NCBI RefSeq assembly: GCF_000177375.1
Contig: NZ_ADFR01000002.1
Location: 248,001-312,000 of the forward strand
Reading direction: 5' to 3'
Source of the DNA: Bulleidia extructa W1219
GTDB lineage: Bacteria; Bacillota_I; Bacilli_A; Erysipelotrichales; Erysipelotrichaceae
DNA length: 64,000 nucleotides
The notes under the pieces were generated by a model, which was given only the letters and a program-made list of their open reading frames with translations, ran no database searches and was not told where the DNA came from. Made by a program: the position numbers and the translations under genes. Positions 1 to 64,000 of this stretch are shown here, piece by piece (position 1 is the first letter of the stretch; each line of letters starts with the position of its first letter).

Positions 1-64
1 TTTATATCCACCATCTATATTTATACATTCAATTGTTTAAAATGATTCATATCAAAATTTCAAA

Positions 65-119
65 AGTCGTTTTATAGTATTCTAAATACGACTACTATAT
101 AATGAGAACAGTTAGGAGG
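65..119 (+). promoter_or_regulatory. promoter and RBS of the first operon
   Basis: A perfect -10 hexamer TATAAT lies at 98-103 and a strong Shine-Dalgarno (GGAGGT, about 115-120) precedes the ATG at 124. The inverted pair AGTCGT (65-70) / ACGACT (88-93) lies in and upstream of the -10/-35 spacer and could be an operator. No good -35 is visible, which fits an activated or repressed promoter. Confidence 0.5.
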
Positions 120-123
120 TTAT

Positions 124-1050
124 ATGCCAAATCAAAAAGTATGTGATTTCGATTTACGCGAAGGCGGTATCTTCCACAATCGATTAGAAAAATTATCGGA
201 TGGGCATTATATTTGTAAGCACTGCAAAGAAATTATTAAAGGATATGGCTTGCCCATTAAGTTTGATATCTTTCAAATGTTAGTGACAGCTCAACCAAAT
301 ATGGTAGATACCGTCATGGATACCTATTTGAAACATCACAATCCTGAGGAAGTCATTGCAACCCATTATCCATTACCAAGCATCGCATTGCACCATGGGG
401 AACACTGTATTAATGCACTATCCGCTTCACAAGTGGTTCCGGAATCACAAATTCCTACAACAGAAGCAGTAAAATCTATTTCTGAAATTGATAAAGAAGC
501 CATCTCCAATATCCCAAATGCGGATGGCAGAGTGGGTAGTCAACAAGTCAAGGGGATGTTATTTGAAACCGAAGCAGCGATTTATTTCTTAAGTGATCAT
601 TATGTTAATGTTCATCGCCTTGGTTATGTAAAACGCAATCAAGAACACACCGATCGTGTTGAAATTGAAACACCCACCAAAAAATTCACTTATAAAATAA
701 AACACGCTGATTTATTTTTCTTAAGAGAACGCTTTTTCCAGAAAGTGAATAATGTTATCAATCATAAAGACAATAAATTGATCTTTATTAATAATGATAA
801 TCAATACACTGTCACTCCCGGAATTTATGATGTTCCCAAAAATCTTCGTCCTGGTGAATATAGTGTCAAAGCCATTCGAGATGCCGGGCTTCATGTGAAA
901 GATATCCATGGTCGTGTGACAGATTATTATGAATCCGAAAGTTCCATTGTTCTTCCCGAAGGTGGAATTCTTGAAGTCACTGGTGAATATCAATTAGAAT
1001 GGGTTGCCGGTTTAGGAAAATCGACCACAAAGAAAGAAAAAGAGGTCTAA
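124..1050 (+). CDS. hypothetical protein with CxxC motif, first gene of ECF-S operon
   Basis: A 308-aa soluble protein without signal peptide or membrane segments; I do not recognise its N-terminal part. One CxxC motif (CKHCKEI, about residue 31) suggests a half zinc ribbon. The C-terminal 90 residues have the 'xPGxY.. PGEYxVKA ... VLPEGGxLEVTGE' rhythm of small beta-sandwich domains found in many uncharacterised Firmicute proteins. The start follows a canonical Shine-Dalgarno. The stop lies 5 nt before the downstream ECF S-component gene, so the two are probably cotranscribed and translationally coupled. No function can be assigned. Confidence 0.8.
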   Translation: MPNQKVCDFDLREGGIFHNRLEKLSDGHYICKHCKEIIKGYGLPIKFDIFQMLVTAQPNMVDTVMDTYLKHHNPEEVIATHYPLPSIALHHGEHCINALSASQVVPESQIPTTEAVKSISEIDKEAISNIPNADGRVGSQQVKGMLFETEAAIYFLSDHYVNVHRLGYVKRNQEHTDRVEIETPTKKFTYKIKHADLFFLRERFFQKVNNVINHKDNKLIFINNDNQYTVTPGIYDVPKNLRPGEYSVKAIRDAGLHVKDIHGRVTDYYESESSIVLPEGGILEVTGEYQLEWVAGLGKSTTKKEKEV

Positions 1051-1055
1051 CTGCA

Positions 1056-1559
1056 ATGAACACCAAACGTTTGACATTAATGGCTTTAATGATGGCCTTA
1101 GTGATTGTTCTATCCTCTTTCAGCCTACCGGTTCCTGGTGGTCACTTGTATTTAAATGATGTGGTGATTGTCTTAGCCTCTTTACTCTTTAGCCCTACAG
1201 AGGCGATGTTAGTTTGTGGATTTGGAGCTTTCTTAGGAGATTTTTTCTTTTATCCGGCTCCCATGTTTGTTTCATTAGTGACACATGGCTTACAAGGTTA
1301 TATGATTTCCTATTTAGCTCATTCTGATGGTCGACTGATTTCTAAAAAACGCAGCTTATTCGCTACTTGTATAGGCGCTTTGATCATGGTTTTAGGATAC
1401 ACTTTAGGGAGAGCTTTCGTTTATTCAACCTTAAAAACGTCTATCATTAAACTTCCATTTGAAATTTTACAAGCTTCTTTCGGAGTTGTCTTTGGTTATT
1501 TCTTACGCTATCGTATCGTTTTAAAACAAATAGAAGAAATAGTGAATGAATCACTCTAA
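1056..1559 (+). CDS. ECF transporter S component, copy 1
   Basis: A 167-aa integral membrane protein with about five or six hydrophobic helices, matching the ECF-type S component family: the substrate-binding subunit that works with a shared EcfA/A'/T energy-coupling module encoded elsewhere. The ATG at 1056 is preferred over upstream in-frame codons because the product then starts exactly like its downstream paralogue (MNTKRLTLMALMMALVIVLS) and its upstream bases (GAGGTCTAACTGCA) match those of copy 2. Substrate is unknown; the following chorismate mutase gene hints at an aromatic or cofactor precursor, which is inference. It shares a nearly identical 200-nt central segment with copy 2. Confidence 0.85.
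   Translation: MNTKRLTLMALMMALVIVLSSFSLPVPGGHLYLNDVVIVLASLLFSPTEAMLVCGFGAFLGDFFFYPAPMFVSLVTHGLQGYMISYLAHSDGRLISKKRSLFATCIGALIMVLGYTLGRAFVYSTLKTSIIKLPFEILQASFGVVFGYFLRYRIVLKQIEEIVNESL
1260..1459 (+). repeat. near-identical segment shared with 1885-2084
   Basis: This 200-nt segment differs from 1885-2084 at only one position (A1302 versus G1927); 1303-1459 is identical to 1928-2084 over 157 nt. The flanking parts of the same two genes carry many synonymous differences. Such a mosaic is the signature of recent gene conversion between tandem paralogues. Confidence 0.85.
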
Positions 1560-1680
1560 CAAAGAAATTCCCTCTATTATCATTTTTAAAATTTACAATA
1601 TCCCAAAGATTTTCTTTAGATACCGATTAAACTGAATTCACAGTTTCATAAAAACCACAAAAAAGAGAGGTCTAACTGCA

Positions 1681-2172
1681 ATGAATACCAAACGTTTGAC
1701 ATTAATGGCTTTAATGATGGCCTTGGTGATTGTTCTATCATCTTTCAGCCTGACGGTTCCCGGTGGTCACTTATATTTGAATGATGTAGTGATTGTCTTA
1801 GCCGCCTTATTATTCAATCCAAAAGATGCCTTGTTAGTTTGTGGACTTGGTGCCTTCTTAGGAGATTTTTTCTTTTATCCAACCCCCATGTTTGTTTCAT
1901 TAGTGACACATGGCTTACAAGGTTATGTGATTTCCTATTTAGCTCATTCTGATGGTCGACTGATTTCTAAAAAACGCAGCTTATTCGCTACTTGTATAGG
2001 CGCTTTGATCATGGTTTTAGGATACACTTTAGGGAGAGCTTTCGTTTATTCAACCTTAAAAACGTCTATCATTAAACTTCCATTCCAAATCTTACAAGCT
2101 TCTGTCGGGGTCATGTTTGGTTATTTCTTACGGTATCATACCGTTCCAAAACAAGTAGAGGAAATTTTATGA
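1681..2172 (+). CDS. ECF transporter S component, copy 2
   Basis: A 163-aa tandem paralogue of the preceding gene with the same start and hydrophobic helices; it diverges mainly in the first 65 residues and at the C-terminus, where copy 1 has a short extra tail. As an S component it would bind a small vitamin-like or metabolite substrate in the membrane and associate with a common ECF module. It is separated from copy 1 by 121 nt without an obvious gene, and the repeat unit extends about 30 nt upstream of the ATG. Its stop overlaps the next start (ATGA at 2169), so it is translationally coupled to the chorismate mutase. Confidence 0.85.
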   Translation: MNTKRLTLMALMMALVIVLSSFSLTVPGGHLYLNDVVIVLAALLFNPKDALLVCGLGAFLGDFFFYPTPMFVSLVTHGLQGYVISYLAHSDGRLISKKRSLFATCIGALIMVLGYTLGRAFVYSTLKTSIIKLPFQILQASVGVMFGYFLRYHTVPKQVEEIL

Positions 2173-2435
2173 ACGAATTAGAACAAATCCGCTTACAAAT
2201 TGACCACATTGATCAGCAGATGGCTTCCCTTTTTGAACAAAGAATGAAAGTTGTTCAGCAAGTTGTTTCTTATAAAAAACAACATAACTTACCCATTCTC
2301 GATATTTCACGCGAAAAAGACATCCTTCAAAAAAACAGTGCTTATCTCAAAGACAGCACTTTTCTCTCTTATTATAAAACTTGGCTTAAAAAAACCATTG
2401 AGATTTCTAAACAATACCAGCAAGATCTACTTTAA
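2169..2435 (+). CDS. chorismate mutase, AroQ type
   Basis: An 88-aa all-helical protein of the AroQ class, catalysing chorismate to prephenate in phenylalanine and tyrosine synthesis. The active-site pattern of the E. coli-type mutase is visible with a constant offset of three: R8, R25, K36, D45, R48 and E49 (known family residues R11, R28, K39, D48, R51, E52). It is a stand-alone monofunctional domain. The start overlaps the S-component stop by 4 nt. Its stop codon overlaps the stop codon of the convergent CDF gene within the sequence TTAA (2432-2435), leaving no room for a terminator between them. Confidence 0.85.
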   Translation: MNELEQIRLQIDHIDQQMASLFEQRMKVVQQVVSYKKQHNLPILDISREKDILQKNSAYLKDSTFLSYYKTWLKKTIEISKQYQQDLL

Positions 2436-3535
2436 TCTGTTGTATCTGGATCTATTGTTAAATCAATAGCGTAACCCGGATACTCTTTTTTTATCCATTC
2501 TTTCAAATCCATTTGTTTCTGATTAAGAGATTTTACTTCAAAAGGAACCACAATATCAAAACGAATCCGTTTATTTTCTTGATCCACCAAGAAACCATGC
2601 ACTTGTTTGACAAAACCCGTTTGTAAACAATGATGACTAATTCTATTTCGCATTTCATTCACGACTTCAGAACGAGAATTTCTAGCATAAATACCCACTG
2701 CCGATAAAGTCACTCCCGTTTCTTGATAAACTTGTTTCATCACTTTTCTAGACAATTGATCGATTTGAGAGGCTGAAGTCGTATCTTCTACTTCCACATG
2801 CAAAGAACCGATCCAACGATTTGGTCCATAATCATTAATAAATAAATCATAAACTCCACACACATTCGGAACACGTTTGGCCGCTTTGATAACAGCCCCT
2901 GTTAAAGAAGACGAAATTCTTTCTCCTAAGATTCGGGATAATGTTTCACTTAATACATCATAACCACTTTTCAGAATAAATACCGCAATGATCACCGAGA
3001 CAAATTTATCAATTTCCAACCGAAACCACAAAGAACTGACTGCCGAAATCAAAGTGGCTAACGATAATATAGAATCATTTTTAGCATCCTGACCGGAATT
3101 TTTTAATGATGGCGAATCTAACTGAACTCCTATTTTTTGAACATAATTCCCTAAAAACACTTTAACTAAAATAGCCACCAGGACAATCAAAACAGACCAC
3201 CAAGAATACTTCGCTTGACTTGGATATATCCAAAGTTTTATCGCTTCCATCATAGACTGAATCCCTACATATAGAATGATAAAAGCCACAACCAAAGCCG
3301 CAATATATTCATAACGGCCATGACCATATGGGTGTTCTTTATCCGCCGTTTTTTTTGATAAACTCGTCCCGCCAATGGTAATAATAGAAGATAAAGCATC
3401 ACTCAAATTATTCACAGCGTCTAAAATAATTGAAAGAGAATTCGCCATAAGACCGATGCTCATCTTAAAAAACACCAAAAATAAATTGGTCATAATCGCT
3501 ATCATACTGGTTTGAATGATTTTCTTTTCTCTCAT
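2432..3535 (-). CDS. cation diffusion facilitator (CDF) metal exporter
   Basis: A 367-aa CDF-family membrane transporter that exports divalent metal (Zn, Mn, Fe or Co) in exchange for protons. Six hydrophobic helices occupy about the first 220 residues. The metal-site acidic residues are seen in helix 2 (LDAVNNLSDAL) and helix 5 (GQDAKNDSILS), and the family signature YGHGRYEY follows helix 2. The cytoplasmic C-terminal domain of about 150 residues is longer than in minimal CDFs. Only a weak Shine-Dalgarno is present; a -10-like TAATAT sits 6 nt before the ATG, so the mRNA may be leaderless. Metal specificity cannot be read from sequence. Confidence 0.9.
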   Translation of the reverse strand: MREKKIIQTSMIAIMTNLFLVFFKMSIGLMANSLSIILDAVNNLSDALSSIITIGGTSLSKKTADKEHPYGHGRYEYIAALVVAFIILYVGIQSMMEAIKLWIYPSQAKYSWWSVLIVLVAILVKVFLGNYVQKIGVQLDSPSLKNSGQDAKNDSILSLATLISAVSSLWFRLEIDKFVSVIIAVFILKSGYDVLSETLSRILGERISSSLTGAVIKAAKRVPNVCGVYDLFINDYGPNRWIGSLHVEVEDTTSASQIDQLSRKVMKQVYQETGVTLSAVGIYARNSRSEVVNEMRNRISHHCLQTGFVKQVHGFLVDQENKRIRFDIVVPFEVKSLNQKQMDLKEWIKKEYPGYAIDLTIDPDTTD

Positions 3536-3589
3536 AGCTCTATATTAAAACGCCTTTCTTTCTTAAAACAAGTCCCATGTTTCATTTAA

Positions 3590-3612
3590 AAAAGCTGTTT
3601 TACACAGCTTTT
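3590..3612 (-). terminator. terminator of marR-type gene
   Basis: Stem AAAAGCTGT / ACAGCTTTT with a 5-nt loop, followed on the minus strand by a T run. It overlaps the stop codon of the MarR gene and separates it from the CDF gene. Confidence 0.75.
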
Positions 3613-4045
3613 AGAATTCCTCTAAGATTTGGTAAAGAAGATCATATAAACCTTTGGCTTCATCCATAGGAAAAGAAACACAAGAAGACACTCTATGCGG
3701 AATATCCACACATTTTTCTCTCATATCCCGTCCTTTTTTTGTCAATTCAATGATGACAACACGTTCATCTTTTTTTGAACGAGTTCTGGTAACCCAGTTT
3801 CTTTCTTCCATTTTCTTTAACAACGGTGTAATCGTACCACTATCCAGATATAATTTTTCACACAAATCTCCTACTGTCAGATGATCTTGTTCCCACAATA
3901 CCAAGAACACAATATATTGTGTATATGTCATTCCTAAAGGCTTTAGAAATGGTGTATACATACCTGTAATTTTTCTGGCTGCCGAGTATAGCGGAAAGCA
4001 AATTTGATTTTCTAATTTTAATCCTTCGTATTTATCTGTGCCCAT
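3611..4045 (-). CDS. MarR-family regulator, OhrR-like
   Basis: A 144-aa winged-helix regulator. The body matches the MarR family: dimerisation helices, 'YTQYIVFLVLWE' (about 41-52), recognition helix 'LDSGTITPLLKKME' and wing 'RSKKDERVVIIELT'. The N-terminal 'LENQICFPLYSAAR' has a cysteine (C16) at the position of the peroxide-sensing cysteine of OhrR, so it probably senses organic hydroperoxides or hypochlorite through Cys oxidation. No ohr gene is adjacent; the target may be itself or the divergent asnA. The start has a good Shine-Dalgarno (AAGGAG). Function is a family-level assignment. Confidence 0.85.
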   Translation of the reverse strand: MGTDKYEGLKLENQICFPLYSAARKITGMYTPFLKPLGMTYTQYIVFLVLWEQDHLTVGDLCEKLYLDSGTITPLLKKMEERNWVTRTRSKKDERVVIIELTKKGRDMREKCVDIPHRVSSCVSFPMDEAKGLYDLLYQILEEF

Positions 4046-4225
4046 ATATCTTACTCCTTCTGGTCTTTACTTCGTTTTAAAAAACGGAGAGAACGATTTA
4101 TTTTCTTCCTATTTCTTATAAACTGATTTCTATTTATTTGGCAAACGATAACCACAATTCAGTGTAATCTTAAAAAGTTTTTCTAGCAAGAGAAAATGAT
4201 TATTGAAGATAATAATATAACACAC

Positions 4226-4246
4226 TTTTGATCAAAACGATCAAAA
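4226..4246. promoter_or_regulatory. inverted repeat between marR-type gene and asnA
   Basis: Perfect arms TTTTGATC (4226-4233) and GATCAAAA (4239-4246) with a 5-nt spacer lie in the 312-nt divergent intergenic region. This is the right size for a MarR/OhrR dimer site. The rest of the region shows no gene; I looked for a T-box leader for asnA and found no T-box sequence. Confidence 0.4.
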
Positions 4247-4357
4247 TATTTACAAAGCCATTGAAATTTCTTTCAAAACGAACAAGAACATGATCGATTC
4301 CTTTATTGCTATCAGAGTGATTCTTCCTTACAATAAGAAAAATGAAAGGAGTGATCC

Positions 4358-5353
4358 ATGTCTCACTATCAACCTACTTTATCCGTTCGCCAAACACAAA
4401 AAGCCATTAAATTCATTCGCGATACTTTTCAATACGAATTTGGCAAAGTCATGCATTTAGAAAGAATATCCGCTCCTTTATTTGTATCGACAGAATCGGG
4501 TTTAAATGATCATTTAAGCGGTATTGAAAGACCGGTTTCTTTTAAGGCTTTAAAGGTCAAAAATACCACCTTGGAAGTTGTCCAATCCTTAGCCAAATGG
4601 AAACGATTTGCATTAAAAAAATATGGTTTTCAAAATGGAGAAGGTTTATACACCAATATGAACGCTATTCGAAGGGATGAAATACCAGATGCCACACACT
4701 CTTTCTATGTCGATCAATGGGATTGGGAAAGAGCTATTCCAAAAGAAAACCGTTGTAAAGACTATCTTGAAGAAACGGTTCGTTCTATTTTTAAAGTAAT
4801 TAAGCATATGGAACATGAGGTTTGGTATAAATATCCTCAAGCTGTTTGCCCTTTAGCAAATGAAGTTCATTTTCTTGATTCCCAAGAGTTGTTCGATTTA
4901 TACCCTAACTTATCCGCCAAAGAAAGGGAAAAAGAAATCACTCGTCGGTATGGCTGTGTATTCATTGAGCGAATTGGTGACACACTGAAAGGTTCAAATG
5001 AACCGCATGATCAAAGAGCCGCTGACTACGATGATTGGCAATTAAATGGTGATCTGTTTTTCTGGTTACCACAATTAGAACAAGCTCTTGAATTAAGTTC
5101 TATGGGAATCCGGGTCGATGAGCATTCTCTTTTATCACAATGCGAGAGCTCTCATTGTTGTGAAAAATTAAAAATGCCTTACCACCAAATGATACTCCAT
5201 CAAGAATTACCCTACTCCATCGGTGGTGGAATCGGTCAATCCAGATTATGTATGTTGCTATTGAATAAAGCCCATATCGGAGAAGTACAAGCTTCTTATT
5301 GGCCAGAAGAAATTTTAAAGGAATGCGACCGTCAAAACATACCCTTATTGTAA
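4358..5353 (+). CDS. asnA: aspartate--ammonia ligase AsnA
   Basis: A 331-aa enzyme, almost exactly the length of E. coli AsnA, making asparagine from aspartate, ammonia and ATP through an aspartyl-adenylate; the fold is that of class II aminoacyl-tRNA synthetases. Diagnostic stretches are 'TQKAIKFIRDTFQ' near the N-terminus, 'GIERPVSFKAL', 'SFYVDQWDWE' and the C-terminal class II motif 3-like 'LPYSIGGGIGQSRLCMLLL'. It is a single-gene unit with a strong Shine-Dalgarno (AAAGGAG). Assignment is secure. Confidence 0.97.
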   Translation: MSHYQPTLSVRQTQKAIKFIRDTFQYEFGKVMHLERISAPLFVSTESGLNDHLSGIERPVSFKALKVKNTTLEVVQSLAKWKRFALKKYGFQNGEGLYTNMNAIRRDEIPDATHSFYVDQWDWERAIPKENRCKDYLEETVRSIFKVIKHMEHEVWYKYPQAVCPLANEVHFLDSQELFDLYPNLSAKEREKEITRRYGCVFIERIGDTLKGSNEPHDQRAADYDDWQLNGDLFFWLPQLEQALELSSMGIRVDEHSLLSQCESSHCCEKLKMPYHQMILHQELPYSIGGGIGQSRLCMLLLNKAHIGEVQASYWPEEILKECDRQNIPLL

Positions 5354-5412
5354 AAAGATTGATTTTATACAGAATTATACAAAAAAATAAAGGGATTTTG
5401 GGGTGTTTCTAA

Positions 5413-5427
5413 TTGTAAACGCTATCA
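5413..5427 (+). promoter_or_regulatory. full-consensus cre (CcpA) site
   Basis: TTGTAAACGCTATCA matches the cre consensus WTGNAARCGNWWWCA at all 15 positions. It lies in the 328-nt gap after asnA, directly before a 21-nt palindrome (5440-5460). TTGTAA could itself be a -35, with TGTAAA at 5437-5442 as a weak -10, so CcpA would repress a short transcript running to the terminator at 5638-5668. Confidence 0.6.
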
Positions 5428-5439
5428 TAATAGGACTGT

Positions 5440-5460
5440 AAAGATAAGTAACTTATCTTT
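5440..5460. repeat. 21-nt palindrome after cre site
   Basis: Arms AAAGATAAGT (5440-5449) and ACTTATCTTT (5451-5460) pair perfectly around a single A. There is no clean T run after it, so it is more likely an operator or a 5' RNA hairpin than an asnA terminator. A second hairpin, CCAAAAAA (5490-5497) / TTTTTTGG (5518-5525), follows. No ORF of note exists between 5354 and 5681. Confidence 0.6.
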
Positions 5461-5637
5461 CGACTTACTTTTCAAAAATGATTTATTTACCAAAAAAATC
5501 TCCTTTTCCCTTTTTGGTTTTTTGGAAAGTACAGAAAAGTTGAGAATCATACCTTAAATCCAAGTGACTACATGACTGTCCCCCTTTATAGCTATTAACT
5601 AAATTTAGTATCTTTCTCAATTTTTAAAACTAAGAAA

Positions 5638-5668
5638 AAGAAGGTAGAACCCCTCTATCTTCTTTTTT
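5638..5668. terminator. bidirectional terminator
   Basis: Stem AAGAAGGTAGA / TCTATCTTCTT (one G-T pair) around a 5-nt loop, with T runs on both strands. It would end the leftward small-protein operon and any rightward transcript from the cre region. Confidence 0.75.
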
Positions 5669-5681
5669 ACATGGAAAAAGA

Positions 5682-5894
5682 TTACGACTCTTTTCTTTTG
5701 TTTCCAGTCATTAGATTATATTTTCGTAAATAAATAAGCACTAACACCAACAGAATCACTTCTATACCATCCATGATTTGAAATGGCTGAATTACCTCAC
5801 AAAACACCAATGGATTGATAAATTTGCGACATAAATCAGCAATCATAATAATGACTAAGATACGTCCGATTGGATAGATGACTTTATCATTCAT
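5682..5894 (-). CDS. small two-helix membrane protein
   Basis: A 70-aa hydrophobic protein with two predicted membrane helices (about residues 6-22 and 39-55) and a basic C-terminus. I do not recognise the family. The ATG at 5894 is preferred to a GTG three codons upstream because the Shine-Dalgarno AGGTGA sits at proper distance from the ATG and would overlap the GTG. The upstream 24-codon ORF ends inside this Shine-Dalgarno, which suggests translational coupling. Confidence 0.6.
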   Translation of the reverse strand: MNDKVIYPIGRILVIIMIADLCRKFINPLVFCEVIQPFQIMDGIEVILLVLVLIYLRKYNLMTGNKRKES

Positions 5895-5899
5895 AATGA

Positions 5900-5974
5900 T
5901 CACCTGAAAGCACCATTCATATAATTGTATAGATAACTTATCCCAAAAATAACCGCAAATATCTTTTTCAACAT
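5900..5974 (-). CDS. 24-aa hydrophobic small ORF
   Basis: A 24-codon ORF starting ATGTTGAAAAAG after a strong GGGAGG Shine-Dalgarno (5979-5984). The peptide begins MLKKIFAVIFGISYLY, a single hydrophobic helix with a basic start, and its TGA stop overlaps the Shine-Dalgarno of the next gene. It could be a leader peptide, a small membrane protein or a toxin-like peptide. The ribosome-binding site and coupling are the only evidence. Confidence 0.45.
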   Translation of the reverse strand: MLKKIFAVIFGISYLYNYMNGAFR

Positions 5975-6244
5975 AAATCCTCCCTTATTTATCATTTATA
6001 AAAAAGAAAAGACACTTAAACTAAATTCCGGTTTTATACCTTGCAACAGATACAATTGCGTGCTCCTTTTCCTATTCCGCAACCCAAGTATAAGATAGAT
6101 ATCCAAATATATAAACCCTTACATATTGTATATTCGCTTCCTCTTTCTTAAAGTTATGAAGTTAAGAGGTCTTTAACAATCATTAAAATTAGCGAGGATT
6201 ACCTTCTTTATCCATACTCCTTCATTTTTAAATATTTGCAAATA

Positions 6245-6279
6245 ACTATATTGCATAACAATATAGTATGCGATATAAT
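6245..6279 (+). promoter_or_regulatory. promoter with palindromic operator for padR-type gene
   Basis: A -35 TTGCAT (6251-6256), 17-nt spacer and perfect TATAAT (6274-6279) form a good promoter. The perfect inverted repeat ACTATATTG (6245-6253) / CAATATAGT (6259-6267) covers the -35 and part of the spacer, as expected for PadR autorepression. The roughly 320 nt upstream back to 5975 hold no other feature I can support. Confidence 0.65.
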
Positions 6280-6297
6280 ATTCTAAAGGAGGTAATT

Positions 6298-6600
6298 ATG
6301 GATGCACAATTTAAAAAAGGAGTTTTAGAATTATGTGTTTTATCCAAGCTCGTTGATGATGATAAATATGGCTATGAATTAACCGAAGACATTTCTCAAG
6401 AGCTATCTATTACTGCCGGTACTTTATATCTTATTTTAAAAAGATTGAAAGATAACGGCTATGTGCAAACTTATTTAAAAGAGTCCAACAGCGGCCCGGC
6501 ACGAAAATATTATCATATCACTCAAGCAGGTTTATCCTATCAACAAGAACAAAAGAACGAATGGTTATCCTTCGTTAAGAAAGTGAGAAATTTATTATGA
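6298..6600 (+). CDS. PadR-family transcriptional regulator
   Basis: A 100-aa winged-helix regulator of the PadR family: 'KGVLELCVLSKL' opening helix, 'DDKYGYELTEDI', the recognition helix 'ITAGTLYLILKRLKDNGYV' and the wing 'PARKYYHITQAG'. The ATG at 6298 is chosen because it has the Shine-Dalgarno AAAGGAGG and lies downstream of the promoter; an in-frame ATG at 6268 falls inside the promoter. It overlaps the next gene by 4 nt (ATGA). PadR plus HAAS-domain protein is a known two-gene arrangement in Firmicutes, in which PadR senses cell-envelope-active compounds. Confidence 0.92.
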   Translation: MDAQFKKGVLELCVLSKLVDDDKYGYELTEDISQELSITAGTLYLILKRLKDNGYVQTYLKESNSGPARKYYHITQAGLSYQQEQKNEWLSFVKKVRNLL

Positions 6601-7631
6601 CCAAGCAAGAATACCTACAAGCCTTAAAAGATTACCTAAATGATTATCCTGTCGATGATCAAGTGGAAATTCTACAATCATTTGAAAATCATATTGACGA
6701 ATCTTTGAATCAAGGAAAAACAATGGATGAAATTGTAGAAGAACTCGGTAATATTGAAGATGTCTTTTTAGACCAACCAAAACTGGAACAAAAAAATACC
6801 GGTCTTTCAGAGTTCATTAAGTCTGCTTTAGAAAAAGCAACACCTTTCCTAAATAACATGAAATTCAATGTAGATTTCAATGAAAAACCAATCTTGGAGG
6901 ATAGTGATTCCTTCCCTTGTTCGAATGAAACCGAGGTGGTTATCATAGGAGATCATCTTGATGTTTGTATAAAACAGGGAGAAAACGCTTCTTATTCCTA
7001 TGAAGGTTATCCTCTTTCTTTGTCAAAAGAACAACCCACCTTTTCCAAAGAATTCCATCATAACCAAGTCCATTTTCATTCCAAACACGGTCATGGTATT
7101 CTCAAAATCACTTTACCCTCTAACATTCACCGTTTAGATATCCAAACAAACTCCGGTGATATTCATTTTTCTGAAACGACCCTAGACACTCTTCAAATTA
7201 TCTCTAAAGCAGGGGATGTGGATATCAATAGTATCACGGCTGTCAACACTTATATGAAAGTCTCTGCAGGCGATCTAGATATTTCCCAACACACCGGAAA
7301 CTTAGAATTAGATTCTTTAGCAGGAGATGTCCATGTCAGTCAAAGTCAAGGTTCCTTACTAAAAATCGATTTTAAAGCAGGGGATATCCACATTTCCGGT
7401 GATTATCCAAAAGGGATCATCCATGGGACTGCAGGTGATATTGATGTTGATTTATCTCGCATTGAATCATTTGAAATCAAAACCACTACCGGTGATATTC
7501 AAGTCAATTGTGATCGTCATGATTTTGAAATCCATGTCGACCATAAAATAGGGGATACCCATATCCCTAACTACCATGGATCCGGTCACTTATATATCAG
7601 TAATACCATAGGAGATATTGATATTGATTAA
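6597..7631 (+). CDS. HAAS domain / DUF4097 beta-repeat protein
   Basis: A 344-aa protein. Residues 1-65 form the helical HAAS (DUF1700-type) domain (TKQEYLQALKDYL ... ELGNIEDVF), which in this family pairs with PadR regulators. From about residue 105 it carries a DUF4097-type right-handed beta structure with a regular GD spacing (SGDIHF, AGDVDI, AGDLDI, AGDVHV, AGDIHI, AGDIDV, TGDIQV, IGDTHI, IGDIDI). There is no membrane segment, so it is probably cytoplasmic, unlike homologues with a transmembrane linker. It is cotranscribed with the padR-type gene, and the pair is likely an envelope-stress switch. The role is inferred. Confidence 0.85.
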   Translation: MTKQEYLQALKDYLNDYPVDDQVEILQSFENHIDESLNQGKTMDEIVEELGNIEDVFLDQPKLEQKNTGLSEFIKSALEKATPFLNNMKFNVDFNEKPILEDSDSFPCSNETEVVIIGDHLDVCIKQGENASYSYEGYPLSLSKEQPTFSKEFHHNQVHFHSKHGHGILKITLPSNIHRLDIQTNSGDIHFSETTLDTLQIISKAGDVDINSITAVNTYMKVSAGDLDISQHTGNLELDSLAGDVHVSQSQGSLLKIDFKAGDIHISGDYPKGIIHGTAGDIDVDLSRIESFEIKTTTGDIQVNCDRHDFEIHVDHKIGDTHIPNYHGSGHLYISNTIGDIDID

Positions 7632-7635
7632 TCAA

Positions 7636-7664
7636 AAAAGGGAGTCCTACTGGAATTCCCTTTT
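7636..7664. terminator. bidirectional terminator
   Basis: GGGA and TCC arms pair with GGA and TCCC within 7640-7660, flanked by A and T runs. It serves the padR operon and the convergent small-protein gene. Confidence 0.65.
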
Positions 7665-7675
7665 CAATGACAACA

Positions 7676-7897
7676 TTAACTCTTTGGTTTTGGGTGATCC
7701 GGATTGTAAAAATGAGAGTAGGTGTTAAATCGAACAAAAAAGTAAACTCCAATGTTCATAATCACTAAACTGCTAACAAACTCAGGCAAATTGAATCCGA
7801 GTCGAAAATCCATAAGAATCATTTTCAATATACCGATTGGAATGGTTAATAAAAATAAATATGTATACTTATTTTGAACATTGAGCCATTTTTTCAT
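7676..7897 (-). CDS. small two-helix membrane protein
   Basis: A 73-aa hypothetical membrane protein (MKKWLNVQNKY...) with two hydrophobic helices at about 15-32 and 40-57, an acidic and aromatic linker, and a polar proline-rich tail ending PKPKS. The ATG at 7897 has Shine-Dalgarno GGGAGTG six nt upstream, better than the upstream in-frame ATG. No family recognised. It stands alone, convergent to the PadR operon. Confidence 0.6.
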   Translation of the reverse strand: MKKWLNVQNKYTYLFLLTIPIGILKMILMDFRLGFNLPEFVSSLVIMNIGVYFFVRFNTYSHFYNPDHPKPKS

Positions 7898-7996
7898 AAG
7901 AATCACTCCCTTCTTTAATTAAAGTCTTACATAATATTCTTTAAAATCAAGACTGATTTTTTCTTAAAAAGAATGGTATAATGGTGAAGATGTTAT

Positions 7997-8027
7997 AAAA
8001 AGCTTCGGGATATTCTCGAAGCTTTTT
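7997..8027 (-). terminator. terminator of pflBA
   Basis: AAAAAGCTTC and GAAGCTTTTT arms with an inner GGATATTC loop region, just after the pflA stop, with a T run on the minus strand. Confidence 0.8.
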
Positions 8028-8038
8028 ATCTTCTTACT

Positions 8039-8770
8039 CTATTTTTTGATTCCTAATATACCTTCAGCATGTAATATTTCTTGTGCTGTCGGTTGTGGAG
8101 TGTCAGGAATGGGATAAGGAATTCCTAAATGTTCATATTCCACTTTAGCCATGGCGTGATAAGGAAGAATCTCAACCCTTTCCACATTTTCAAGAGTATC
8201 TATGAAGTTTTTTAACTGGATTAAATCTTCATCATTGGCTGTAATCCCCGGCACTAAAACATGGCGAATCCATACCGGTAGCTTTCGATCACTTAAATCT
8301 CTCGCTAATTCTAAGATATTTTCATTCGACCAGCCGGTTAATTTCTTATGTGTCACCATATTCATTTCTTTAATGTCCAATAAAACCAAATCAGTCACTT
8401 TCATCAAGCGTTCAAATTTTGCATACCATTCCGGATTTTTGGTGTAAGGATTACCGGAAGTATCTAGCGTGGTATGAATATGGTGTTTGTGGCAGATTTC
8501 AAACAATTCAATCAAAAAATCAATTTGTGCTAAAGCTTCTCCGCCGGATACCGTAATACCGCCACCATTTTTCCAATACGATTGATAACGAATGGCTTTT
8601 CGGAATACTTCTTCCGCACTCATTTCCATTCCTTGTTTAAATTTCCAAGTTTCTGGATTATGACAATACAAGCAACGCATCGGGCAACCTTGCATAAAGA
8701 CAATAAAGCGAACGCCCGGTCCATCGACAGCCCCAAAGCTTTCAAATGAATGAATATAGCCTTTTGTCAT
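8039..8770 (-). CDS. pflA: pyruvate formate-lyase-activating enzyme
   Basis: A 243-aa radical-SAM enzyme that installs the glycyl radical on pyruvate formate-lyase. The radical-SAM cysteine motif CxxxCxxC is seen as GCPMRCLYCHNP at about residues 29-40, followed by 'GGGITVSGGEAL' for SAM binding and 'VTDLVLLDIKEMN'. Length is typical for PflA. It follows pflB on the same strand with a strong Shine-Dalgarno (AGGAGGA), but an attenuator-like hairpin lies between the two genes. The enzyme is oxygen-sensitive, which implies anaerobic growth. Confidence 0.96.
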   Translation of the reverse strand: MTKGYIHSFESFGAVDGPGVRFIVFMQGCPMRCLYCHNPETWKFKQGMEMSAEEVFRKAIRYQSYWKNGGGITVSGGEALAQIDFLIELFEICHKHHIHTTLDTSGNPYTKNPEWYAKFERLMKVTDLVLLDIKEMNMVTHKKLTGWSNENILELARDLSDRKLPVWIRHVLVPGITANDEDLIQLKNFIDTLENVERVEILPYHAMAKVEYEHLGIPYPIPDTPQPTAQEILHAEGILGIKK

Positions 8771-8792
8771 GGTGTCCTCCTATGGATAAAAA

Positions 8793-8813
8793 GAGCATCT
8801 TGAACAGATGCTC
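8793..8813 (-). terminator. intercistronic hairpin between pflB and pflA
   Basis: GAGCATCT / AGATGCTC pair perfectly around a 5-nt loop, followed on the minus strand by TTTTT. It would make pflA transcription partly read-through dependent, or would protect the 3' end of pflB mRNA, giving excess PflB over its activase. Confidence 0.7.
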
Positions 8814-8822
8814 CCTTCTTCC

Positions 8823-11075
8823 TTACATATGATCGTGGAATGTACGAGAAATCACATCCAATTGTTGTTCACGAGTTAAGGAAATAAACTTAACCGCATA
8901 ACCGGATACACGAATCGTGAAGTTCGCATATTCAGGTTTGTCTGGATTTTCCATGGCATCCAATAATTTTTCTTTACCAAAGACATTCACATTTAAGTGA
9001 TGTGCCCCTTGATCAAAGTAACCATCTAAGACATGAACTAAGTTTTCTTTTCTTTCTTCTTCGCTATGCCCCAATGCACTTGGATTCATTGTTTGTGTAT
9101 TGGAAATACCATCCAATGCCCAGTGATATGGTAACTTCGTTAAGGAGTTCAAAGAAGCTAATAAACCATTTTGTTCAGCTCCATACGATGGGTTAGCACC
9201 AGGTGCTAATGGTGTCCAAGCCTGACGGCCATCCGGCATATTTCCTGTGTATTTACCGTATACCACATTAGAAGTAATGGTTAAGATGGAAGTTGTTGCT
9301 TCAGAATTACGGTAAGTATGATGTTTCTTAATCTTATCAATGAAACTCTTTAATAACCAAGTCGCAATTTCATCTGCGCGGTCATCATCATTACCATACT
9401 TAGGGAACTCTCCTTCCGTTTCGTAAGCTGTGACAATGCCATCTTCGTTACGAATGGTCTTTACCTTAGCGTATTTAATAGCACTTAAACTATCCACCAC
9501 ATGAGAGAAACCGGCAATACCGGTCGCAAATGTACGACGAACATCGGTATCAATCAAAGCCATTTCCGCTGCTTCATAATAATACTTATCGTGCATATAT
9601 TGAATCAGGTTTAAGATATTCACATATAAACCAGCTAACCAGTCCAACATCACATCATATTTTTGCATGACTTCATCATAATCCAAATATTCCGAAGTGA
9701 TTGGACGATAAGAAGGAGCTACTTGTTTAAAGCTCTTTTCATCTACACCACCATTGACGGCATACAACAAAGCCTTCGCCAAGTTCGCACGAGCTCCAAA
9801 GAATTGCATTTCTTTCCCTGTTTCAGTCGCCGATACACAGCAACAAATGCTATAATCATCGCCCCATTCCGGTCTCATTACATCATCATTTTCATATTGA
9901 ATAGAAGACGTATTAACAGAAATTTTAGCCGCATACTTACGGAATGTTTCTGGCAAACGAGAAGAATAAAGAACTGTTAAGTTTGGTTCCGGAGAAGGAC
10001 CCATATTTTCTAAAGTGTGTAAGAAACGGAAATCGTTCTTTGTCACTAAAGAGCGACCATCACTACCCATTCCGGCCACTTCCAAGGTAGCCCACACCGG
10101 ATCCCCTGAGAATAGTTCATTATAGGCAGGAATACGAGCAAATTTCACCATACGGAATTTCATAACCATATGATCAATCAATTCTTGGGCTTCCGATTCG
10201 CTTAAAATACCGGCTTCTAAATCTCTTTCCAAATAAATATCTAAGAAAGTTGAAATACGACCCACCGACATGGCGGCACCATTTTGAGTTTTAATAGCTG
10301 CTAAATAGCCAAAATATAACCATTGGCAAGCTTCTCTTGCATCTTTTGCCGGTTTGGAAATATCAAAGCCATAAACAGCCGCCATTTCCTTCATACCTTT
10401 TAATGCTTTAATTTGTTCGGATAATTCTTCTCTTTGACGAATGATATCATCCACCATGGTTCCATCCCCACAGTTTAGTTTATCTTCTTCTTTCCAAGCA
10501 ATCAGTTGATCAATTCCATATAAAGCCACACGACGGTAGTCACCAACAATACGACCACGACCATACGTGTCTGGCAAACCGGTGATGATATGTGAGCTAC
10601 GAGCTGCTCTCATTTCCGGCGTATACGCATCAAATACCGCTTGATTATGAGTCTTGTGATATTCTGTAAAAATTTTATGAAGTTCAGGATTTGGTTCAAA
10701 GCCATAAGTCCTTAACGCTTCTTCCGCCATCTTGATACCGCCATAAGGCATAAAGGCTCTCTTTAACGGTTTGTCCGTCTGTAAGCCGACAACCGTTTCT
10801 AAGTTTTTCAAAGATTCATCAATATATCCAGGGCCATAAGCCGTCAACCCGGAAACGATATCCGCTTCTTCATCCAGCACACCGCCATGGTTTCTTTCTT
10901 CTTTTTGTAATTCTTGCAAACGAGTCCATAACTGATTTGTTCCATCGGTTGGTCCAGCTAAGAAAGACTCATCCCCATCATATGGGTGGTAATTCTTTTG
11001 GATAAAATCCCGTACATTGCATTCTTCTTTCCATGTACGACCTTCAAATCCATGCCATTGTTGATTATCAATCAT
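8823..11075 (-). CDS. pflB: pyruvate formate-lyase (formate acetyltransferase)
   Basis: A 750-aa glycyl-radical enzyme converting pyruvate and CoA to acetyl-CoA and formate, central to mixed-acid fermentation. It has the family's full length, the '[18 protein letters not shown]' substrate region, the catalytic cysteine cluster ICCCVSAT (about residue 412) and the C-terminal glycyl-radical loop RVSGYAV (about 725). The start follows GGGGGATCAACATA. Upstream is an extended -10 (TGCTATGAT, 11102-11110) and, about 130 nt farther, a cre-like site. Downstream lies its activase gene. Confidence 0.97.
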
Positions 11076-11227
11076 TATGTTGATCCCCCTTCATCTGATT
11101 AATCATAGCAAACCTACCATTCCTAAGTCCATTCAGACTATCTCTTTTCTCCCTAAAAAAAGAGGGTTTTTTAGACAAAATGAAATAAATTCCATTTTCT
11201 GAATATTCCATTTCAGAATATATTTTC

Positions 11228-11242
11228 ACTAAGCGCTTACAT
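11228..11242 (-). promoter_or_regulatory. cre-like site upstream of pflB
   Basis: On the minus strand ATGTAAGCGCTTAGT matches the cre consensus at 13 of 15 positions and has the core AAGCGCTT. It is well upstream of the predicted pflB promoter, a position compatible with CcpA activation. The neighbouring 11190-11222 stretch carries two near-copies of TTCCATTTTCTGAATA, possible sites for another regulator. Confidence 0.45.
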
Positions 11243-11249
11243 TTCAAAA

Positions 11250-11270
11250 AGAACCTCTTTATGAGGTTCT
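11250..11270 (-). terminator. terminator of amino-acid ABC operon
   Basis: Stem AGAACCTC / GAGGTTCT with 5-nt loop and minus-strand TTTTT, 15 nt after the stop of the substrate-binding protein gene. Confidence 0.85.
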
Positions 11271-11285
11271 CTTGATTTCAACAAC

Positions 11286-12077
11286 TTATTTATGTGTAAT
11301 ATCCTTACCAAAATATTTCTTAGATAAAGCAGCCAATGTACCATCTTCTCTTAATTCTTTTAAAGCTTGATTGACCGCCTTTTTTAAAGAATCATTTCCT
11401 TTTTTCATAGGAATCGCATATTCCGTAATATCCGGTAATTGAGCCACGACCTTCAACTTCTTTTCTCCTGTTGTATTTAAATAATCACTTACCGAAGTGT
11501 CTGCATTAATGGTAGCATCTACCGTTCCATTCAACACCAACTGCATTGTTTCCGCTAACGTAGGGACATTCGAGACAGTTGCTCCATATTTTTCAGCAAT
11601 GGTCGCATAAGTTGATCCGGTGGAATTTGCAGATTTTTTAGATTTTAAATCTTCAAAACTTTTAATGTTGGTATTTCCTTCTTTCACCACCAAGTCAATG
11701 CGATCATAGGCATAAGCATCACTCATATCAAAGGCTTTCTGACGCTCTTTTGTCACATCCACTCCATTAACAACGATATCATATACACCCGTGGATAATC
11801 CCGTTAATAGACCATCCCAAGCCGCTTCTTTAATTTCAGCCTTAACCCCTAATTTCTTAGCAATATGCTGTGCTACTTCTGTATCATAACCAACCAATTT
11901 ATCTTTACTATCATGGTAGGAAAAAGGCTTCCAGTTTCCTTCCAAACCAATTTTCAAAACCCCTGCCTTCTTAACTTTCTGTAAAGAATCCTCTGCTTTT
12001 TCATTTGTCTTAGTGCCACAAGCCACTAAGCCTAATGCTAAAATGGCACTCATAACCACTTTTCCTAGATATCTCAT
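11286..12077 (-). CDS. amino-acid ABC transporter substrate-binding lipoprotein
   Basis: A 263-aa extracellular solute-binding protein of family 3 (PBPb fold). A lipoprotein signal peptide ends in LGLVAC (C20). The body contains 'GVLKIGLEGNWKPFSY', 'GYDTEVAQHIAKKLGV', 'WDGLLTGLSTGVYDIVVNGV' and the C-terminal 'ALKELREDGTLAALSKKYFG' typical of polar amino-acid and cystine binders. Closest in style to cystine-type TcyA proteins, but the ligand is not decided by sequence reading. Last gene of a permease-ATPase-binding protein operon. Confidence 0.9.
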   Translation of the reverse strand: MRYLGKVVMSAILALGLVACGTKTNEKAEDSLQKVKKAGVLKIGLEGNWKPFSYHDSKDKLVGYDTEVAQHIAKKLGVKAEIKEAAWDGLLTGLSTGVYDIVVNGVDVTKERQKAFDMSDAYAYDRIDLVVKEGNTNIKSFEDLKSKKSANSTGSTYATIAEKYGATVSNVPTLAETMQLVLNGTVDATINADTSVSDYLNTTGEKKLKVVAQLPDITEYAIPMKKGNDSLKKAVNQALKELREDGTLAALSKKYFGKDITHK

Positions 12078-12079
12078 TT

Positions 12080-12820
12080 CTATTCCTCCTTCATTCTTAA
12101 AAACTCTCTTGTTCTCTTTTCTTTTGGATGTTCAAACATTTCTTCCGATGTTCCCTGTTCCACGATCCGACCATGCTCCATGAAAATGACACGGTTTGAA
12201 ACATCTTTTGCAAAACGCATTTCATGAGTGACGACAACCATCGTTCTTCCCTCTTTCGCCAAATCCTTCATGACCGCTAATACTTCCTCAATTAACTCCG
12301 GATCTAACGCACTGGTCGGTTCATCAAAATAAATAATTTCCGGGTTTGGTGCTAAGGCTCGTGCGATCGCAACACGTTGTTGCTGACCACCTGAGATTTG
12401 TGACGGATAATAATTCCAACGATTTTCCATGCCGACTTTTTTTAATAATTCCATGCCAATCTCATGAGCTTCTTCTTTTTTCATGCCTCGAACTGTCGTT
12501 AATCCTAAGGTCACATTCTCCAATACTGTCCGATTCGAAAATAAATGATACGCTTGAAACACAAAGCCTGTTTTCTGTCGGATCTGATTTTTTTCTTTAT
12601 TGGTCATAGAAACAAAGTGATACAGTTTCTCATCGAAAACGATCGTTCCCCGATCCGGTTTTTCTAAAAAATTTAAACAGCGAAGTAATGTCGTTTTTCC
12701 TGACCCGGATGGCCCCAAAATAGAAATCACTTCTCCTTTTTCCACTGATAAATCAATACCTTTTAACACTTCATTATCCTGATAAGATTTATAAATATCT
12801 TTTACCGTTAGGACAGCCAT
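12080..12820 (-). CDS. amino-acid ABC transporter ATP-binding protein
   Basis: A 246-aa ATPase of the GlnQ/HisP type. Walker [10 protein letters not shown], signature [14 protein letters not shown], Walker [16 protein letters not shown] and the switch histidine VVVTHEM are all present. The ATG at 12820 is preferred over an upstream in-frame start because AAGGAGG lies six nt before it and because this start sits just after the permease stop (12822). It energises import with the adjacent permease and lipoprotein. Confidence 0.95.
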
Positions 12821-12821
12821 T

Positions 12822-13496
12822 TTAAGCCTCCTTTCTTTCATAACGAGAAAGTTTCTTTTCAATTCGGGATTGGAAGAAAGTAATGATCGTACAGAATAAT
12901 AAATACACCAATGCTACCTCTATATAAAGAGGCATAAATGTATAAAATTTACCGGCAAAACGCTGGGTTGTCATAAACATTTCCACCACCGTAATATTCG
13001 CTGCCAAAGAAGAATCTTTCACTAAAGAAATCAGTGAATTTGATAAGGCCGGGAAAGCCGTTCGAAAAGCTTGTGGTAACACAATGTACCACATCACCTG
13101 AACAAAATTCATTCCCACGCAATATCCTGCTTCACTTTGACCACGAGGAATACTTTCTAAAGCCCCACGAATCGCTTCTGACATATAGGCTCCCTCACAA
13201 ATTGAAAAGCCAACCGTTGCGGCCACAAAGGGATTACTTTGAATCCCAATCACCGGTAATCCATAGAAAATAATCATCAATTGCACCAATAAAGGTGTCC
13301 CTCGAATCAACCAAACATAGATTCGAACTAGCTTTTTAACAACCGGAATTTTAGCATATTGAACCAATGCTGCTAAAACAGCAATTATCAAACCAAAGAA
13401 AAAAGATAGAAAAGCTAACGGTAATGTCATGGTTAACCCTGCTTTTAAAATTGGCCAAAAAGAAGTTGCTACTATATTCCATACATGCTGATCCAT
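12822..13496 (-). CDS. amino-acid ABC transporter permease
   Basis: A 224-aa inner-membrane permease of the His/Glu/Gln/Arg/opine family with about five helices. The EAA-type loop is visible as '[25 protein letters not shown]', followed by '[29 protein letters not shown]'. First gene of the importer operon; Shine-Dalgarno AAAGGAGG. As the only permease gene it presumably forms a homodimer. Confidence 0.95.
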
Positions 13497-13575
13497 GAGC
13501 TTTCCTCCTTTAATACCCGTTTATTTTATAAGTATTTTTTTTATTTGTAAAAAAGATTGCACTCAATTAAAAAAA

Positions 13576-13605
13576 GTGATTAAAAGATCTATTTCTCTTA
13601 ATCAC
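13576..13605 (-). terminator. terminator downstream of oxidoreductase gene
   Basis: Arms GTGATTAA / TTAATCAC around a 14-nt loop, followed on the minus strand by seven T. It insulates the ABC operon from the Gfo/HAD operon. Confidence 0.8.
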
Positions 13606-13643
13606 ATCGTTCATTTTCTAAAACTATTCTTTTCGTATTTTTC

Positions 13644-14591
13644 TTACGATTCATAGCGTAACTTCCAAACGATTTCCATAACATTCAAACTATCTTTTAA
13701 CCAATCATTGGCTTGTTTGAAATTCTTCTGATCCATCACTTCTTTCATCTTTGAAAATTCATTTTGAAAGATATTTTCCGCTTCCACATCCAGCACTCTC
13801 TTTACACCATTTGTATAAACATGTATTCCATGTAAATCACCCGGACGGCAAGGAATATAGATGGTTCCAAATTGACCAACAATCTTTTGATGAAGTGGTG
13901 CATCATTCATTTTAGAACCAACGCATTCCACCACAAAGCCAGGATATTTCAAATAAACAGTCCCTCGAACATCTACGCCGTTCCAACCTGTTTCTTTTTC
14001 ATAATGATACGCCTCTGGTTTCCCCCACAATTGAATGGCAAAATGAAGATTATAAATATTAACATCCATTAAAGCACCACCATCCATTTTAGGATCAAAA
14101 GCCGGTAACACTTCATGCTTCAAATAAGCATCATAGCGTGAAGATCGTTGTTGATAATCCAGATGAACCGCTTGAATATTCCCAATTTCTTTGACCTCTT
14201 TCTTCAAATCTTCTAAATAAGAAGAATATCTAGTTAAGATAGCTTCAAATAGAAAAAGTTTCTTTTCTTGAGCTAGCTCTACCAATTCCTTCGCTTGTTC
14301 TAACGTGGAAGTAAATGGTTTCTCTAAAATAACATTTTTATTCGCTAATAAGGCCTTTTTCGCAAAATCATAATGCAGAGAATTCGGTAAACCAATATAC
14401 ACCGTATCCACTACCTTATTTTCCAAAAACTCTTCGTACTCATGGCATACTTCTATTCCATATTTTTCCTGAATAAGCTTTCCTTTTTCCACATTTCGGC
14501 AATACAGAAACGGTATTTCAACCACTTCTTGAATACCTGCTTTTAAAACCATGTCCACAATCTTTCCTGAACCGACGATTCCTAATTTCAT
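13644..14591 (-). CDS. Gfo/Idh/MocA-family oxidoreductase
   Basis: A 315-aa NAD(P)-dependent dehydrogenase-like protein. The N-terminal Rossmann motif is LGIVGSGKIVD; 'VDTVYIGLPNSLHYDFAKKAL' and 'KNVILEKPFTS' (the EKP motif) are the family hallmarks, followed by the C-terminal alpha/beta domain. The ATG at 14591 is chosen because it begins directly at the Rossmann strand and has AAGGAGA eight nt upstream. The sugar, inositol or other substrate is unknown. Likely cotranscribed with the upstream HAD phosphatase gene. Confidence 0.9.
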   Translation of the reverse strand: MKLGIVGSGKIVDMVLKAGIQEVVEIPFLYCRNVEKGKLIQEKYGIEVCHEYEEFLENKVVDTVYIGLPNSLHYDFAKKALLANKNVILEKPFTSTLEQAKELVELAQEKKLFLFEAILTRYSSYLEDLKKEVKEIGNIQAVHLDYQQRSSRYDAYLKHEVLPAFDPKMDGGALMDVNIYNLHFAIQLWGKPEAYHYEKETGWNGVDVRGTVYLKYPGFVVECVGSKMNDAPLHQKIVGQFGTIYIPCRPGDLHGIHVYTNGVKRVLDVEAENIFQNEFSKMKEVMDQKNFKQANDWLKDSLNVMEIVWKLRYES

Positions 14592-14605
14592 ACACACGAT
14601 CTCCT

Positions 14606-15442
14606 TCATTCTCCCATCAAATGGAATTGTTCAAACGCATGATAAATACCATCTTCTAAAATATCTTTAGTGATAAAGTCGGCGTGTTCCTTCGCCACCT
14701 TAGAAGCATTACCCATGGCAATCGCCACACCACAATAGTCCAACATCGGAATATCATTGGCACTATCACCTATCCCTATCGTATCTTCCCTGGCTAGGCC
14801 AAAGTAATCCATCACTTTTTGAATGCCCGTAGCCTTTGTTTCTAAACCGTTAGTGATCTCAGCAATATGTAGTTGACGTTTTGGTTCAAAAGCGGATACC
14901 GTTAACACAAACGGTTCCTCTAATCGATCTTCTAAATCTTTCATCAATCTTAAATCCTGTAAGAAAATACACATCTTATAAATATTTTCTTCTTCACTCA
15001 AATAATCAAAGCGATAAATGTTATTCTCAAGAACAATTTTTTCTCTTTTCGCTCTGTCAGAAGTATTTCCACCATAGTAATCCACAATGTAACCATAGCC
15101 TGTTTCATCCCCATAAACACCGGCTGCGGCTTCCAACATATAAGGAATTCTTAAATCTTCCAATGGTTGTGTCAGTGCTTTCAGTTGTGATTTAGTTAAA
15201 GGATTATCATAAATATGCTGGCCATTTACATATACCGAAGAACCGGCCCCAAAGATAAAACCATCCACAGGATAATGTAAATATTTCGTGGCTCCGGCTA
15301 AACTTCTCCCGGTGCACAAAAAAACTTTATGCCCTGCTTTTTTCGCTAATTCAATAGCTTTTAATGCCGACTCTGGTGTTCCACCAATTTGCGGTGAGAA
15401 TAAAGTTCCATCTATATCTAAAAATATTATTTTCTTATTCAT
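14606..15442 (-). CDS. Cof-type HAD-IIB phosphatase
   Basis: A 278-aa HAD-superfamily hydrolase. Motif I is FLDIDGTLFS (nucleophile D8 and acid/base D10), motif II LCTGRS, motif III a lysine in 'LETKATGIQKVMDYFG', and motif IV GIGDSANDIPML. The Cof-type cap indicates a sugar-phosphate or flavin/pyridoxal-phosphate phosphatase; the substrate is unknown. The gene lacks a convincing Shine-Dalgarno, and a perfect TATAAT (15449-15454) is only 6 nt from the ATG, predicting a leaderless mRNA. Confidence 0.92.
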   Translation of the reverse strand: MNKKIIFLDIDGTLFSPQIGGTPESALKAIELAKKAGHKVFLCTGRSLAGATKYLHYPVDGFIFGAGSSVYVNGQHIYDNPLTKSQLKALTQPLEDLRIPYMLEAAAGVYGDETGYGYIVDYYGGNTSDRAKREKIVLENNIYRFDYLSEEENIYKMCIFLQDLRLMKDLEDRLEEPFVLTVSAFEPKRQLHIAEITNGLETKATGIQKVMDYFGLAREDTIGIGDSANDIPMLDYCGVAIAMGNASKVAKEHADFITKDILEDGIYHAFEQFHLMGE

Positions 15443-15448
15443 AGTCCC

Positions 15449-15454
15449 ATTATA
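15449..15454 (-). promoter_or_regulatory. -10 element of a predicted leaderless promoter (HAD gene)
   Basis: TATAAT ends 6 nt before the ATG, so transcription starting 7 nt downstream begins on the A of the start codon. The -35 is poor (TTTCGA at 17-nt spacing). Confidence 0.5.
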
Positions 15455-15549
15455 AAAGAAAAACTTCTTTTATCGAAAAAATCTTTTTGAAAATATCAGT
15501 CACGAAAAAAATGTCTATGTTAAAATTAGAAAATTTTCCGTGAAAGAGA

Positions 15550-15795
15550 ATGACTTTATCACGAAAACAACTTTACCTGTTACAGCGGAGAATAAAGCAA
15601 ACGAAAAGAAAACCTATCACATTGAAATGTTCCATGGATGAAAAAGAAACTCGCATTACACAAGATACAGTTTATGTGAATGATTTAAACCCAAATCAAT
15701 CTGGTGAATACAAAGTCTTTGAGTATGTGTCCAGTGATAAATTATCTGCTCTTAAAAAAGCCAAATTTAAAGTTGCCTCTATAAGTATGTACTAA
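15550..15795 (+). CDS. hypothetical basic 81-aa protein
   Basis: An 81-aa ORF with a very basic first third (RKQLYLLQRRIKQTKRKP) and a polar remainder ending in KFKVASISMY. No domain is recognised and the ribosome-binding site (GAAAGAGA) is weak and too close. It is convergent with the frameshifted small membrane ORF, their stops being 1 nt apart. It may be real or a chance ORF; the charged, lysine-rich composition argues mildly for coding. Confidence 0.4.
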   Translation: MTLSRKQLYLLQRRIKQTKRKPITLKCSMDEKETRITQDTVYVNDLNPNQSGEYKVFEYVSSDKLSALKKAKFKVASISMY

Positions 15796-15796
15796 T

Positions 15797-15987
15797 CTAA
15801 GAAAACCTGCTGATTGATGTTAACTCCTCTTTTATTTTCTCAACTTGAAGCGTTTTTCCTTCTTTAACCCCAATTCCCATCACACTTGTATATGTTGAAA
15901 AAATAGTATAGCCGTATTGTTGTAAGCATATAAAAACCATAAAAGAAACAACTATTATCTGAGAGATATATTGTATGATTTTTTCAT
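15797..15987 (-). pseudogene. small membrane protein, frame broken at A6 tract
   Basis: An ATG at 15987 with excellent Shine-Dalgarno GGGGAGG is followed by AAAAAA (15979-15984) and a stop 10 codons later. Adding one A gives a continuous 63-aa protein starting MKKIIQYISQIIVVSFMVFI: a basic start, one membrane helix (about 5-23) and a soluble tail with VKEGKTLQVEKIKEEL, ending at 15797. The restored product is far more protein-like than the 10-codon product. Options are a mutation, an assembly error at the homopolymer, phase variation, or slippage on A6. Confidence 0.5.
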
Positions 15988-16109
15988 CCTACCTCCCCAC
16001 CATAACTAATACAACCCAAATATAAATGATTAACGCATGATTGTAAACCCTTACATTATCTAACGGTATTCCTTCTTTGATCATTTCTGCTTCTATAGCA
16101 ACTAAAAAA

Positions 16110-16136
16110 CCTGTCCATTCAAAATGAATTAACAGG
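16110..16136 (-). terminator. terminator of thiT
   Basis: Imperfect stem CCTGT...ATTCA / TGAAT...ACAGG with minus-strand T run, directly after thiT. The remaining bases of 15988-16109 show nothing I can support. Confidence 0.6.
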
Positions 16137-16144
16137 CCTTTTCT

Positions 16145-16675
16145 TTATTTCACTATTTTTTGTACTCTACTCCACAACAACGGTACAATCAATAAACAAA
16201 TCACCATTGTGGCTAAGTTATACCAAGCGTTATAGTTTAAGGAAAAAATCCATGCGACAGTAGAACCGGCTGCACCTGTCTTCGGTGGCCAGAAATAAAC
16301 ACCCGACAACACTTGAGATACATATTTAATCCCCATGGCTAACACAATAGATAAACCGAATTTCTTGGGAAATATACTAGCCACTCCCACAATTCCTAAT
16401 GGCAATACATAATCTAACATAATTTGAATAGGATGATTGAACCACATTTCCGCTCCCATCATAAATGTGATCAGCCAAGATAAAAAAGCAACGAATATTC
16501 CACCTGAACATCCCAAATGATAGCTAGCTATGAACAAAGCTATCAACTCAATCTCAATACTTCCACCTTGTGGCATTTTTAAGAACGGAATCAAGTTCCC
16601 GACAAACTTCAAAACAACATATAAGGCTGTATACATCGCCGTATATGTTAAAAACTTAACCTTATCTCTTTGCAT
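16145..16675 (-). CDS. thiT: thiamine ECF transporter S component ThiT
   Basis: A 176-aa membrane protein with about six helices, matching the ThiT/YuaJ family that binds thiamine with high affinity and couples to the shared ECF module. Family features seen are 'MPQGGSIEIELIALFIASYHLG', the aromatic 'SGVYFWP' loop and 'SLNYNAWYNLATMVIC'. A TPP riboswitch immediately upstream confirms thiamine as substrate. The Shine-Dalgarno AGGAGGTG lies in the riboswitch expression platform. Confidence 0.96.
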   Translation of the reverse strand: MQRDKVKFLTYTAMYTALYVVLKFVGNLIPFLKMPQGGSIEIELIALFIASYHLGCSGGIFVAFLSWLITFMMGAEMWFNHPIQIMLDYVLPLGIVGVASIFPKKFGLSIVLAMGIKYVSQVLSGVYFWPPKTGAAGSTVAWIFSLNYNAWYNLATMVICLLIVPLLWSRVQKIVK

Positions 16676-16693
16676 AAAAAAACACCTCCTAAA

Positions 16694-16772
16694 AGGCGTA
16701 GGTCTACTCCCTACGCTAGCATTACCTAGATCAGGTCAAAGGGTACATCTCAGCTTTCGCGCCCCTGTAACG
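16694..16772 (-). ncRNA. TPP riboswitch (thi-box)
   Basis: On the minus strand the conserved thi-box elements occur in order: GGGGCGC, CTGAGATGTACCC, TTTGACCTGATCTAGGTAATG and AGCGTAGGGA. The element begins just after an own promoter (TATAAT, minus strand 16783-16778). The 3' half GCGTAGG can form a hairpin with CCTACGC. If TPP binding captures GTAG in P1, the released ACCT can pair with the AGGT of the thiT Shine-Dalgarno, giving translational OFF control. The aptamer is certain; the switching mechanism is inference. Confidence 0.95.
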
Positions 16773-16794
16773 TGGTTATTATACACCTATTTAT

Positions 16795-16927
16795 TAAAAA
16801 AGGCTCTGGATAAATCCAGAGCCTGTACAAATCTGTATCGAGGAGGACCAGAACTTGTACGATCTTCCAATCTGCCCTAAAGGAAGAGCCTGCTAAACTC
16901 TTTTTTATCCATGAGTTAGCCTAGGCT
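16795..16927 (-). ncRNA. predicted small RNA of unknown class
   Basis: An independent unit of about 130 nt: promoter at 16934-16962, and terminator at 16802-16823 with a six-T run. Inside are stems TCTTCC/GGAAGA and GTACAA/TTGTAC (with an inner TCTG/CAGA). An upstream copy of GGCTCT could compete for the terminator's AGAGCC arm, so a riboswitch-like or antitermination role is possible. It contains no credible ORF (only 11 codons without a Shine-Dalgarno). thiT has its own promoter after the terminator, so this is not simply the thiT leader. It does not match SRP, 6S or tmRNA signatures known to me. Confidence 0.6.
16802..16823 (-). terminator. strong terminator of the small RNA
   Basis: Perfect 10-bp stem GGCTCTGGAT / ATCCAGAGCC with a 2-nt AA centre (which probably opens to a larger loop), followed on the minus strand by TTTTTT. 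Confidence 0.85.
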
Positions 16928-16930
16928 AAC
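16915..16930. promoter_or_regulatory. 16-bp perfect palindrome over the small-RNA start site
   Basis: GTTAGCCTAGGCTAAC is its own reverse complement and spans roughly -4 to +12 of the predicted small-RNA transcription start. It could be a repressor operator or the RNA's 5' hairpin. Confidence 0.6.
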
Positions 16931-16933
16931 TAG

Positions 16934-16962
16934 ACTATAACAAAAGCAGTTAGTCTTGTCAA
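16934..16962 (-). promoter_or_regulatory. consensus sigma-A promoter of the small RNA
   Basis: Minus-strand -35 TTGACA (16957-16962, consensus) and -10 TATAGT (16934-16939) are separated by exactly 17 nt. One of the best promoter matches in the window. Confidence 0.8.
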
Positions 16963-17073
16963 ACTATTTTATCTAATTTTTTAAAACTCTTTTTTTCATT
17001 CTTATTTTTTATGAAAACTTCCTTTGTAAAACTGATTTCCTTTAAATTTATTTCTTAAGAAACAGTGAATGGG

Positions 17074-17102
17074 TTGTTTTATCTTCTTTTTCGCAATACA
17101 CT
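17074..17102 (+). promoter_or_regulatory. predicted leaderless promoter of ktrB
   Basis: -35 TTGTTT (17074-17079), 17-nt spacer, -10 TACACT (17097-17102). The ATG begins 7 nt after the -10, and no Shine-Dalgarno exists in the intervening AACGGT. Confidence 0.5.
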
Positions 17103-17108
17103 AACGGT

Positions 17109-18434
17109 ATGAAAAAACTGAAGTTATCATCCTTCCAAGTGATTCTGTTAGGGTTTCTTGGTTTAATTTTGGCCGGAGCTTTATTGTTGATGTTACCGAT
17201 TTCTTCCCAAAAAGGAGTTTGGACACCATTTCTTGAAGCTCTATTCACCTCTACCAGTGCTTCTTGTGTAACCGGTTTGGTCGTTCATGATACCGGTACC
17301 TACTGGTCTTTATTTGGTCAAATGATTATTTTATTATTGATTCAAATAGGAGGTTTGGGAATCATCACAGCCTTAACCGCCTTTTCCTTGGGAGCTCACC
17401 GCCATATCACACTAAACCAACGAAAATTACTCGTTGATTCTGTTTCTGCTCCTTATCTAGGAGGCATCGTCCGTTTCATTAAGATGATTTTCAAAATCAC
17501 CTTTGGTATCGAAGCGATCTTTGCTTGTGTGTTGGCTTTCCAATTCATTCCCGAATTTGGTTTATTAAAAGGAATTTGGTTTTCTATATTCCATTCTATT
17601 TCCGCTTTCTGTAATGCCGGATTTGATTTATTAGGAACCGCCAATCACTTATACCCATCTCTCACCTCTTATGTGGGTAATCCCTTAGTTTCTCTCAGTA
17701 TTACTTTCTTGATCATCCTTGGTGGATTAAGTTTTATGACTTACGAAGATTTTCATATCCATCATTTCCATTTCAAAAAATATCGTTTACAAACCAAAGT
17801 AATTTTGGTCACTACTTTCTTCTTATTATTCATTCCTACTCTCTATTTTTTCTTATCTCAGTTTCAAAACTTACCAATAAAAGAAAGATTACTAGCCTCT
17901 ATCTTCCAAGCCGTTACCCCACGTACTGCCGGATTTAATACCGTTGATTTCACAACACTTTCCGAGAACAGTCTGCTAATCATATCTATTTTAATGGTCA
18001 TTGGTGGTGCTCCAGGGTCAACAGCAGGAGGTATGAAAGTGACCACTTTTGCGATCATGTTAATATCATCCCTTGCCATCTTCCGGCAAAAAGACCGTTG
18101 TGAAGCTTTTGGTCGAACGATTCCAAATACCATTGTCAAAAATGCGGCTACTATCTTTATGTTGTATATATCTGCCTGTATTATTTCAGCCCTCATCATC
18201 GCACAATTGGAGAATATCCCGATCATTCAAACCATCTTTGAAACAGCCAGTGCGATCGGCACAGTTGGCTTGACCGTGGGTATCACCCCCACTTTAGGAA
18301 TCGCTTCTCGCTGCATCCTTATCTTTTTGATGTTTATGGGAAGAATTGGCGGAGTGACTCTTATGATTTCGGTATTTCCAAATGTAAATAAAAATCGAGG
18401 TAAACTTGTTGAAGAACACATTGTTGTTGGATAG
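17109..18434 (+). CDS. ktrB: Ktr potassium uptake membrane subunit KtrB
   Basis: A 441-aa TrkH/KtrB-family potassium channel-like transporter with about eight or more membrane helices and four M1-P-M2 repeats. Selectivity-filter-like loops are visible as 'TSTSASCVTGLVV', 'SAFCNAGFDL', 'TPRTAGFNTVD' and 'SAIGTVGLT'. The glycine-rich 'GGAPGSTAGGMKVTTFAIM' gate stretch typical of the family is present. It is 9 nt upstream of ktrA. I see no c-di-AMP (ydaO-type) riboswitch upstream. Confidence 0.95.
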   Translation: MKKLKLSSFQVILLGFLGLILAGALLLMLPISSQKGVWTPFLEALFTSTSASCVTGLVVHDTGTYWSLFGQMIILLLIQIGGLGIITALTAFSLGAHRHITLNQRKLLVDSVSAPYLGGIVRFIKMIFKITFGIEAIFACVLAFQFIPEFGLLKGIWFSIFHSISAFCNAGFDLLGTANHLYPSLTSYVGNPLVSLSITFLIILGGLSFMTYEDFHIHHFHFKKYRLQTKVILVTTFFLLFIPTLYFFLSQFQNLPIKERLLASIFQAVTPRTAGFNTVDFTTLSENSLLIISILMVIGGAPGSTAGGMKVTTFAIMLISSLAIFRQKDRCEAFGRTIPNTIVKNAATIFMLYISACIISALIIAQLENIPIIQTIFETASAIGTVGLTVGITPTLGIASRCILIFLMFMGRIGGVTLMISVFPNVNKNRGKLVEEHIVVG

Positions 18435-18443
18435 GAGAAAAAT

Positions 18444-19100
18444 ATGAAACAAGCATTAATTATTGGTATGGGTCGTTTTGGTCGCAATATTGCTAAAAAA
18501 TTAAATAATCTGGATGTTCAAATCTTAGCCGTAGATATCTCAGAATCGAATATCAATGATGTCATGCCTTATGTGACTAATGCCGTCATTGGAGATGCTA
18601 CTCAAAAAGAATTTCTACAGACTTTAGGAGTCTCTAATTTTGATGTTTGCTTTGTGACCATTGGTGATGACTTTCTAGCTTCCCTAGAAGCCACTTCTTT
18701 CTTAAAAGAACTGGGGGCTAAAAAAGTTGTTTCCCGAGCCGCTAAGAATACACAAGAAAAATTCTTATTGCGAAATGGGGCTGATCATGTGGTTTATCCG
18801 GAAAGAGAAATCGGTAATCTGACCGCTGTTCGCTATTTCAATGATATTATCATCGAATATATCCCGGTTGGCGATAACATTTCTATTTATGAAGTTTCTA
18901 CGCCAATAGATTGGGTAGGAAAGACAGTTACCGAATTAGATGTTCGACGTGCCTATCATATCAATATCATTGCCGTTCGAACCAATAATGAAGTTAACTC
19001 CATCATTTCGCCCGATTATACCTTCAACCAAAAAGATTCTATCTTCATGTTGGGAGATGAACACAATATCAAAAAATTCATGCATCAGTTTGAAAAATAA
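18444..19100 (+). CDS. ktrA: Ktr potassium uptake regulatory subunit KtrA
   Basis: A 218-aa cytoplasmic RCK protein forming the gating ring on KtrB. The Rossmann glycine motif is IIGMGRFGRNIAKKL at the N-terminus, with D29 ending strand 2 (LAVDIS) for nucleotide binding. The C-terminal 80 residues (EVSTPIDWVGKTVTELDVRR...) form the RCK_C/TrkA_C domain, which in this family can bind c-di-AMP. A good Shine-Dalgarno (AGGAGAA) precedes the start. Confidence 0.95.
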   Translation: MKQALIIGMGRFGRNIAKKLNNLDVQILAVDISESNINDVMPYVTNAVIGDATQKEFLQTLGVSNFDVCFVTIGDDFLASLEATSFLKELGAKKVVSRAAKNTQEKFLLRNGADHVVYPEREIGNLTAVRYFNDIIIEYIPVGDNISIYEVSTPIDWVGKTVTELDVRRAYHINIIAVRTNNEVNSIISPDYTFNQKDSIFMLGDEHNIKKFMHQFEK

Positions 19101-19128
19101 AAAGAAGAAGTATTAACTTCTTCTTTTT
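19099..19128 (+). terminator. terminator of ktrBA
   Basis: 13-bp perfect stem AAAAAGAAGAAGT / ACTTCTTCTTTTT around ATTA, ending in T. Confidence 0.9.
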
Positions 19129-19271
19129 ATTTCAAATATTTTAGGGGATAGAGTACTGAAGAATTTTCCATTCATCAGGGCAAGTTTCTTTAACTTGCAT
19201 CTATAATATAGGAAATCATTTTCTCATAACAGTGGAAATGCTATGTGATATTATGTGAAAATTTCTCTTTT

Positions 19272-19976
19272 TTAAAGATGAATCACATTAGACGAGGGGC
19301 TATGATGAAAATGATCATGATGCAACAAATACTTTCCATGTATTTTATTTTGATACCAAACCATCCATAACGGCATCACAAGTACTTTAATAGCGTAAGC
19401 TATTGATAATTTCAAAAATACACCAAATTTCAATCCTTTAACACCTTGAATAAAACCGATATACAATATATAGGCATTTAGAAAAAGATTGTAAAGCGTC
19501 GCCAATGTTGCGGATATCACATTCGTTTTAATCTTAGGATTATAAAAATAAATCCCATAGAGAGCTAAAACAGAAATATTGTAAATACAAATAGGTTTTT
19601 GACTCTTTCGATACACCACCAATGTTTTACGATTGTAAAAAAACATGACACGTGCATATCTTCCATTAGCTTCATTGATCCAGACATGGCTGACCGATTC
19701 TATCTCGTCCCAAGGAACCAGTAAATCTATTTTTTTCAAATAGATCCCTTCTTGAGAAATGGATAATTTCCACCCTACAAAAGAAAAGATCAGTAACAGT
19801 AATAAACTGACACCAATACTTAAAAACGGTATTTGTTTAGCTGAAATGCACTTCCCCGATAAACAAAAAGAGCCATTCTTATCTAAAGAAATTCTATATA
19901 TCAGCATCCAGGCTAAAAGCCAAATAAATACAAAAAAGCGATAATATATGCTGTGAAATTTTATTCCTTTCTTCAT
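19272..19976 (-). CDS. hypothetical membrane protein with PH-like segment and His-rich tail
   Basis: A 234-aa protein. Hydrophobic helices at about 10-28 and 43-62 are followed by a stretch 'GIYLKKIDLLVPWDEIESVSHVWI' that resembles a bacterial PH (YdbT/YcxB-like) domain, and two further helices near 150-190. The C-terminus is histidine-rich (LLHHDHFHHSP), perhaps metal-binding. The ATG at 19976 is chosen for its AAGGAGA Shine-Dalgarno. No function known. It stands alone. Confidence 0.7.
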   Translation of the reverse strand: MKKGIKFHSIYYRFFVFIWLLAWMLIYRISLDKNGSFCLSGKCISAKQIPFLSIGVSLLLLLIFSFVGWKLSISQEGIYLKKIDLLVPWDEIESVSHVWINEANGRYARVMFFYNRKTLVVYRKSQKPICIYNISVLALYGIYFYNPKIKTNVISATLATLYNLFLNAYILYIGFIQGVKGLKFGVFLKLSIAYAIKVLVMPLWMVWYQNKIHGKYLLHHDHFHHSPSSNVIHL

Positions 19977-20039
19977 ACAAATTCTCCTTAAAATAGTGGA
20001 TATCACTACCAGCCATTTTACCACATCACCATTTCTTGC

Positions 20040-20678
20040 CTACGCTTTTCCTTCCGTTTCCTGATAACAAGAAATGATCCATTTTTGATCCACAATAGGG
20101 AATACTTCATTTTGAATCGTCAAGCGTTCTTGATCTATCCGATATTCTTCTTCGATTAGATTCAATGGGGTCAAAAAAGACATCCCACCATCATTTGTTC
20201 GGATATTAATTTTTATCACTTCATGATCCATTCGCTGATATTCAATGGATGTAATCTCTTCCGGATTTCCTTTTTTATGATCCACAAACTCAATAAAATT
20301 ATCATATTTCGCCAATTCAACCAAGCGATCATCCACACCATCTTCAAATATTTGAATTTTTTCAACCAACTGTTGAATGGTTTGCACGTGGCGAAGCGTA
20401 AAACCAACTTGATTCAAAGCCGGACCCGTTTGAGCCATTTCTTTTGGCAACATTTCTTCCTGCACCAAAACCAGCACAAATTTACGCAAACGATCCATAT
20501 AAGTAAACGGAACTTGTAACAAAAATTCATGTTGACAATGAAGGCAACTATGATGAAATAAATCGCCACTCATTAATAATTCTTTTTCCTCTTCACTTGC
20601 CTCTAAACTGAGTGTAACTTCTAAGTCCATCGTTTCGCCACAATAGGGACAAGTATAAGCAATCCATTGTTTCTGCAT
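20040..20678 (-). CDS. CpXC domain protein
   Basis: A 212-aa protein whose N-terminal half matches the CpXC domain: 'AYTCPYCGETMDLEV' and 'HHSCLHCQHEFLLQVPFTYMD', two CxxC pairs likely forming a zinc ribbon. The C-terminal half is a mixed alpha/beta region without a known motif. Function of CpXC proteins is unknown. It follows the BI-1 gene after a terminator, and a -10-like TATAGA (20686-20691) is 7 nt before its ATG without a clear Shine-Dalgarno, so it may be another leaderless gene. Confidence 0.85.
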   Translation of the reverse strand: MQKQWIAYTCPYCGETMDLEVTLSLEASEEEKELLMSGDLFHHSCLHCQHEFLLQVPFTYMDRLRKFVLVLVQEEMLPKEMAQTGPALNQVGFTLRHVQTIQQLVEKIQIFEDGVDDRLVELAKYDNFIEFVDHKKGNPEEITSIEYQRMDHEVIKINIRTNDGGMSFLTPLNLIEEEYRIDQERLTIQNEVFPIVDQKWIISCYQETEGKA

Positions 20679-20693
20679 ATGATCTTCTATAAA

Positions 20694-20716
20694 AAAACAG
20701 GAAAGATTCCTGTTTT
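20694..20716 (-). terminator. terminator of BI-1 family gene
   Basis: Stem AAAACAGGAA / TTCCTGTTTT with 3-nt loop and minus-strand T run; overlaps the stop of the BI-1 gene. Confidence 0.85.
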
Positions 20717-21431
20717 ATTTTCTGCGACCTCCGCTTAAGATTCTTAACAAATAAATAAACATATTGATAAAATCTAAGTAAAGTTCAAAGGCTCCATAAA
20801 TAGCTAAGTTTAGTTGCTTGTTCCCTTCCTCTTGAATCAGGGCGTATTTCTTTAATCTTTGTGCATCCCAAGCCGTCAATCCCATGAAAATCACTAAACC
20901 GGCGTAGGAAACCCACATATTTTGATGAAGACTAGGAACCCAGATAGCAATCAAGTGAATAATCACAAGAGCTACTAAACCGCCAATCAAGATACCGCTG
21001 ATTTTTGATAAATCAAAACTCGTAAAAGTTCCCACCATCGCCAAACTGCTAAATAAAACAGCCGAATAAATGAATGCCTGATAGATGGTATACATTTCAA
21101 ACAAAACAGGCAATACCGAAAAAGTAATTCCCGTGACAACGGAATAAACAACCATCATCAAACCATTCATCCACGCAGGAAATCTGGAAATGCCGGCGGA
21201 TAACCCGAAAGCTAATCCTAACTGAATCAAAAACAAAATCCAAAAGCCGAACTCACTCCTTAATAAGCGATAGATAAATCCACCTGAAAGCAAAGATTGA
21301 TATCCCATATAAGCAACTGCTGCCGTTAGGAATAAGGCTAATGCCATAAAACCATAGACTTTTGTCATATAGGATTTCACGAGTACTTCTGGGCGAGAAC
21401 TAACATAAGAATCATTTCTAAATTCACTCAT
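20715..21431 (-). CDS. Bax inhibitor-1 (YbhL/YccA) family membrane protein
   Basis: A 238-aa protein with seven hydrophobic helices, typical of the BI-1/TMBIM family of pH-sensitive calcium-leak-type membrane proteins. 'RPEVLVKSYMTKVYGFMALALFLTA' at the start and 'LTAWDAQRLKKYA' plus 'NLAIYGAFELYLDFINMFIYLLRIL' at the end are the family signature. The ATG at 21431 is preferred; the upstream in-frame ATG at 21443 overlaps the presumed AAAGGA ribosome-binding site. Physiological role in bacteria is not settled. Confidence 0.93.
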   Translation of the reverse strand: MSEFRNDSYVSSRPEVLVKSYMTKVYGFMALALFLTAAVAYMGYQSLLSGGFIYRLLRSEFGFWILFLIQLGLAFGLSAGISRFPAWMNGLMMVVYSVVTGITFSVLPVLFEMYTIYQAFIYSAVLFSSLAMVGTFTSFDLSKISGILIGGLVALVIIHLIAIWVPSLHQNMWVSYAGLVIFMGLTAWDAQRLKKYALIQEEGNKQLNLAIYGAFELYLDFINMFIYLLRILSGGRRK

Positions 21432-21511
21432 AATTGAACACATCCTTTCAATAACATCTTCATTCTACACTAAAGTAAATCATAATACCAAATCTAATAC
21501 AATACCTTATT

Positions 21512-22393
21512 TTAACCAAACCATTTCTTTAATTTCGCAATGACTTTTTCCTCCTCTGATAAAGAAATCCAGTTCACCGGCACTTGGTGATGAAACCATG
21601 TGTATTGTCTTTTCGCAAAATGACGACTATTTTTTTGAATTAAATACTTAGTTTGATCCAATGTTTGTTCCCCATAAAAATAGTCTTTCCATTCTCGATA
21701 TCCAATACCCTTCATGGCTTGATCCTCAAAAGTAGATCCATGTTCTAATAACCATTTCACTTCTTTTGCCAAACCAGCCTCAATCATTTTTTCCACTCGT
21801 GTATTAATACGTTGGTATAACACCTTTCGATCCCAATCAATTCCAAGCCAACAAACATCGTAGATTGGTTTCTTTTCTTGTCGATCCACCAGTGTACTTT
21901 GTGGAACACCGGATTGTTCATAAATAGTTAAACTTCTTTCCAACCTTTGCCGATTATTCGGATGAATTTTTTCACACTGTTTCGGATCCACTTCTTTTAA
22001 TTTCTGATATAGTTCCTGATTAGAAAATTGAGAATAATCAAAACGGGCTATTTCTTCTTTCGGAAAATCATAGTCATATAACGCTGCCTTCAAATATAAT
22101 CCTGTCCCTCCGCAAAAGAGAATTGGCTTATTGGTTGTCTCAATAATTTCTCGTGAGAGACTTTGAAATTCCTTCACACTATATTGATCTCTCGGATTTT
22201 TAATATCAATCAAATGATGAATCACTCCATCCATTTCTTTGAATGATACCTTCCCTGATCCAATGTCAAAGCCTCGATACACTTGAATGGAATCTCCTGA
22301 AATGATTTCCGCCCCCAGTTTTTTTGCTAAGCGAATAGCCAAATCGCTCTTCCCCGAAGCCGTTGGGCCAACAATCGCAACAATCTTTCTCAT
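21512..22393 (-). CDS. miaA: tRNA dimethylallyltransferase MiaA
   Basis: A 293-aa enzyme adding a dimethylallyl group to A37 of tRNAs reading UNN codons. P-loop GPTASGKSDLAIRL (residues 8-21), 'ISGDSIQVYRGFDIGSGK', 'HHLIDI', and 'KGIGYREW' are diagnostic. The ATG at 22393 overlaps the mutL stop by 4 nt (ATGA) and the P-loop then begins at the usual distance from the N-terminus. mutL-miaA coupling is common in Firmicutes. Confidence 0.97.
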   Translation of the reverse strand: MRKIVAIVGPTASGKSDLAIRLAKKLGAEIISGDSIQVYRGFDIGSGKVSFKEMDGVIHHLIDIKNPRDQYSVKEFQSLSREIIETTNKPILFCGGTGLYLKAALYDYDFPKEEIARFDYSQFSNQELYQKLKEVDPKQCEKIHPNNRQRLERSLTIYEQSGVPQSTLVDRQEKKPIYDVCWLGIDWDRKVLYQRINTRVEKMIEAGLAKEVKWLLEHGSTFEDQAMKGIGYREWKDYFYGEQTLDQTKYLIQKNSRHFAKRQYTWFHHQVPVNWISLSEEEKVIAKLKKWFG

Positions 22394-24123
22394 CGGTAAA
22401 ATTCCTTTACCAATTCTTTTTCTTTTAAGAAGATGATCGTTGGTCGACCATGTGGACAATGATAAGGATTTTCACATGTATATAACTGACGAACCACTTC
22501 TTTCATCTCTTCTACGGTTAAACTACGATTAAAGCGAATCGAATGATGACAAGCCAATGTCGCAATGTGTTTTCTCTCTAAACGAGTATATTTAATTTCC
22601 TGATCATTCTTAAATCCATCTAAAACATCTTGCAAGAAAGGCTCCATCTCTAATTCTTTTAACCATATCGGAATGGTTCGAAGCACAAAAGAATTTTCTC
22701 CAAAAGGTTCTAAAGTAATGTGTAAATCTTTCAAAGCTTCATTAACTTCTTGTACTCGCTCGACAACGGTGCGATCACTATGCAACATCATCGGCACCAG
22801 TAAATCTTGCATTGAAGGATTTTGATTGAGTTTCTGAACATATTCCTCAAAATGAACGCGTTCTTGCGCCGCATGTTGATCCAAGATAGCCAATCCTTCC
22901 TCATACGCACAAAGAATAAATTTATCATGAAGTTGACCAATCACTTGCATTTGTGGCAAAGTGGTTTTTCTTTCTTCATAGATAGGTTCTTCTTGTTTGG
23001 GAAATGTAAACGATTCTTGTGCCGTTGGTTGTGAATTCCATTCCACTTTATTTTCTTGAATCGGTGTTTTTAAATCCATTTGCGTTTGGGTATAATAAAC
23101 CTCCTGCCTAGACACACCGGTCTCTATTTCTGGTGCCAAGCGATCTCCCATTAGTGCTTTTCGAATACCATTTTCAATTAATGCTTCTAAATTAGCCAAT
23201 TTGGATAAGCGAATTTCCCATTTACTAGGATGCACATTCACATCTATCAAATGTGGATCTAATTCCATAGATAAAACCACAATCGGATAGCGTCCCTTCA
23301 CTATAAAATCCTCATAGCCATGTTGAACGGCTTGATCCAAACGGTATTGACGTACCATTCTCCCATTGAAAAATAAATGAATATGGTTTCTCGCCGATCT
23401 TGTGATTAATGGTTTTACCCCATAGCCACGTACGTAAAAATCTTGATCACGAAACTCAAAAGGAACCAAATTTTCTGCAACCGATCGTCCATAAACCAAG
23501 AAAATCACTTCTTTCAAATTTCCTGAACCTGTCGTTTGAAAACTTACCTTATCATCAGAAATAAAGGTAAATGAAATCTCCGGATACGCCAAAGCAAACT
23601 TATGAATCACACTCAACACAAGGCTGGTTTCATAAGCAGCGGAACGCATATGTTTTAATCGAGCCGGTGTCTGGTAAAATAAGCCTTCCACCGTAATGTC
23701 CGTTCCTTGATTTGCCGGATAAGATTCTATAGCCTTTTGTATGCCGTATTGAATCATAATACGATGCCCTTTTTCTCCATTGTGACTAATCAAACTCACT
23801 TTAGAAACAGAGGCGATGGATGGTAAAGCTTCCCCTCGAAATCCCAAAGAATGGATGGACCAAAGATCTGCTTCTTTAAAAATCTTTGATGTCGCATGTC
23901 TTTTGAAACAATTCACCACATCTTCTTTATCCATTCCAATACCGTTATCTTCCACCCGTATTCTTTGGATTCCACCTTCTTCAATACTGATTTTAATTTT
24001 GGTGCTTTGTGCATCAATCGCATTTTCAATAAGTTCTTTAACAACGCCACTAGGTCGTTCTACCACTTCCCCGGCCGCAATCATATTTGCGATATGTGCC
24101 TCTAACTGTTTTATTCTTGCCAT
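22390..24123 (-). CDS. mutL: DNA mismatch repair endonuclease MutL
   Basis: A 577-aa MutL. The GHKL ATPase motifs are seen: 'VVKELIENAIDA', 'DNGIGM', 'TSKI' and 'GFRGEALPSIASV'. The C-terminal domain carries the endonuclease motif DQHAAQERVHFE (DQHAx2Ex4E), and CPHGRP near the end, so this is a nicking-type MutL as in most non-enterobacterial species. mutS is not in the window. There is no Shine-Dalgarno; the ATG is 10 nt from a TATAAT, and only 29 nt separate it from the divergent yigZ start. Confidence 0.97.
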   Translation of the reverse strand: MARIKQLEAHIANMIAAGEVVERPSGVVKELIENAIDAQSTKIKISIEEGGIQRIRVEDNGIGMDKEDVVNCFKRHATSKIFKEADLWSIHSLGFRGEALPSIASVSKVSLISHNGEKGHRIMIQYGIQKAIESYPANQGTDITVEGLFYQTPARLKHMRSAAYETSLVLSVIHKFALAYPEISFTFISDDKVSFQTTGSGNLKEVIFLVYGRSVAENLVPFEFRDQDFYVRGYGVKPLITRSARNHIHLFFNGRMVRQYRLDQAVQHGYEDFIVKGRYPIVVLSMELDPHLIDVNVHPSKWEIRLSKLANLEALIENGIRKALMGDRLAPEIETGVSRQEVYYTQTQMDLKTPIQENKVEWNSQPTAQESFTFPKQEEPIYEERKTTLPQMQVIGQLHDKFILCAYEEGLAILDQHAAQERVHFEEYVQKLNQNPSMQDLLVPMMLHSDRTVVERVQEVNEALKDLHITLEPFGENSFVLRTIPIWLKELEMEPFLQDVLDGFKNDQEIKYTRLERKHIATLACHHSIRFNRSLTVEEMKEVVRQLYTCENPYHCPHGRPTIIFLKEKELVKEFYR

Positions 24124-24133
24124 AAGTACATTT

Positions 24134-24146
24134 ATTATACAATAAT
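24134..24146. promoter_or_regulatory. symmetric bidirectional -10 between mutL and yigZ
   Basis: ATTAT-ACA-ATAAT reads TATAAT on the minus strand (24139-24134) and TACAAT on the plus strand (24138-24143). Both start codons follow within 9-10 nt, so both transcripts would have leaders of only about 3-4 nt. Confidence 0.5.
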
Positions 24147-24152
24147 TAAACT

Positions 24153-24749
24153 ATGCAAGTGAAAGGAAGAAGTGAATACGAAGTAGTCATTAAAAAATCT
24201 CGTTTTATCGCTGTCGTTCAACCGGTTCAACATTTAGAAGACGTTCAGGAAAAAATAGCGGCTTTACGTAAAGAACATCCCAATGCAAGCCATGTGTGTT
24301 ATGGCTATCAAGTCGGTCAATTCATGAAAAGTAGTGATGACCATGAGCCAAGCGGTACCGCCGGTATCCCCATTCTGGAATCTCTTCGTTATGCGGATTT
24401 AGAAAATACTTTGGTTTGTGTAGTTCGTTATTTTGGTGGGATTAAATTAGGAGCCGGTGGCTTGATACGAGCTTATCGTTCTACCGCCAGCATGGCTTTA
24501 GAAAAAGCTCCTAAAATTAAATTGATATTGTATTATCACTTTTCAATGCAATATCCTTATGAACTATCCAATCGCTTAGATCCTTGGCTTTATCAAAACA
24601 AAACAAACCCAACTTTCCAATATGGTGATCAAGTGTATTGTGAATTTGATTTCCCAAAACAAAATATTTCCCAAGAAATACAAGATCTAAGTCAAGGAAA
24701 AGCGACTCTTAAATTACTAACCATTCAAAAAAAGGAAGTGGATGTTTAA
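24153..24749 (+). CDS. yigZ: YigZ/IMPACT family protein
   Basis: A 198-aa UPF0029/IMPACT-family protein. The N-terminal domain has 'YEVVIKKSRFIAVVQPV', 'ASHVCYGYQVG', the very conserved 'SSDDHEPSGTAGIPILESL' and 'VCVVRYFGGIKLGAGGLIRAYR'. The C-terminal 70 residues form the DUF1949-type ferredoxin-like domain. Related proteins bind the ribosome or GCN1-like partners in eukaryotes; the bacterial role is unsettled. It starts 29 nt from the divergent mutL start without a Shine-Dalgarno. Confidence 0.95.
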   Translation: MQVKGRSEYEVVIKKSRFIAVVQPVQHLEDVQEKIAALRKEHPNASHVCYGYQVGQFMKSSDDHEPSGTAGIPILESLRYADLENTLVCVVRYFGGIKLGAGGLIRAYRSTASMALEKAPKIKLILYYHFSMQYPYELSNRLDPWLYQNKTNPTFQYGDQVYCEFDFPKQNISQEIQDLSQGKATLKLLTIQKKEVDV

Positions 24750-24776
24750 TCATTCACTTCCTTCTTTAAAGAGAGA

Positions 24777-27700
24777 TTATCTCGATACTTTAAAGCGATA
24801 TTTCATAGCCAAGAACAAACTCCATAATCCAATCGACATAAAGCCAATTAACAACACCCATGTATTTGAATCCGAGGTCTTTACATTGACTCGGCGTTGC
24901 ATAAAGAAACTTTGACTAACCTCACCATCTTCCGCCACGATCTTGATGGTGTGATTTCCTTGTTTCAAAGTCTTCACATACTCTTTCTTCAATTGAATGA
25001 TCGTACTACCTTCTTTAGCTAAATACTGATCTTTCGATAATAGAACACCATCTATGAAAACATCCTTAAACTTAGCGAAAGGAATGCTCACTCGAATTCG
25101 ATAAGATTTCTCTAACTCGTTTTCTAAAACTCGGTAGCGGACCGGCTTTGTTGAATTTTCGATTTTTTCTTCTTTCATGGAAATTGGATTATAATAGCTT
25201 CCATTTCCATTCAATAAAGCATAAACACCCTTTTGATTTACTTTGACATCACCAAATGTTTCCGGAGTCGTATCGTATTTCACAATACCGTAACTCTTTT
25301 GACGACGATCATACACCACTTGTGTTTCTTTCGTGTTTTTCACCAGTTGAATTGGATGATCTTTGACCATCTTAAAGAAATCTTCTTTTGTAACGGATGG
25401 AATTGTCGAATAAGCATAATGATCTATATTTTTATGCGGAATCACGAATTGATAGAATGTGTTTTTATGAACCGTCTTATCTTCCCCATTTACTTCTCGA
25501 ATATCATACCACTTACCGCTTTGTTCAGACTTTGATAATTCAAGAGTGGTCGGTGTTAAGAAATGATAACCAATATTTGTTTTCTTATCCCCGGTATCCA
25601 CAAAGACAGATTGTACATTTTGAATGGTTTTCTTTCCATGATCCAAATCCACCAATTGTCCATTCACGTAAAACCGATAATTTTTCTTAGGATCTAGCTT
25701 ACGTTGATCAACAGTCGTATGACTATCTTTCTTTGAAATAGCACTACCCACCGAAACAATCTGATCATCACAAATAAACCAAGCTTTATGAGCTTTAAGA
25801 GATTTTAATTGATTTTCAAAATCCATCGCTACAGTTCCATAAGATTCACCCGCTTTAGTAGCCCCTACAAAAGCAGAAGACATCGTTGATCCGATTTCCT
25901 TTGGTTTTCTAACTTCACGATCTAAAACCGTTGTCCCCGGTAAGTGATATGGATCCACTGTTGGCCAATAGTGTTGGCTATAGTGAGCAATATCTCCATT
26001 ATAAAGATACGTCATACCATCTGCCGTATACCATGCCTTACGGTTTTCATTATTCATCATCTCAAAATTTAATGTGCGACTGGAATGCATGGAAATACCG
26101 AAACCAAAGTCCTTCTTAGCGTTATAATACGCTACTTTATCCATGTGATTGAATAAGGATAATTTCGTTATTCTTTGTATCGTGGAAACGTTTTTATCTT
26201 TTAACAATTTTTCCACATTCGCTATATCGCCATAACTCTTCAAATTATCACTAATTTTATAGAACGTATCTTCTTTTAAAATGGTTTTCACTTCTGATTT
26301 TAATGATCTCTGATAATCCTGATCAAATACGCCGAAAACACGCACAATTCCACGTAGCACTTCCACACTCGTGACATGGTCTTCACTACCGGATCGACTG
26401 ATTGAACGTCCACGGCTCATATCCATCAGTTCATTATGAACGATGAGTGGTAAGAAAGATTTATCAATCCAATGACGAACCACCGCTAATTTTTCTTTCG
26501 GAAGTGGTGATTTAGAGGCTTGGATCACCGGTAATAATTGAGAGAATCCGTCCATTAAAACATTTCCATAAGCCCCTGTATACGCTACATTAGTATGATC
26601 AATATAGGAACCGTCTTGATAGAAGCCTTCCCCTTTCTTAACAATTGAAAAGACCTTTTGAATCGCTTGAACCGTCTCTTTGACTTCTTGATCATCTTTT
26701 CTTAATAAACCGGAAATAATTTTAACACGACCCATATCAATCAAATTACCCCCAAGGGCTTCAAACGGATCGTTCTGTGTCACACGGAACCGTGTTGAAT
26801 CCGGCACAAAGTGTTCAATGCCATCGGTATAGTTTTTAATTTCTTCTTTCGAAAAATATTGGTGCATGAGGGAAAGGGTATTATTAATCGCTCTAGGAGC
26901 TCCTATTTCATAATCCCACCAGTTTCCAATCACATGAGCTTTTCTATTGTAAACATTAGTACACAACCATTCCATACCCTCTCTAACCAGGCGAACAGCT
27001 TTTGGATCTTGGTAATACTTAGACTTCGGATTGGTAATTTGTTTAGCAATGGTTTCTAAATATCTAAAGCTGGTTGTCAATGTTCTAGAACGTTCGTATT
27101 CTTTCGCCTCTTCCCATAAGTAAGTTCGATTCGCCTCTTTTTTCATTTCTCTCAAATAGGTTTCACTATTGGTTTCCAAGCTGGTAAACAAAGACTTCAT
27201 AGCAGGATTATTTTCATCATAAGACCGGTTACCGACAATGATTTCATTCCATTGATCTAATAATCGATCGTATTCATCCGCAACCGGCTTTGTAATATGA
27301 ACAGAAATCGTGGCAATCGTTTTCCCTTTTTCTTGGACTTCCAATTTAGAAACACCCATTTTATTAGCTTTGATCATGCCCTCATGAACGCTTATGGTAT
27401 CATTTAACGCTTTATAGTGATAGTTTTCATTTCTCAACGTATAAATCTTATCTAATGGAAAAGAAATTTCCTTCTCCAATTCTCGATTGACATCTTTCGG
27501 AGAAAAAGGTTTCTTAGAACCCACTTCCTTAAACTCCACCTCTTTGAAAAGAACGGTTCCACTACCTTTTTCATAAAATAATTCCAAACGGATGAATTGA
27601 GTCAAGCTTAACGGACTATAGTTAATCTTTAATTCTTGCCACCCTTGGCTGGTTCCCGTTAGAGTATTAGAACTAACCGAATTCACCTGCTCCTCTTTTC

Positions 27701-28616
27701 CTTGTGCATTTTTCCGTTTTTCTAAAATTCTTAATTTTGCAACACCTTGTTTCTGATTCAGTTTTACTTTAACGGTTAATTGATAATTCTTCGTATTATC
27801 TACATGAGGAATATCTTGATACACACAAGAACGAAAATTTTTTGCAGAAGAGATGGTTAATTCATGTTGATCATTCACAAACATTTGAGCCCCATCCGTT
27901 TTTTGATATTCTCTTGGAACCCATGCTGTCCAATGTTTCGCAGCTTTCCCCGTCCAAGGAGCTTTTCCATCTTCCGTTTCTTGAAATTTTGGATTTTTGA
28001 TCCATTCTTTTGTTGGAAGTGGAGCAACTTCTTCTAATTTCACCTCATCCACAAAGACTTCTCCTGTCCCTGTTTCATAAATCAATTCCAATTTCACCGT
28101 ATCCACATGTTGACCCGGTTGATAATCAAACACAATTTCTTTCCAGGCTTGGTCTTTATATACATGTTGAGTTTGCAATGCTTTACTGGTAGAAAATGTT
28201 GTCTCCCCTTTTTTTCTTTCTTGAATTCGCGCATAGAAAAAACTGATTTTATTTTTTGTATGAACGCGATAACTTAGACGATACCTCTTCGTATCATCAA
28301 TTTTCTTATCCATTGTTTGATGAACTACAGCTCTTAAAGTGTCTTTTGCCTCTAAATGCAATTGACCCTCTTTCACTTCAATGGTATATGTATTTTTCTT
28401 AGTTTGATTTTTATCCACCCAAACCGACCAATCCTTAGCCGCTTGACCTGTCCATTGACCATTTTTCTGAATGGTTGTTTCAAAATTCCCATTCTGGATC
28501 AAGGAAGTGTTTGGATCTTGTGCTTGCACCACCAGAGATCCCGGTATAGCAAGGAATAATGATAAGGTCAGTAATATAGCCTTCACCATGGATTGAATCC
28601 CCTTTTTCGTCTTCAT
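24777..28616 (-). CDS. secreted polysaccharide lyase family 8 (hyaluronate lyase-like)
   Basis: A 1279-aa secreted, membrane-anchored lyase. Signal peptide residues 1-32; two carbohydrate-binding-like jelly-roll repeats at about 36-197 (LIQNGNFET...VFVDEVKLEEV) and 203-362 (WIKNPKFQE...VLFKEVEFKEV); a BIG-like linker domain; the PL8 alpha/alpha-toroid from about 450 with NWWDYEIGAPRAINN, 'DGSYIDHTNVAYTGAYG' (catalytic His and Tyr region) and MSRGRSISR; C-terminal beta domains; and a membrane helix at about 1250-1270 with a basic tail instead of LPxTG. PL8 enzymes cleave hyaluronan, chondroitin or xanthan by beta-elimination. The exact polymer is not determined. Confidence 0.93.
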   Translation of the reverse strand: MKTKKGIQSMVKAILLTLSLFLAIPGSLVVQAQDPNTSLIQNGNFETTIQKNGQWTGQAAKDWSVWVDKNQTKKNTYTIEVKEGQLHLEAKDTLRAVVHQTMDKKIDDTKRYRLSYRVHTKNKISFFYARIQERKKGETTFSTSKALQTQHVYKDQAWKEIVFDYQPGQHVDTVKLELIYETGTGEVFVDEVKLEEVAPLPTKEWIKNPKFQETEDGKAPWTGKAAKHWTAWVPREYQKTDGAQMFVNDQHELTISSAKNFRSCVYQDIPHVDNTKNYQLTVKVKLNQKQGVAKLRILEKRKNAQGKEEQVNSVSSNTLTGTSQGWQELKINYSPLSLTQFIRLELFYEKGSGTVLFKEVEFKEVGSKKPFSPKDVNRELEKEISFPLDKIYTLRNENYHYKALNDTISVHEGMIKANKMGVSKLEVQEKGKTIATISVHITKPVADEYDRLLDQWNEIIVGNRSYDENNPAMKSLFTSLETNSETYLREMKKEANRTYLWEEAKEYERSRTLTTSFRYLETIAKQITNPKSKYYQDPKAVRLVREGMEWLCTNVYNRKAHVIGNWWDYEIGAPRAINNTLSLMHQYFSKEEIKNYTDGIEHFVPDSTRFRVTQNDPFEALGGNLIDMGRVKIISGLLRKDDQEVKETVQAIQKVFSIVKKGEGFYQDGSYIDHTNVAYTGAYGNVLMDGFSQLLPVIQASKSPLPKEKLAVVRHWIDKSFLPLIVHNELMDMSRGRSISRSGSEDHVTSVEVLRGIVRVFGVFDQDYQRSLKSEVKTILKEDTFYKISDNLKSYGDIANVEKLLKDKNVSTIQRITKLSLFNHMDKVAYYNAKKDFGFGISMHSSRTLNFEMMNNENRKAWYTADGMTYLYNGDIAHYSQHYWPTVDPYHLPGTTVLDREVRKPKEIGSTMSSAFVGATKAGESYGTVAMDFENQLKSLKAHKAWFICDDQIVSVGSAISKKDSHTTVDQRKLDPKKNYRFYVNGQLVDLDHGKKTIQNVQSVFVDTGDKKTNIGYHFLTPTTLELSKSEQSGKWYDIREVNGEDKTVHKNTFYQFVIPHKNIDHYAYSTIPSVTKEDFFKMVKDHPIQLVKNTKETQVVYDRRQKSYGIVKYDTTPETFGDVKVNQKGVYALLNGNGSYYNPISMKEEKIENSTKPVRYRVLENELEKSYRIRVSIPFAKFKDVFIDGVLLSKDQYLAKEGSTIIQLKKEYVKTLKQGNHTIKIVAEDGEVSQSFFMQRRVNVKTSDSNTWVLLIGFMSIGLWSLFLAMKYRFKVSR

Positions 28617-28640
28617 TTGCCCTCCATCTAGTAATCGATT

Positions 28641-28666
28641 ATATTAGTAAACCGATTTACTAATAT
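28641..28666. promoter_or_regulatory. 26-bp palindromic operator upstream of PL8 lyase
   Basis: Arms ATATTAGTAAA (28641-28651) and TTTACTAATAT (28656-28666) pair perfectly around CCGA; the centre AAACCGATTT is LacI/GalR-operator-like. It lies just upstream of a TATAAT (minus strand, 28643-28638) with no good -35, about 25-50 nt before the start codon, so it is ideally placed for repression. Confidence 0.7.
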
Positions 28667-28695
28667 TACTTTATCATGAAACGAATCATCTGTAA

Positions 28696-28710
28696 ATAAA
28701 GCGTTTTCAA
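28696..28710 (-). promoter_or_regulatory. cre-like site upstream of PL8 lyase
   Basis: Minus-strand TTGAAAACGCTTTAT matches the cre consensus at 13 of 15 positions. With the adjacent palindrome it suggests combined catabolite and substrate-specific control of the lyase. Confidence 0.5.
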
Positions 28711-28731
28711 TAGAAAAATCCGACCATTTTC

Positions 28732-29547
28732 TTATTTCCGAATCAATTGAAGATTTAAATCAACATAGCGATTAATTCCATTAATTCTTCCTCTATGACT
28801 ATATTGCCAGAATTGAAATTGATAAGGATACTTCACCACTTGATCATACTCCGCCACCCAAACAGGATATTTTTGTATCACATCCAATTGATACATGTTC
28901 GCAAAAATTTTTGTACTGGAATACGTCATGGCTTTATACCCATTCTGCTGAATGTTCTTGATAAAGGCGACAGCTTGTTTTGTTCTATCCTCTTTTGTCA
29001 ATAAACCAATCCGTTGTCTTTTAGCTTCTGGCACAGTTTCTAAATCATACACAATAGGTAAGCTGATTGAATAGGAACGAATCCTTTTCAACACAAAATC
29101 CGCTTCTTCTTTCGCTTCTTTTTCATTAATGGCTTGGGAAAAGAAATACACCCCAACAGAAATATTTTGTTTCAAAGCTTCCTCTATGTTGTAACGAAAA
29201 GTCGTATCTTCATGAAGACCACCATTTTGATACCCCCGATATCCCAATCGGATATACGCAAATTGAACTCCGGCTTTCTTCACCTTTGACCAATCAATTC
29301 TCCCCTGATGAGAAGACACATCAATACCAAAACGAGAATAATAACGGGAATCTTCATATCGGTAAATCATCTTTGATCGATCTAAATGCGACCAATGATA
29401 GTCGTGAGCATATGGCTTTGTTATACCCTTATTGTCATTTGAATTCTTCCAAAAAGACCAACCCCAAACTGTCACTAACAAAAAAGAGACTCCGATGATC
29501 ACCCTCATTCTCTTCTTCCATGTTTTACGAATTTTTCTTTTTTTCAT
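28732..29547 (-). CDS. GH25 lysozyme-like muramidase, membrane-anchored
   Basis: A 271-aa protein with a basic N-terminus and one membrane helix (about residues 14-31), then a GH25 (1,4-beta-N-acetylmuramidase) domain outside the cell. Catalytic-site stretches are GIDVSSHQGRIDW (Asp), 'FAYIRLGYRG', 'VGVYFFSQA' and 'PIVYDLE' (Glu). It would cut peptidoglycan between MurNAc and GlcNAc for remodelling. No Shine-Dalgarno; TATAAT lies 7 nt from the ATG. Confidence 0.94.
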   Translation of the reverse strand: MKKRKIRKTWKKRMRVIIGVSFLLVTVWGWSFWKNSNDNKGITKPYAHDYHWSHLDRSKMIYRYEDSRYYSRFGIDVSSHQGRIDWSKVKKAGVQFAYIRLGYRGYQNGGLHEDTTFRYNIEEALKQNISVGVYFFSQAINEKEAKEEADFVLKRIRSYSISLPIVYDLETVPEAKRQRIGLLTKEDRTKQAVAFIKNIQQNGYKAMTYSSTKIFANMYQLDVIQKYPVWVAEYDQVVKYPYQFQFWQYSHRGRINGINRYVDLNLQLIRK

Positions 29548-29554
29548 TGTTTTT

Positions 29555-29560
29555 ATTATA
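29555..29560 (-). promoter_or_regulatory. -10 element of a predicted leaderless promoter (GH25 gene)
   Basis: Perfect TATAAT with only TGTTTTT (plus-strand reading) between it and the ATG. Predicted leader is 0-1 nt. Confidence 0.5.
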
Positions 29561-29641
29561 CGAGATAAATCTTGTCATGGTTATAAAAGTCTCGCAAAGC
29601 TCTTTATATGGTATGATAAGTTCGTTCAAAGGAGGATTACC

Positions 29642-30274
29642 ATGTTTTGTCCAAATTGTGGAAAACCGATTGAAAAAGAAAATTCAAAATATTGTTCTTA
29701 TTGCGGCAAGCCTCTTCGGCTTTTCGCTGATGAAAAAAAAGATACTTCAACCATTGAAATCCATTTTGAAGAACTGAAGCCGATTTTTTCCGTCCTTCTT
29801 CACCCTATGGAAAGGTTAGCGTTTAATCAATTTGTATCTGTTTTTATTTTGTTTTTATCAGGTCTTTTGATGTGGTGGTGCTTTCAATATATAAATTTCA
29901 CAGATCATCAACTTTTTCTTCTGTTTGTTAGTTTTTTAGTCGTATTTGCTTCATATGCCATCAACACCTTATTCCTTCAGTTTTTTGGAAAAACCAAATA
30001 TAACTCCACGGAACTTGTCTCCACACTAACTTATTTACATGTCATACCCTGTTTTACTTTACTATTGATAGACCTTTGTGGCCTGATGCCCCTTGGTTTT
30101 CTAATGATGATCATTGGCATGATCGGTTACTTTGTCTACCTCTTTCAATTGCTCTCCTTACTAAAAGATTCTTTCCGAAGTTATCTGGGAGCTTTATTAC
30201 TGGTAGCCGGTATACTTGCTTTGATGGTTATCATCTATATCAGTAACCCCTCTTTGATTCCTACTTCACTATAA
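29642..30274 (+). CDS. zinc-ribbon membrane protein
   Basis: A 210-aa protein beginning with a zinc ribbon, MFCPNCGKPIEKE...YCSYCGKPL, followed by about 30 polar residues and then four or five membrane helices from about residue 60 (Yip1-like arrangement). The ATG at 29642 is chosen because it has AAAGGAGG upstream and begins at the zinc ribbon; upstream in-frame codons run antisense over the GH25 gene. Function unknown; such proteins are common in Firmicutes as orphan membrane proteins. Confidence 0.85.
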   Translation: MFCPNCGKPIEKENSKYCSYCGKPLRLFADEKKDTSTIEIHFEELKPIFSVLLHPMERLAFNQFVSVFILFLSGLLMWWCFQYINFTDHQLFLLFVSFLVVFASYAINTLFLQFFGKTKYNSTELVSTLTYLHVIPCFTLLLIDLCGLMPLGFLMMIIGMIGYFVYLFQLLSLLKDSFRSYLGALLLVAGILALMVIIYISNPSLIPTSL

Positions 30275-30282
30275 TACTAAAG

Positions 30283-30322
30283 AAACACCATGCTCTTTAT
30301 CTGAAGATGAGTGGTGTTTTTT
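30283..30322 (+). terminator. terminator of zinc-ribbon gene
   Basis: AAACACCA / TGGTGTTT arms with an inner CTC/GAG pair, followed by TTTTTT. Confidence 0.8.
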
Positions 30323-30398
30323 AGATTATTTCTAAGCTAGTGGCCTCTACTAACGACATCACAAGAGTCATGGCACAAAAAGAACACTCAACTATTAA

Positions 30399-30542
30399 AA
30401 AATATTTCAAATAGATCACGAAGTGTTCTATCATGCCCATGAAAGATATTTATCCACATTAACAGATGATTATGGAAGAAATAGTTTGATGGAATTAAAG
30501 GCAAAGAAAATAGATTTTGGAGATTTAGAAATGTCTCCTTAA
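30399..30542 (+). pseudogene. gene remnant (47 residues, no start)
   Basis: A 47-codon open stretch without a start codon reads KIFQIDHEVFYHAHERYLST... and ends KIDFGDLEMSP. The composition is convincingly protein-like, and the central part recalls the conserved region of small sigma-factor-like proteins carried by integrative elements (inference from memory). A 14-codon ORF in another frame just upstream (ATG 30370) may be part of the same decayed gene. The rest of the 408-nt gap 30275-30682 holds a terminator and no other gene. Confidence 0.4.
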
Positions 30543-30682
30543 ACCTTATCTTATCATTTATCAAAGCCGAAAAAAGCCGATTTCATATACGAAACAACGT
30601 ATACAATTTCATTTTTATGAGTTAAATTTATCCGTTTTAGACAAAATAATTATATGGATTCCTGATTTGAAAGGAGGAAAAG

Positions 30683-31345
30683 ATGAAGTATCAAAAATTA
30701 TTTTATATACTGATGTTTTCACCATTGGTAGTCAGTGTTATTGCGTTATGCTTCTTGCCTGATTTCATACCGGCTCATTATAATCTTAAAAATACTGTCG
30801 ATCGATGGGGAAGCAAATATGAACTATTAATTTTTCCGATTATCACCATTTTATTTGGACAATTCCTATTGTTACTGGGAAAAATAGCCAAAAAGCAGAA
30901 GACACAAGGAAATAACAATGAAAAAATGAGTCTTATTATTGGGAATTGTTCATTATTGATCTTTAATATCTTCTCTGGAACCATGATTTATTCAAGTGTG
31001 ACTAAAGCAGAAAATCTATCCTTTTTTTCTCTTGAATTTGGACAAATGATATTCCTTATCATGGGTGTGGTTTTCATCATCCTCGGTAATATCATGCCAA
31101 AATTGAAGATGAATAGTGTCCTGGGATTTCGTACAAAATGGAGTATGAAAAGCGATGAGGTGTGGAAAAAATGTCAAAAAGTATCGGGTATGACCACTAG
31201 GATATCCGGTATCGTGATCATGATACTTAGTTTTCATTTCCATCATTCAACATTACCTACTTTAGTGGTCATCACGATGTTATTATCATTGATGATTGAC
31301 ATACTATATAGTTACCAAGTAGCCAAATCAAAAACAATACTTTAA
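30683..31345 (+). CDS. SdpI-family (DUF1648) membrane protein
   Basis: A 220-aa protein with six predicted helices. The N-terminal DUF1648 stretch 'FIPAHYNLKNTVDRWGSKYE' and the C-terminal 'GNIMPKLKMNSVLGFRTKWSMKSDEVWKKCQKVSG' are the hallmark of SdpI/YhfL-type proteins, whose B. subtilis member gives immunity to the SDP killing toxin. No sdpABC-like toxin genes are adjacent, so it is an orphan resistance protein here. Shine-Dalgarno GGAGG is present. Confidence 0.9.
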   Translation: MKYQKLFYILMFSPLVVSVIALCFLPDFIPAHYNLKNTVDRWGSKYELLIFPIITILFGQFLLLLGKIAKKQKTQGNNNEKMSLIIGNCSLLIFNIFSGTMIYSSVTKAENLSFFSLEFGQMIFLIMGVVFIILGNIMPKLKMNSVLGFRTKWSMKSDEVWKKCQKVSGMTTRISGIVIMILSFHFHHSTLPTLVVITMLLSLMIDILYSYQVAKSKTIL

Positions 31346-31414
31346 ATGTTAAACCGTCAATCACCAAGGAATCATTGTGTAAAAGATGGCTGATTGCAAC
31401 TTTTGAATCCTCTG

Positions 31415-31459
31415 GGACGCTCCTTATCATAAATGACGATTTTTTAAGCGTCCTTTTTT
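31415..31459 (+). terminator. terminator of sdpI-like gene
   Basis: Stem GGACGCT / AGCGTCC with a long AT-rich loop and a seven-T run. A further 18-bp perfect palindrome (CACTTTTT...AAAAAGTG) follows at 31473-31490. Confidence 0.65.
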
Positions 31460-31517
31460 ATATTATACTCATCACTTTTTTAAAAAAGTGAATCTGTAAC
31501 AGGTTCTTGATCAAATA

Positions 31518-31541
31518 AAAGGGCTCTTCTTCAAGCCCTTT
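31518..31541 (-). terminator. terminator of telA-like gene
   Basis: Stem AAAGGGCT / AGCCCTTT with 8-nt loop, minus-strand T run; overlaps the gene's stop. Confidence 0.85.
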
Positions 31542-32682
31542 ATTTCCTTTGTTCTAATAGTTTAGCACTTAATTGATTTTCAATACGACGCAATTCCATT
31601 TCAGCTGCTTCTCGCTTTTCATGGCCTTCCTTTTGGATAGTTAAAACTTCATCCAAGGTTTGAATCAATTCTTCATTAGTATGTTGTAACGTTTCTAAAT
31701 CCACAATGCCACGTTCACTTTCCCTAGCCGTATCCACCGTTGCTTGATGCAAAGTCTCTGCATTTTTCTTTAATAAGACATTCGTCATTTCAGATACTTC
31801 CCGTTGTGCTTCTAAAGCTTTTTTGGAATGATGAATCCCTAGAGAAAGCACTATTTGGTTTTTCCACAGCGGAATTGTATTGACTAAAGTTGATTGAATT
31901 TTTTCTGTCATCACCGTGTCATTATTTTGAACCAACCGAATTTGAGGCGCCATCTGAACTGAAACCTGACGAGTCAATTCAAGGTCATGAAGTTTCTTTT
32001 CAAAGCGAATAATCGCTTGCTCTAAATCATTCGCTCTTTGTGCATCTTCCGGCAATCCGGAAGCTTGTGCTTTTTCTCTTAATGGTGGCAAGTCTTCCTT
32101 TCTGACTTCTTGTAATTTTCGACGACCGGCTAAGATATACATATCCAATTCTTTGATATTTTCTTGATTCCTCACATACAGCTCATCCAACATTGAAATA
32201 TCTTTCATTAACGTGATTTGATGATCCTCTAATACATTAGCGATCTTACTAACGTTCTTTTCCGCATCTTCATATCGAACCACTATTTTTTCTTTTCCTC
32301 GGCCAAATAACTCTGCAAAAAATCCTTTTTTCTCTTCTGCATAACCAGTATCTTTTAATTGTGTTACTAAGTTTCCTAATAAATGACCAATTTCTCCTAA
32401 ATCTTTCGTTTTAACATTCTTTAATGTGGATTCCGAAAAATCACTGATTTTCTTTTGAGCAGATGAACCATATTGAAGAATCGTTGTAGCATCTTCAATA
32501 TTGATCTTTTTAGAAAAGTCACTGATCATTTGTTTTTCTTTCTCATTTAATTGATCTTCCGAAATTGGATCTTGAAGCAATTCTTTTTCCTCAGTGACTT
32601 CTGTTTTATCCTCTTTTTCTTCCAATGTTGGTGTTAACGTTAATGTCACTTCTGATTGTTGTCTTTCTAACTTTTCACTCAT
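31540..32682 (-). CDS. TelA-family toxic anion resistance-like protein
   Basis: A 380-aa, almost entirely helical, highly charged cytoplasmic protein matching the TelA/KlaA family ('LMKDISMLDELYVRNQENIKELDMYILAGRRKL', 'ILSLGIHHSKKALEAQREVSEMTNVLLKKNAE'). The family was named for tellurite resistance, but chromosomal members act in envelope stress and often sit with XpaC-like genes, as here at 36.6-37.5 kb. The N-terminal 50 residues are acidic and low-complexity. Specific role not known. Confidence 0.9.
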   Translation of the reverse strand: MSEKLERQQSEVTLTLTPTLEEKEDKTEVTEEKELLQDPISEDQLNEKEKQMISDFSKKINIEDATTILQYGSSAQKKISDFSESTLKNVKTKDLGEIGHLLGNLVTQLKDTGYAEEKKGFFAELFGRGKEKIVVRYEDAEKNVSKIANVLEDHQITLMKDISMLDELYVRNQENIKELDMYILAGRRKLQEVRKEDLPPLREKAQASGLPEDAQRANDLEQAIIRFEKKLHDLELTRQVSVQMAPQIRLVQNNDTVMTEKIQSTLVNTIPLWKNQIVLSLGIHHSKKALEAQREVSEMTNVLLKKNAETLHQATVDTARESERGIVDLETLQHTNEELIQTLDEVLTIQKEGHEKREAAEMELRRIENQLSAKLLEQRK

Positions 32683-32716
32683 ATTTATACCTTCTTACTC
32701 TCTTAGTATAACTTAA

Positions 32717-32740
32717 AAAGAGCCTCAAGAAAGACTCTTT
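32717..32740 (-). terminator. terminator of SGNH gene
   Basis: AAAGAG / CTCTTT arms with minus-strand T run at the end of the SGNH gene. Confidence 0.6.
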
Positions 32741-33435
32741 AGAATAAAATCTACATACTCTTTAACCCCTTGGGGCTTTAGATGAATTCCATCTGCATAA
32801 AACCATTCTTTATGATTTTTAGCGTGTGTATACCAATCAATCAATTCCACATGGTTATTTTTATTGGCAATCGCTTGAATGGTTGCGTTCGATTTATCCG
32901 TCCATTTCATTGGTCCATACACATTAACCCAATAAATTTTCCTTTTTTTACCTAGGGCATGAATGACATTTTGCCCAACCTCCATGGAAAAAGGACTGTT
33001 TGTTCCTAATCCAATCACCACCGTCTCACCAAGATTTCCCTTGCTTGCTAAACTTTTGATAATTTTGGTAGCGTCCCAAACCTGACGTGATTCTTTTGCA
33101 TCAATGATAGCTTCCGGTAAAGCTTCTTGCAAAGCGGAAGCAGATCCAAGCATGACAGAATCTCCAATAAAACTGATGGATTTCAAGTTATTTTTTTCTT
33201 TGGAACTCATCTTACTATACGCTTGAGACGCATGAATTTTACCCTCTTGCGTTTCCACAGTTGCCTTTTTTTCTTTCAAAGCTTCTTCTTGTTGACGAAG
33301 ACTTTGTTTCAAGGTTTTTGCGTCTTCTTCTTTTTTATTCGTTGCTGTAAATACCGCAAAAACACCCACCATGAGAATGATCATAACCAGTGACCAAACG
33401 ATGAATTTCACTTGTGCTTTTGTAGGCTTTTTCAT
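32725..33435 (-). CDS. SGNH-hydrolase domain protein (OatA C-terminal half)
   Basis: A 236-aa protein: one membrane helix (about 10-30), a coiled-coil (KEEDAKTLKQSLRQQEEALKEK region), then an SGNH/GDSL esterase fold with block I IGDSVMLGS, block III GLGTNS and block V DGIHLKPQG carrying the catalytic Asp and His. The same fold is the extracellular C-terminal half of OatA peptidoglycan O-acetyltransferases. The ATG at 33435 overlaps the upstream acyltransferase stop by 4 nt. The two proteins together would O-acetylate MurNAc and protect against lysozyme (inference). Confidence 0.88.
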   Translation of the reverse strand: MKKPTKAQVKFIVWSLVMIILMVGVFAVFTATNKKEEDAKTLKQSLRQQEEALKEKKATVETQEGKIHASQAYSKMSSKEKNNLKSISFIGDSVMLGSASALQEALPEAIIDAKESRQVWDATKIIKSLASKGNLGETVVIGLGTNSPFSMEVGQNVIHALGKKRKIYWVNVYGPMKWTDKSNATIQAIANKNNHVELIDWYTHAKNHKEWFYADGIHLKPQGVKEYVDFILKSLS

Positions 33436-34523
33436 GACCTTTCTTCCCCCTTTCCAAATAAAACATACATGATCTCTTCCAAAAAACCATGCGAATAATA
33501 AGCGAAAAACCAAATACCGACAATCATCACCACCCCTGCTAAAGGCAGTTCATCTAAATGTCGATATTGAAAGAAGAATACAATCGGATATTGCCATAAA
33601 TACACTTCATAGCTGCATTTTGCTATCAATTTTAAAACAGGAATATCCAAATATTTCCCAATTCCAACTGTTTTTGCCGTGATAAAACGAATCAGTTCCA
33701 CCGAAACCAAAGAGCTAACCAGCAAGCCAACACGGTACGTCCATTCACTTTGACCATTCATAAAGAAAACCATCAGAGCAAAAAGAAACACCAAAAGAAG
33801 TCCATATAGCCTAGGAGACAATAAGAATTTTTCTTGATAATCACTGTACCATTGCCAACAAGCCAAAGAAACCCCTAAAAACAAGGAGGATGCTCGACTA
33901 ATAAAACCATAATACGCCATCATCACATGACCGGTTTGATAAGTAAATTGAATGGTAATGACACTAATGAAAGCTAGCCCCAGCCAAAAATAATTTGCTT
34001 CTCGTTTCCATTTTGTTTTTTTCAAAAATTGATAAACTCTTAACAACCAAGGCCATATAAAATAGAACTGCATTTCTATCGCAATTGCCCATAAATGAGT
34101 ATATGGAGAAGTATTTACGGATTTTGTAAAATAATCTGCGTTTTGTCCGATCTGGTAGTAGTTATTATAACCAAAAAGAATGGATAAAATTTCTTTTTTA
34201 CGACCATCTAAAATCATGGGATCCATCAACCAATAAATACCAGCACTAAAGAAAATCACCACCATCAAAGCCGGATAAATTCTCTTTAACCGTTTTAGAT
34301 AATAATTTTTAATAGAGAACTTTCTTTCTTCAACCGACTTGAAACTTGTCCATGCGACCAAATAACCGGAAAGAGTAAAAAACAAAGAAACACCTACGAA
34401 ACCACCAGGAAATTGACTTGGGAAAACATGATAAAGAAGGATCAATACCATCGCTAAAGCTCGCAATCCATCCATCCCTAAAATCCTCTTTGGTGTTATT
34501 TTTTTATACCCTTTTTCCTCCAC
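33432..34523 (-). CDS. acyltransferase family 3 membrane protein (OatA N-terminal half)
   Basis: A 363-aa membrane protein with about ten helices of the acyltransferase-3 family: 'LGMDGLRALAMVLILLYHVFP' with the conserved His, 'GFVGVSLFFTLSGYLVAW', and 'THLWAIAIEMQFYFIWP'. It would carry acetyl groups across the membrane. The start is GTG at 34523 with GGGGG five nt upstream. In most Firmicutes this domain is fused to an SGNH domain in one OatA polypeptide of about 600 residues; here the SGNH part is the next, overlapping gene. Confidence 0.92.
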   Translation of the reverse strand: MEEKGYKKITPKRILGMDGLRALAMVLILLYHVFPSQFPGGFVGVSLFFTLSGYLVAWTSFKSVEERKFSIKNYYLKRLKRIYPALMVVIFFSAGIYWLMDPMILDGRKKEILSILFGYNNYYQIGQNADYFTKSVNTSPYTHLWAIAIEMQFYFIWPWLLRVYQFLKKTKWKREANYFWLGLAFISVITIQFTYQTGHVMMAYYGFISRASSLFLGVSLACWQWYSDYQEKFLLSPRLYGLLLVFLFALMVFFMNGQSEWTYRVGLLVSSLVSVELIRFITAKTVGIGKYLDIPVLKLIAKCSYEVYLWQYPIVFFFQYRHLDELPLAGVVMIVGIWFFAYYSHGFLEEIMYVLFGKGEERS

Positions 34524-34643
34524 CAGATCCCCCTAACTTATGTGTACTAATATACCATACTTCAAAACTTCTTTTAGAGTGAAAAAGTTAATTTTTTGAT
34601 AATTCTTTCTATTTTATTTTTATATCTCCATGAAACGCTTAAA

Positions 34644-34671
34644 AAGCCATATTCTTAAAAGAGTATGGCTT
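34644..34671 (-). terminator. terminator of AAA+ gene
   Basis: AAGCCATA / TATGGCTT arms with minus-strand TTTTT. Confidence 0.75.
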
Positions 34672-34694
34672 CTTAACCTATATTACCCAAAATT

Positions 34695-36647
34695 CTATTT
34701 ATCTAACGCAAAATCTTCTAAACAAAGTTGATCCATGGAAGCTGCTTTTTCTTTTAATAGACGAGTGGCTTGATTGACAATCGCTTTTTCCACTAAATTA
34801 CGAGCCAAACGACCATTTCCATTCGTATCCACAGACGCAAAATATTGAACCAATGCTTTTCGAACCGTTTCATCCCAATGATACCCTTGTTTTAAAGCTT
34901 CCAAGACCGCAATCTTTTCTAACTCTTCCGGCGTGTAATCTTTGAAATGAAATTGATTTGGAAAACGGGAAGCCAATCCGGAATTAGCCGTCAAAAATTC
35001 CTTCATTTCCTTCTCATATCCCGCTAAGATCACCACCAAATCTCCCCGATGATCTTCCATACTTTTAACAATCGTATCAATCGCTTCTAATCCAAATGAA
35101 TCCTGTTCTCCACGATATAAAGAATACGCTTCATCAATAAAAAGAACACCACCCCTGGCCTTTTGAATAACCGATTTTGTTAAGGGAGCGGTTTGCCCCA
35201 CATATTTCGCCACCAGATCCGAACGTGTAACCTCGATTAATTGCCCCTCTTGCAATAAACCAATATTCTTGAGATATTGACCCAATAAACGAGCAATCAT
35301 TGTCTTACCGGTACCTGGATTTCCCATAAATAACATGTGCATTGAAATAGGATTCACCGGTAACCCTTGTTCTTCTCTTCTTCTTTGCGCTAAAAATAAG
35401 GCTTGATAAGAACGAATCTTTTCCTTAACTTCTTCTAAACCAATGATGTTTGAAAAGGACTCTTCAATTTGAGAGAGTATTTCTTGTTCATGGATAGGTT
35501 CATAAAAAACAATTTCTGTTTGATCCACTCGAGCCGTTAAGCGCTGATCATGAACTTCTACCATAGCCTTACGCCCCTTCAGGTCCTGTTTTAAAGCCAA
35601 ATCTTCTAGCTTTTGACGGAAAATCAAAAGCCACTGTTTCAGACCTTCCTTTCCTTCATTTTGCTTGTAATGATCCAACATATAGACCTTGCTTTCTTTT
35701 TGAAAGGTCAATTCAAATCCGAAATTCAAGCGTGCCTGTTCTTGAATATCTCTTAGATATTCTTCTAAAACTCGCTGTAATACATCCCTATTTAAAGATT
35801 GATATTCAATACAATCCACCATCTTAGCCTGCGCTTCCGGTTTCCATAAAGAGAGGAATTTCTTTAATGATAAATCCGTTAAAAAGATCAGGTATTTTTT
35901 AGAAACCGCTAAATGATCCACACTTTCTTTAACAAGTCCGGATTGATTTTCAACCAATATCCCTTCTTTTAAAACATAACGTTTATGAAACGGAAGTGAG
36001 CCATTCGTCAAATATTCCTCTATTCGGCGAATATAGTAAGGATCTGCTTCCTCTGCTTTTTCAAAAACCAAAAAAGAACCCCGTCCCTCATTAGCTTGAT
36101 ATAAGTCTTGTAAAAACACTTGCTCATTTGAACTATCTTGATATCTGGATAAATCTACTTTTCTAAAACTATTGGACAAAAAAACAGATTTTTCTTTTAA
36201 GATATCCAATAAAGCAACCAAGGACTCTCTTTTCCCAACACCCTTAGGGCCAGTTAATACCACCACATTTTGAATTCCTTCACGCTTTTGTAAGAAAGGC
36301 CGACGAATCGCTTGAATTAACTGTGCAACAGCCTCTTTTTGTCCCCACACTTTTTCATTCAATTCTTTTTCAATTTGAACAAAATCAATCTCCGCCACTT
36401 CTTTTTGAGCTTCCCGAAAAGAATTTTGCCCATAATCACGATGGATCTCTTTTTCCAATTGCTCTAGATCTACCTGATTTTGATCATAGATTTTTTGATT
36501 TTGCTTGTGGAGAATCTCATTTAATTGATCTAAGGCTTCTTGATTATTCTTTAATGTCTTTTGAACATCATCTCTTTGTTCATAAGCTCTTTTTTTCCCA
36601 AAAACCTCTTTCCAAAGTCTTTCTTTTTCTTCCGTTCTATTTTTCAT
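34695..36647 (-). CDS. AAA+ ATPase, CbxX/CfqX (SpoVK-like) type, two AAA domains
   Basis: A 650-aa protein. A coiled-coil N-terminus (1-75) leads to a ClpB-like but atypical AAA domain with Walker A GPKGVGKRES (about 134) and no clear Walker B. The C-terminal domain is a canonical CbxX/CfqX AAA+ module: 'MLFMGNPGTGKTMIARLLGQ', Walker B 'GGVLFIDEAYSL', sensor 'DHRGDLVVILAGYEKEM' and 'LASRFPNQFHF'. Such ATPases remodel partner complexes; the operon partner is the XpaC-like protein upstream, which overlaps it by 11 nt. Substrate unknown. Confidence 0.88.
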   Translation of the reverse strand: MKNRTEEKERLWKEVFGKKRAYEQRDDVQKTLKNNQEALDQLNEILHKQNQKIYDQNQVDLEQLEKEIHRDYGQNSFREAQKEVAEIDFVQIEKELNEKVWGQKEAVAQLIQAIRRPFLQKREGIQNVVVLTGPKGVGKRESLVALLDILKEKSVFLSNSFRKVDLSRYQDSSNEQVFLQDLYQANEGRGSFLVFEKAEEADPYYIRRIEEYLTNGSLPFHKRYVLKEGILVENQSGLVKESVDHLAVSKKYLIFLTDLSLKKFLSLWKPEAQAKMVDCIEYQSLNRDVLQRVLEEYLRDIQEQARLNFGFELTFQKESKVYMLDHYKQNEGKEGLKQWLLIFRQKLEDLALKQDLKGRKAMVEVHDQRLTARVDQTEIVFYEPIHEQEILSQIEESFSNIIGLEEVKEKIRSYQALFLAQRRREEQGLPVNPISMHMLFMGNPGTGKTMIARLLGQYLKNIGLLQEGQLIEVTRSDLVAKYVGQTAPLTKSVIQKARGGVLFIDEAYSLYRGEQDSFGLEAIDTIVKSMEDHRGDLVVILAGYEKEMKEFLTANSGLASRFPNQFHFKDYTPEELEKIAVLEALKQGYHWDETVRKALVQYFASVDTNGNGRLARNLVEKAIVNQATRLLKEKAASMDQLCLEDFALDK

Positions 36648-37539
36648 GTTTCATAGACTCCATTCTTCCATCATTGGTTAAACCATCTTTCTTTAAAATA
36701 GCCTCCAAAGTAGACATATCTGCATTTAATTCCATGAAATCTTCATCATTCATATTTGAAATCATATTTTCCATCGCTTCATTTACCAAAGAAACCGTTC
36801 TAATAAGCTTGTCTTTAGAACCATCATAATCATCGTTCATTTTAGAAACTTGAACTTTCGCAAACTTCTCTAAGATACTGATGAGATACGGAAGGTAATA
36901 TTCATACAGTTTTCTTAATTTATCTTTGCTTTCCGGAAAACTTTTTTCTAATTCTTCCACCTGAAGTAATAAGGCTCTTGTCTTATACAAAGCTTCTTTC
37001 ACTTCCGGATCTTGAATCGAAGTATTTAAGTCATCAATTCTTTCCACAAAGCGATTTTCCTTTTCTTCGTGTTTCGTCACTTGTACATCAATCACATTAT
37101 CATCTGCTGACACGGTTTTCGCTCTTACCATCATTTCTTGAAGAAGAGCAGCGTATTTTTCCGGTTGATTATTTTTGAAATTTTGAAAATGATCGACATA
37201 GCCATTAGACTCGTAAACATCTAAACTATCCAATCCTTGATATTCTCGATTTTTTAAACGCAGTTCATACCCCTGATCCATTTGAAGTGTTGCTTCATAT
37301 CGAAACCACTTTTTTAAATAATCATTTAATTGAGCGTATTCTTGAATGGAGTATTTTCTCTCACGACGATATTCTTTTTTTCTCGTCACCATTCCAGCCG
37401 TTTTAAAAATACGACCGATAATACCTAAAATCAACCCAATAAAAACAAGGAATAAAATAGGATTAAACAAGGATAGTAAAATTCGAAATAATATACCAAT
37501 CACCAATAGATTTCCAAATAGTTTCAATAGTTTTTCCAT
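36637..37539 (-). CDS. XpaC-like membrane-associated protein
   Basis: A 300-aa protein with a hydrophobic N-terminal hairpin of two helices (about 7-45), a charged linker and a long helical C-terminal region ('VKEALYKTRALLLQVEELEKSFPESKDKLRKLYEYYLPYLISILEKF...'), matching the XpaC family (5-bromo-4-chloroindolyl phosphate hydrolysis protein). XpaC and TelA often co-occur; here the AAA+ gene follows with an 11-nt overlap and TelA lies 4 kb on. Biochemical function is unknown. Confidence 0.8.
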   Translation of the reverse strand: MEKLLKLFGNLLVIGILFRILLSLFNPILFLVFIGLILGIIGRIFKTAGMVTRKKEYRRERKYSIQEYAQLNDYLKKWFRYEATLQMDQGYELRLKNREYQGLDSLDVYESNGYVDHFQNFKNNQPEKYAALLQEMMVRAKTVSADDNVIDVQVTKHEEKENRFVERIDDLNTSIQDPEVKEALYKTRALLLQVEELEKSFPESKDKLRKLYEYYLPYLISILEKFAKVQVSKMNDDYDGSKDKLIRTVSLVNEAMENMISNMNDEDFMELNADMSTLEAILKKDGLTNDGRMESMKHEK

Positions 37540-37587
37540 ACTGATACTTTATCTCATTTTTCCTTTTTTTCATCCTATATGAAAGAA

Positions 37588-37616
37588 AAAACGATTGGAA
37601 CAAGCCGAATCGTTTT
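37588..37616 (-). terminator. terminator of M20 peptidase operon
   Basis: AAAACGATT / AATCGTTTT arms with minus-strand T run. Confidence 0.8.
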
Positions 37617-37678
37617 CCTAAAATTCTTCTATTTTTAAACCTCTTTTGATTCAAAAGACATGATCTTTATCATAGAAA

Positions 37679-38776
37679 CTATTGTATTAAAGCTTTAAAA
37701 AGTGCCACTCCAACCGGAATAATATCTTCCTTAAAGTAGAAATCATCCTGATGCAAAGCAGGGCAATCTCCTGTTCCAATCAAAAAGAAAACAGATGGTG
37801 CCCATTGGCCGTAATAGCCAAAATCTTCACTAGCCCGAATCGGAATTTCTAAAGGCTCTACCTTTAAACGATGCTGATGGATTCTTTTCAAAGCTTCTTC
37901 CAATAATCTAGGATGAGCCACGGTCGCATGAAATCGATCTAATTCTTCTATTTGAATATCAAATCCTTCTAAATTTCTAAAATACGATTGAATGAACTCT
38001 TCCAGTACTGTTAATTCTTCTTGTTTAGCAGAACGAAGCGTCAGTGATATAGAACCATTAGCCGGAGAAATCCCAAAATTTGAACTGCCAATTTCTATTT
38101 GAATAATCGTAGCCATGACTAAAGAAGAAAATGGATGATTCAAAAATGAAAAAGGTTTAAAACCACGATATTGAGCTAGTGGCTCTATCTCTTGTACAAA
38201 CTGAGCGATCGCATAAGCCGGATTCAGTCCTTTTTCCGGTTCACTGGCATGGCTTTGTTTGCCTTTCAGATTAATTCGATAACCGACCGATGCGCACATA
38301 ATGGTTTCCGGATGATAAAAAATCACTTGTTCTTTTAAACTGGGCATATTATGCAAGCCAAACACCTCATCAACCGGATATTTTTCAAAAAGAGGCTGGC
38401 ACATCTTAGCTCCCGTACCATTTTCTTCCGCCGGTTGAAATAAATAAATCACATTATTCTCACTCGGAATATCTTCCAACATCACTGCCAACAAAATAGC
38501 GGTATGCCCATCATGCCCACAGCCATGAAACACTTCTCCTTTAGAATTGACGATGGCATCATGATCAGCTCTTAGAACAATGGTTTTCTTTCCTTTTTGA
38601 TAAGGCTTCATACAATAAAACCAAGTCACATGATCATGAATTTCATACTGCGGGAGATATTTAGTGATAAAATCCTTCAAATACGCTTGTGTTTTTACCT
38701 CTTGATTAGAAACTTCCGGATGAGCATGAAGCCACTTTTTCACTTCTTTTACTTTAGCCAATCGCTCACTATCCAT
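37679..38776 (-). CDS. M20-family amidohydrolase/peptidase
   Basis: A 365-aa M20 metallohydrolase (N-acyl-amino-acid or hippurate hydrolase subfamily). Metal ligands and catalytic residues are seen in 'LRADHDAIVN', 'FHGCGHDGHTAILLA', 'LFQPAEENGTGAKMC', 'GLHNMP' and 'SEDFGYYGQ'. The central dimerisation domain starts near 'KGKQSHASEPEKGLNPA'. It starts 1 nt after the glutaredoxin-like gene's stop, so they are coupled. Confidence 0.93.
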   Translation of the reverse strand: MDSERLAKVKEVKKWLHAHPEVSNQEVKTQAYLKDFITKYLPQYEIHDHVTWFYCMKPYQKGKKTIVLRADHDAIVNSKGEVFHGCGHDGHTAILLAVMLEDIPSENNVIYLFQPAEENGTGAKMCQPLFEKYPVDEVFGLHNMPSLKEQVIFYHPETIMCASVGYRINLKGKQSHASEPEKGLNPAYAIAQFVQEIEPLAQYRGFKPFSFLNHPFSSLVMATIIQIEIGSSNFGISPANGSISLTLRSAKQEELTVLEEFIQSYFRNLEGFDIQIEELDRFHATVAHPRLLEEALKRIHQHRLKVEPLEIPIRASEDFGYYGQWAPSVFFLIGTGDCPALHQDDFYFKEDIIPVGVALFKALIQ

Positions 38777-38777
38777 C

Positions 38778-39092
38778 CTAACAACCCCTATGATCTAAAG
38801 AGCAGGCGTGACCTGTATTTTCCCAAATCACTTCTTTACCCATCTCTTGTAAATAACTTTCCCAATCGGTAAAAACCGATCCGTCTTCTCTCACCAAAGC
38901 CGGTAAACCGATATCATGAATGGCTTTTAAGTGATTAAATACAGCTTCTTGATCTCTTAAAATCAAAAACTCCTTCAAAGTTTTCAACGAAGCGGTGATA
39001 TCTAGAAATTCATACTCCACCCCATATCGATCAAAGTTTTGTTTGCATGCCACACAATCCGGACACATGGTACTTCCATAAATTTTAAACAT
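38778..39092 (-). CDS. glutaredoxin-like thiol protein
   Basis: A 104-aa thioredoxin-fold protein beginning MFKIYGSTMCPDCVACKQNF, with CPDC active-site motif, and a conserved cis-proline 'IGLPALVREDG'. The C-terminus ends with a Cys-containing tail (ACSLDHRGC). The ATG at 39092 is preferred because it has GGAGG upstream and begins the fold. It may reduce a partner in the same operon; the partner is unknown. Confidence 0.85.
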   Translation of the reverse strand: MFKIYGSTMCPDCVACKQNFDRYGVEYEFLDITASLKTLKEFLILRDQEAVFNHLKAIHDIGLPALVREDGSVFTDWESYLQEMGKEVIWENTGHACSLDHRGC

Positions 39093-39130
39093 ACGTTTTC
39101 CTCCAATATAAAAACCTCTATCAGGATGGT

Positions 39131-39937
39131 TTATTTCGTTTGACCAACGCGCCATAAATCACTATACGGTATGAAAACAATTTCATCAGCGTTCTTTTTC
39201 GCTTGGGCTCGTTGTTGGCGAATATCCCCACCATGATGTGCATTCAACAGGTTCTTATTTACCATATATTGTACATAAAGAACTTTTTTCAACAAGAACC
39301 AATGCGTCACATAGAAACAAATTTTCTGTTTCCGATCGTATAAATCTTCCAAAATCAAGGGAGCTTCTAAACGCAATTGATTCGCCGCTAACAAAGCATC
39401 ATTTTTCAAATTACCATATCCTTGAAAAAATTTATGATCTAGTTTTCTTTGTAATAACCCACATTTTTCATCAAACATTGTATGCAATAAATCCACCAAA
39501 TCAATCTCGGAATCATTCCCGATGGCTACAATATCGTTTTTACAAGACGCAAATTCACTTTCCGGTTCACTCAAACAATAGAATAACCCCTTGGCATAAA
39601 GATAACTGTATTGTGGTTCATCACAAATCAATAAAGCTCTTTGCTTAGCCCCTTTTTCCAAGTATAAAAAGAAAGGAATTACCATTGGCTTACCTTCCAA
39701 TTTAAAAATATCCTTGTAACGAATCATTTGATTACTAATGGTTGAAGAGTTTATTGAGGCTTGCAAATCAACACAAATACGAATTTGAGGAAATTCCTTT
39801 AAAATAGACTTTAACACTTCCAAAAAATCATTCGACAAATCATCATTTTGTACATCAAGATATTCTTCCAAGTATCCATTGAAACGACAATCCAAACCAT
39901 TATTTTTCTTCTGTTCGAGTATATCACCAACCGACAT
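39131..39937 (-). CDS. hypothetical soluble protein
   Basis: A 268-aa protein with no signal peptide, no membrane helix and no motif I recognise. It is rich in aromatic and acidic residues and contains several scattered cysteines. Shine-Dalgarno GGAGG is seven nt from the ATG. It is the first gene of an operon with the glutaredoxin-like and M20 genes. Function cannot be stated. Confidence 0.7.
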   Translation of the reverse strand: MSVGDILEQKKNNGLDCRFNGYLEEYLDVQNDDLSNDFLEVLKSILKEFPQIRICVDLQASINSSTISNQMIRYKDIFKLEGKPMVIPFFLYLEKGAKQRALLICDEPQYSYLYAKGLFYCLSEPESEFASCKNDIVAIGNDSEIDLVDLLHTMFDEKCGLLQRKLDHKFFQGYGNLKNDALLAANQLRLEAPLILEDLYDRKQKICFYVTHWFLLKKVLYVQYMVNKNLLNAHHGGDIRQQRAQAKKNADEIVFIPYSDLWRVGQTK

Positions 39938-40068
39938 CCTTCATCCTCCCTAATATATGCGCTTTCCAATATATTTTTAGTATACCCTCACAAATTTTAG
40001 TCAATATGTGATTTCCATTATTTTTTCTTGTATATTTGAATCTTTTCCTCACTTCAATCTATTCAAAA

Positions 40069-40092
40069 AAGCACAACCGTTCGATTGTGCTT
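40069..40092 (-). terminator. terminator of toxin/immunity operon
   Basis: Perfect AAGCACAA / TTGTGCTT stem with 8-nt loop and six T on the minus strand. Confidence 0.9.
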
Positions 40093-40164
40093 AAAGATCC
40101 ATACTATCCATCTGACCTCTTATAGTCTAACTTGTTTCTATAAGATACTTTCCTCTATCTACAA

Positions 40165-40800
40165 CTATAGGCTTTTAGGTTTTTGTAAAACTATTTCCAT
40201 TTCAGGATATCTATTGAAAGAAGCGTAGTTTAATACCTCTTGATCATTTTTAATCTGCTCAATGTAAGCTAAAATCTCTCCTATCCCTGCCTCTTTAAGA
40301 GTCACTTTCCTATGCCTTAACTCCATCACATATCCAGTAGAAGGTGTCTCAGTACCAACGATGGGATATATTTCTACATCCACTTTTTTGATCGGTTGAT
40401 GTTGAATCTTATTGAAAAAGAATTTCAACCGATTTAAGTAATATTTATACTTACCATCAAATAACCTAAGCTCCGTATCCATGATCTCAAAAATGGTTAA
40501 GCCTTTAAAACTATCTTCCTGTAACAACTTGGTACTTAAATATTGATGATACTTAGAATAACAATCCTTACATAACCAATAGTAAAAATCTAATGTCACA
40601 TATCCTTCTTTTTCACATCCATCTCGATTCATGATTTTTTCAAAACACAATGTGCAATGTTCATGATCAAAATCAGGATATTGTCCTAAATGATTCTCCA
40701 AATAAAAGGTTTTGTATTCTATACTACTTGAAATACCCTTCATAGACTCATACCATCCCGTTTTTTCACCCATTATCTTAAGTGTTTGCTCGTCCATCAT
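40165..40800 (-). CDS. putative immunity protein paralogue 3 (CxxC...CxxC)
   Basis: A 211-aa cytoplasmic protein, third of three tandem paralogues. A conserved core at residues 35-105 has 'LGQYPDFDHEHCTLCFEKI', 'DGCEKEGYVTLDFYYWLCKDC', i.e. CxxC, a lone C and CxxC, probably a zinc site. N- and C-termini differ from the other two copies, and its N-terminus is the most divergent (GWYESMKGISSSIEY). Position directly behind a secreted toxin-like gene suggests immunity; no biochemical evidence. The Shine-Dalgarno AAAGGAGA fits either of two tandem ATGs. Confidence 0.75.
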   Translation of the reverse strand: MMDEQTLKIMGEKTGWYESMKGISSSIEYKTFYLENHLGQYPDFDHEHCTLCFEKIMNRDGCEKEGYVTLDFYYWLCKDCYSKYHQYLSTKLLQEDSFKGLTIFEIMDTELRLFDGKYKYYLNRLKFFFNKIQHQPIKKVDVEIYPIVGTETPSTGYVMELRHRKVTLKEAGIGEILAYIEQIKNDQEVLNYASFNRYPEMEIVLQKPKSL

Positions 40801-40809
40801 GATTCTCCT

Positions 40810-41436
40810 TTATGGTTTAGGCTTTCGGAAATTCAGTTTTACCCAAGGATATCTATTGAAAGAAGTATACTTCAATACCTCTTGATCATTTTCAACCTGC
40901 TCAATATAAGCTAAAATATCCGTTATCTCAGCTTCTCTAAGAATTACTTTTTTATATTTCAATTCTATATGATATTTATAGGCCATATAACTGGATATAA
41001 CCGGACATATTTCTACATCTACTTTTTTAATCGGTTGTTTTTTTATCTTATTGAAAAAGAATTCCAATCGCCCTATTTCATATTCATACTTACCATCAAA
41101 TAATGTCAACTCCGTATCCATGATCTCAAAAATCGTTAAGCCTTTAAAACTATCTTCCTGCAACAACTTAGCACTTAAGTATTCATGATACTTAGAGAAA
41201 CAATCCTTACATAACCAATAATAAAAATCTAATGTCACATATCCTTCTTTTTCACATCCATCTCGATTCATGATTTTTTCAAAACACATTTGACAATGGT
41301 CATGATCAAAATCAGGATATTGTCCTAAATGATTCTCTAAATAGAAGGTTTTATACTCTGTATTATCCAACACCATATCCAGAGCCCAACCTAAACCTGT
41401 TTTTTCACCTACTAGTTTAAATGTTTTCTCATCCAT
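40810..41436 (-). CDS. putative immunity protein paralogue 2 (CxxC...CxxC)
   Basis: A 208-aa paralogue, with the same zinc-type core (HCQMCFEKI ... GCEKEGYVTLDFYYWLCKDC) and an N-terminus (MDEKTFKLVGEKTGLGWALD) almost identical to paralogue 1. It begins 11 nt after paralogue 1 ends, so the three genes form one message. The C-terminal 60 residues are more variable than the core, as expected if specificity resides there (inference). Confidence 0.75.
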   Translation of the reverse strand: MDEKTFKLVGEKTGLGWALDMVLDNTEYKTFYLENHLGQYPDFDHDHCQMCFEKIMNRDGCEKEGYVTLDFYYWLCKDCFSKYHEYLSAKLLQEDSFKGLTIFEIMDTELTLFDGKYEYEIGRLEFFFNKIKKQPIKKVDVEICPVISSYMAYKYHIELKYKKVILREAEITDILAYIEQVENDQEVLKYTSFNRYPWVKLNFRKPKP

Positions 41437-41447
41437 AGTGATTCTCT

Positions 41448-42077
41448 CTAATCTATCCGTTTTTGAAAGTGTATCTTAATCCGTGGAGATGTATTGAAAG
41501 AAGCGTAGTTTAGTACTTCTTGATCTTCTTCAATCTGTTCAAGATAAGCCAAGATTTCTGCTATCCCTGCATTTCTAAGGATTACTTTTCTATGCCTTAA
41601 TTCTATCCTATATTCATTAGCCAACTCACTTCTAATGATAGGATATATCTCTAAGTCCACTTTTTTTATCGGTTGATTTTGAATCTTATTGAAAAAGAAT
41701 TCCAGTCGTTCTATTTCATATTCATATTTACCATCAAACAACATCAACTCCGTATCCATCACTTCAAAAATGGTTAATCCTTTAAAACTATCTTCCTGTA
41801 ACAATTTAGCACTTAAATATTGATGATATTTAGAAAAACAATCTTTACATAACCAATAATAGAAATCTAATGTCACATACCCTTCTTTTTCGCAACCATC
41901 TATATTCATGATTTTTTCAAAGCACAATTCACAATGGTCATGATCAAAATTAGGATATTGTCCTAAATTATCCTCTAGATAATAGGTTTTATACTCTATA
42001 TTATCCAACACAATATCCAGACCCCAATCCAAACCTGTTTTTTCACCTACCAGCTTAAATGTCTTCTCATCCATCAT
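41448..42077 (-). CDS. putative immunity protein paralogue 1 (CxxC...CxxC)
   Basis: A 209-aa paralogue, closest to the toxin-like gene, beginning 9 nt after its stop with AAGGAGAATT before two tandem ATGs. Core: HCELCFEKI ... GCEKEGYVTLDFYYWLCKDC. Cytoplasmic, without signal peptide, which suits a protein guarding the producer's cytoplasm. Proteins with this CxxC-CxxC pattern occur near polymorphic toxins in other genomes as far as I recall; the family name is not known to me. Confidence 0.78.
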   Translation of the reverse strand: MMDEKTFKLVGEKTGLDWGLDIVLDNIEYKTYYLEDNLGQYPNFDHDHCELCFEKIMNIDGCEKEGYVTLDFYYWLCKDCFSKYHQYLSAKLLQEDSFKGLTIFEVMDTELMLFDGKYEYEIERLEFFFNKIQNQPIKKVDLEIYPIIRSELANEYRIELRHRKVILRNAGIAEILAYLEQIEEDQEVLNYASFNTSPRIKIHFQKRID

Positions 42078-42086
42078 AATTCTCCT

Positions 42087-42944
42087 TTATGATTTTTTTT
42101 GAAAAGAATTATCGGGGAAAATCCTGTATCCATGATTCCCTGAACCGTCATAGTTATAATCCCAATGAAGACCATATGGTTTTCCATGCTTTAAATCCGG
42201 ATGTAAGTTTTCTCCTGTCTCCTCTTTTCTCCAAGCTCCCTTTCCGGTATCAGGAACATCATTCCCTCTCCATTTCCATCCTTCTCCCGGTGAAACGTTT
42301 GGATCGTTACCCGGATAATCGGGAACCGTATGCCCATTTCCCACATCTCTATTATCTTCTGGAGATTTTACTTCATTTTCCTTAATTGGTTGATCTTTGT
42401 TCTTGGATAAAGCTTTAACCGCTTCTTTGGTTGCCCAGCTATACCCAAAGGAAACTCCATTCAGTTTCAACCCTTTCGGTGTTACATTGACTAAAATCTC
42501 AAACCCGTTATAATCCAATTCCCATGTTGTATAAGCAATAGTGGTCAGTAGAAGAGCATACGTTACTTTTTCATAAGCTTCCGAAAGACCCGCTCCTAAA
42601 AGTTCTAATTTCGCAGCCACCCCGAGATCAAACTCATAAATTCCTATCGTCTCATTGAAAGGTGTGATTCGGGATGTTAAGTCACCCGTTTTTTTAGATG
42701 AAGATGAACTGTTCGCTCCATCATAAGCTCTATCGTGTTGTCTTGAAGGTGATTTTATAATTTCTAAAAATTCACTTTTACTGATTGTTACGCCACTTAT
42801 GGTGATACTATCTTTCGTTATTTTATAATCTTCTATATTATTAAGCTGATTTGTCTTGAAAGAATTAGTAGCCTTCACGTTTACCGGAACAACAAAATGA
42901 ATGATGACCAAAATAGATAGAAAAACCGATAAAATTTTTTTCAT
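42087..42944 (-). CDS. secreted polymorphic-toxin-like protein
   Basis: A 285-aa protein with a Sec signal peptide (residues 1-25, ending NVKA). The middle part (about 90-185) includes a hydrophobic-helix-rich stretch (LELLGAGLSEAYEKVTYALLL) and a small beta region. A Pro/Asp-rich linker (about 190-215) leads to a C-terminal domain of about 70 residues: 'GEGWKWRGNDVPDTGKGAW', 'GENLHPDLKHGKPYGLHWDY' and 'GYRIFPDNS'. This pattern matches, from memory, the C-terminal toxin domains called polymorphic toxin type 37; the paired histidines would be catalytic in a nuclease. Strong Shine-Dalgarno (AAGGAG). It follows a lipoprotein gene and precedes three putative immunity genes. Confidence 0.8.
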   Translation of the reverse strand: MKKILSVFLSILVIIHFVVPVNVKATNSFKTNQLNNIEDYKITKDSITISGVTISKSEFLEIIKSPSRQHDRAYDGANSSSSSKKTGDLTSRITPFNETIGIYEFDLGVAAKLELLGAGLSEAYEKVTYALLLTTIAYTTWELDYNGFEILVNVTPKGLKLNGVSFGYSWATKEAVKALSKNKDQPIKENEVKSPEDNRDVGNGHTVPDYPGNDPNVSPGEGWKWRGNDVPDTGKGAWRKEETGENLHPDLKHGKPYGLHWDYNYDGSGNHGYRIFPDNSFQKKS

Positions 42945-43015
42945 AAATAGCTCCTTATCTAGGTAGATTCCTGATTTATTTCATGTCATTTCTTTTCCCA
43001 ATATATTATCAATTT

Positions 43016-44098
43016 TTATTTCTTTTTTTCTTCTAGCACATCTACAATCAATTTAGCCTGAGAATTTCCATCACTGGCTAATCTTTCATCTAAAATCACG
43101 AATTTTCCATTACGATAAAAAAGTTTACTAACTCCGTTTCCTGATTTCTGATATCCCTCTATTTCCAGCATCTCTTCTTTGCCATCTTTCAACTCTACCA
43201 ATGCATCCGCTGCCATAAAGAAATGTCTATCTCCCACTGAAATCATTTCACGAGCGCCACTCGACAATTCGGTGATTTTTTTATTTTCTTTTACATCATA
43301 TAAAACAGACCATTCCTTCTCACCATGTTGAAGTAAATATCGGTTATTTCCTAAATAGAAAGCTCCTGCCGGATCATCCACTTTTGTTATATCCGTCACC
43401 TTTCCTGTTTCCAAATCTAAAGAAAGTTGTTTTTTATTTTTCCCTTCATATTTTATGAAAGTCACAACATTTTTATTGATTTTATAGCTATCCGTAGGTA
43501 CTGATTTCACTTCTTCTTTATATAAGGTTTTAATATCTTTTGAATCATTCAAATTAAGTGTTTTTATATGATAAAAATAACGACCTTTTTCTTTGGTTAA
43601 AAATTGATAAAGCAACCGATTTCCTTCAATCCTATTAAAAGTAGGTAATACCCAACGATCTAACCCAAATACTCCTTCATCTATTTTTTTATCTTGTCCA
43701 TTCTCTCGATAACCCAACACAACCGTTTCGCCATCTTTTTTTAATTCTGAATAATAAAAGCCTTTCCCATGCTTCAAAAAATCCAAACAACGTACTTTCT
43801 CTTTAAAGTTATAAATAGAAGTATATTTTCCATTCGTTATATCCACATATCCAAGAGATTTTGCCCTAAGCTCTCCTGTTAAAGACGTCTTATCTTTGTC
43901 TTCTATGGAAATATAGATTTTATTTCCATCCATGTGACGAACACTAATATCTTCTCCTTCCATCTTGACTTCATAATGATTAACAACCTTAAATACTGAC
44001 TTCGGCTGTTCTTTTGGCTGTTCTATTTTCTTCTCTATTTTTTTAGAACATCCGGCAAATAATACCATTAAAGCTAACCATACTTTTCCTTTTCTCAT
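43016..44098 (-). CDS. lipoprotein of toxin module (copy A)
   Basis: A 360-aa lipoprotein: signal peptide with lipobox LFAGC (C17), a lysine-rich linker, then a repetitive all-beta body with recurring 'LGYVDITNGKYTSIYNFK'-like strands and 'YLGNNRYLL', suggesting a beta-propeller-type fold. The ATG at 44098 has AGGAGAG upstream. It is first in the module and precedes the secreted toxin-like protein by 71 nt. A clear paralogue (copy B, 50.8-51.9 kb) precedes a secreted C39 peptidase. It may dock, deliver or restrain the secreted cargo at the membrane. No family name recognised. Confidence 0.8.
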   Translation of the reverse strand: MRKGKVWLALMVLFAGCSKKIEKKIEQPKEQPKSVFKVVNHYEVKMEGEDISVRHMDGNKIYISIEDKDKTSLTGELRAKSLGYVDITNGKYTSIYNFKEKVRCLDFLKHGKGFYYSELKKDGETVVLGYRENGQDKKIDEGVFGLDRWVLPTFNRIEGNRLLYQFLTKEKGRYFYHIKTLNLNDSKDIKTLYKEEVKSVPTDSYKINKNVVTFIKYEGKNKKQLSLDLETGKVTDITKVDDPAGAFYLGNNRYLLQHGEKEWSVLYDVKENKKITELSSGAREMISVGDRHFFMAADALVELKDGKEEMLEIEGYQKSGNGVSKLFYRNGKFVILDERLASDGNSQAKLIVDVLEEKKK

Positions 44099-44104
44099 AT
44101 TCTT

Positions 44105-44181
44105 CTCTCCTAAGCTCATCTTATCTAATTCATAGGATTTTAATAGTCTTATTTTGTTTTATCTTTTTTGTTATAATGATT
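44105..44181. repeat. 77-bp direct repeat, copy A
   Basis: Identical to 51925-52001 over 77 nt. It covers the upstream region and ribosome-binding site of lipoprotein A. Identity continues up to a plus-strand TATAAT (44172-44177) and then breaks off. Confidence 0.9.
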
Positions 44182-44223
44182 GAGTTAGGGATAACTAAAT
44201 CTAAATGGATACGCTTTATTGAT

Positions 44224-44252
44224 TTCAACCATTTCTTTAAAAATGCTAGAAT
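44224..44252 (+). promoter_or_regulatory. predicted leaderless promoter of addB
   Basis: -35-like TTCAAC (44224-44229), 17-nt spacer, extended -10 TGCTAGAAT (44244-44252). The ATG at 44260 is 7 nt after the -10, without a Shine-Dalgarno. A second, upstream TATAAT (44172-44177) could give a longer leader. Confidence 0.45.
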
Positions 44253-44259
44253 GAAGTAT

Positions 44260-46836
44260 ATGAAAAAAATACTAGCCAATGCCCCTTTAAATCAACAACT
44301 CTATCATCAATATTTCAATGCAACTAAAACAGTGGTCACAGACGTTAAAATTGTTTCTATCTCTTCTTACTTAAACCAAGATAACGAAGACCCTCTTTTT
44401 TTACTTTGGCAAATCCAAACTCTTTTATCCAAATCAGATACCTCTTTATTTCCAAACTATCAGGGCATGTTACAATACCCTTCTTTCATACAAGAAATCA
44501 TTCACTTTGCGAAAGACTGTATCGCCTTTAATCTACAAAAAAAAGATTTACCCGAAAATGACTTTCTCGAAAAAGAGTTAAAAGAAATCATCGGTCTTGT
44601 TCTTTCATCCTCTTGTTTAAAAACCTATCGACAAACCATTCAGGAAAACAAAAATTTAGATTTCTCTTCTTTAGAAATCCAAGATCTTGTTCTTACCAAC
44701 GATTACTATAATCATTTATTAAAAGATTACTTTCATCCTAAGATTGAATTTCAAGAATCTATTTCCGACTTACGCATGGCTTTAAATATTCGCCAAGAAA
44801 TAGAAATCATGGCACAAGAAATTTGTACTTTCCAAGGTCGAGTCAATATCATATTAAGCAACTATTCTTCTCAGTTTCCTCTTTTAAAACAACTATTTCA
44901 GCGCTATGGAATTCCTTTTTGTGCTTATTCATCCAAACAAAACAGTTTAGTGGGCAGAATCTTTAAAGACTTATTTTTAGTTTCTTACGAGCAAAATACT
45001 GAGGCCTTCTTAGATTTAATTGAAAATAATGCTTTTGGTGATCGCTTACCACAAGAAACACAATCTGTCTTATCAAAATATCTTTCTAAAGTAGAAGTAA
45101 AAGCCCCTTTATTACCTCTTTTAACCATGGAAACCCTATGGCCAAAAGAAGCTGAGCTTTACCAACAACATCAAGAAAACATTGATACCTTTTATCATAC
45201 GATTCAAGAATCGCTTTTCCTTCTCTTACAAGAAGGAAGTCTTTATGAAAAAATCCAACGAAGCTATACCGTGTTCCGATCTCTTCCTTTTTTAAAAGAT
45301 CCTCATGAACAAACACTTGCTATTTCGCTAGAATCCTTTTTAAATCAAATAGGCGACGAAATTGATCGTGAAAGAATTCCTTTCTTTTTAGAACTGGTGA
45401 GTCAATTTCAATCCATTCAATTGCCAAATCAAATAGGAACCATCATGGTCACAGACCTGCGACATCCTGTTTTACAAGCAGATGTGTCCTATATAGTCGG
45501 ATTAAATGGTCACACTTACCCAAATGTTCCAAGCAAATCCGGTATCTTTAATGAATCTTATTATGCTCAAATTCCCTACCCAAGTTATGAAGAACGGTAT
45601 CATACCTATCTTTCTCAATTAAGTTGGATTTTTCATTCTGGAAAACAAATCCATTTTTCTTATTCTCAAAAAGATTATGAAGGAAAGAAATTAGAAGTTT
45701 CTTATGACATCCAAAAACTATTCTCACAAAAGGCTCAAACGAAGAAAGCCAAAGAATTACTGCCCCGAAAAAGAAACCGCCATGAAGACAATTTATCCTC
45801 TTCCTTTATGGAATCTTGGTTCACACAAAATCCTATACTAAAAGGTTCCGTTAGTTCTATTGAAGAATGGTATCGTTGTCCTTATCAATACTTTTTAAAT
45901 CGCCTCTTAAAACTAAAAGAACAAAACGTCTTTGAACCAAATAGCTTATACATTGGAACCATCACCCACTCCCTATTGGAAAAAGCTCTAAATGAAAAAA
46001 AGAAACTTTACTATGAATTAAGTCTACAAGACCTTCAAAGTCAATTAGATCCTTACTTCCAACTTTGGAAAGTTTTAGATCCCGATCGCTTAGAAATGAT
46101 TTCTCTTATTAAAGATAAGTTGGCTTCCAATCTTTATTTCTGTCTACAATACTTAAAAGAATATGAACAGAATTATGACTTTTTAGATCCGATCGCCAGT
46201 GAACAAGAATTCCAAATCGGTCTTTTTGACGGTTTAGAATTGGTGGGGAAAATTGATCGTCTCGATCAAGACCAACGCAATCAAGATTACTATCTATATG
46301 ACTATAAATCTTCCCTCCATAAAATGGATAAATCCAAATACCTTTCTGGTCAACAGATTCAACTAATGACTTATAAATTGGTTTTAGAACAATCAGGAGA
46401 TAAAAAAGTCAGAGCAACCTATTATTTCAGCCTATTACCCGAGAAACAACATTTGCCATCTCTTCAATATAAATTTGACCGTCGAAGTGTTGAAAAAGAC
46501 CCACAAGATTTCTACGAAACAGATTATCTGCGTTCTATCTTTTTACAAAATCAATCCTTCCGTGGTTGGAAATTAGATGAAGATGTTTCTGATTATAATA
46601 AAAATGTGACTGTCGGTTCAAAATTTAAGCTTTTGAATAACGATTTTAATGAAGTGACTTTGCGTCTACTCAAACATTTTTATACCCAATTCAAAGAAGG
46701 AATGATAGAAAGAAACCCACAAGATTGCACCTTTTGTCCTTATAGAAGAATTTGCTCCTATCGAGGGACAGAAAGTCATCCACGCATTCCCGATGCCGTT
46801 TTAGAATTATTGGAAGGAGAAGATACTCATGACTGA
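44260..46836 (+). CDS. addB: helicase-exonuclease AddAB subunit AddB
   Basis: An 858-aa subunit of the recombination nuclease AddAB, which resects double-strand breaks up to Chi. The inactivated helicase-like N-terminus lacks a Walker A. The C-terminal nuclease carries 'GLELVGKIDRLDQ' and 'YYLYDYKSS', and the iron-sulfur cluster cysteines are seen as 'EEWYRCPYQYFL' plus 'CTFCPYRRIC'. ATG 44260 is chosen because an apparent -10 overlaps the earlier in-frame ATG at 44251. Overlaps addA by 8 nt. Shorter than the roughly 1150 aa of B. subtilis AddB. Confidence 0.93.
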   Translation: MKKILANAPLNQQLYHQYFNATKTVVTDVKIVSISSYLNQDNEDPLFLLWQIQTLLSKSDTSLFPNYQGMLQYPSFIQEIIHFAKDCIAFNLQKKDLPENDFLEKELKEIIGLVLSSSCLKTYRQTIQENKNLDFSSLEIQDLVLTNDYYNHLLKDYFHPKIEFQESISDLRMALNIRQEIEIMAQEICTFQGRVNIILSNYSSQFPLLKQLFQRYGIPFCAYSSKQNSLVGRIFKDLFLVSYEQNTEAFLDLIENNAFGDRLPQETQSVLSKYLSKVEVKAPLLPLLTMETLWPKEAELYQQHQENIDTFYHTIQESLFLLLQEGSLYEKIQRSYTVFRSLPFLKDPHEQTLAISLESFLNQIGDEIDRERIPFFLELVSQFQSIQLPNQIGTIMVTDLRHPVLQADVSYIVGLNGHTYPNVPSKSGIFNESYYAQIPYPSYEERYHTYLSQLSWIFHSGKQIHFSYSQKDYEGKKLEVSYDIQKLFSQKAQTKKAKELLPRKRNRHEDNLSSSFMESWFTQNPILKGSVSSIEEWYRCPYQYFLNRLLKLKEQNVFEPNSLYIGTITHSLLEKALNEKKKLYYELSLQDLQSQLDPYFQLWKVLDPDRLEMISLIKDKLASNLYFCLQYLKEYEQNYDFLDPIASEQEFQIGLFDGLELVGKIDRLDQDQRNQDYYLYDYKSSLHKMDKSKYLSGQQIQLMTYKLVLEQSGDKKVRATYYFSLLPEKQHLPSLQYKFDRRSVEKDPQDFYETDYLRSIFLQNQSFRGWKLDEDVSDYNKNVTVGSKFKLLNNDFNEVTLRLLKHFYTQFKEGMIERNPQDCTFCPYRRICSYRGTESHPRIPDAVLELLEGEDTHD

Positions 46837-49800
46837 TCCCCAACAATTAGCCATCCAAGAAAGAAATACTAATGTACTGGTATCCGCTTCTGCCGGAGCC
46901 GGTAAAACTTATCTGTTGATTGAACGGTTAGCTCAACGGATCGTTCAAGATCACATCAGTTTAGATCAGATTTTAGCGGTTACTTTCACAAAAGCAGCTG
47001 CTTCTGAAATGAAAACTCGTTTGGCTATGAAACTCAATCGTTTAAGACAAACCGAAATTCAAGAAAGACATTGGATTGATCAACAATTGGCCATTTTATC
47101 CAAGGCTGAAATATCCACCATTGACTCTTTCTGTTTAAATCTCATCAAACAATATTACTCTATGATTGGATTAAATCCGACTCGACTCCATCAAACACTC
47201 TCCAATGGTCAAGAAAAAGAATTGAAGCACCTTGCTTTTGAAACAGCCCTTTCTCATTTTTATCAACAAAATCCGAAAAAAGCCTTAAAACTATCAAATC
47301 ATTTCGATCTAAAACCTTTATCTTGTTCATACCTTGAAAAATCTGTTCATCAAATTAACGAGACCGCTAAATCCAGTTCAAATTATACTGACTGGATGAA
47401 ACACGCTTTATCCTTTTATCCAAAACAAGCTTGTTTTTCAGATTATCCCAAGGAAATGCAAGACTATTTCTTTTCTTATTGGTCTAGACAACTCTTTTCT
47501 ATTCAAACGATTCTTAAACAAATGAAAATCTGTTTGATGAGTGAAAAGCCTAATAAAACCACCGAAAAAATAACTTCCCTTTTATCACTCATCACTTCTT
47601 ATCAAAAAGAATTAGCCACTGCTCATTACGAGGTTGCCGTTTTCATGATTAAACAATTGGCTCACTATCAATTCCGAGTGAATAAAAATGAGGAAATGAG
47701 GTATTTAAATAAACAATTCACGGAAATCCGAAATGCCTTGGAAGATTCTCTTATAGAAGAAAGTCGCTTGATTAAAGAATCTTCTTATCTACATGAGATC
47801 GCTCAAAGTTTATTATTCTTATGTCAAGAAACCGAATTTCAATATCAACAACTCAAAGAAAAAGTGATGGGTTTAGACTTTAATGACATGGCTTTATTTT
47901 CTCTGGAAATTCTTGAAAAAAATAATGGTTATCTAGCTAAAAAGTTGCAACAAAAATACGCTGAAATTATGGTGGATGAATTCCAAGATACTTCTGAATT
48001 GCAACATAAAATATTAACTATGATTTCCAATGGGAAAAATCTCTTCCGGGTAGGTGATTTAAAACAATCTATTTATGGCTTCCGTAATGCCAAGCCGGAA
48101 TTGATGGCTGACTTAATGAAATCAAAGAAAGATAAAGTGTATCACTTAGAACACAACTATCGTTCTAAAGACCACATTGTTCAATTCACAAACGCTCTTT
48201 TTCAATGCTTAATGAATTATGAAAAAAGCTCTGTTCCCTATGCCTCAGAAGATATCGTTACCATTGGTAAACCTGAACAGCAAGACAAAGAATCCTCTTG
48301 TGTTAATCTGATACAAATCAATTCTAAAGACAACATGCTTGGTGCTAAGTGGATTGGTCAAGAAATTCTCCGCTTACTAGAAGAAGGTTATACTTTTCAA
48401 GATATTTGTATCCTAACTCCAAGCCATGCTGACAAAGCACAACTTCGTCGTGCTTTTGATGAAATCCATATCCCTTATGCGATTGATGAGAAACAAGGCT
48501 TTTTTAAATCTTCTGTAGTACAAACCATCATCAGTTTTGTACACTATTTCTGTGGTAAGCAAGAGGACATTCATTTATTTGCGGTGTTACAATCCCCTAT
48601 CTTTCAAATATCAGATGAACAATTTGCCAAAAGTCGTCTATCTTATCAACAAGAAAAGCCAAACACTCGCTTCAGTACTTATTTCTTAGACATTCATCCT
48701 ACGATTAAAAAACGATTAGAAGCCTTAAAAACTTGTTTCTTACAAGAAGGAACCTTGGCTTTCTTACAAGCTCTTTCTCTTGAAAATAGCTTCTATGCTC
48801 ACCTTTCTTCTCAACAAAAAACCAATTTTGATTTCCTTTTTGAAAAAATCGTACAAGAAAATATCTTTACAGCCTATGATTTCTTTCATTGGTTAGAAAG
48901 AAGTGAAGATGAATCTTCTACAGAATCCAACTCTCATTTAGCAGAAGAAAATTTAGTCAAAGTAGAAACCATTCATCATTCCAAAGGGCTTCAATACAAA
49001 GTGGTTTTCTTATATAAATGTGATATGAAAAGCCAAAACAACGGCCCTGTTGAAGTATCTGGTCAATACGGTATCGGCTTAGATTATCAAGAGTACACTT
49101 ACTACAGCTATCATTCCTCTCTGGTCAAATGGATGATTCAACAGGATAATCATCGAAAAGAAGGAGAAGAGTTTTTACGTTTAGCTTACGTTGCCATCAC
49201 TCGAGCCGAAGAAAAGCTATATTTAGTTTCTCCTTCCAACAAAAAAGAAGGTTCCTTAACAAGAGATTTCATTCTTTCCAACCAGGATTTAGGGGTTTTG
49301 GTACAAGCTGCTTTAAAAGACTTACCTGCTTCTTTATATCATTGTATAGAAGTTGAAGAACTGGAAAATGTTCAAGAATATAAAATGCAACCCGACTATC
49401 CTTTTGTCCAAGAGCTACCTCATTATTCAAAAGATTTTTCTTCTATTTTCAAACAAGATTCACCAAGTCATCATGGAATAGAATTAAAACCACTTAATTT
49501 TGAGAAAAAGAAGGTGACCGGTCAAAACTTCGGTTCAAAAGTCCACACTTGTTTAGAAAAGCTTCCAAACCGTCCTATACAGCTTGATGAAATTGATCCC
49601 CAGTTGCCAATGGCTACCAGAGAAAGTATTCTTTTCTTCCAGAATAGCGATTGGACACAAAAGATATTCCAGACAATGGATATCCATCGTGAACTTCCTT
49701 ATTATTATGAGGAAAATGGAATCGCCTACCAAGGTATCCTTGACTTTATCGCAACAAATCAGAAAAAAGCTATTATCTTAGATTACAAAACCGATCATCT

Positions 49801-49948
49801 CGATACGGAAGCTGCCTTCATTGCTCGTTACCAAGACCAATTGTGTCAATATCGAACAACTTTTGAAAAAATATATCCGGAAATCGAAACTTGGATCTAT
49901 TCTCTTCATTTAAAGAGGTTCATTTTTGTAAAAAAACAATCACAGTAA
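46829..49948 (+). CDS. addA: helicase-exonuclease AddAB subunit AddA
   Basis: A 1039-aa UvrD-family helicase-nuclease. Walker A 'SASAGAGKTYLLIERLA', motif Ia 'LAVTFTKAAASEMKTR', Walker B 'IMVDEFQDTSELQ', motif III 'RVGDLKQSIYGFRNA', 'HNYRS', and the late helicase motifs 'ETIHHSKGLQYKVVF' and 'LRLAYVAITRAEEKLYLV' are all present. The C-terminal RecB-like nuclease has 'QGILDFIATNQKKAIILDYKTDHL'. Works with AddB in double-strand-break repair. Somewhat shorter than the usual 1200 aa. Confidence 0.97.
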   Translation: MTDPQQLAIQERNTNVLVSASAGAGKTYLLIERLAQRIVQDHISLDQILAVTFTKAAASEMKTRLAMKLNRLRQTEIQERHWIDQQLAILSKAEISTIDSFCLNLIKQYYSMIGLNPTRLHQTLSNGQEKELKHLAFETALSHFYQQNPKKALKLSNHFDLKPLSCSYLEKSVHQINETAKSSSNYTDWMKHALSFYPKQACFSDYPKEMQDYFFSYWSRQLFSIQTILKQMKICLMSEKPNKTTEKITSLLSLITSYQKELATAHYEVAVFMIKQLAHYQFRVNKNEEMRYLNKQFTEIRNALEDSLIEESRLIKESSYLHEIAQSLLFLCQETEFQYQQLKEKVMGLDFNDMALFSLEILEKNNGYLAKKLQQKYAEIMVDEFQDTSELQHKILTMISNGKNLFRVGDLKQSIYGFRNAKPELMADLMKSKKDKVYHLEHNYRSKDHIVQFTNALFQCLMNYEKSSVPYASEDIVTIGKPEQQDKESSCVNLIQINSKDNMLGAKWIGQEILRLLEEGYTFQDICILTPSHADKAQLRRAFDEIHIPYAIDEKQGFFKSSVVQTIISFVHYFCGKQEDIHLFAVLQSPIFQISDEQFAKSRLSYQQEKPNTRFSTYFLDIHPTIKKRLEALKTCFLQEGTLAFLQALSLENSFYAHLSSQQKTNFDFLFEKIVQENIFTAYDFFHWLERSEDESSTESNSHLAEENLVKVETIHHSKGLQYKVVFLYKCDMKSQNNGPVEVSGQYGIGLDYQEYTYYSYHSSLVKWMIQQDNHRKEGEEFLRLAYVAITRAEEKLYLVSPSNKKEGSLTRDFILSNQDLGVLVQAALKDLPASLYHCIEVEELENVQEYKMQPDYPFVQELPHYSKDFSSIFKQDSPSHHGIELKPLNFEKKKVTGQNFGSKVHTCLEKLPNRPIQLDEIDPQLPMATRESILFFQNSDWTQKIFQTMDIHRELPYYYEENGIAYQGILDFIATNQKKAIILDYKTDHLDTEAAFIARYQDQLCQYRTTFEKIYPEIETWIYSLHLKRFIFVKKQSQ

Positions 49949-49986
49949 ATTCAAACAGCTAAACTCCATCATTCAACCAAATAAAA

Positions 49987-50023
49987 AGTACAACCGATTT
50001 CTATAATCTGAATCAGTTGTACT
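49987..50023. terminator. bidirectional terminator between addA and C39 gene
   Basis: AGTACAAC / GTTGTACT outer stem with inner GATT/AATC pairing; T run on the minus strand. Confidence 0.8.
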
Positions 50024-50061
50024 CGGTATCACTAATTATCGCATTATTTTATCTTATAAAC

Positions 50062-50793
50062 TTACCAAATATAATATCCTCCATTCCCATTTTTTTCTAT
50101 AGCCTTTGTCATTTTATAAGCCCCAACACTATCATGAGTTTTAAAATATGGGTCATTATAATAAAGAGATTTATTCTCCCCATTAGCTCTTAAACAATCC
50201 GCTGACTTTGATGCGGGCGTTCCTTGAATTCGATATCGGTATCCCGTTATGACAATATAATGGCCACTATCAAATTGATACTTCTCATTTAATAGTTTTG
50301 TATTAACGTTACCGACAATCGGATAATTCTTCTTGAGGCTCTCCTTGGTAGACTCGTAGATTCCTCTTTGTGCTATCGTTGTAGAACTATAGAAATTACT
50401 GTTTGTATACTTATTTAAACCTCTAACCATTTGCCAAACATAAGTTCCGCTTTTATTCGTATTCATATAAGAAGCCAGTGTGCTTTGACTCACTTTCTTT
50501 CCGGTTTTATACTTCACGATCATTTGAACACTTGCCGGTCCACACCAATACTTTGTTTCTTGTCTGAAAACCGGAACTGACAGAAATTTTTGTTCAACAA
50601 TATGAGATGATTTTATGGAAATTTGATTTTTCGCTTCTCTTTCCTTTTCTCGATTTCTGGATTCATTTTCCTTTTCCACCCATTCCGGTGGATTCCCAAA
50701 ACCATTCATCTCTTCCGCACAAACCGGCTTTATAAAACCAATCACCATTAATGCAATCACCGCCACTTTAATGATTCTTTTCATTTTCTTCAT
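50062..50793 (-). CDS. secreted C39-like cysteine peptidase
   Basis: A 243-aa protein with signal peptide (residues 1-26, ending PVCA), a charged Glu/Arg-rich linker (27-60) and a papain-like peptidase of the C39_2 type: 'RQETKYWCGPASVQMIVKY' (oxyanion Gln and catalytic Cys), 'GHYIVITGYRY' (His) and 'YYNDPY' (Asn/Asp). Extracellular bacteriocin-like cleavage or peptidoglycan-peptide cleavage are both possible. Its start overlaps the end of the lipoprotein B frame, with GGAGGAG upstream. No immunity-type gene follows it. Confidence 0.88.
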   Translation of the reverse strand: MKKMKRIIKVAVIALMVIGFIKPVCAEEMNGFGNPPEWVEKENESRNREKEREAKNQISIKSSHIVEQKFLSVPVFRQETKYWCGPASVQMIVKYKTGKKVSQSTLASYMNTNKSGTYVWQMVRGLNKYTNSNFYSSTTIAQRGIYESTKESLKKNYPIVGNVNTKLLNEKYQFDSGHYIVITGYRYRIQGTPASKSADCLRANGENKSLYYNDPYFKTHDSVGAYKMTKAIEKNGNGGYYIW

Positions 50794-51918
50794 TTTTCTC
50801 CTCCACTACGTTAATAATCACTGTGTTACGACGATCTTTATCGTCAAAATGGACTAACTTTTGATCTGCGATAACTAGTTTCCCATTACTATAGAACATT
50901 CTTTCAAATTCATCTCCTACTTTTTTATAACCTTTGACTTCTACTGTTCTTATTTTTCCATCTTTTAATTCCACCAACTCCCCTCTTTTTGCTAGTGAAC
51001 CGTCTGTTAATACATCCGTCGTCGAAAAAAACTGTCGATCTCCAATTCCTACCCATAGGCTTCTATTCCCCCCAAAACTAAGGATTTCTTTTTCTTTTCA
51101 ATATCGTAGACAACACTACTATGACCATCAATGTTTTCTAATAAATATTGATTATTTCCAAGATACAAAGCATCTGAAATAATCGGATCTTCAATCACAC
51201 CCGTTACATCGGTGACTTTCCCTGTTTTTAAATCCAAAGACAGATACCATCCTTTTTTACCTTCTCTTTTATTAAAAGTGACTCTATTTTGATTGACACT
51301 ATATCGGTAATTAGAGTTGATTTCCGGTTTCACTTCTTCTTTATACAAAGTTTTAACATCATTTGGATAATCCAGATTGATTGTTTTTAACTGATGAAAA
51401 TGACGACCGTTTTCTCTGGTAATAATCTGGTACAGTAATCGGTTGCCTTCAACCTTATTAAACATCGGTAATGCCCATGGATTCACCACAACTCCTTCAT
51501 CAATCTTCTTACGTTGACCATTCTCCTGATATCCAACTGTCACTATTTCTCCATCTTCTTCAAACTCTGAATAGTAGAACCCTTTGCCTTGGACGAAAAA
51601 GTCCCAACAACGTACCCGATCTTTAAAATGATAAATGGAAGTATACTTCCCATTGGTTATATCAATATACCCAAGAGACTTTGATCTATATTGAAGTAGA
51701 ATTTCTTGATCATACCTCTCCATAGAAGTATAGAGTTTATTTCTTTCCAGATAATGAAAGTTCGCTGAATCCCCTGCCACACTTTTTGTTTCATAATGTT
51801 TCACCACCTGAAAATGAGAATTCAATGGTTTTTTTGGTGGTTCTTTCTTTTGAACTACCGGTTTAGAACATCCCACCAGCAACATCACAAGTGCCACAAA
51901 TACTTTTCCTTTTTTCAT
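50768..51918 (-). pseudogene. lipoprotein of C39 module (copy B), frameshifted at G6
   Basis: Paralogue of lipoprotein A along its whole length. Signal peptide with lipobox LLVGC; ATG 51918 with AGGAGAG upstream. The frame runs to a stop at 51049; the remaining C-terminal part continues in another frame to 50768 (VGIGDRQFF ... NVVEEKNEENEKNH). Alignment with copy A shows the switch lies exactly at a G6 run (minus strand; plus-strand C6 at 51068-51073). One extra G restores an intact 383-aa protein without any gap against copy A. It could be decay, phase variation or a homopolymer error. The downstream peptidase gene is intact. Confidence 0.8.
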
Positions 51919-51924
51919 ATGATC

Positions 51925-52001
51925 CTCTCCTAAGCTCATCTTATCTAATTCATAGGATTTTAATAGTCTTATTTTGTTTTATCTTTTTTGTTATAATGAT
52001 T
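51925..52001. repeat. 77-bp direct repeat, copy B
   Basis: Identical to 44105-44181. It covers the promoter and ribosome-binding region of lipoprotein B. The two copies flank the addBA genes about 7.8 kb apart in the same orientation. Confidence 0.9.
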
Positions 52002-52032
52002 AAGTTAAGGATTAGAATGGAAAAGATAAAAA

Positions 52033-52065
52033 GACTTGATTCTTCATCCGGTAAAGAATCAAGTC
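52033..52065 (-). terminator. strong terminator of the first two-component operon
   Basis: Perfect 12-bp stem GACTTGATTCTT / AAGAATCAAGTC with a 9-nt loop; T run on the minus strand, 40 nt after the kinase gene. Confidence 0.9.
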
Positions 52066-52106
52066 CGATAATCATATATATTTAGGTAGATCTACTTTTA
52101 TATTGA

Positions 52107-54017
52107 CTACATAGAAGCTTTTTTAAGCTCTATTTTTGTTTGGAAATAATCCCCATTGATTTCAATATCAAACTTTCCATTTTGAAGCTGAACTAAGCTT
52201 TTCACAATACTTAAACCTAGCCCGCTTCCTTCATGACTTCTGGAATCATCCCCTTGTACAAAACGCTCCATTAATTCTTCTGCATTGATATTTAATGGCT
52301 CTTTTGATACATTCTTCATCACAAATAAAACATGTTCTTCTTTTTCAAGCACCTCTAAATAAATACGTGTCTTTTCTAAAGCATACTTCAATTGATTGGA
52401 AAACAGATTTTCAAACACTCGAAATAATAACTCCCCATCTGCTTGAACCATCAAATCCGGATTGGTATTGATCTTAATAATTTCCAATTCACGATCTTTA
52501 AAACGATCTGCATATTCTCCTATAATCTGAACCAATAATTCTTCACAATGAATATTACTCAAGTGAACCGGCATATTCCCCGTAGAGGCTTTTGAAGCCA
52601 GCAGCACATCTTCCGTCAATCGCTTTAACCGATCCGCATGGTGAATCATGATATCAATATGTTCTTTTCTTTCGTCTTCATTTTTATCTTCTTTGATGAT
52701 TTGAGCATAATTTAAAATATTGGTCAACGGTGTTTTCAAATCATGGGATACGTTGGTAATCAACTCTGTTTTTAAGTGTTCCGATTTTAATTGATTCATG
52801 ATAGCTTTTTGAACCCCATCTTTTACTTTGAACAAATCATCTAACTGTCTGGAGAAAATTGGTGTCAATCCTTCTTTGGAAACGGTATAGTTAAAATTTC
52901 CTTTAGCATATTCCCGCATCACTTTTGACAACAACTCCGATTGACGAACAAACATTAATACCGCCCAAAAGGAAATGCCAACCAATCCAAAGATGAAAAG
53001 ACTCCGTCTAAAGACCAAAAACAAAAACCAAAAAATAGATAATAGGAAAAATGCCATCCATGTCAAACTGGTTCCTTCCTGAATATGAACCCATGTTTTC
53101 TTAATAAAGTGGAAAATTTTACACAACAAGGTGTTTTTCCAAAAAACCTTGGCTTTTAATCTGACCGCTATCGTTAAGAAGAATAAGCCCAATACAATTC
53201 CACAAAGTTCTATCAATAAAGCAAAAATTAAATTTTCTTCTACATTCATAAATAGGTTTTTATAATACTGTTGTAAAAGAGTTTTTGAGAAATAGTTTTG
53301 AACTACTATACTCATCAAAAAAATAAATAAACCACCACTTATGAATGCATTTATTTCCAGGGGAATTTTATCCCAAGCAGTTAGAACAATTTCATCTGTA
53401 TTTTTACGATGCCCTGCCGCATTAAGTAAATAGATAGATGAAATAAGTACTCCAATAAATCCTCCATATAGTAAGTAGTGGATCTCTGCTTGATGATTCT
53501 GCAAGAAAGTGTAAACCTGATAACCTTTAAACAACTGATCTTTTACAGTTAATGGTTGTACAATCGTATACTCTACGACATAATCCGCATTTTTTTCATC
53601 ACTTTGAAAAAAACTACTTTGTTCCCCCGGTTGTTCTAGTTTCGCCTTCTCAAAATATAACTTACCTGTGATGGACTTTGCATTGATTTCATAAGGAAAA
53701 TTCTGAACCAATTTTTTTTGTCCTTTTTTAATCGTCATAGATAGGTTACTTGATTTTTTACCAAACTGTTGCTCGGCAACACTTTGTTTAAATTGGTTCG
53801 CTTCCATTTCACTTAAAAATGCTTTGACTTCCGTTTGGATTCCATAGTTTGCTTCATAAGTAGAAAAATAACTCGTCTGATTCACATGTTCTTGTTGACG
53901 AGATGAACTAGAAAGAGCCAGGCCATAAAAACCAATTAAAAAACTAAAACTAGATACACTCAACACAATCCATACAATTATTTTGATTCCAAGACTTCCC
54001 AATACTTTATTTTTCAT
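52107..54017 (-). CDS. sensor histidine kinase with multi-helix sensor
   Basis: A 636-aa kinase. An N-terminal helix (about 12-35) and an external region of about 130 residues are followed by about six further helices up to residue 385. Then comes a HAMP-like linker, HisKA 'ELITNVSHDLKTPLTNILNYAQII' and HATPase_c with 'VFENLFSNQLKYA' (N box) and 'EGSGLGLSIVKSLVQLQNG' (G box). A Q replaces the usual second N-box Asn (NLFSNQ). The ATG at 54017 overlaps the regulator gene by 11 nt. Its signal is unknown, but it lies beside the C39/lipoprotein module. Confidence 0.92.
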   Translation of the reverse strand: MKNKVLGSLGIKIIVWIVLSVSSFSFLIGFYGLALSSSSRQQEHVNQTSYFSTYEANYGIQTEVKAFLSEMEANQFKQSVAEQQFGKKSSNLSMTIKKGQKKLVQNFPYEINAKSITGKLYFEKAKLEQPGEQSSFFQSDEKNADYVVEYTIVQPLTVKDQLFKGYQVYTFLQNHQAEIHYLLYGGFIGVLISSIYLLNAAGHRKNTDEIVLTAWDKIPLEINAFISGGLFIFLMSIVVQNYFSKTLLQQYYKNLFMNVEENLIFALLIELCGIVLGLFFLTIAVRLKAKVFWKNTLLCKIFHFIKKTWVHIQEGTSLTWMAFFLLSIFWFLFLVFRRSLFIFGLVGISFWAVLMFVRQSELLSKVMREYAKGNFNYTVSKEGLTPIFSRQLDDLFKVKDGVQKAIMNQLKSEHLKTELITNVSHDLKTPLTNILNYAQIIKEDKNEDERKEHIDIMIHHADRLKRLTEDVLLASKASTGNMPVHLSNIHCEELLVQIIGEYADRFKDRELEIIKINTNPDLMVQADGELLFRVFENLFSNQLKYALEKTRIYLEVLEKEEHVLFVMKNVSKEPLNINAEELMERFVQGDDSRSHEGSGLGLSIVKSLVQLQNGKFDIEINGDYFQTKIELKKASM

Positions 54018-54705
54018 AATCTGACTCCGCTTTATACCCTCTTCCCCAAACCACTTTGATATAGCGAGGATGAGAAGGATCAATTTCAATTTTTTCTCTT
54101 AGATGGCGAATATGAACGGCTATAGTACTTTCCGAACCAATGGGTTCTTCCTTCCATACTTCTTGATAAATATCTTGAGAGGTCAACAGTTTTTTAGGAT
54201 TTTGAATGAAATATTTCAAAATCCCATATTCCACAGGTGTCAAAGATATTTCTTTTCCATCCACATTGACCAACTTTAAGGAATCGTTTAACGTGATCCC
54301 GCCCAACATATAAACTTCTTGATCTTTTTGTTGTGATCCAAGCTCTTTAAACCGTCTCAACTGTGCTTTGATACGGGCAATGACTTCTTCTGGGTGAAAT
54401 GGTTTTGTGATATAATCATCTGCTCCAATGGTCAAACCTTCTATTTTATCCTCTCGCTCACCTTTTGCACTAAGGAAAATAATCGGAATGTTTTGGTTCT
54501 TGCGAATTTCTTTCGTGGCTTTTACCCCATCCATAATAGGCATCATAATATCCATTAGAACCAAATCTACTTTTTCCTTTTGAACAATTTCCAAAGCTTC
54601 TTTTCCATTCGTAGCGGTCAATAATTCAAAATCTTCTTTTGACAAAAAGATTTTAAGTGCTTCTACAATATCTTTTTCATCATCTACCAATAATATACGA
54701 TCCAT
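54007..54705 (-). CDS. OmpR-family response regulator
   Basis: A 232-aa regulator: receiver domain 'RILLVDDEKDIVEAL' (acidic pair), phosphoacceptor region 'VDLVLMDIMMPIMDG', 'IIFLSAKGE', 'GADDYITKPF', and a C-terminal winged helix 'LTPVEYGILKYFIQNPKKLLTSQDIYQEVW ... VHIRHLREKIE'. The ATG at 54705 is chosen for AGGTAGGAAAT before it. Partner of the following kinase. Confidence 0.95.
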   Translation of the reverse strand: MDRILLVDDEKDIVEALKIFLSKEDFELLTATNGKEALEIVQKEKVDLVLMDIMMPIMDGVKATKEIRKNQNIPIIFLSAKGEREDKIEGLTIGADDYITKPFHPEEVIARIKAQLRRFKELGSQQKDQEVYMLGGITLNDSLKLVNVDGKEISLTPVEYGILKYFIQNPKKLLTSQDIYQEVWKEEPIGSESTIAVHIRHLREKIEIDPSHPRYIKVVWGRGYKAESDYEK

Positions 54706-54782
54706 ATTTCCTACCTTTTGTAGCCTTATAGTATCATCGAAATCCCCTTTCATCTTTTAAGAAATTATTAATTCCTAATGAA

Positions 54783-54807
54783 AAAAACCTCCTAAGAAGA
54801 GGTTTTT
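54783..54807 (-). terminator. terminator of rubrerythrin gene
   Basis: AAAAACCTC / GAGGTTTTT stem with 7-nt loop and minus-strand T run. Confidence 0.85.
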
Positions 54808-54820
54808 AACGGAAAATCAA

Positions 54821-55360
54821 TTAGTAATTTTCTTTAGTAAGTTCGAAGTAGCTTTCTTGATAACCACATAATGGGCAAACTTTAGGAGCTTTTTTCCCTG
54901 TCATCGTGTATCCACAAATTTCACATTGCCATACAGATTCTTCATCCTTTTCAAACACACGATTATTGATCACATTACTCTTTAATTTGTTGTAACGTTC
55001 TTCATGCTCTTTTTCAACTTTAGCAACCATTTCCATTTGTGCTGCAATTTTGGTGAATCCTTCTTCGCGAGCTTCTTCAGCCATTTTCTGATACATATCG
55101 GTCCATTCATAGTTTTCACCATCAGCTCCCATTTGTAAGCAATCCGCTGTTGAAGGAATTTCTCCACCACATAAAGCTTCAAACCATAAACGAGCGTGTT
55201 CTTGTTCATTACGAGCCGTTTCTAAGAAAAGATTAGCAATTTGTTCATAGCCTTCTTCACGAGCTTTTTGAGCAAAAAAAGTGTACTTATTACGAGCCAT
55301 AGATTCACCCGCAAATGCGTCATTTAGATTCTTTTCTGTCTTTGATCCTTTTAATTCCAT
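54821..55360 (-). CDS. rubrerythrin
   Basis: A 179-aa non-haem diiron peroxidase that reduces hydrogen peroxide in anaerobes. The four-helix ferritin-like domain has the ligand motifs 'GESMARNKY', '[11 protein letters not shown]', '[14 protein letters not shown]' and 'VEKEHEERY'. The C-terminal rubredoxin-like domain is '[29 protein letters not shown]'. The ATG at 55360 has GGAGGA upstream. It indicates adaptation of an anaerobe to oxygen exposure. Confidence 0.97.
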
Positions 55361-55644
55361 GTATCTTGTCCTCCTCTTTCTGACAATCATCACAATATTC
55401 TTCAAAAAGCGTTATATGTGAACTCACTTTTCATTCAGGATGAGCTATCTCCTATTGACGATCCGGGCAGGAATCGTAAGTCAATTTCCCTAAATCAAGT
55501 AATTTCCCATACTTTAAACAAACAAAATGACTGTTTTCACCAACCATCTATGGATTTTTTGTTCTATTTGTCTTCTTTTCATACGCTTATTGAGAACTAT
55601 TTTCATTATAAAAGAGAATCATCCGATTTCAAACCGTTTATAAA

Positions 55645-55668
55645 AAAGAATGTGTTTCCACATTCTTT
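55645..55668 (-). terminator. terminator of M16C protease gene
   Basis: AAAGAATGTG / CACATTCTTT with 4-nt loop and minus-strand T run. The rest of the gap 55361-55644 contains the rubrerythrin promoter region and no gene I can support. Confidence 0.85.
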
Positions 55669-58524
55669 ATTCTTTGATTGATAGTTTTTTATATCCATCT
55701 AGCTTTGATACCGCCTCTTCATTTCCGATCACCACTTGAAAACGATGCTTCAAAGCTTCTTCCACTTGATCCGCTAATGCAAGATAATCTTCCTTCTTCA
55801 TGGCTAAAAGGCGTTCCCGTTCCGCTTGACGAATATGATCGTCAATTGAACTTAAGACTAATGTATCTCCCGTCTTCACTTGACTACGATAATTCATTAA
55901 CGGTTCCATCGTCGCAATAGTTCCAATAATGTTTAAGTCGTTTTCCGTTTCCGGTTTTTTCACAAAATCTCGTAAATAATCCGCAATTTTTTGATTTACC
56001 TCTAAAGAAACTATCGGATTCGGATCACGATAGGAGAAAGTATTGAAACCTAAACGATTACTTCTCATACCTGTTCCATACGCTCCGTTTTTCACTCGAA
56101 CTTCTGTCCACAAAAAATCATAGGTCACCAAATGAGCCAGTACTTGGAAACAAGGATCATATGTTTCCATCTTAGCAGCTACACCCGTATAAGAAACTCC
56201 ACCCGAGATTTGAAGAGCTTCTTTTTCATCTTGTAACAATGGATAGTGGACCACCGTACCGTTTGCTTTCACAGTATTTAATCCAAAGATAAAATCTTCA
56301 AACTTCTCTTTTTCAATGCCGGCTATAGATAAAATGAAGCGATCTTGACTGAAGATCACAGAGATGTTATTTTGAATAGCTTCTAAGAAACCTTCCCAAT
56401 CTTCTTCAAAATGATCTTCTAACGATTGTAAATAGGCACCATAGGTAATACCACGTGTATATTCATTGAAAACCCCTTCTGCTGAAGTATGAGCCTTTGC
56501 TCGTAACAAGGCATATTGATGACCGCTATTTACTAACGATTGACGAATAGATTCGTTACTTTGTTTTAAAAGATTTAAAACAAATTCCTTTTCAAACTTC
56601 GTCTTAAACAGAATTTCTTGAACCAAAGCAATGGCTTGATCTACATTTTTCTCTAATGTGGAAGCCGTTACTTCTAAGAATGGTTGTGTTCCGTCGGTTC
56701 GGTTATATGGTGTAAAACAAGTGACTCCAGTACTTAAAACAGGAATGACATTCTTGATTTCAGAGGTTAATGCGGATAGAGAATAGTTCTCCGTTGCTAA
56801 ATTACCCAACAATTGTCGAGTAAAGAAAGCCACTTCCGATAGCCGATCCTTTGGCAATCCGGCCAATGAGAAATATAAATTAAAATGCACAATACCGGAT
56901 GGGTCTGATGGATGAATCAGAACACGTGTTCCACGATAGGAAATCTCTTCTGTTGGAAAAAGGATCACTTTTGATTGAACATCACTTAAGGATAATTTTG
57001 GCATGGTATCCAATTGTTCCTTGGTATCCGGTGTGGTTTGCCAAGCCTCTAAAGCCAACTGTTCCTCAATATATGGTCGTGCGTTTTCCCAGTTTGCTTG
57101 ATCGGCTAACAAACGAGCTTGTTCCGCTTCATCTCTTCTCTTCGCAATTGTTTTAGAAGGTTTGGCAATCACCGTGACCCAATGTTCTTCATCATCATAA
57201 AATTCCTTCATCATTTCTTCAAAATAAGAAGTGGAAATTTCTTCTCTTAATTCATTGAAAATAGAAGATAACTGAATTCCGTCTATTGGATCTCCATCGT
57301 ATAACCAAGTTTCCAAGGAGTGAAGACTGTTCAATAAGCCGGCCGGTTCACTCTTTTCTCGATAATGAAACTCCATGCCGTTAATGCTAGCTTCTAATTC
57401 TTTTGGATCAAAATGATAATCCTTTGTGACAAAACGAATCACTTCTTTGATTTTTTCCAAATGTTCTTCTTCCGTATTAACCAGCATTAAAATAGAGAAT
57501 GGTTGTTGCAGTTCTGTTTCTAAACTATAATCCACATCTTGTGCTAAACCGGATTCTAAGATAGCCTTCTTTAAAGGAGCTTCGTTCGTTCCAACCAAAA
57601 TCGAATGCACAATTGACATAGCTATTTTCTTTTTAATTCATAGAAATGACCCAAAATCTTACCAAAACTGATATAACTACGATTTTCCGAACTGTCTTCT
57701 GGAGCTATCTCAATTTCAATGGTAGAAGTACGAGCAGGCAATACTTCTTGATTTTCAATAGTAAACGATTCTCCTTTTTCATAATGAGAGAAATATTCTT
57801 CATCAATCAATTTCAAAACCGTTTCAATATCCACATTTCCATCTAAAATAACCCTTGCATTACTTGGATGATAAAACTTTTTATGAGTTTCTAAAAATTT
57901 TTCATACGTTAAATCCGGAATTGCTTTAGGATCTCCCCCTGAAACATATTGATACGAATTGGATGGATATAGTTGTCGGAACATTTCATCAAATATGTTG
58001 GAGTACACATCCGAAAAAACTCCTTTCATTTCATTTAGAACAACCCCATTGAATTTTGGCACTTCTTTTTCATCATGAATTTCATAGCGCCAGCCTTCTT
58101 GTAAGAAAATATTTTTATTCTCATAAATAGCCGGATTGAATACTGCATCCATATAAACAGACATTAAATTCATAAAGTCCTTGTCATTACGGGAAGAAAC
58201 AGGATAAACCGTTTTATCCGGATATGTCATGGCGTTTAAAAAGGTCTGCATAGAGTGTTTTAGCAAATCGACAAAAGGTTCTCTGGTGCGGTATTTTTTA
58301 GAACCATTTAAAACAGAGTGTTCTAAGATATGGAAAACACCTGTATCATCAAAAGGTAATGTCTTAAAGGTAATCGAAAAAGTCTTATTCGTATCCGCTG
58401 TTTGAATCCAATTCAATTTAGCGTTTGTTTTATGGTGTGTAAATTCGTAAAGTTTTCCTTTTAAATCGGGTACTTCTCTGATTCGGTTTAGCGTAAAACC
58501 ACTATAGTTTTCATTGATATTCAT
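55667..58524 (-). pseudogene. M16C (PreP/insulinase-like) metalloprotease, frame broken at A5
   Basis: Two frames together make one M16C peptidase of about 950 aa. The first (58524-57622, 300 aa, AGGAGG before the ATG) holds the inverted zinc motif HILEH and 'VLNEMKGVFSD'. It stops after ELKRK, exactly where the second frame begins (MSIVHSILVGTNEAPLKKAI..., to 55667, 650 aa). One extra A in the A5 run at 57630-57634 joins them as ELKKKIAMSIVHSILVG, which fits homologues of this family. Without correction the enzyme is split between its N-terminal catalytic part and the rest. Error, recent inactivation or -1 slippage are possible. Confidence 0.85.
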
Positions 58525-58570
58525 GAAAAGCCTCCTATTTCTATTTATTGTATTAAACATACCACAATCT

Positions 58571-58613
58571 AAAATGCCGGAAAACCTTTTTGAAAGCGGT
58601 CTTCCAGCATTTT
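58571..58613 (-). terminator. terminator of ABC exporter operon
   Basis: AAAATGC...GGAA.ACC / GGT.TTCC.GCATTTT imperfect stem with minus-strand T run. Confidence 0.65.
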
Positions 58614-58687
58614 TATCTTTCATTGTCTAATGGAATATCAATAACACCATCATGGTTTTTATATTGATGGTTCCAGCTGGGATCTTT
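58613..58687 (-). pseudogene. short C-terminal gene remnant
   Basis: Directly after the ABC permease gene, an open stretch of about 23 codons without start reads KDPSWNHQYKNHDGV and ends IDIPLDNER before a TAA at 58613-58615. It looks like the tail of a lost protein. Weak evidence because of its length. Confidence 0.25.
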
Positions 58688-58701
58688 TCAGTCATAAAAA
58701 C

Positions 58702-59454
58702 TTAGTTTTTTCTATCCCTCACTTTGAATGCGATCAGTAAAATCACAGTGCTAACTGCCGTCATAAAAATCATGGATTGAATGAGAGGTCCAAAATTAAA
58801 ATCTCGCCCCATCCAGAAATCGATATAACCACTTCCCAATTGCCTCATTGGTAATAAATCCGATAACCATCTTAATGATTTTGGCAAATCTGATACAGAA
58901 ACCCCCATATTCCCACTTAGAATCATCATGGCAAAGTATATTCCCATGGACACTCCATACGTAGGTCCAAATTTTCTAATCATGGTCGCAAGCCCATGGG
59001 CTAAAGCCATCATAATTCCAGACAAAACATAAATTCCCAAAATCCAAATAATACCCGCCTTCAAAGTCGGTATTTTTAAATTGAAGAACGGTATTGTTCC
59101 TAGTAAATAGATTCCCAAACAAAGAGTCAAAAAGATGGAATACGAAATCAGTTTATTCAGAAAAATATCCTTTTCAGAAAAGCCAAATAGCAGAATCCTT
59201 TCCGGAACACGCTTGTCTAATTCATTGGAATACGTCGAAGCATGGCTTAGAAAAATACTGGCTAAAGGAATCAACATGGCCATTCCCATAAATATCGTCG
59301 TGATCACTTCTGATTTCATGTTCTCCGGTACGTTTTTTAACACGGATCGACTAATTAGGTGAATAAGTAAAATCGGAAATATGGTTCCAAAGAAAATGGA
59401 ATATCCATTATACAATGTATTTAAAAATTCATATTTAATCGTATACTTATTCAT
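58702..59454 (-). CDS. ABC-2 type transporter permease
   Basis: A 250-aa protein with six hydrophobic helices in the ABC-2 exporter pattern: an initial helix (20-40), a cluster in the middle and a final helix before a basic tail (KVRDRKN). The ATG at 54 nt-scale downstream of the alternative start is chosen because GGGGAGA precedes MNKYTIKYEF (start 59454). It overlaps the ATPase gene by 8 nt. Probably exports or detoxifies a peptide or lipid-active compound sensed by the linked two-component system. Confidence 0.85.
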   Translation of the reverse strand: MNKYTIKYEFLNTLYNGYSIFFGTIFPILLIHLISRSVLKNVPENMKSEVITTIFMGMAMLIPLASIFLSHASTYSNELDKRVPERILLFGFSEKDIFLNKLISYSIFLTLCLGIYLLGTIPFFNLKIPTLKAGIIWILGIYVLSGIMMALAHGLATMIRKFGPTYGVSMGIYFAMMILSGNMGVSVSDLPKSLRWLSDLLPMRQLGSGYIDFWMGRDFNFGPLIQSMIFMTAVSTVILLIAFKVRDRKN

Positions 59455-60304
59455 AGTTTCTCCCCGCATTAATCGTCATCATCTCAATATCATTATCACT
59501 TCTTCTGTAATTGATCTGATTTTTAATTAGCTTTTCTGTGATGATCATCTCTTCTTCAGCATTACGACAAGATAATGCTATCAATCCTTCCCCGGATAAA
59601 ATACGCTTGTGTCCTTCAGCAATAGCCGCTGCTTTTTTCGTATCTTCAACAATCAGTACCGCATTTCCACAATATTTTCGGAAAAGTTCTTCTTTTGAAC
59701 CATAATCCACTACACGGCCATCTTTTAAATATAATATTTTAGTGGCTAAATTATCCAGCTCCGTATAGTAATGTGATGTGATCAAAAGAGTTGTCTTTTT
59801 ATCCTTATACCATTCCACAAGCTTATCCATCAAACGCTGTCGTGTTTCAAAATCAAGACCCGAGGTAACCTCATCAAACATAGTGATCTTACTGTCTTGA
59901 CACATGACCAATATCAAAGTCAATCGCTGCTTTTGACCACCCGAAAGATGTTTCCATCTCTTATTTAAGCAATCTTCAAATTCTAAAAATCGAATCATTT
60001 CAACAAGCTTCGGATGATCATGAATCCGACATCCCATCACCATTTCAATGATGATTCGGATTGGGACAGTTTCAATGTATTCATTCTGTTGCATATGAAC
60101 AGCAATTTGATTCGATGGAATGGCAAGATTGATGTTCCCCTGATAAGAAACCAGTCCTAAGATACTTTTAAGTAATGTACTTTTACCGGCACCATTACTA
60201 CCGATAATACCGACCCTTTCACCATCTTCAATTTCTACCACACGGCCAAGATTCAAAGCCACTTTGTCTTTGAAATGAACCTTTACATGATCCAATCTAA
60301 TCAT
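59447..60304 (-). CDS. ABC transporter ATP-binding protein
   Basis: A 285-aa ATPase: Walker A 'GIIGSNGAGKSTLLKSIL', Q-loop region 'VHMQQNEYI', signature 'LSGGQKQRLTLILV', Walker B 'KITMFDEVTSGLD' and switch 'LLITSHYYTELD'. The C-terminal 70 residues form an extra alpha/beta extension seen in exporter ATPases. The family resembles CcmA/NatA-type exporters. It overlaps the kinase upstream by 8 nt and the permease downstream, so all four genes form one tight operon. Confidence 0.92.
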   Translation of the reverse strand: MIRLDHVKVHFKDKVALNLGRVVEIEDGERVGIIGSNGAGKSTLLKSILGLVSYQGNINLAIPSNQIAVHMQQNEYIETVPIRIIIEMVMGCRIHDHPKLVEMIRFLEFEDCLNKRWKHLSGGQKQRLTLILVMCQDSKITMFDEVTSGLDFETRQRLMDKLVEWYKDKKTTLLITSHYYTELDNLATKILYLKDGRVVDYGSKEELFRKYCGNAVLIVEDTKKAAAIAEGHKRILSGEGLIALSCRNAEEEMIITEKLIKNQINYRRSDNDIEMMTINAGRNYE

Positions 60305-61865
60305 TTTTACCTCTTTTCTCTATCATAAACTCAACACCATCTTGTAAATTCTTACCTTTCAGTTCCAAGCCCAGTTTTCCGGCAAAATATTTCGCGATAT
60401 AAAGGCCAAGTCCATGACCTTTCTGTTTATCAAGATTCTCCTCTTGTACACTTGTCACAAATGGTTCAAATATATTTTCTATTAGACCTTCTTCAATATG
60501 GCCAGGATGATTCAAAACTCGAATCTTTGTTTCTTGTATGATCAGTTTCACATCGCCATTTTCTGTCGTATGATCAATCCCATTCACAATCAAATTTTCT
60601 AATATTTTCCTAAGCATCCTAACATTCTTTTGCCAATAAACTTTCTTTTCAGGATTCTCTATTCGTAAAGTGATTCCTTTAGCCTCAGCATTAATCCGAT
60701 TTTTTTCAATGATTTCTCGACAAAGAACTTCTAAATCAATCCACTCTATCTCTTGCTGATCACTCATATGATGAATACTAGATGCCTCATTTATAATGCT
60801 CATCATTTCTTGAAGCTGGTCTTTTACCTCGGGCAGATAAATTTCTCTATCTCCAAACTTACCAACCTTTCCAATCATACCGTCCACTAGAAGAAGCGAG
60901 GCTGTAACAGGTGTTTTCAATTGATGGGATAAAGCTCTCATATAGACTTCTTTTCGCTTGTTTTCCTCTTCCAACTCCTCAACTGCCTGTGCTTGTTTTT
61001 GATACAGAAGATTTAAGGCTGTTGTCAAATCTGCAATCTCATCCTTCCCCGAAACCTCTAACGGATCTAGAGAATAAGAAGAAGCATACATCCTTTTTTC
61101 CGCATCAATGGAGAGTTTTTTAATCGGTTTCACAATTTTTTTAGAATAAATTTCAGAAACTCCAAAGGCTAAGATAATCATCAATAACACAAGCGTTGGT
61201 ATAGAACCATAAATCACTGGTAAAATCTCTTTGGCAGTAGGAGTCATCACACTATTCACAATCACCAACATGGTTTTCCCTTTTTTAACAAAGCCCACAA
61301 AATTGGTATAACTGGTTCCGGAGTAATTACTTTTTACTGTAAACTCACCCATTCCCATTCCACCACCAAGCATATGGATCTTCCGTTTTTGCGCCTTAAA
61401 CGGCATGACAGATTTATCCACATCCATTGTAAACTTGAAATTCTTTTTAATTTCACCCATGTTTTCATGGAGAACGGAGGATAAAAGCGGCTTGAACTTT
61501 TGAAATAAATCATCACTTTTTTCAAAGCTTTTTTGATTTAAAGATCTAATTTGATCAATGAGCTTTCTGGCAGAAGGACTGATAAACTCAATATTCCCCT
61601 CAAACCCCGAACCCGCAATTTTAATCGTATACCCCTTGTCAGGAATGGCGATTCCAAACACACCTGAATCACGCATTTCCATTCCTTTCAAAGATTCATG
61701 ATCCTTAAAATAAGCTAAGGAACTCTTGGCATTCTCCCTGTTCTGCTTTTCCTTATAATCCATATACATCGCCGGCATCAAAAAGATCATATAAGAGAAA
61801 ATCACCATTCCCGTAATGAAAGCAATGATAACGCTGTATAAAAATGTTTTATTGCCCAATTTCAT
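60297..61865 (-). CDS. sensor histidine kinase of the ABC operon
   Basis: A 522-aa kinase with the classic periplasmic-type sensor: helix 1 (about 10-32), an external domain of about 180 residues rich in Lys and Gly, helix 2 (about 220-240), a HAMP-like linker, HisKA 'YMRALSHQLKTPVTASLLLVDGM' and HATPase_c with 'KILENLIVNGIDHT' and 'KGHGLGLYIAKYFAGK'. The large external domain distinguishes it from BceS-type intramembrane kinases. Overlaps the regulator gene by 17 nt. Confidence 0.92.
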   Translation of the reverse strand: MKLGNKTFLYSVIIAFITGMVIFSYMIFLMPAMYMDYKEKQNRENAKSSLAYFKDHESLKGMEMRDSGVFGIAIPDKGYTIKIAGSGFEGNIEFISPSARKLIDQIRSLNQKSFEKSDDLFQKFKPLLSSVLHENMGEIKKNFKFTMDVDKSVMPFKAQKRKIHMLGGGMGMGEFTVKSNYSGTSYTNFVGFVKKGKTMLVIVNSVMTPTAKEILPVIYGSIPTLVLLMIILAFGVSEIYSKKIVKPIKKLSIDAEKRMYASSYSLDPLEVSGKDEIADLTTALNLLYQKQAQAVEELEEENKRKEVYMRALSHQLKTPVTASLLLVDGMIGKVGKFGDREIYLPEVKDQLQEMMSIINEASSIHHMSDQQEIEWIDLEVLCREIIEKNRINAEAKGITLRIENPEKKVYWQKNVRMLRKILENLIVNGIDHTTENGDVKLIIQETKIRVLNHPGHIEEGLIENIFEPFVTSVQEENLDKQKGHGLGLYIAKYFAGKLGLELKGKNLQDGVEFMIEKRGKND

Positions 61866-62529
61866 CTTCTTTCCTCCATCGATAGCCTAACCCGATCACT
61901 GTTTCGATATAATCAAAAGGCAATTTTTTTCTAAGATTTTTAACATGGGCGTCTATGATTCTATCGTTTGCAATATATTCTTCCGCAAAAATTTGATCGA
62001 TTAGCTGATCCCGACTAAACACTCTTCCCGGACTATCACGCAATGTCTTCAACAAAAGAAATTCGCTTACCGTAAGTTTTAAATTTTTTTGATTATAATA
62101 CGCTCTAAACTCCTCTTCATCGACAATAAGCCCATGTCCCATTAAAGAGGAAGGTTTCTTCCTTGTCCTTCTTAAAACAGCCTCCATTCTTTTAATCAAA
62201 ATGATGGGAGAAGCCGGCTTAGTTATATAATCATCTGCTAAAAAATGAAACGCTTCCAATTGGGTATTGATATCATCATAAGCTGTCAACATAATCGTTC
62301 CTACTTCTTCTTTCATTTTCGCTTTAATCGCTTGTAGAACTTCCAATCCACTAGCACCCGGAACTCGTATATCCAATACCGCCAAATCAAAGTCTTTTCC
62401 TTCTTCCACCAAAGCAAGAGCATCATCTCCTCTTTCGCAAGGTATCACCTCATGCCCTGCCACTATCATGTATTCCGATAATACCTCTCGGATCATTTTT
62501 TCATCTTCTAGAAAAAGTATTTTTGCCAC
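61849..62529 (-). CDS. OmpR-family response regulator of the ABC operon
   Basis: A 226-aa regulator: receiver 'KILFLEDEKMIREVL', phosphoacceptor 'FDLAVLDIRVPGASG', 'GTIMLTAYDD', 'LADDYITKPASP', and a C-terminal winged helix 'LTVSEFLLLKTLRDSPGRVFSRDQLIDQIF ... AHVKNLRKKLP'. A GTG at 62529 is the likely start because the receiver begins at once and AAAGGA lies upstream; the in-frame ATG at 62556 would add nine residues containing that site. It probably controls its own exporter operon. Confidence 0.9.
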   Translation of the reverse strand: MAKILFLEDEKMIREVLSEYMIVAGHEVIPCERGDDALALVEEGKDFDLAVLDIRVPGASGLEVLQAIKAKMKEEVGTIMLTAYDDINTQLEAFHFLADDYITKPASPIILIKRMEAVLRRTRKKPSSLMGHGLIVDEEEFRAYYNQKNLKLTVSEFLLLKTLRDSPGRVFSRDQLIDQIFAEEYIANDRIIDAHVKNLRKKLPFDYIETVIGLGYRWRKEDEIGQ

Positions 62530-62694
62530 AATCAATTCATCCTTTCTCGGCTTCATCCATAGAGTAATATGCTCATATGAATTTAGTATGAATTTCTTTT
62601 GTTTCTTATCATTGAAAAAAATTCATATCTATTTATTTTATTCTGATCTACTGACACTATATCTACTATAGAGATTCATTTTAAAAAATAAAAA

Positions 62695-62717
62695 GTACTT
62701 AGGATATCCCTAAGCAC
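62695..62717 (-). terminator. terminator of FHA gene
   Basis: CTTAGG / CCTAAG stem with 5-nt loop, minus-strand T run; overlaps the FHA gene end. Confidence 0.7.
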
Positions 62718-63258
62718 GAATTTCTTGTTGAATCTTAAGTGATACATGACCTACTGTAACCTCGTCACCAACATTTAATTTTATTTTAGAGTGTGGTACT
62801 ATCTTCGTTCCATTTAAAAAAGTACCATTATGTTCTGATAAATCTTCCAAGAAAAATGATTCCTCTTCTCTTAAAATTTGGCAATGTTTTCGGGATACTG
62901 CCGGATCATTTAACACAAAATCAGAAGCCGCTTCTCGCCCGATAACACATGGGAAATCCAAGAACGATTGACTCTTTGATTGATTTCCTACCGAGATTAA
63001 AATCAATAATCCCTTTAAGCTTGGTTTTTCTTGAATCACAGGAGCTACTTTTGTGACTTCATCATCTGTTACATCTAATTCAATCGGCTGTATTGGCGTT
63101 TTTTTAATGGCTGGAACCGGTTTTACCTCTTCTCCTGTCTCATCTACATAATATTCATTTTTCTTGAAAACCAAGTAAATAACCGCAACCGTCAACACCA
63201 AGATAATGCCGACTAAAATAAAAATCATATATTTTAATACCGTTGGATTTTTTAACAT
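62710..63258 (-). CDS. membrane-anchored FHA domain protein
   Basis: A 182-aa protein with one membrane helix near the N-terminus (about 10-31), an acidic linker (35-85) and a C-terminal FHA phosphothreonine-binding domain: 'CVIGREAASDFVLNDPAVSRKHCQI', 'LEDLSEHNGTFLNGTKI' and 'VGDEVTVGHVSLKI'. It would recruit Ser/Thr-phosphorylated partners to the membrane, presumably in cell-wall or division control. No kinase gene is in the window. Confidence 0.92.
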   Translation of the reverse strand: MLKNPTVLKYMIFILVGIILVLTVAVIYLVFKKNEYYVDETGEEVKPVPAIKKTPIQPIELDVTDDEVTKVAPVIQEKPSLKGLLILISVGNQSKSQSFLDFPCVIGREAASDFVLNDPAVSRKHCQILREEESFFLEDLSEHNGTFLNGTKIVPHSKIKLNVGDEVTVGHVSLKIQQEIRA

Positions 63259-63292
63259 ACTCTATCCTCTTTTTTCTTATTTTAGAAAAAGT

Positions 63293-64000
63293 CTACTCTT
63301 TTGGCAATGTTTCCAAGTATAGATCATAAACTTTATTTTTGGATAACCCCATTTTGTCAGCTATTTGTTTACTGGCTTCTTTGGTTCTAAATCCTTGATC
63401 CACCAACTTTTGAACTTCACCAACCACTTCGTTGAAATCGACTTCGTCACTCTCCGCCTTACCTTCAACCACTAACACCATTTCCCCTTTTAATTCTTTA
63501 CATATTTCCAATATTTCTGAAAAAGTACCGCGAATGAATTCTTCATGCAATTTGGTCATTTCTCTGGCTAACGTACAAGAGCGATCCCCTAATATTTCCA
63601 AACAATCTTTTAAACACTTTTCAATCCGATGAGGTGCTTCATAAAAAACCATCGTCATTGGATAATCTTTAAATTCTTTCAGTCGTTTTCTTCTTTGACT
63701 GGATTGATTCCCTAAAAAACCCACAAATAAGAACGGTTGTACCACTAAACCACTGGCCACTAAAGCATTCAAAATGGCGGAACTACCTGAAATCGGCACC
63801 ACATTATAGCCCGAACGACTCACCAATTGAACCACCTTTTGACCGGGATCTGAAATCAAAGGATAACCGGCATCACTAATCAAAGCCACATCTTTCCCCT
63901 CTTCCAATAAAGACAAAATCCCTTTGGAAGAGTTTTCTTCGTTAAAGTTTTGATAAGCTATCAACCGTTTATTAATACCCAATGTTTTCAATAACTGGCC
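63293..64000 (-). CDS. rsmI: 16S rRNA 2'-O-ribose methyltransferase RsmI, 5' end outside window
   Basis: The last 236 codons of RsmI (YraL-type SAM tetrapyrrole-methylase fold), which methylates C1402 of 16S rRNA. Seen are 'VALISDAGYPLISDPGQ', 'VPISGSSAILNALVASG', 'FLFVGFLGNQSSQRRKRL', 'VFYEAPHRIEKCLKD' and 'REMTKLHEEFIRGT'. The C-terminal helical extension ends 'KMGLSKNKVYDLYLETLPKE'. The frame stays open to the window edge (GQLLKTLGINK), so the internal ATG at 63991 is not the true start. Confidence 0.95.
   Translation of the reverse strand, partial: GQLLKTLGINKRLIAYQNFNEENSSKGILSLLEEGKDVALISDAGYPLISDPGQKVVQLVSRSGYNVVPISGSSAILNALVASGLVVQPFLFVGFLGNQSSQRRKRLKEFKDYPMTMVFYEAPHRIEKCLKDCLEILGDRSCTLAREMTKLHEEFIRGTFSEILEICKELKGEMVLVVEGKAESDEVDFNEVVGEVQKLVDQGFRTKEASKQIADKMGLSKNKVYDLYLETLPKE

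Follow-up and report, generated by a model that had tools for sequence, protein, structure and literature searches.

A predicted, lineage-restricted small RNA gene upstream of thiT and its proposed link to an iron-starvation regulon

Upstream of thiT, the minus strand of the window analyzed here (a stretch of 64,000 nucleotides that is part of a 16-contig, 1.42 Mb genome) has the layout of a small RNA (sRNA) gene. Is it a genuine gene, what might control it, and on which mRNAs might its product act? The original prediction had described a TTGACA-17-TATAGT promoter, a 16-bp palindrome across the start site, a stem-rich RNA of about 130 nt and a strong terminator. All of the promoter elements were found on the minus strand where they had been placed (Table 1), with an extended −10 sequence (TGTTATAGT) that ends at position 16934, a 17-nt spacer from the −35 element and 11 of 12 consensus matches. 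The palindrome is present and perfect, but it measures 18 bp rather than 16 bp. Between it and the terminator lie ~100 nt of structured sequence on the minus strand, and the predicted transcript of ~131 nt, which ends as proposed in a strong terminator (10-bp stem followed by U6), folds with −48.6 kcal/mol (z-score −3.9).

Table 1. Features of the sRNA locus, its neighbors and its predicted targets (positions in the window)
Feature	Position	Strand	Remark
Second candidate target: SD region of the pyruvate formate-lyase (PFL) activating enzyme, AGGAGGAC	8774..8781	-	gene 8039-8770
thiT	16145..16675	-	neighbor; sRNA-thiT order conserved in sister
TPP riboswitch, separate unit	16691..16776	-	own promoter TGTATAAT just upstream
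Intrinsic terminator, 10-bp stem (6 G-C, 16824-16801) + U6	16795..16824	-	
Predicted sRNA transcript, ~131 nt, predicted start +/-2 nt	16795..16926	-	fold and sister homologue
Helix 3 with anti-Shine-Dalgarno loop CUCCUC	16825..16860	-	loop sequence invariant
Helix 2 UCUUCC/GGAAGA, 13-nt loop UUUAGGGCAGAUU	16863..16887	-	invariant between both species
Helix 1 (5' hairpin)	16888..16926	-	5' arm overlaps right half of operator
18-bp perfect palindrome AGTTAGCCTAGGCTAACT over predicted +1	16914..16931	.	predicted operator, type GTTAG-N6-CTAAC
-10 element TATAGT, TG one base upstream	16934..16939	-	conserved in sister
Second, weaker match to the operator (GTTTGACAAGACTAAC, one mismatch), over -35	16949..16964	.	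own genome only
-35 element TTGACA of sRNA promoter	16957..16962	-	identical in sister genome
Best conserved predicted target: rubrerythrin SD region GAGGAGGAC	55368..55376	-	gene 54821-55360

The unit and its counterpart in a sister species

Taken singly, neither the promoter nor the fold is decisive. With a looser cut-off, promoter matches of a comparable kind number 5 where 6.5 are expected, which is not significant. Since removal of the terminator brings the fold down to −29.6 kcal/mol (z-score −2.0), the terminator supplies much of the stability, and fold stability alone is therefore modest evidence. The unit stands above chance because it is conserved in a sister species. This homologue (G068, C1:1475079-1475179; 96 bits, E = 1.7e-19) was the single one detected, besides the window itself, when a single-sequence covariance model was searched against 70 genus-assigned genomes. 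Nothing further emerged with a two-sequence model in 272 genomes of the family and 315 of the order, two overlapping sets that were scored with Infernal's stricter filters. BLASTN searches of 60 relatives, phages and plasmids returned short AT-rich or terminator matches but no homologue, and exact patterns of the sRNA core were absent from viral contigs.

As for known RNA families, Rfam searches of the window at gathering and at relaxed thresholds identified only the TPP riboswitch, the sub-threshold matches being unrelated, so that the proposed Rfam/Infernal check leaves the sRNA locus without a known family. No Rfam sRNA family model, including any that may exist for IsrR or FsrA, matched at gathering score in the window, and 6S RNA (RF00013) gave no match at the sRNA locus. 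The 6S-like match of this genome, which is below the cut-off (37.3 bits, E = 2.8e-6), lies elsewhere (C1:191458-191616). Both results agree with the original prediction, which could place the locus among none of the common housekeeping RNAs.

The sister species shows a mean protein identity of ~84%, and its sRNA sits upstream of the TPP riboswitch and thiT in the same arrangement. A comparison of homologous regions had been suggested, and it yields one relative with the sRNA and three compensatory changes. In the alignment, hardly any changes affect the promoter elements, the operator palindrome (one base differs) or helices 2 and 3 together with their loops, whereas divergence is seen in the spacer of the promoter, in the 3' arm of helix 1, in the stem of the terminator and in the flanks. 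About half of the spacer's 17 nucleotides differ, yet the −10 element has been kept. Three pair changes are two-sided, of which the terminator has two and helix 1 one; a further two are one-sided, and zero pairs are broken: helix 1 shows one compensatory GC to AU change and one UA to UG, and the terminator two compensatory changes and one GU. Where a base change spoils the sister's palindrome at the DNA level, the RNA helix carries a compensating change. In both species, the CUCCUC stretch of the helix-3 loop (GUCCUCCUCGAUA) is unpaired with a probability of ~0.99. From these comparisons, we are highly confident that the unit is a real, lineage-restricted sRNA gene, with predicted transcription. 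A leader peptide starting at the ATG of the helix-1 loop was considered and rejected, since this codon reads ATA in the sister and has no SD in front of it.

The surroundings differ among relatives. The relatives reached through thiT are Solobacterium/Erysipelotrichaceae MAGs, and in the thiT neighborhood of GTDB contigs six of them have the TPP riboswitch with no sRNA upstream. They carry instead an opposite-strand gene, which we take to resemble a GAF-domain methionine sulfoxide reductase. The trkH neighborhood shows other gene orders in the inspected genus relatives. In the sister, ~2 kb with two toxin-antitoxin-like gene pairs (L077 10999-12291) separate the sRNA from trkH, an insertion that leaves the sRNA-thiT side undisturbed.

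A putative operator motif in common with iron genes

The palindrome had been called operator-like, and the recurrence of its motif at iron-uptake promoters lends support to this. At full length and with up to three mismatches, it is unique in its own genome (0.01 matches expected by chance in the window). A palindrome search with a free center in both genomes gave the motif GTTAG-N6-CTAAC, with exact sites numbering eight in the own genome and seven in the sister. All 15 are intergenic, as judged by inspection of the flanking ORFs, and the coding density of the own contig is 0.904; by comparison, 29 scrambled half-sites produced 14 sites on the same contig, of which 3 are intergenic. Sites conserved before orthologous genes exceed scrambled motifs by little (4 against at most 3), as counted with a gene caller other than that used for the target pairs below. 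The operator and target statistics refer to stretches that together make up about half of the own genome and, for the sister, more than half.

The genes next to the motif point to iron. The feoA-feoA-feoB genes (feoAAB) carry it in both species, with a tandem site (GTAAGTATAGACTAAC) 20 bp away. Further neighbors are a FecCD/FecE-type importer, MptD-type ECF components and, in the sister, flavodoxin and a 4Fe-4S ferredoxin. The genes for FecCD, flavodoxin and ferredoxin are textbook members of iron-limitation responses. Given the motif at feo and other iron genes, the sRNA therefore most likely belongs to an iron-starvation regulon, and its membership in the regulon that includes feo is, on the shared motif, probable.

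Other sites are less easily placed. A DHH/CBS-type inorganic pyrophosphatase carries the motif in both species, and three sites in the own genome (C8:56793, C15:94394 and C15:119419) lie beside TetR-family genes, two of the three also adjoining MptD-type ECF components. These TetR-adjacent sites may be part of the same iron regulon or may be TetR operators of similar sequence, the latter being conceivable because of their position. In each of the two species, an aldolase-like gene has, 60 nt upstream, an identical GTTAGTGGTATATAAC, which is a weaker operator match (L173 16562; L200 3100). Within the sRNA promoter, the second operator match over the −35 element has been lost in the sister, and a third half-site in the spacer was discarded, since it is not conserved there. 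In the window, two tandem and nearly identical ORFs (999-2172, plus strand) resemble ECF-transporter S components.

Which repressor might bind the palindrome? The DtxR consensus TTAGGTTAGCCTAACCTAA contains TTAG-N6-CTAA twice, in overlapping units offset by 5 bp (PMC7762939), and the 19-bp iron box is bound by two IdeR dimers (PMC4689551). The sRNA site contains one TTAG-N6-CTAA unit only, not the full 19-bp box, and we read it as a possible single-dimer DtxR unit. DtxR-family proteins are encoded in both genomes, and the putative repressor most likely belongs to this family, although neither of its members in the own genome is a close IdeR. In the sister, two equal-scoring 125-aa DtxR-family ORFs lie ~10 kb apart (C1:222584 and C1:232295), apparently as a duplication.

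Candidate targets and proposed mode of action

By its sequence, the CUCCUC loop is an anti-Shine-Dalgarno sequence, which suggests the following scheme. As long as iron suffices, a repressor that depends on metal, most likely a DtxR-family protein, would occupy GTTAG-N6-CTAAC over +1 and block transcription; when iron is scarce, it would come off and the strong promoter would fire. The sRNA would then expose the CUCCUC loop of helix 3, pair with the SD of selected mRNAs and lower their translation, so that iron would be spared. Rubrerythrin would be the best conserved candidate target, followed among iron proteins by the PFL activating enzyme. As a whole, the explanation (a trans-acting ~131-nt sRNA of the iron-starvation regulon, under DtxR-type control and acting by SD pairing) is the one we favor, with somewhat better than even confidence. 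For its predicted iron-sparing step through SD pairing, our confidence is just above even.

Among the predicted targets, the 9-mer GAGGAGGAC precedes the start in both species in just one of 415 ortholog pairs, that of rubrerythrin, which is an iron-rich protein; the pairs were compiled with a gene caller that missed genes at known sites. Four of the 415 share the 8-mer AGGAGGAC (dnaK, rubrerythrin, PFL activase and rplN), two of which encode iron proteins. The strongest conserved pairings are those of dnaK and rubrerythrin, the top one by energy being dnaK, which is not an iron protein. Several ribosomal proteins also rank high because of their strong SDs, and much of the ranking can be put down to SD strength in general. 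Proteins with Cys motifs rank above the others (p ~0.01), a result based on seven proteins, some of them false, and this iron-protein enrichment concerns a handful of genes from about half of the genome, examined post hoc. Similarly, the rubrerythrin match is only suggestive, since it was first seen on a subset. Long complementarity to one particular target was discarded, as none of the best 16-mer matches precedes a gene.

Competing explanations and known small RNAs

Three other explanations were weighed. It is very improbable that the RNA is nonfunctional, having come together by chance or survived as a relic, and that its conservation only mirrors how closely the two species are related. 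The unit is indeed carried by only two genomes, and raw identity alone is unremarkable, since a rough survey of upstream regions, inflated by missed genes, gave a median best 100-nt identity of 0.83, against 0.88 for the sRNA. However, the conservation is patchwise, concentrated in helices 2 and 3 rather than in spacer and flanks; the compensatory changes come with no broken pair; promoter and terminator are intact in both species; and the operator motif is held in common with iron genes. We consider it less improbable, although still unlikely, that the sRNA is regulated but belongs to another circuit, whose regulator senses manganese, haem or a TetR ligand and whose targets are others. Of the two DtxR-family proteins of the own genome (C15:190662 and C15:101702), one, of 216 aa, is closest to SloR/ScaR and adjoins ABC-3-like metal permease genes, with no match to the motif near its gene, and the second, of 128 aa, is MntR-like. 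The motif at the DHH/CBS pyrophosphatase and at several TetR genes would fit another circuit as well. Against this stand the tandem sites at feoAAB in both species and the presence of FecCD, flavodoxin and ferredoxin among the motif neighbors.

The remaining explanation is a cis-acting leader, in which the sRNA promoter would serve as a distal promoter and transcription would, under some conditions, continue past the terminator into the TPP riboswitch and thiT, the upstream GGCUCU and the loop of helix 2 serving as antiterminator parts. The transcript is directed at thiT, and the gene order is conserved. Moreover, both species can form a complete alternative fold, which has been kept through the changes in the terminator: the 3' arm of the terminator pairs with the upstream GGCUCU and its 5' arm with the helix-2 loop, the latter pairing appearing in a transcription-length fold too. 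The GGCTCT repeat of the terminator arm, noted in the original prediction, is thus real, but the regulatory alternative pairing derived from it is not supported, as the alternative fold is 12-13 kcal/mol worse (−36.4 versus −48.8 kcal/mol in the own genome, −35.2 versus −47.9 in the sister; penalties of 12.4 and 12.7). No energetically competitive antiterminator was found before thiT. Furthermore, thiT has its own −10 element beside the aptamer, both in this genome and in relatives that have no sRNA, and the SD-complementary loop, which an attenuator does not need, is among the most conserved parts. Because of the fold penalty and thiT's own −10, attenuation is a minor rival, and we regard it as quite improbable. 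That the unit lies upstream of, and separate from, the TPP riboswitch and thiT had been predicted, and the thiT side does have its own TGTATAAT. The helix-2 loop sequence UUUAGGGC can pair with the terminator 5' arm (16801-16881, minus strand) in both species, even though this arm has undergone three changes; the pairing is energetically minor but kept.

Compared with known systems, the favored trans-acting sRNA is a candidate member of the RyhB-type functional class of iron-sparing sRNAs (IsrR, FsrA and MrsI among them); it has the class feature of an independent sRNA gene with promoter and Rho-independent terminator, as far as sequence features go. By analogy, it would work like IsrR and FsrA, which have C-rich motifs and act under iron limitation, without detectable homology. 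IsrR of S. aureus, a Fur-controlled iron-sparing sRNA, has its own sigma-A promoter with a metal-repressor operator and three stem-loops plus terminator, with C-rich unpaired regions, and its action on iron-enzyme mRNAs has been both predicted and shown (PMC9410917). The present unit likewise combines a sigma-A promoter and a predicted metal-repressor operator with three stem-loops, a terminator and C-rich unpaired regions, its targets being predictions. It differs in showing no detectable sequence similarity, in its ~131 nt with one CU-rich loop, in having GTTAG-N6-CTAAC in place of the Fur box of IsrR, and in its occurrence in two related species only. FsrA of Bacillus subtilis, another iron-sparing sRNA, which is iron-repressed, binds SD sequences through a C-rich motif (PMC9410917). 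The C-rich motif directed toward the SD is a likeness, as is the iron repression predicted here, whereas FsrA is Fur-controlled, is aided by the FbpABC chaperones and gives no sequence match.

Control of the sRNA would resemble that of MrsI from Mycobacterium tuberculosis, an iron-sparing RNA under predicted IdeR control (PMC9410917), if the repressor is of the DtxR type. Both would then be controlled by a DtxR-family iron repressor, but MrsI is actinobacterial, and the repressor here is putative. To our knowledge, no sequence relation links the two RNAs. RsaC of S. aureus is MntR-linked and listed for manganese in the table of a 2022 review, which lists no cognate sRNA for DtxR(Fe) (PMC9294342). 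RsaC is similar in being an sRNA of a Bacillota species with a link to a regulator of the DtxR family; it differs in that its metal is manganese, whereas the regulon here looks like iron.

More tentatively, and at less than even confidence, the unit may represent a new Erysipelotrichaceae sRNA family, independent of RyhB, FsrA and IsrR, in which a DtxR-type repressor acts on a single-dimer TTAG-N6-CTAA site and iron is spared through SD pairing. It possibly has a second role, with the helix-2 loop and the terminator arms as a switch before thiT. If the proposal is true, an iron-sparing RNA has evolved independently in a little-studied oral and gut family of Bacillota, tied to a DtxR-type rather than Fur-type operator, and GTTAG-N6-CTAAC is a ready motif for outlining the iron regulon in these organisms.

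Elsewhere in the window, two adjacent minus-strand ORFs (57622-58623 and 55667-57619) look like a single M16/presequence-protease-like peptidase divided into its N-terminal and C-terminal portions; the division may be genuine or may stem from a frameshift or from an error in sequencing. On the same strand (40165-42944), three tandem paralogues of ~210 aa follow a secreted protein with a toxin-type-like C-terminus, and the cluster might encode a polymorphic toxin whose immunity gene has been duplicated.
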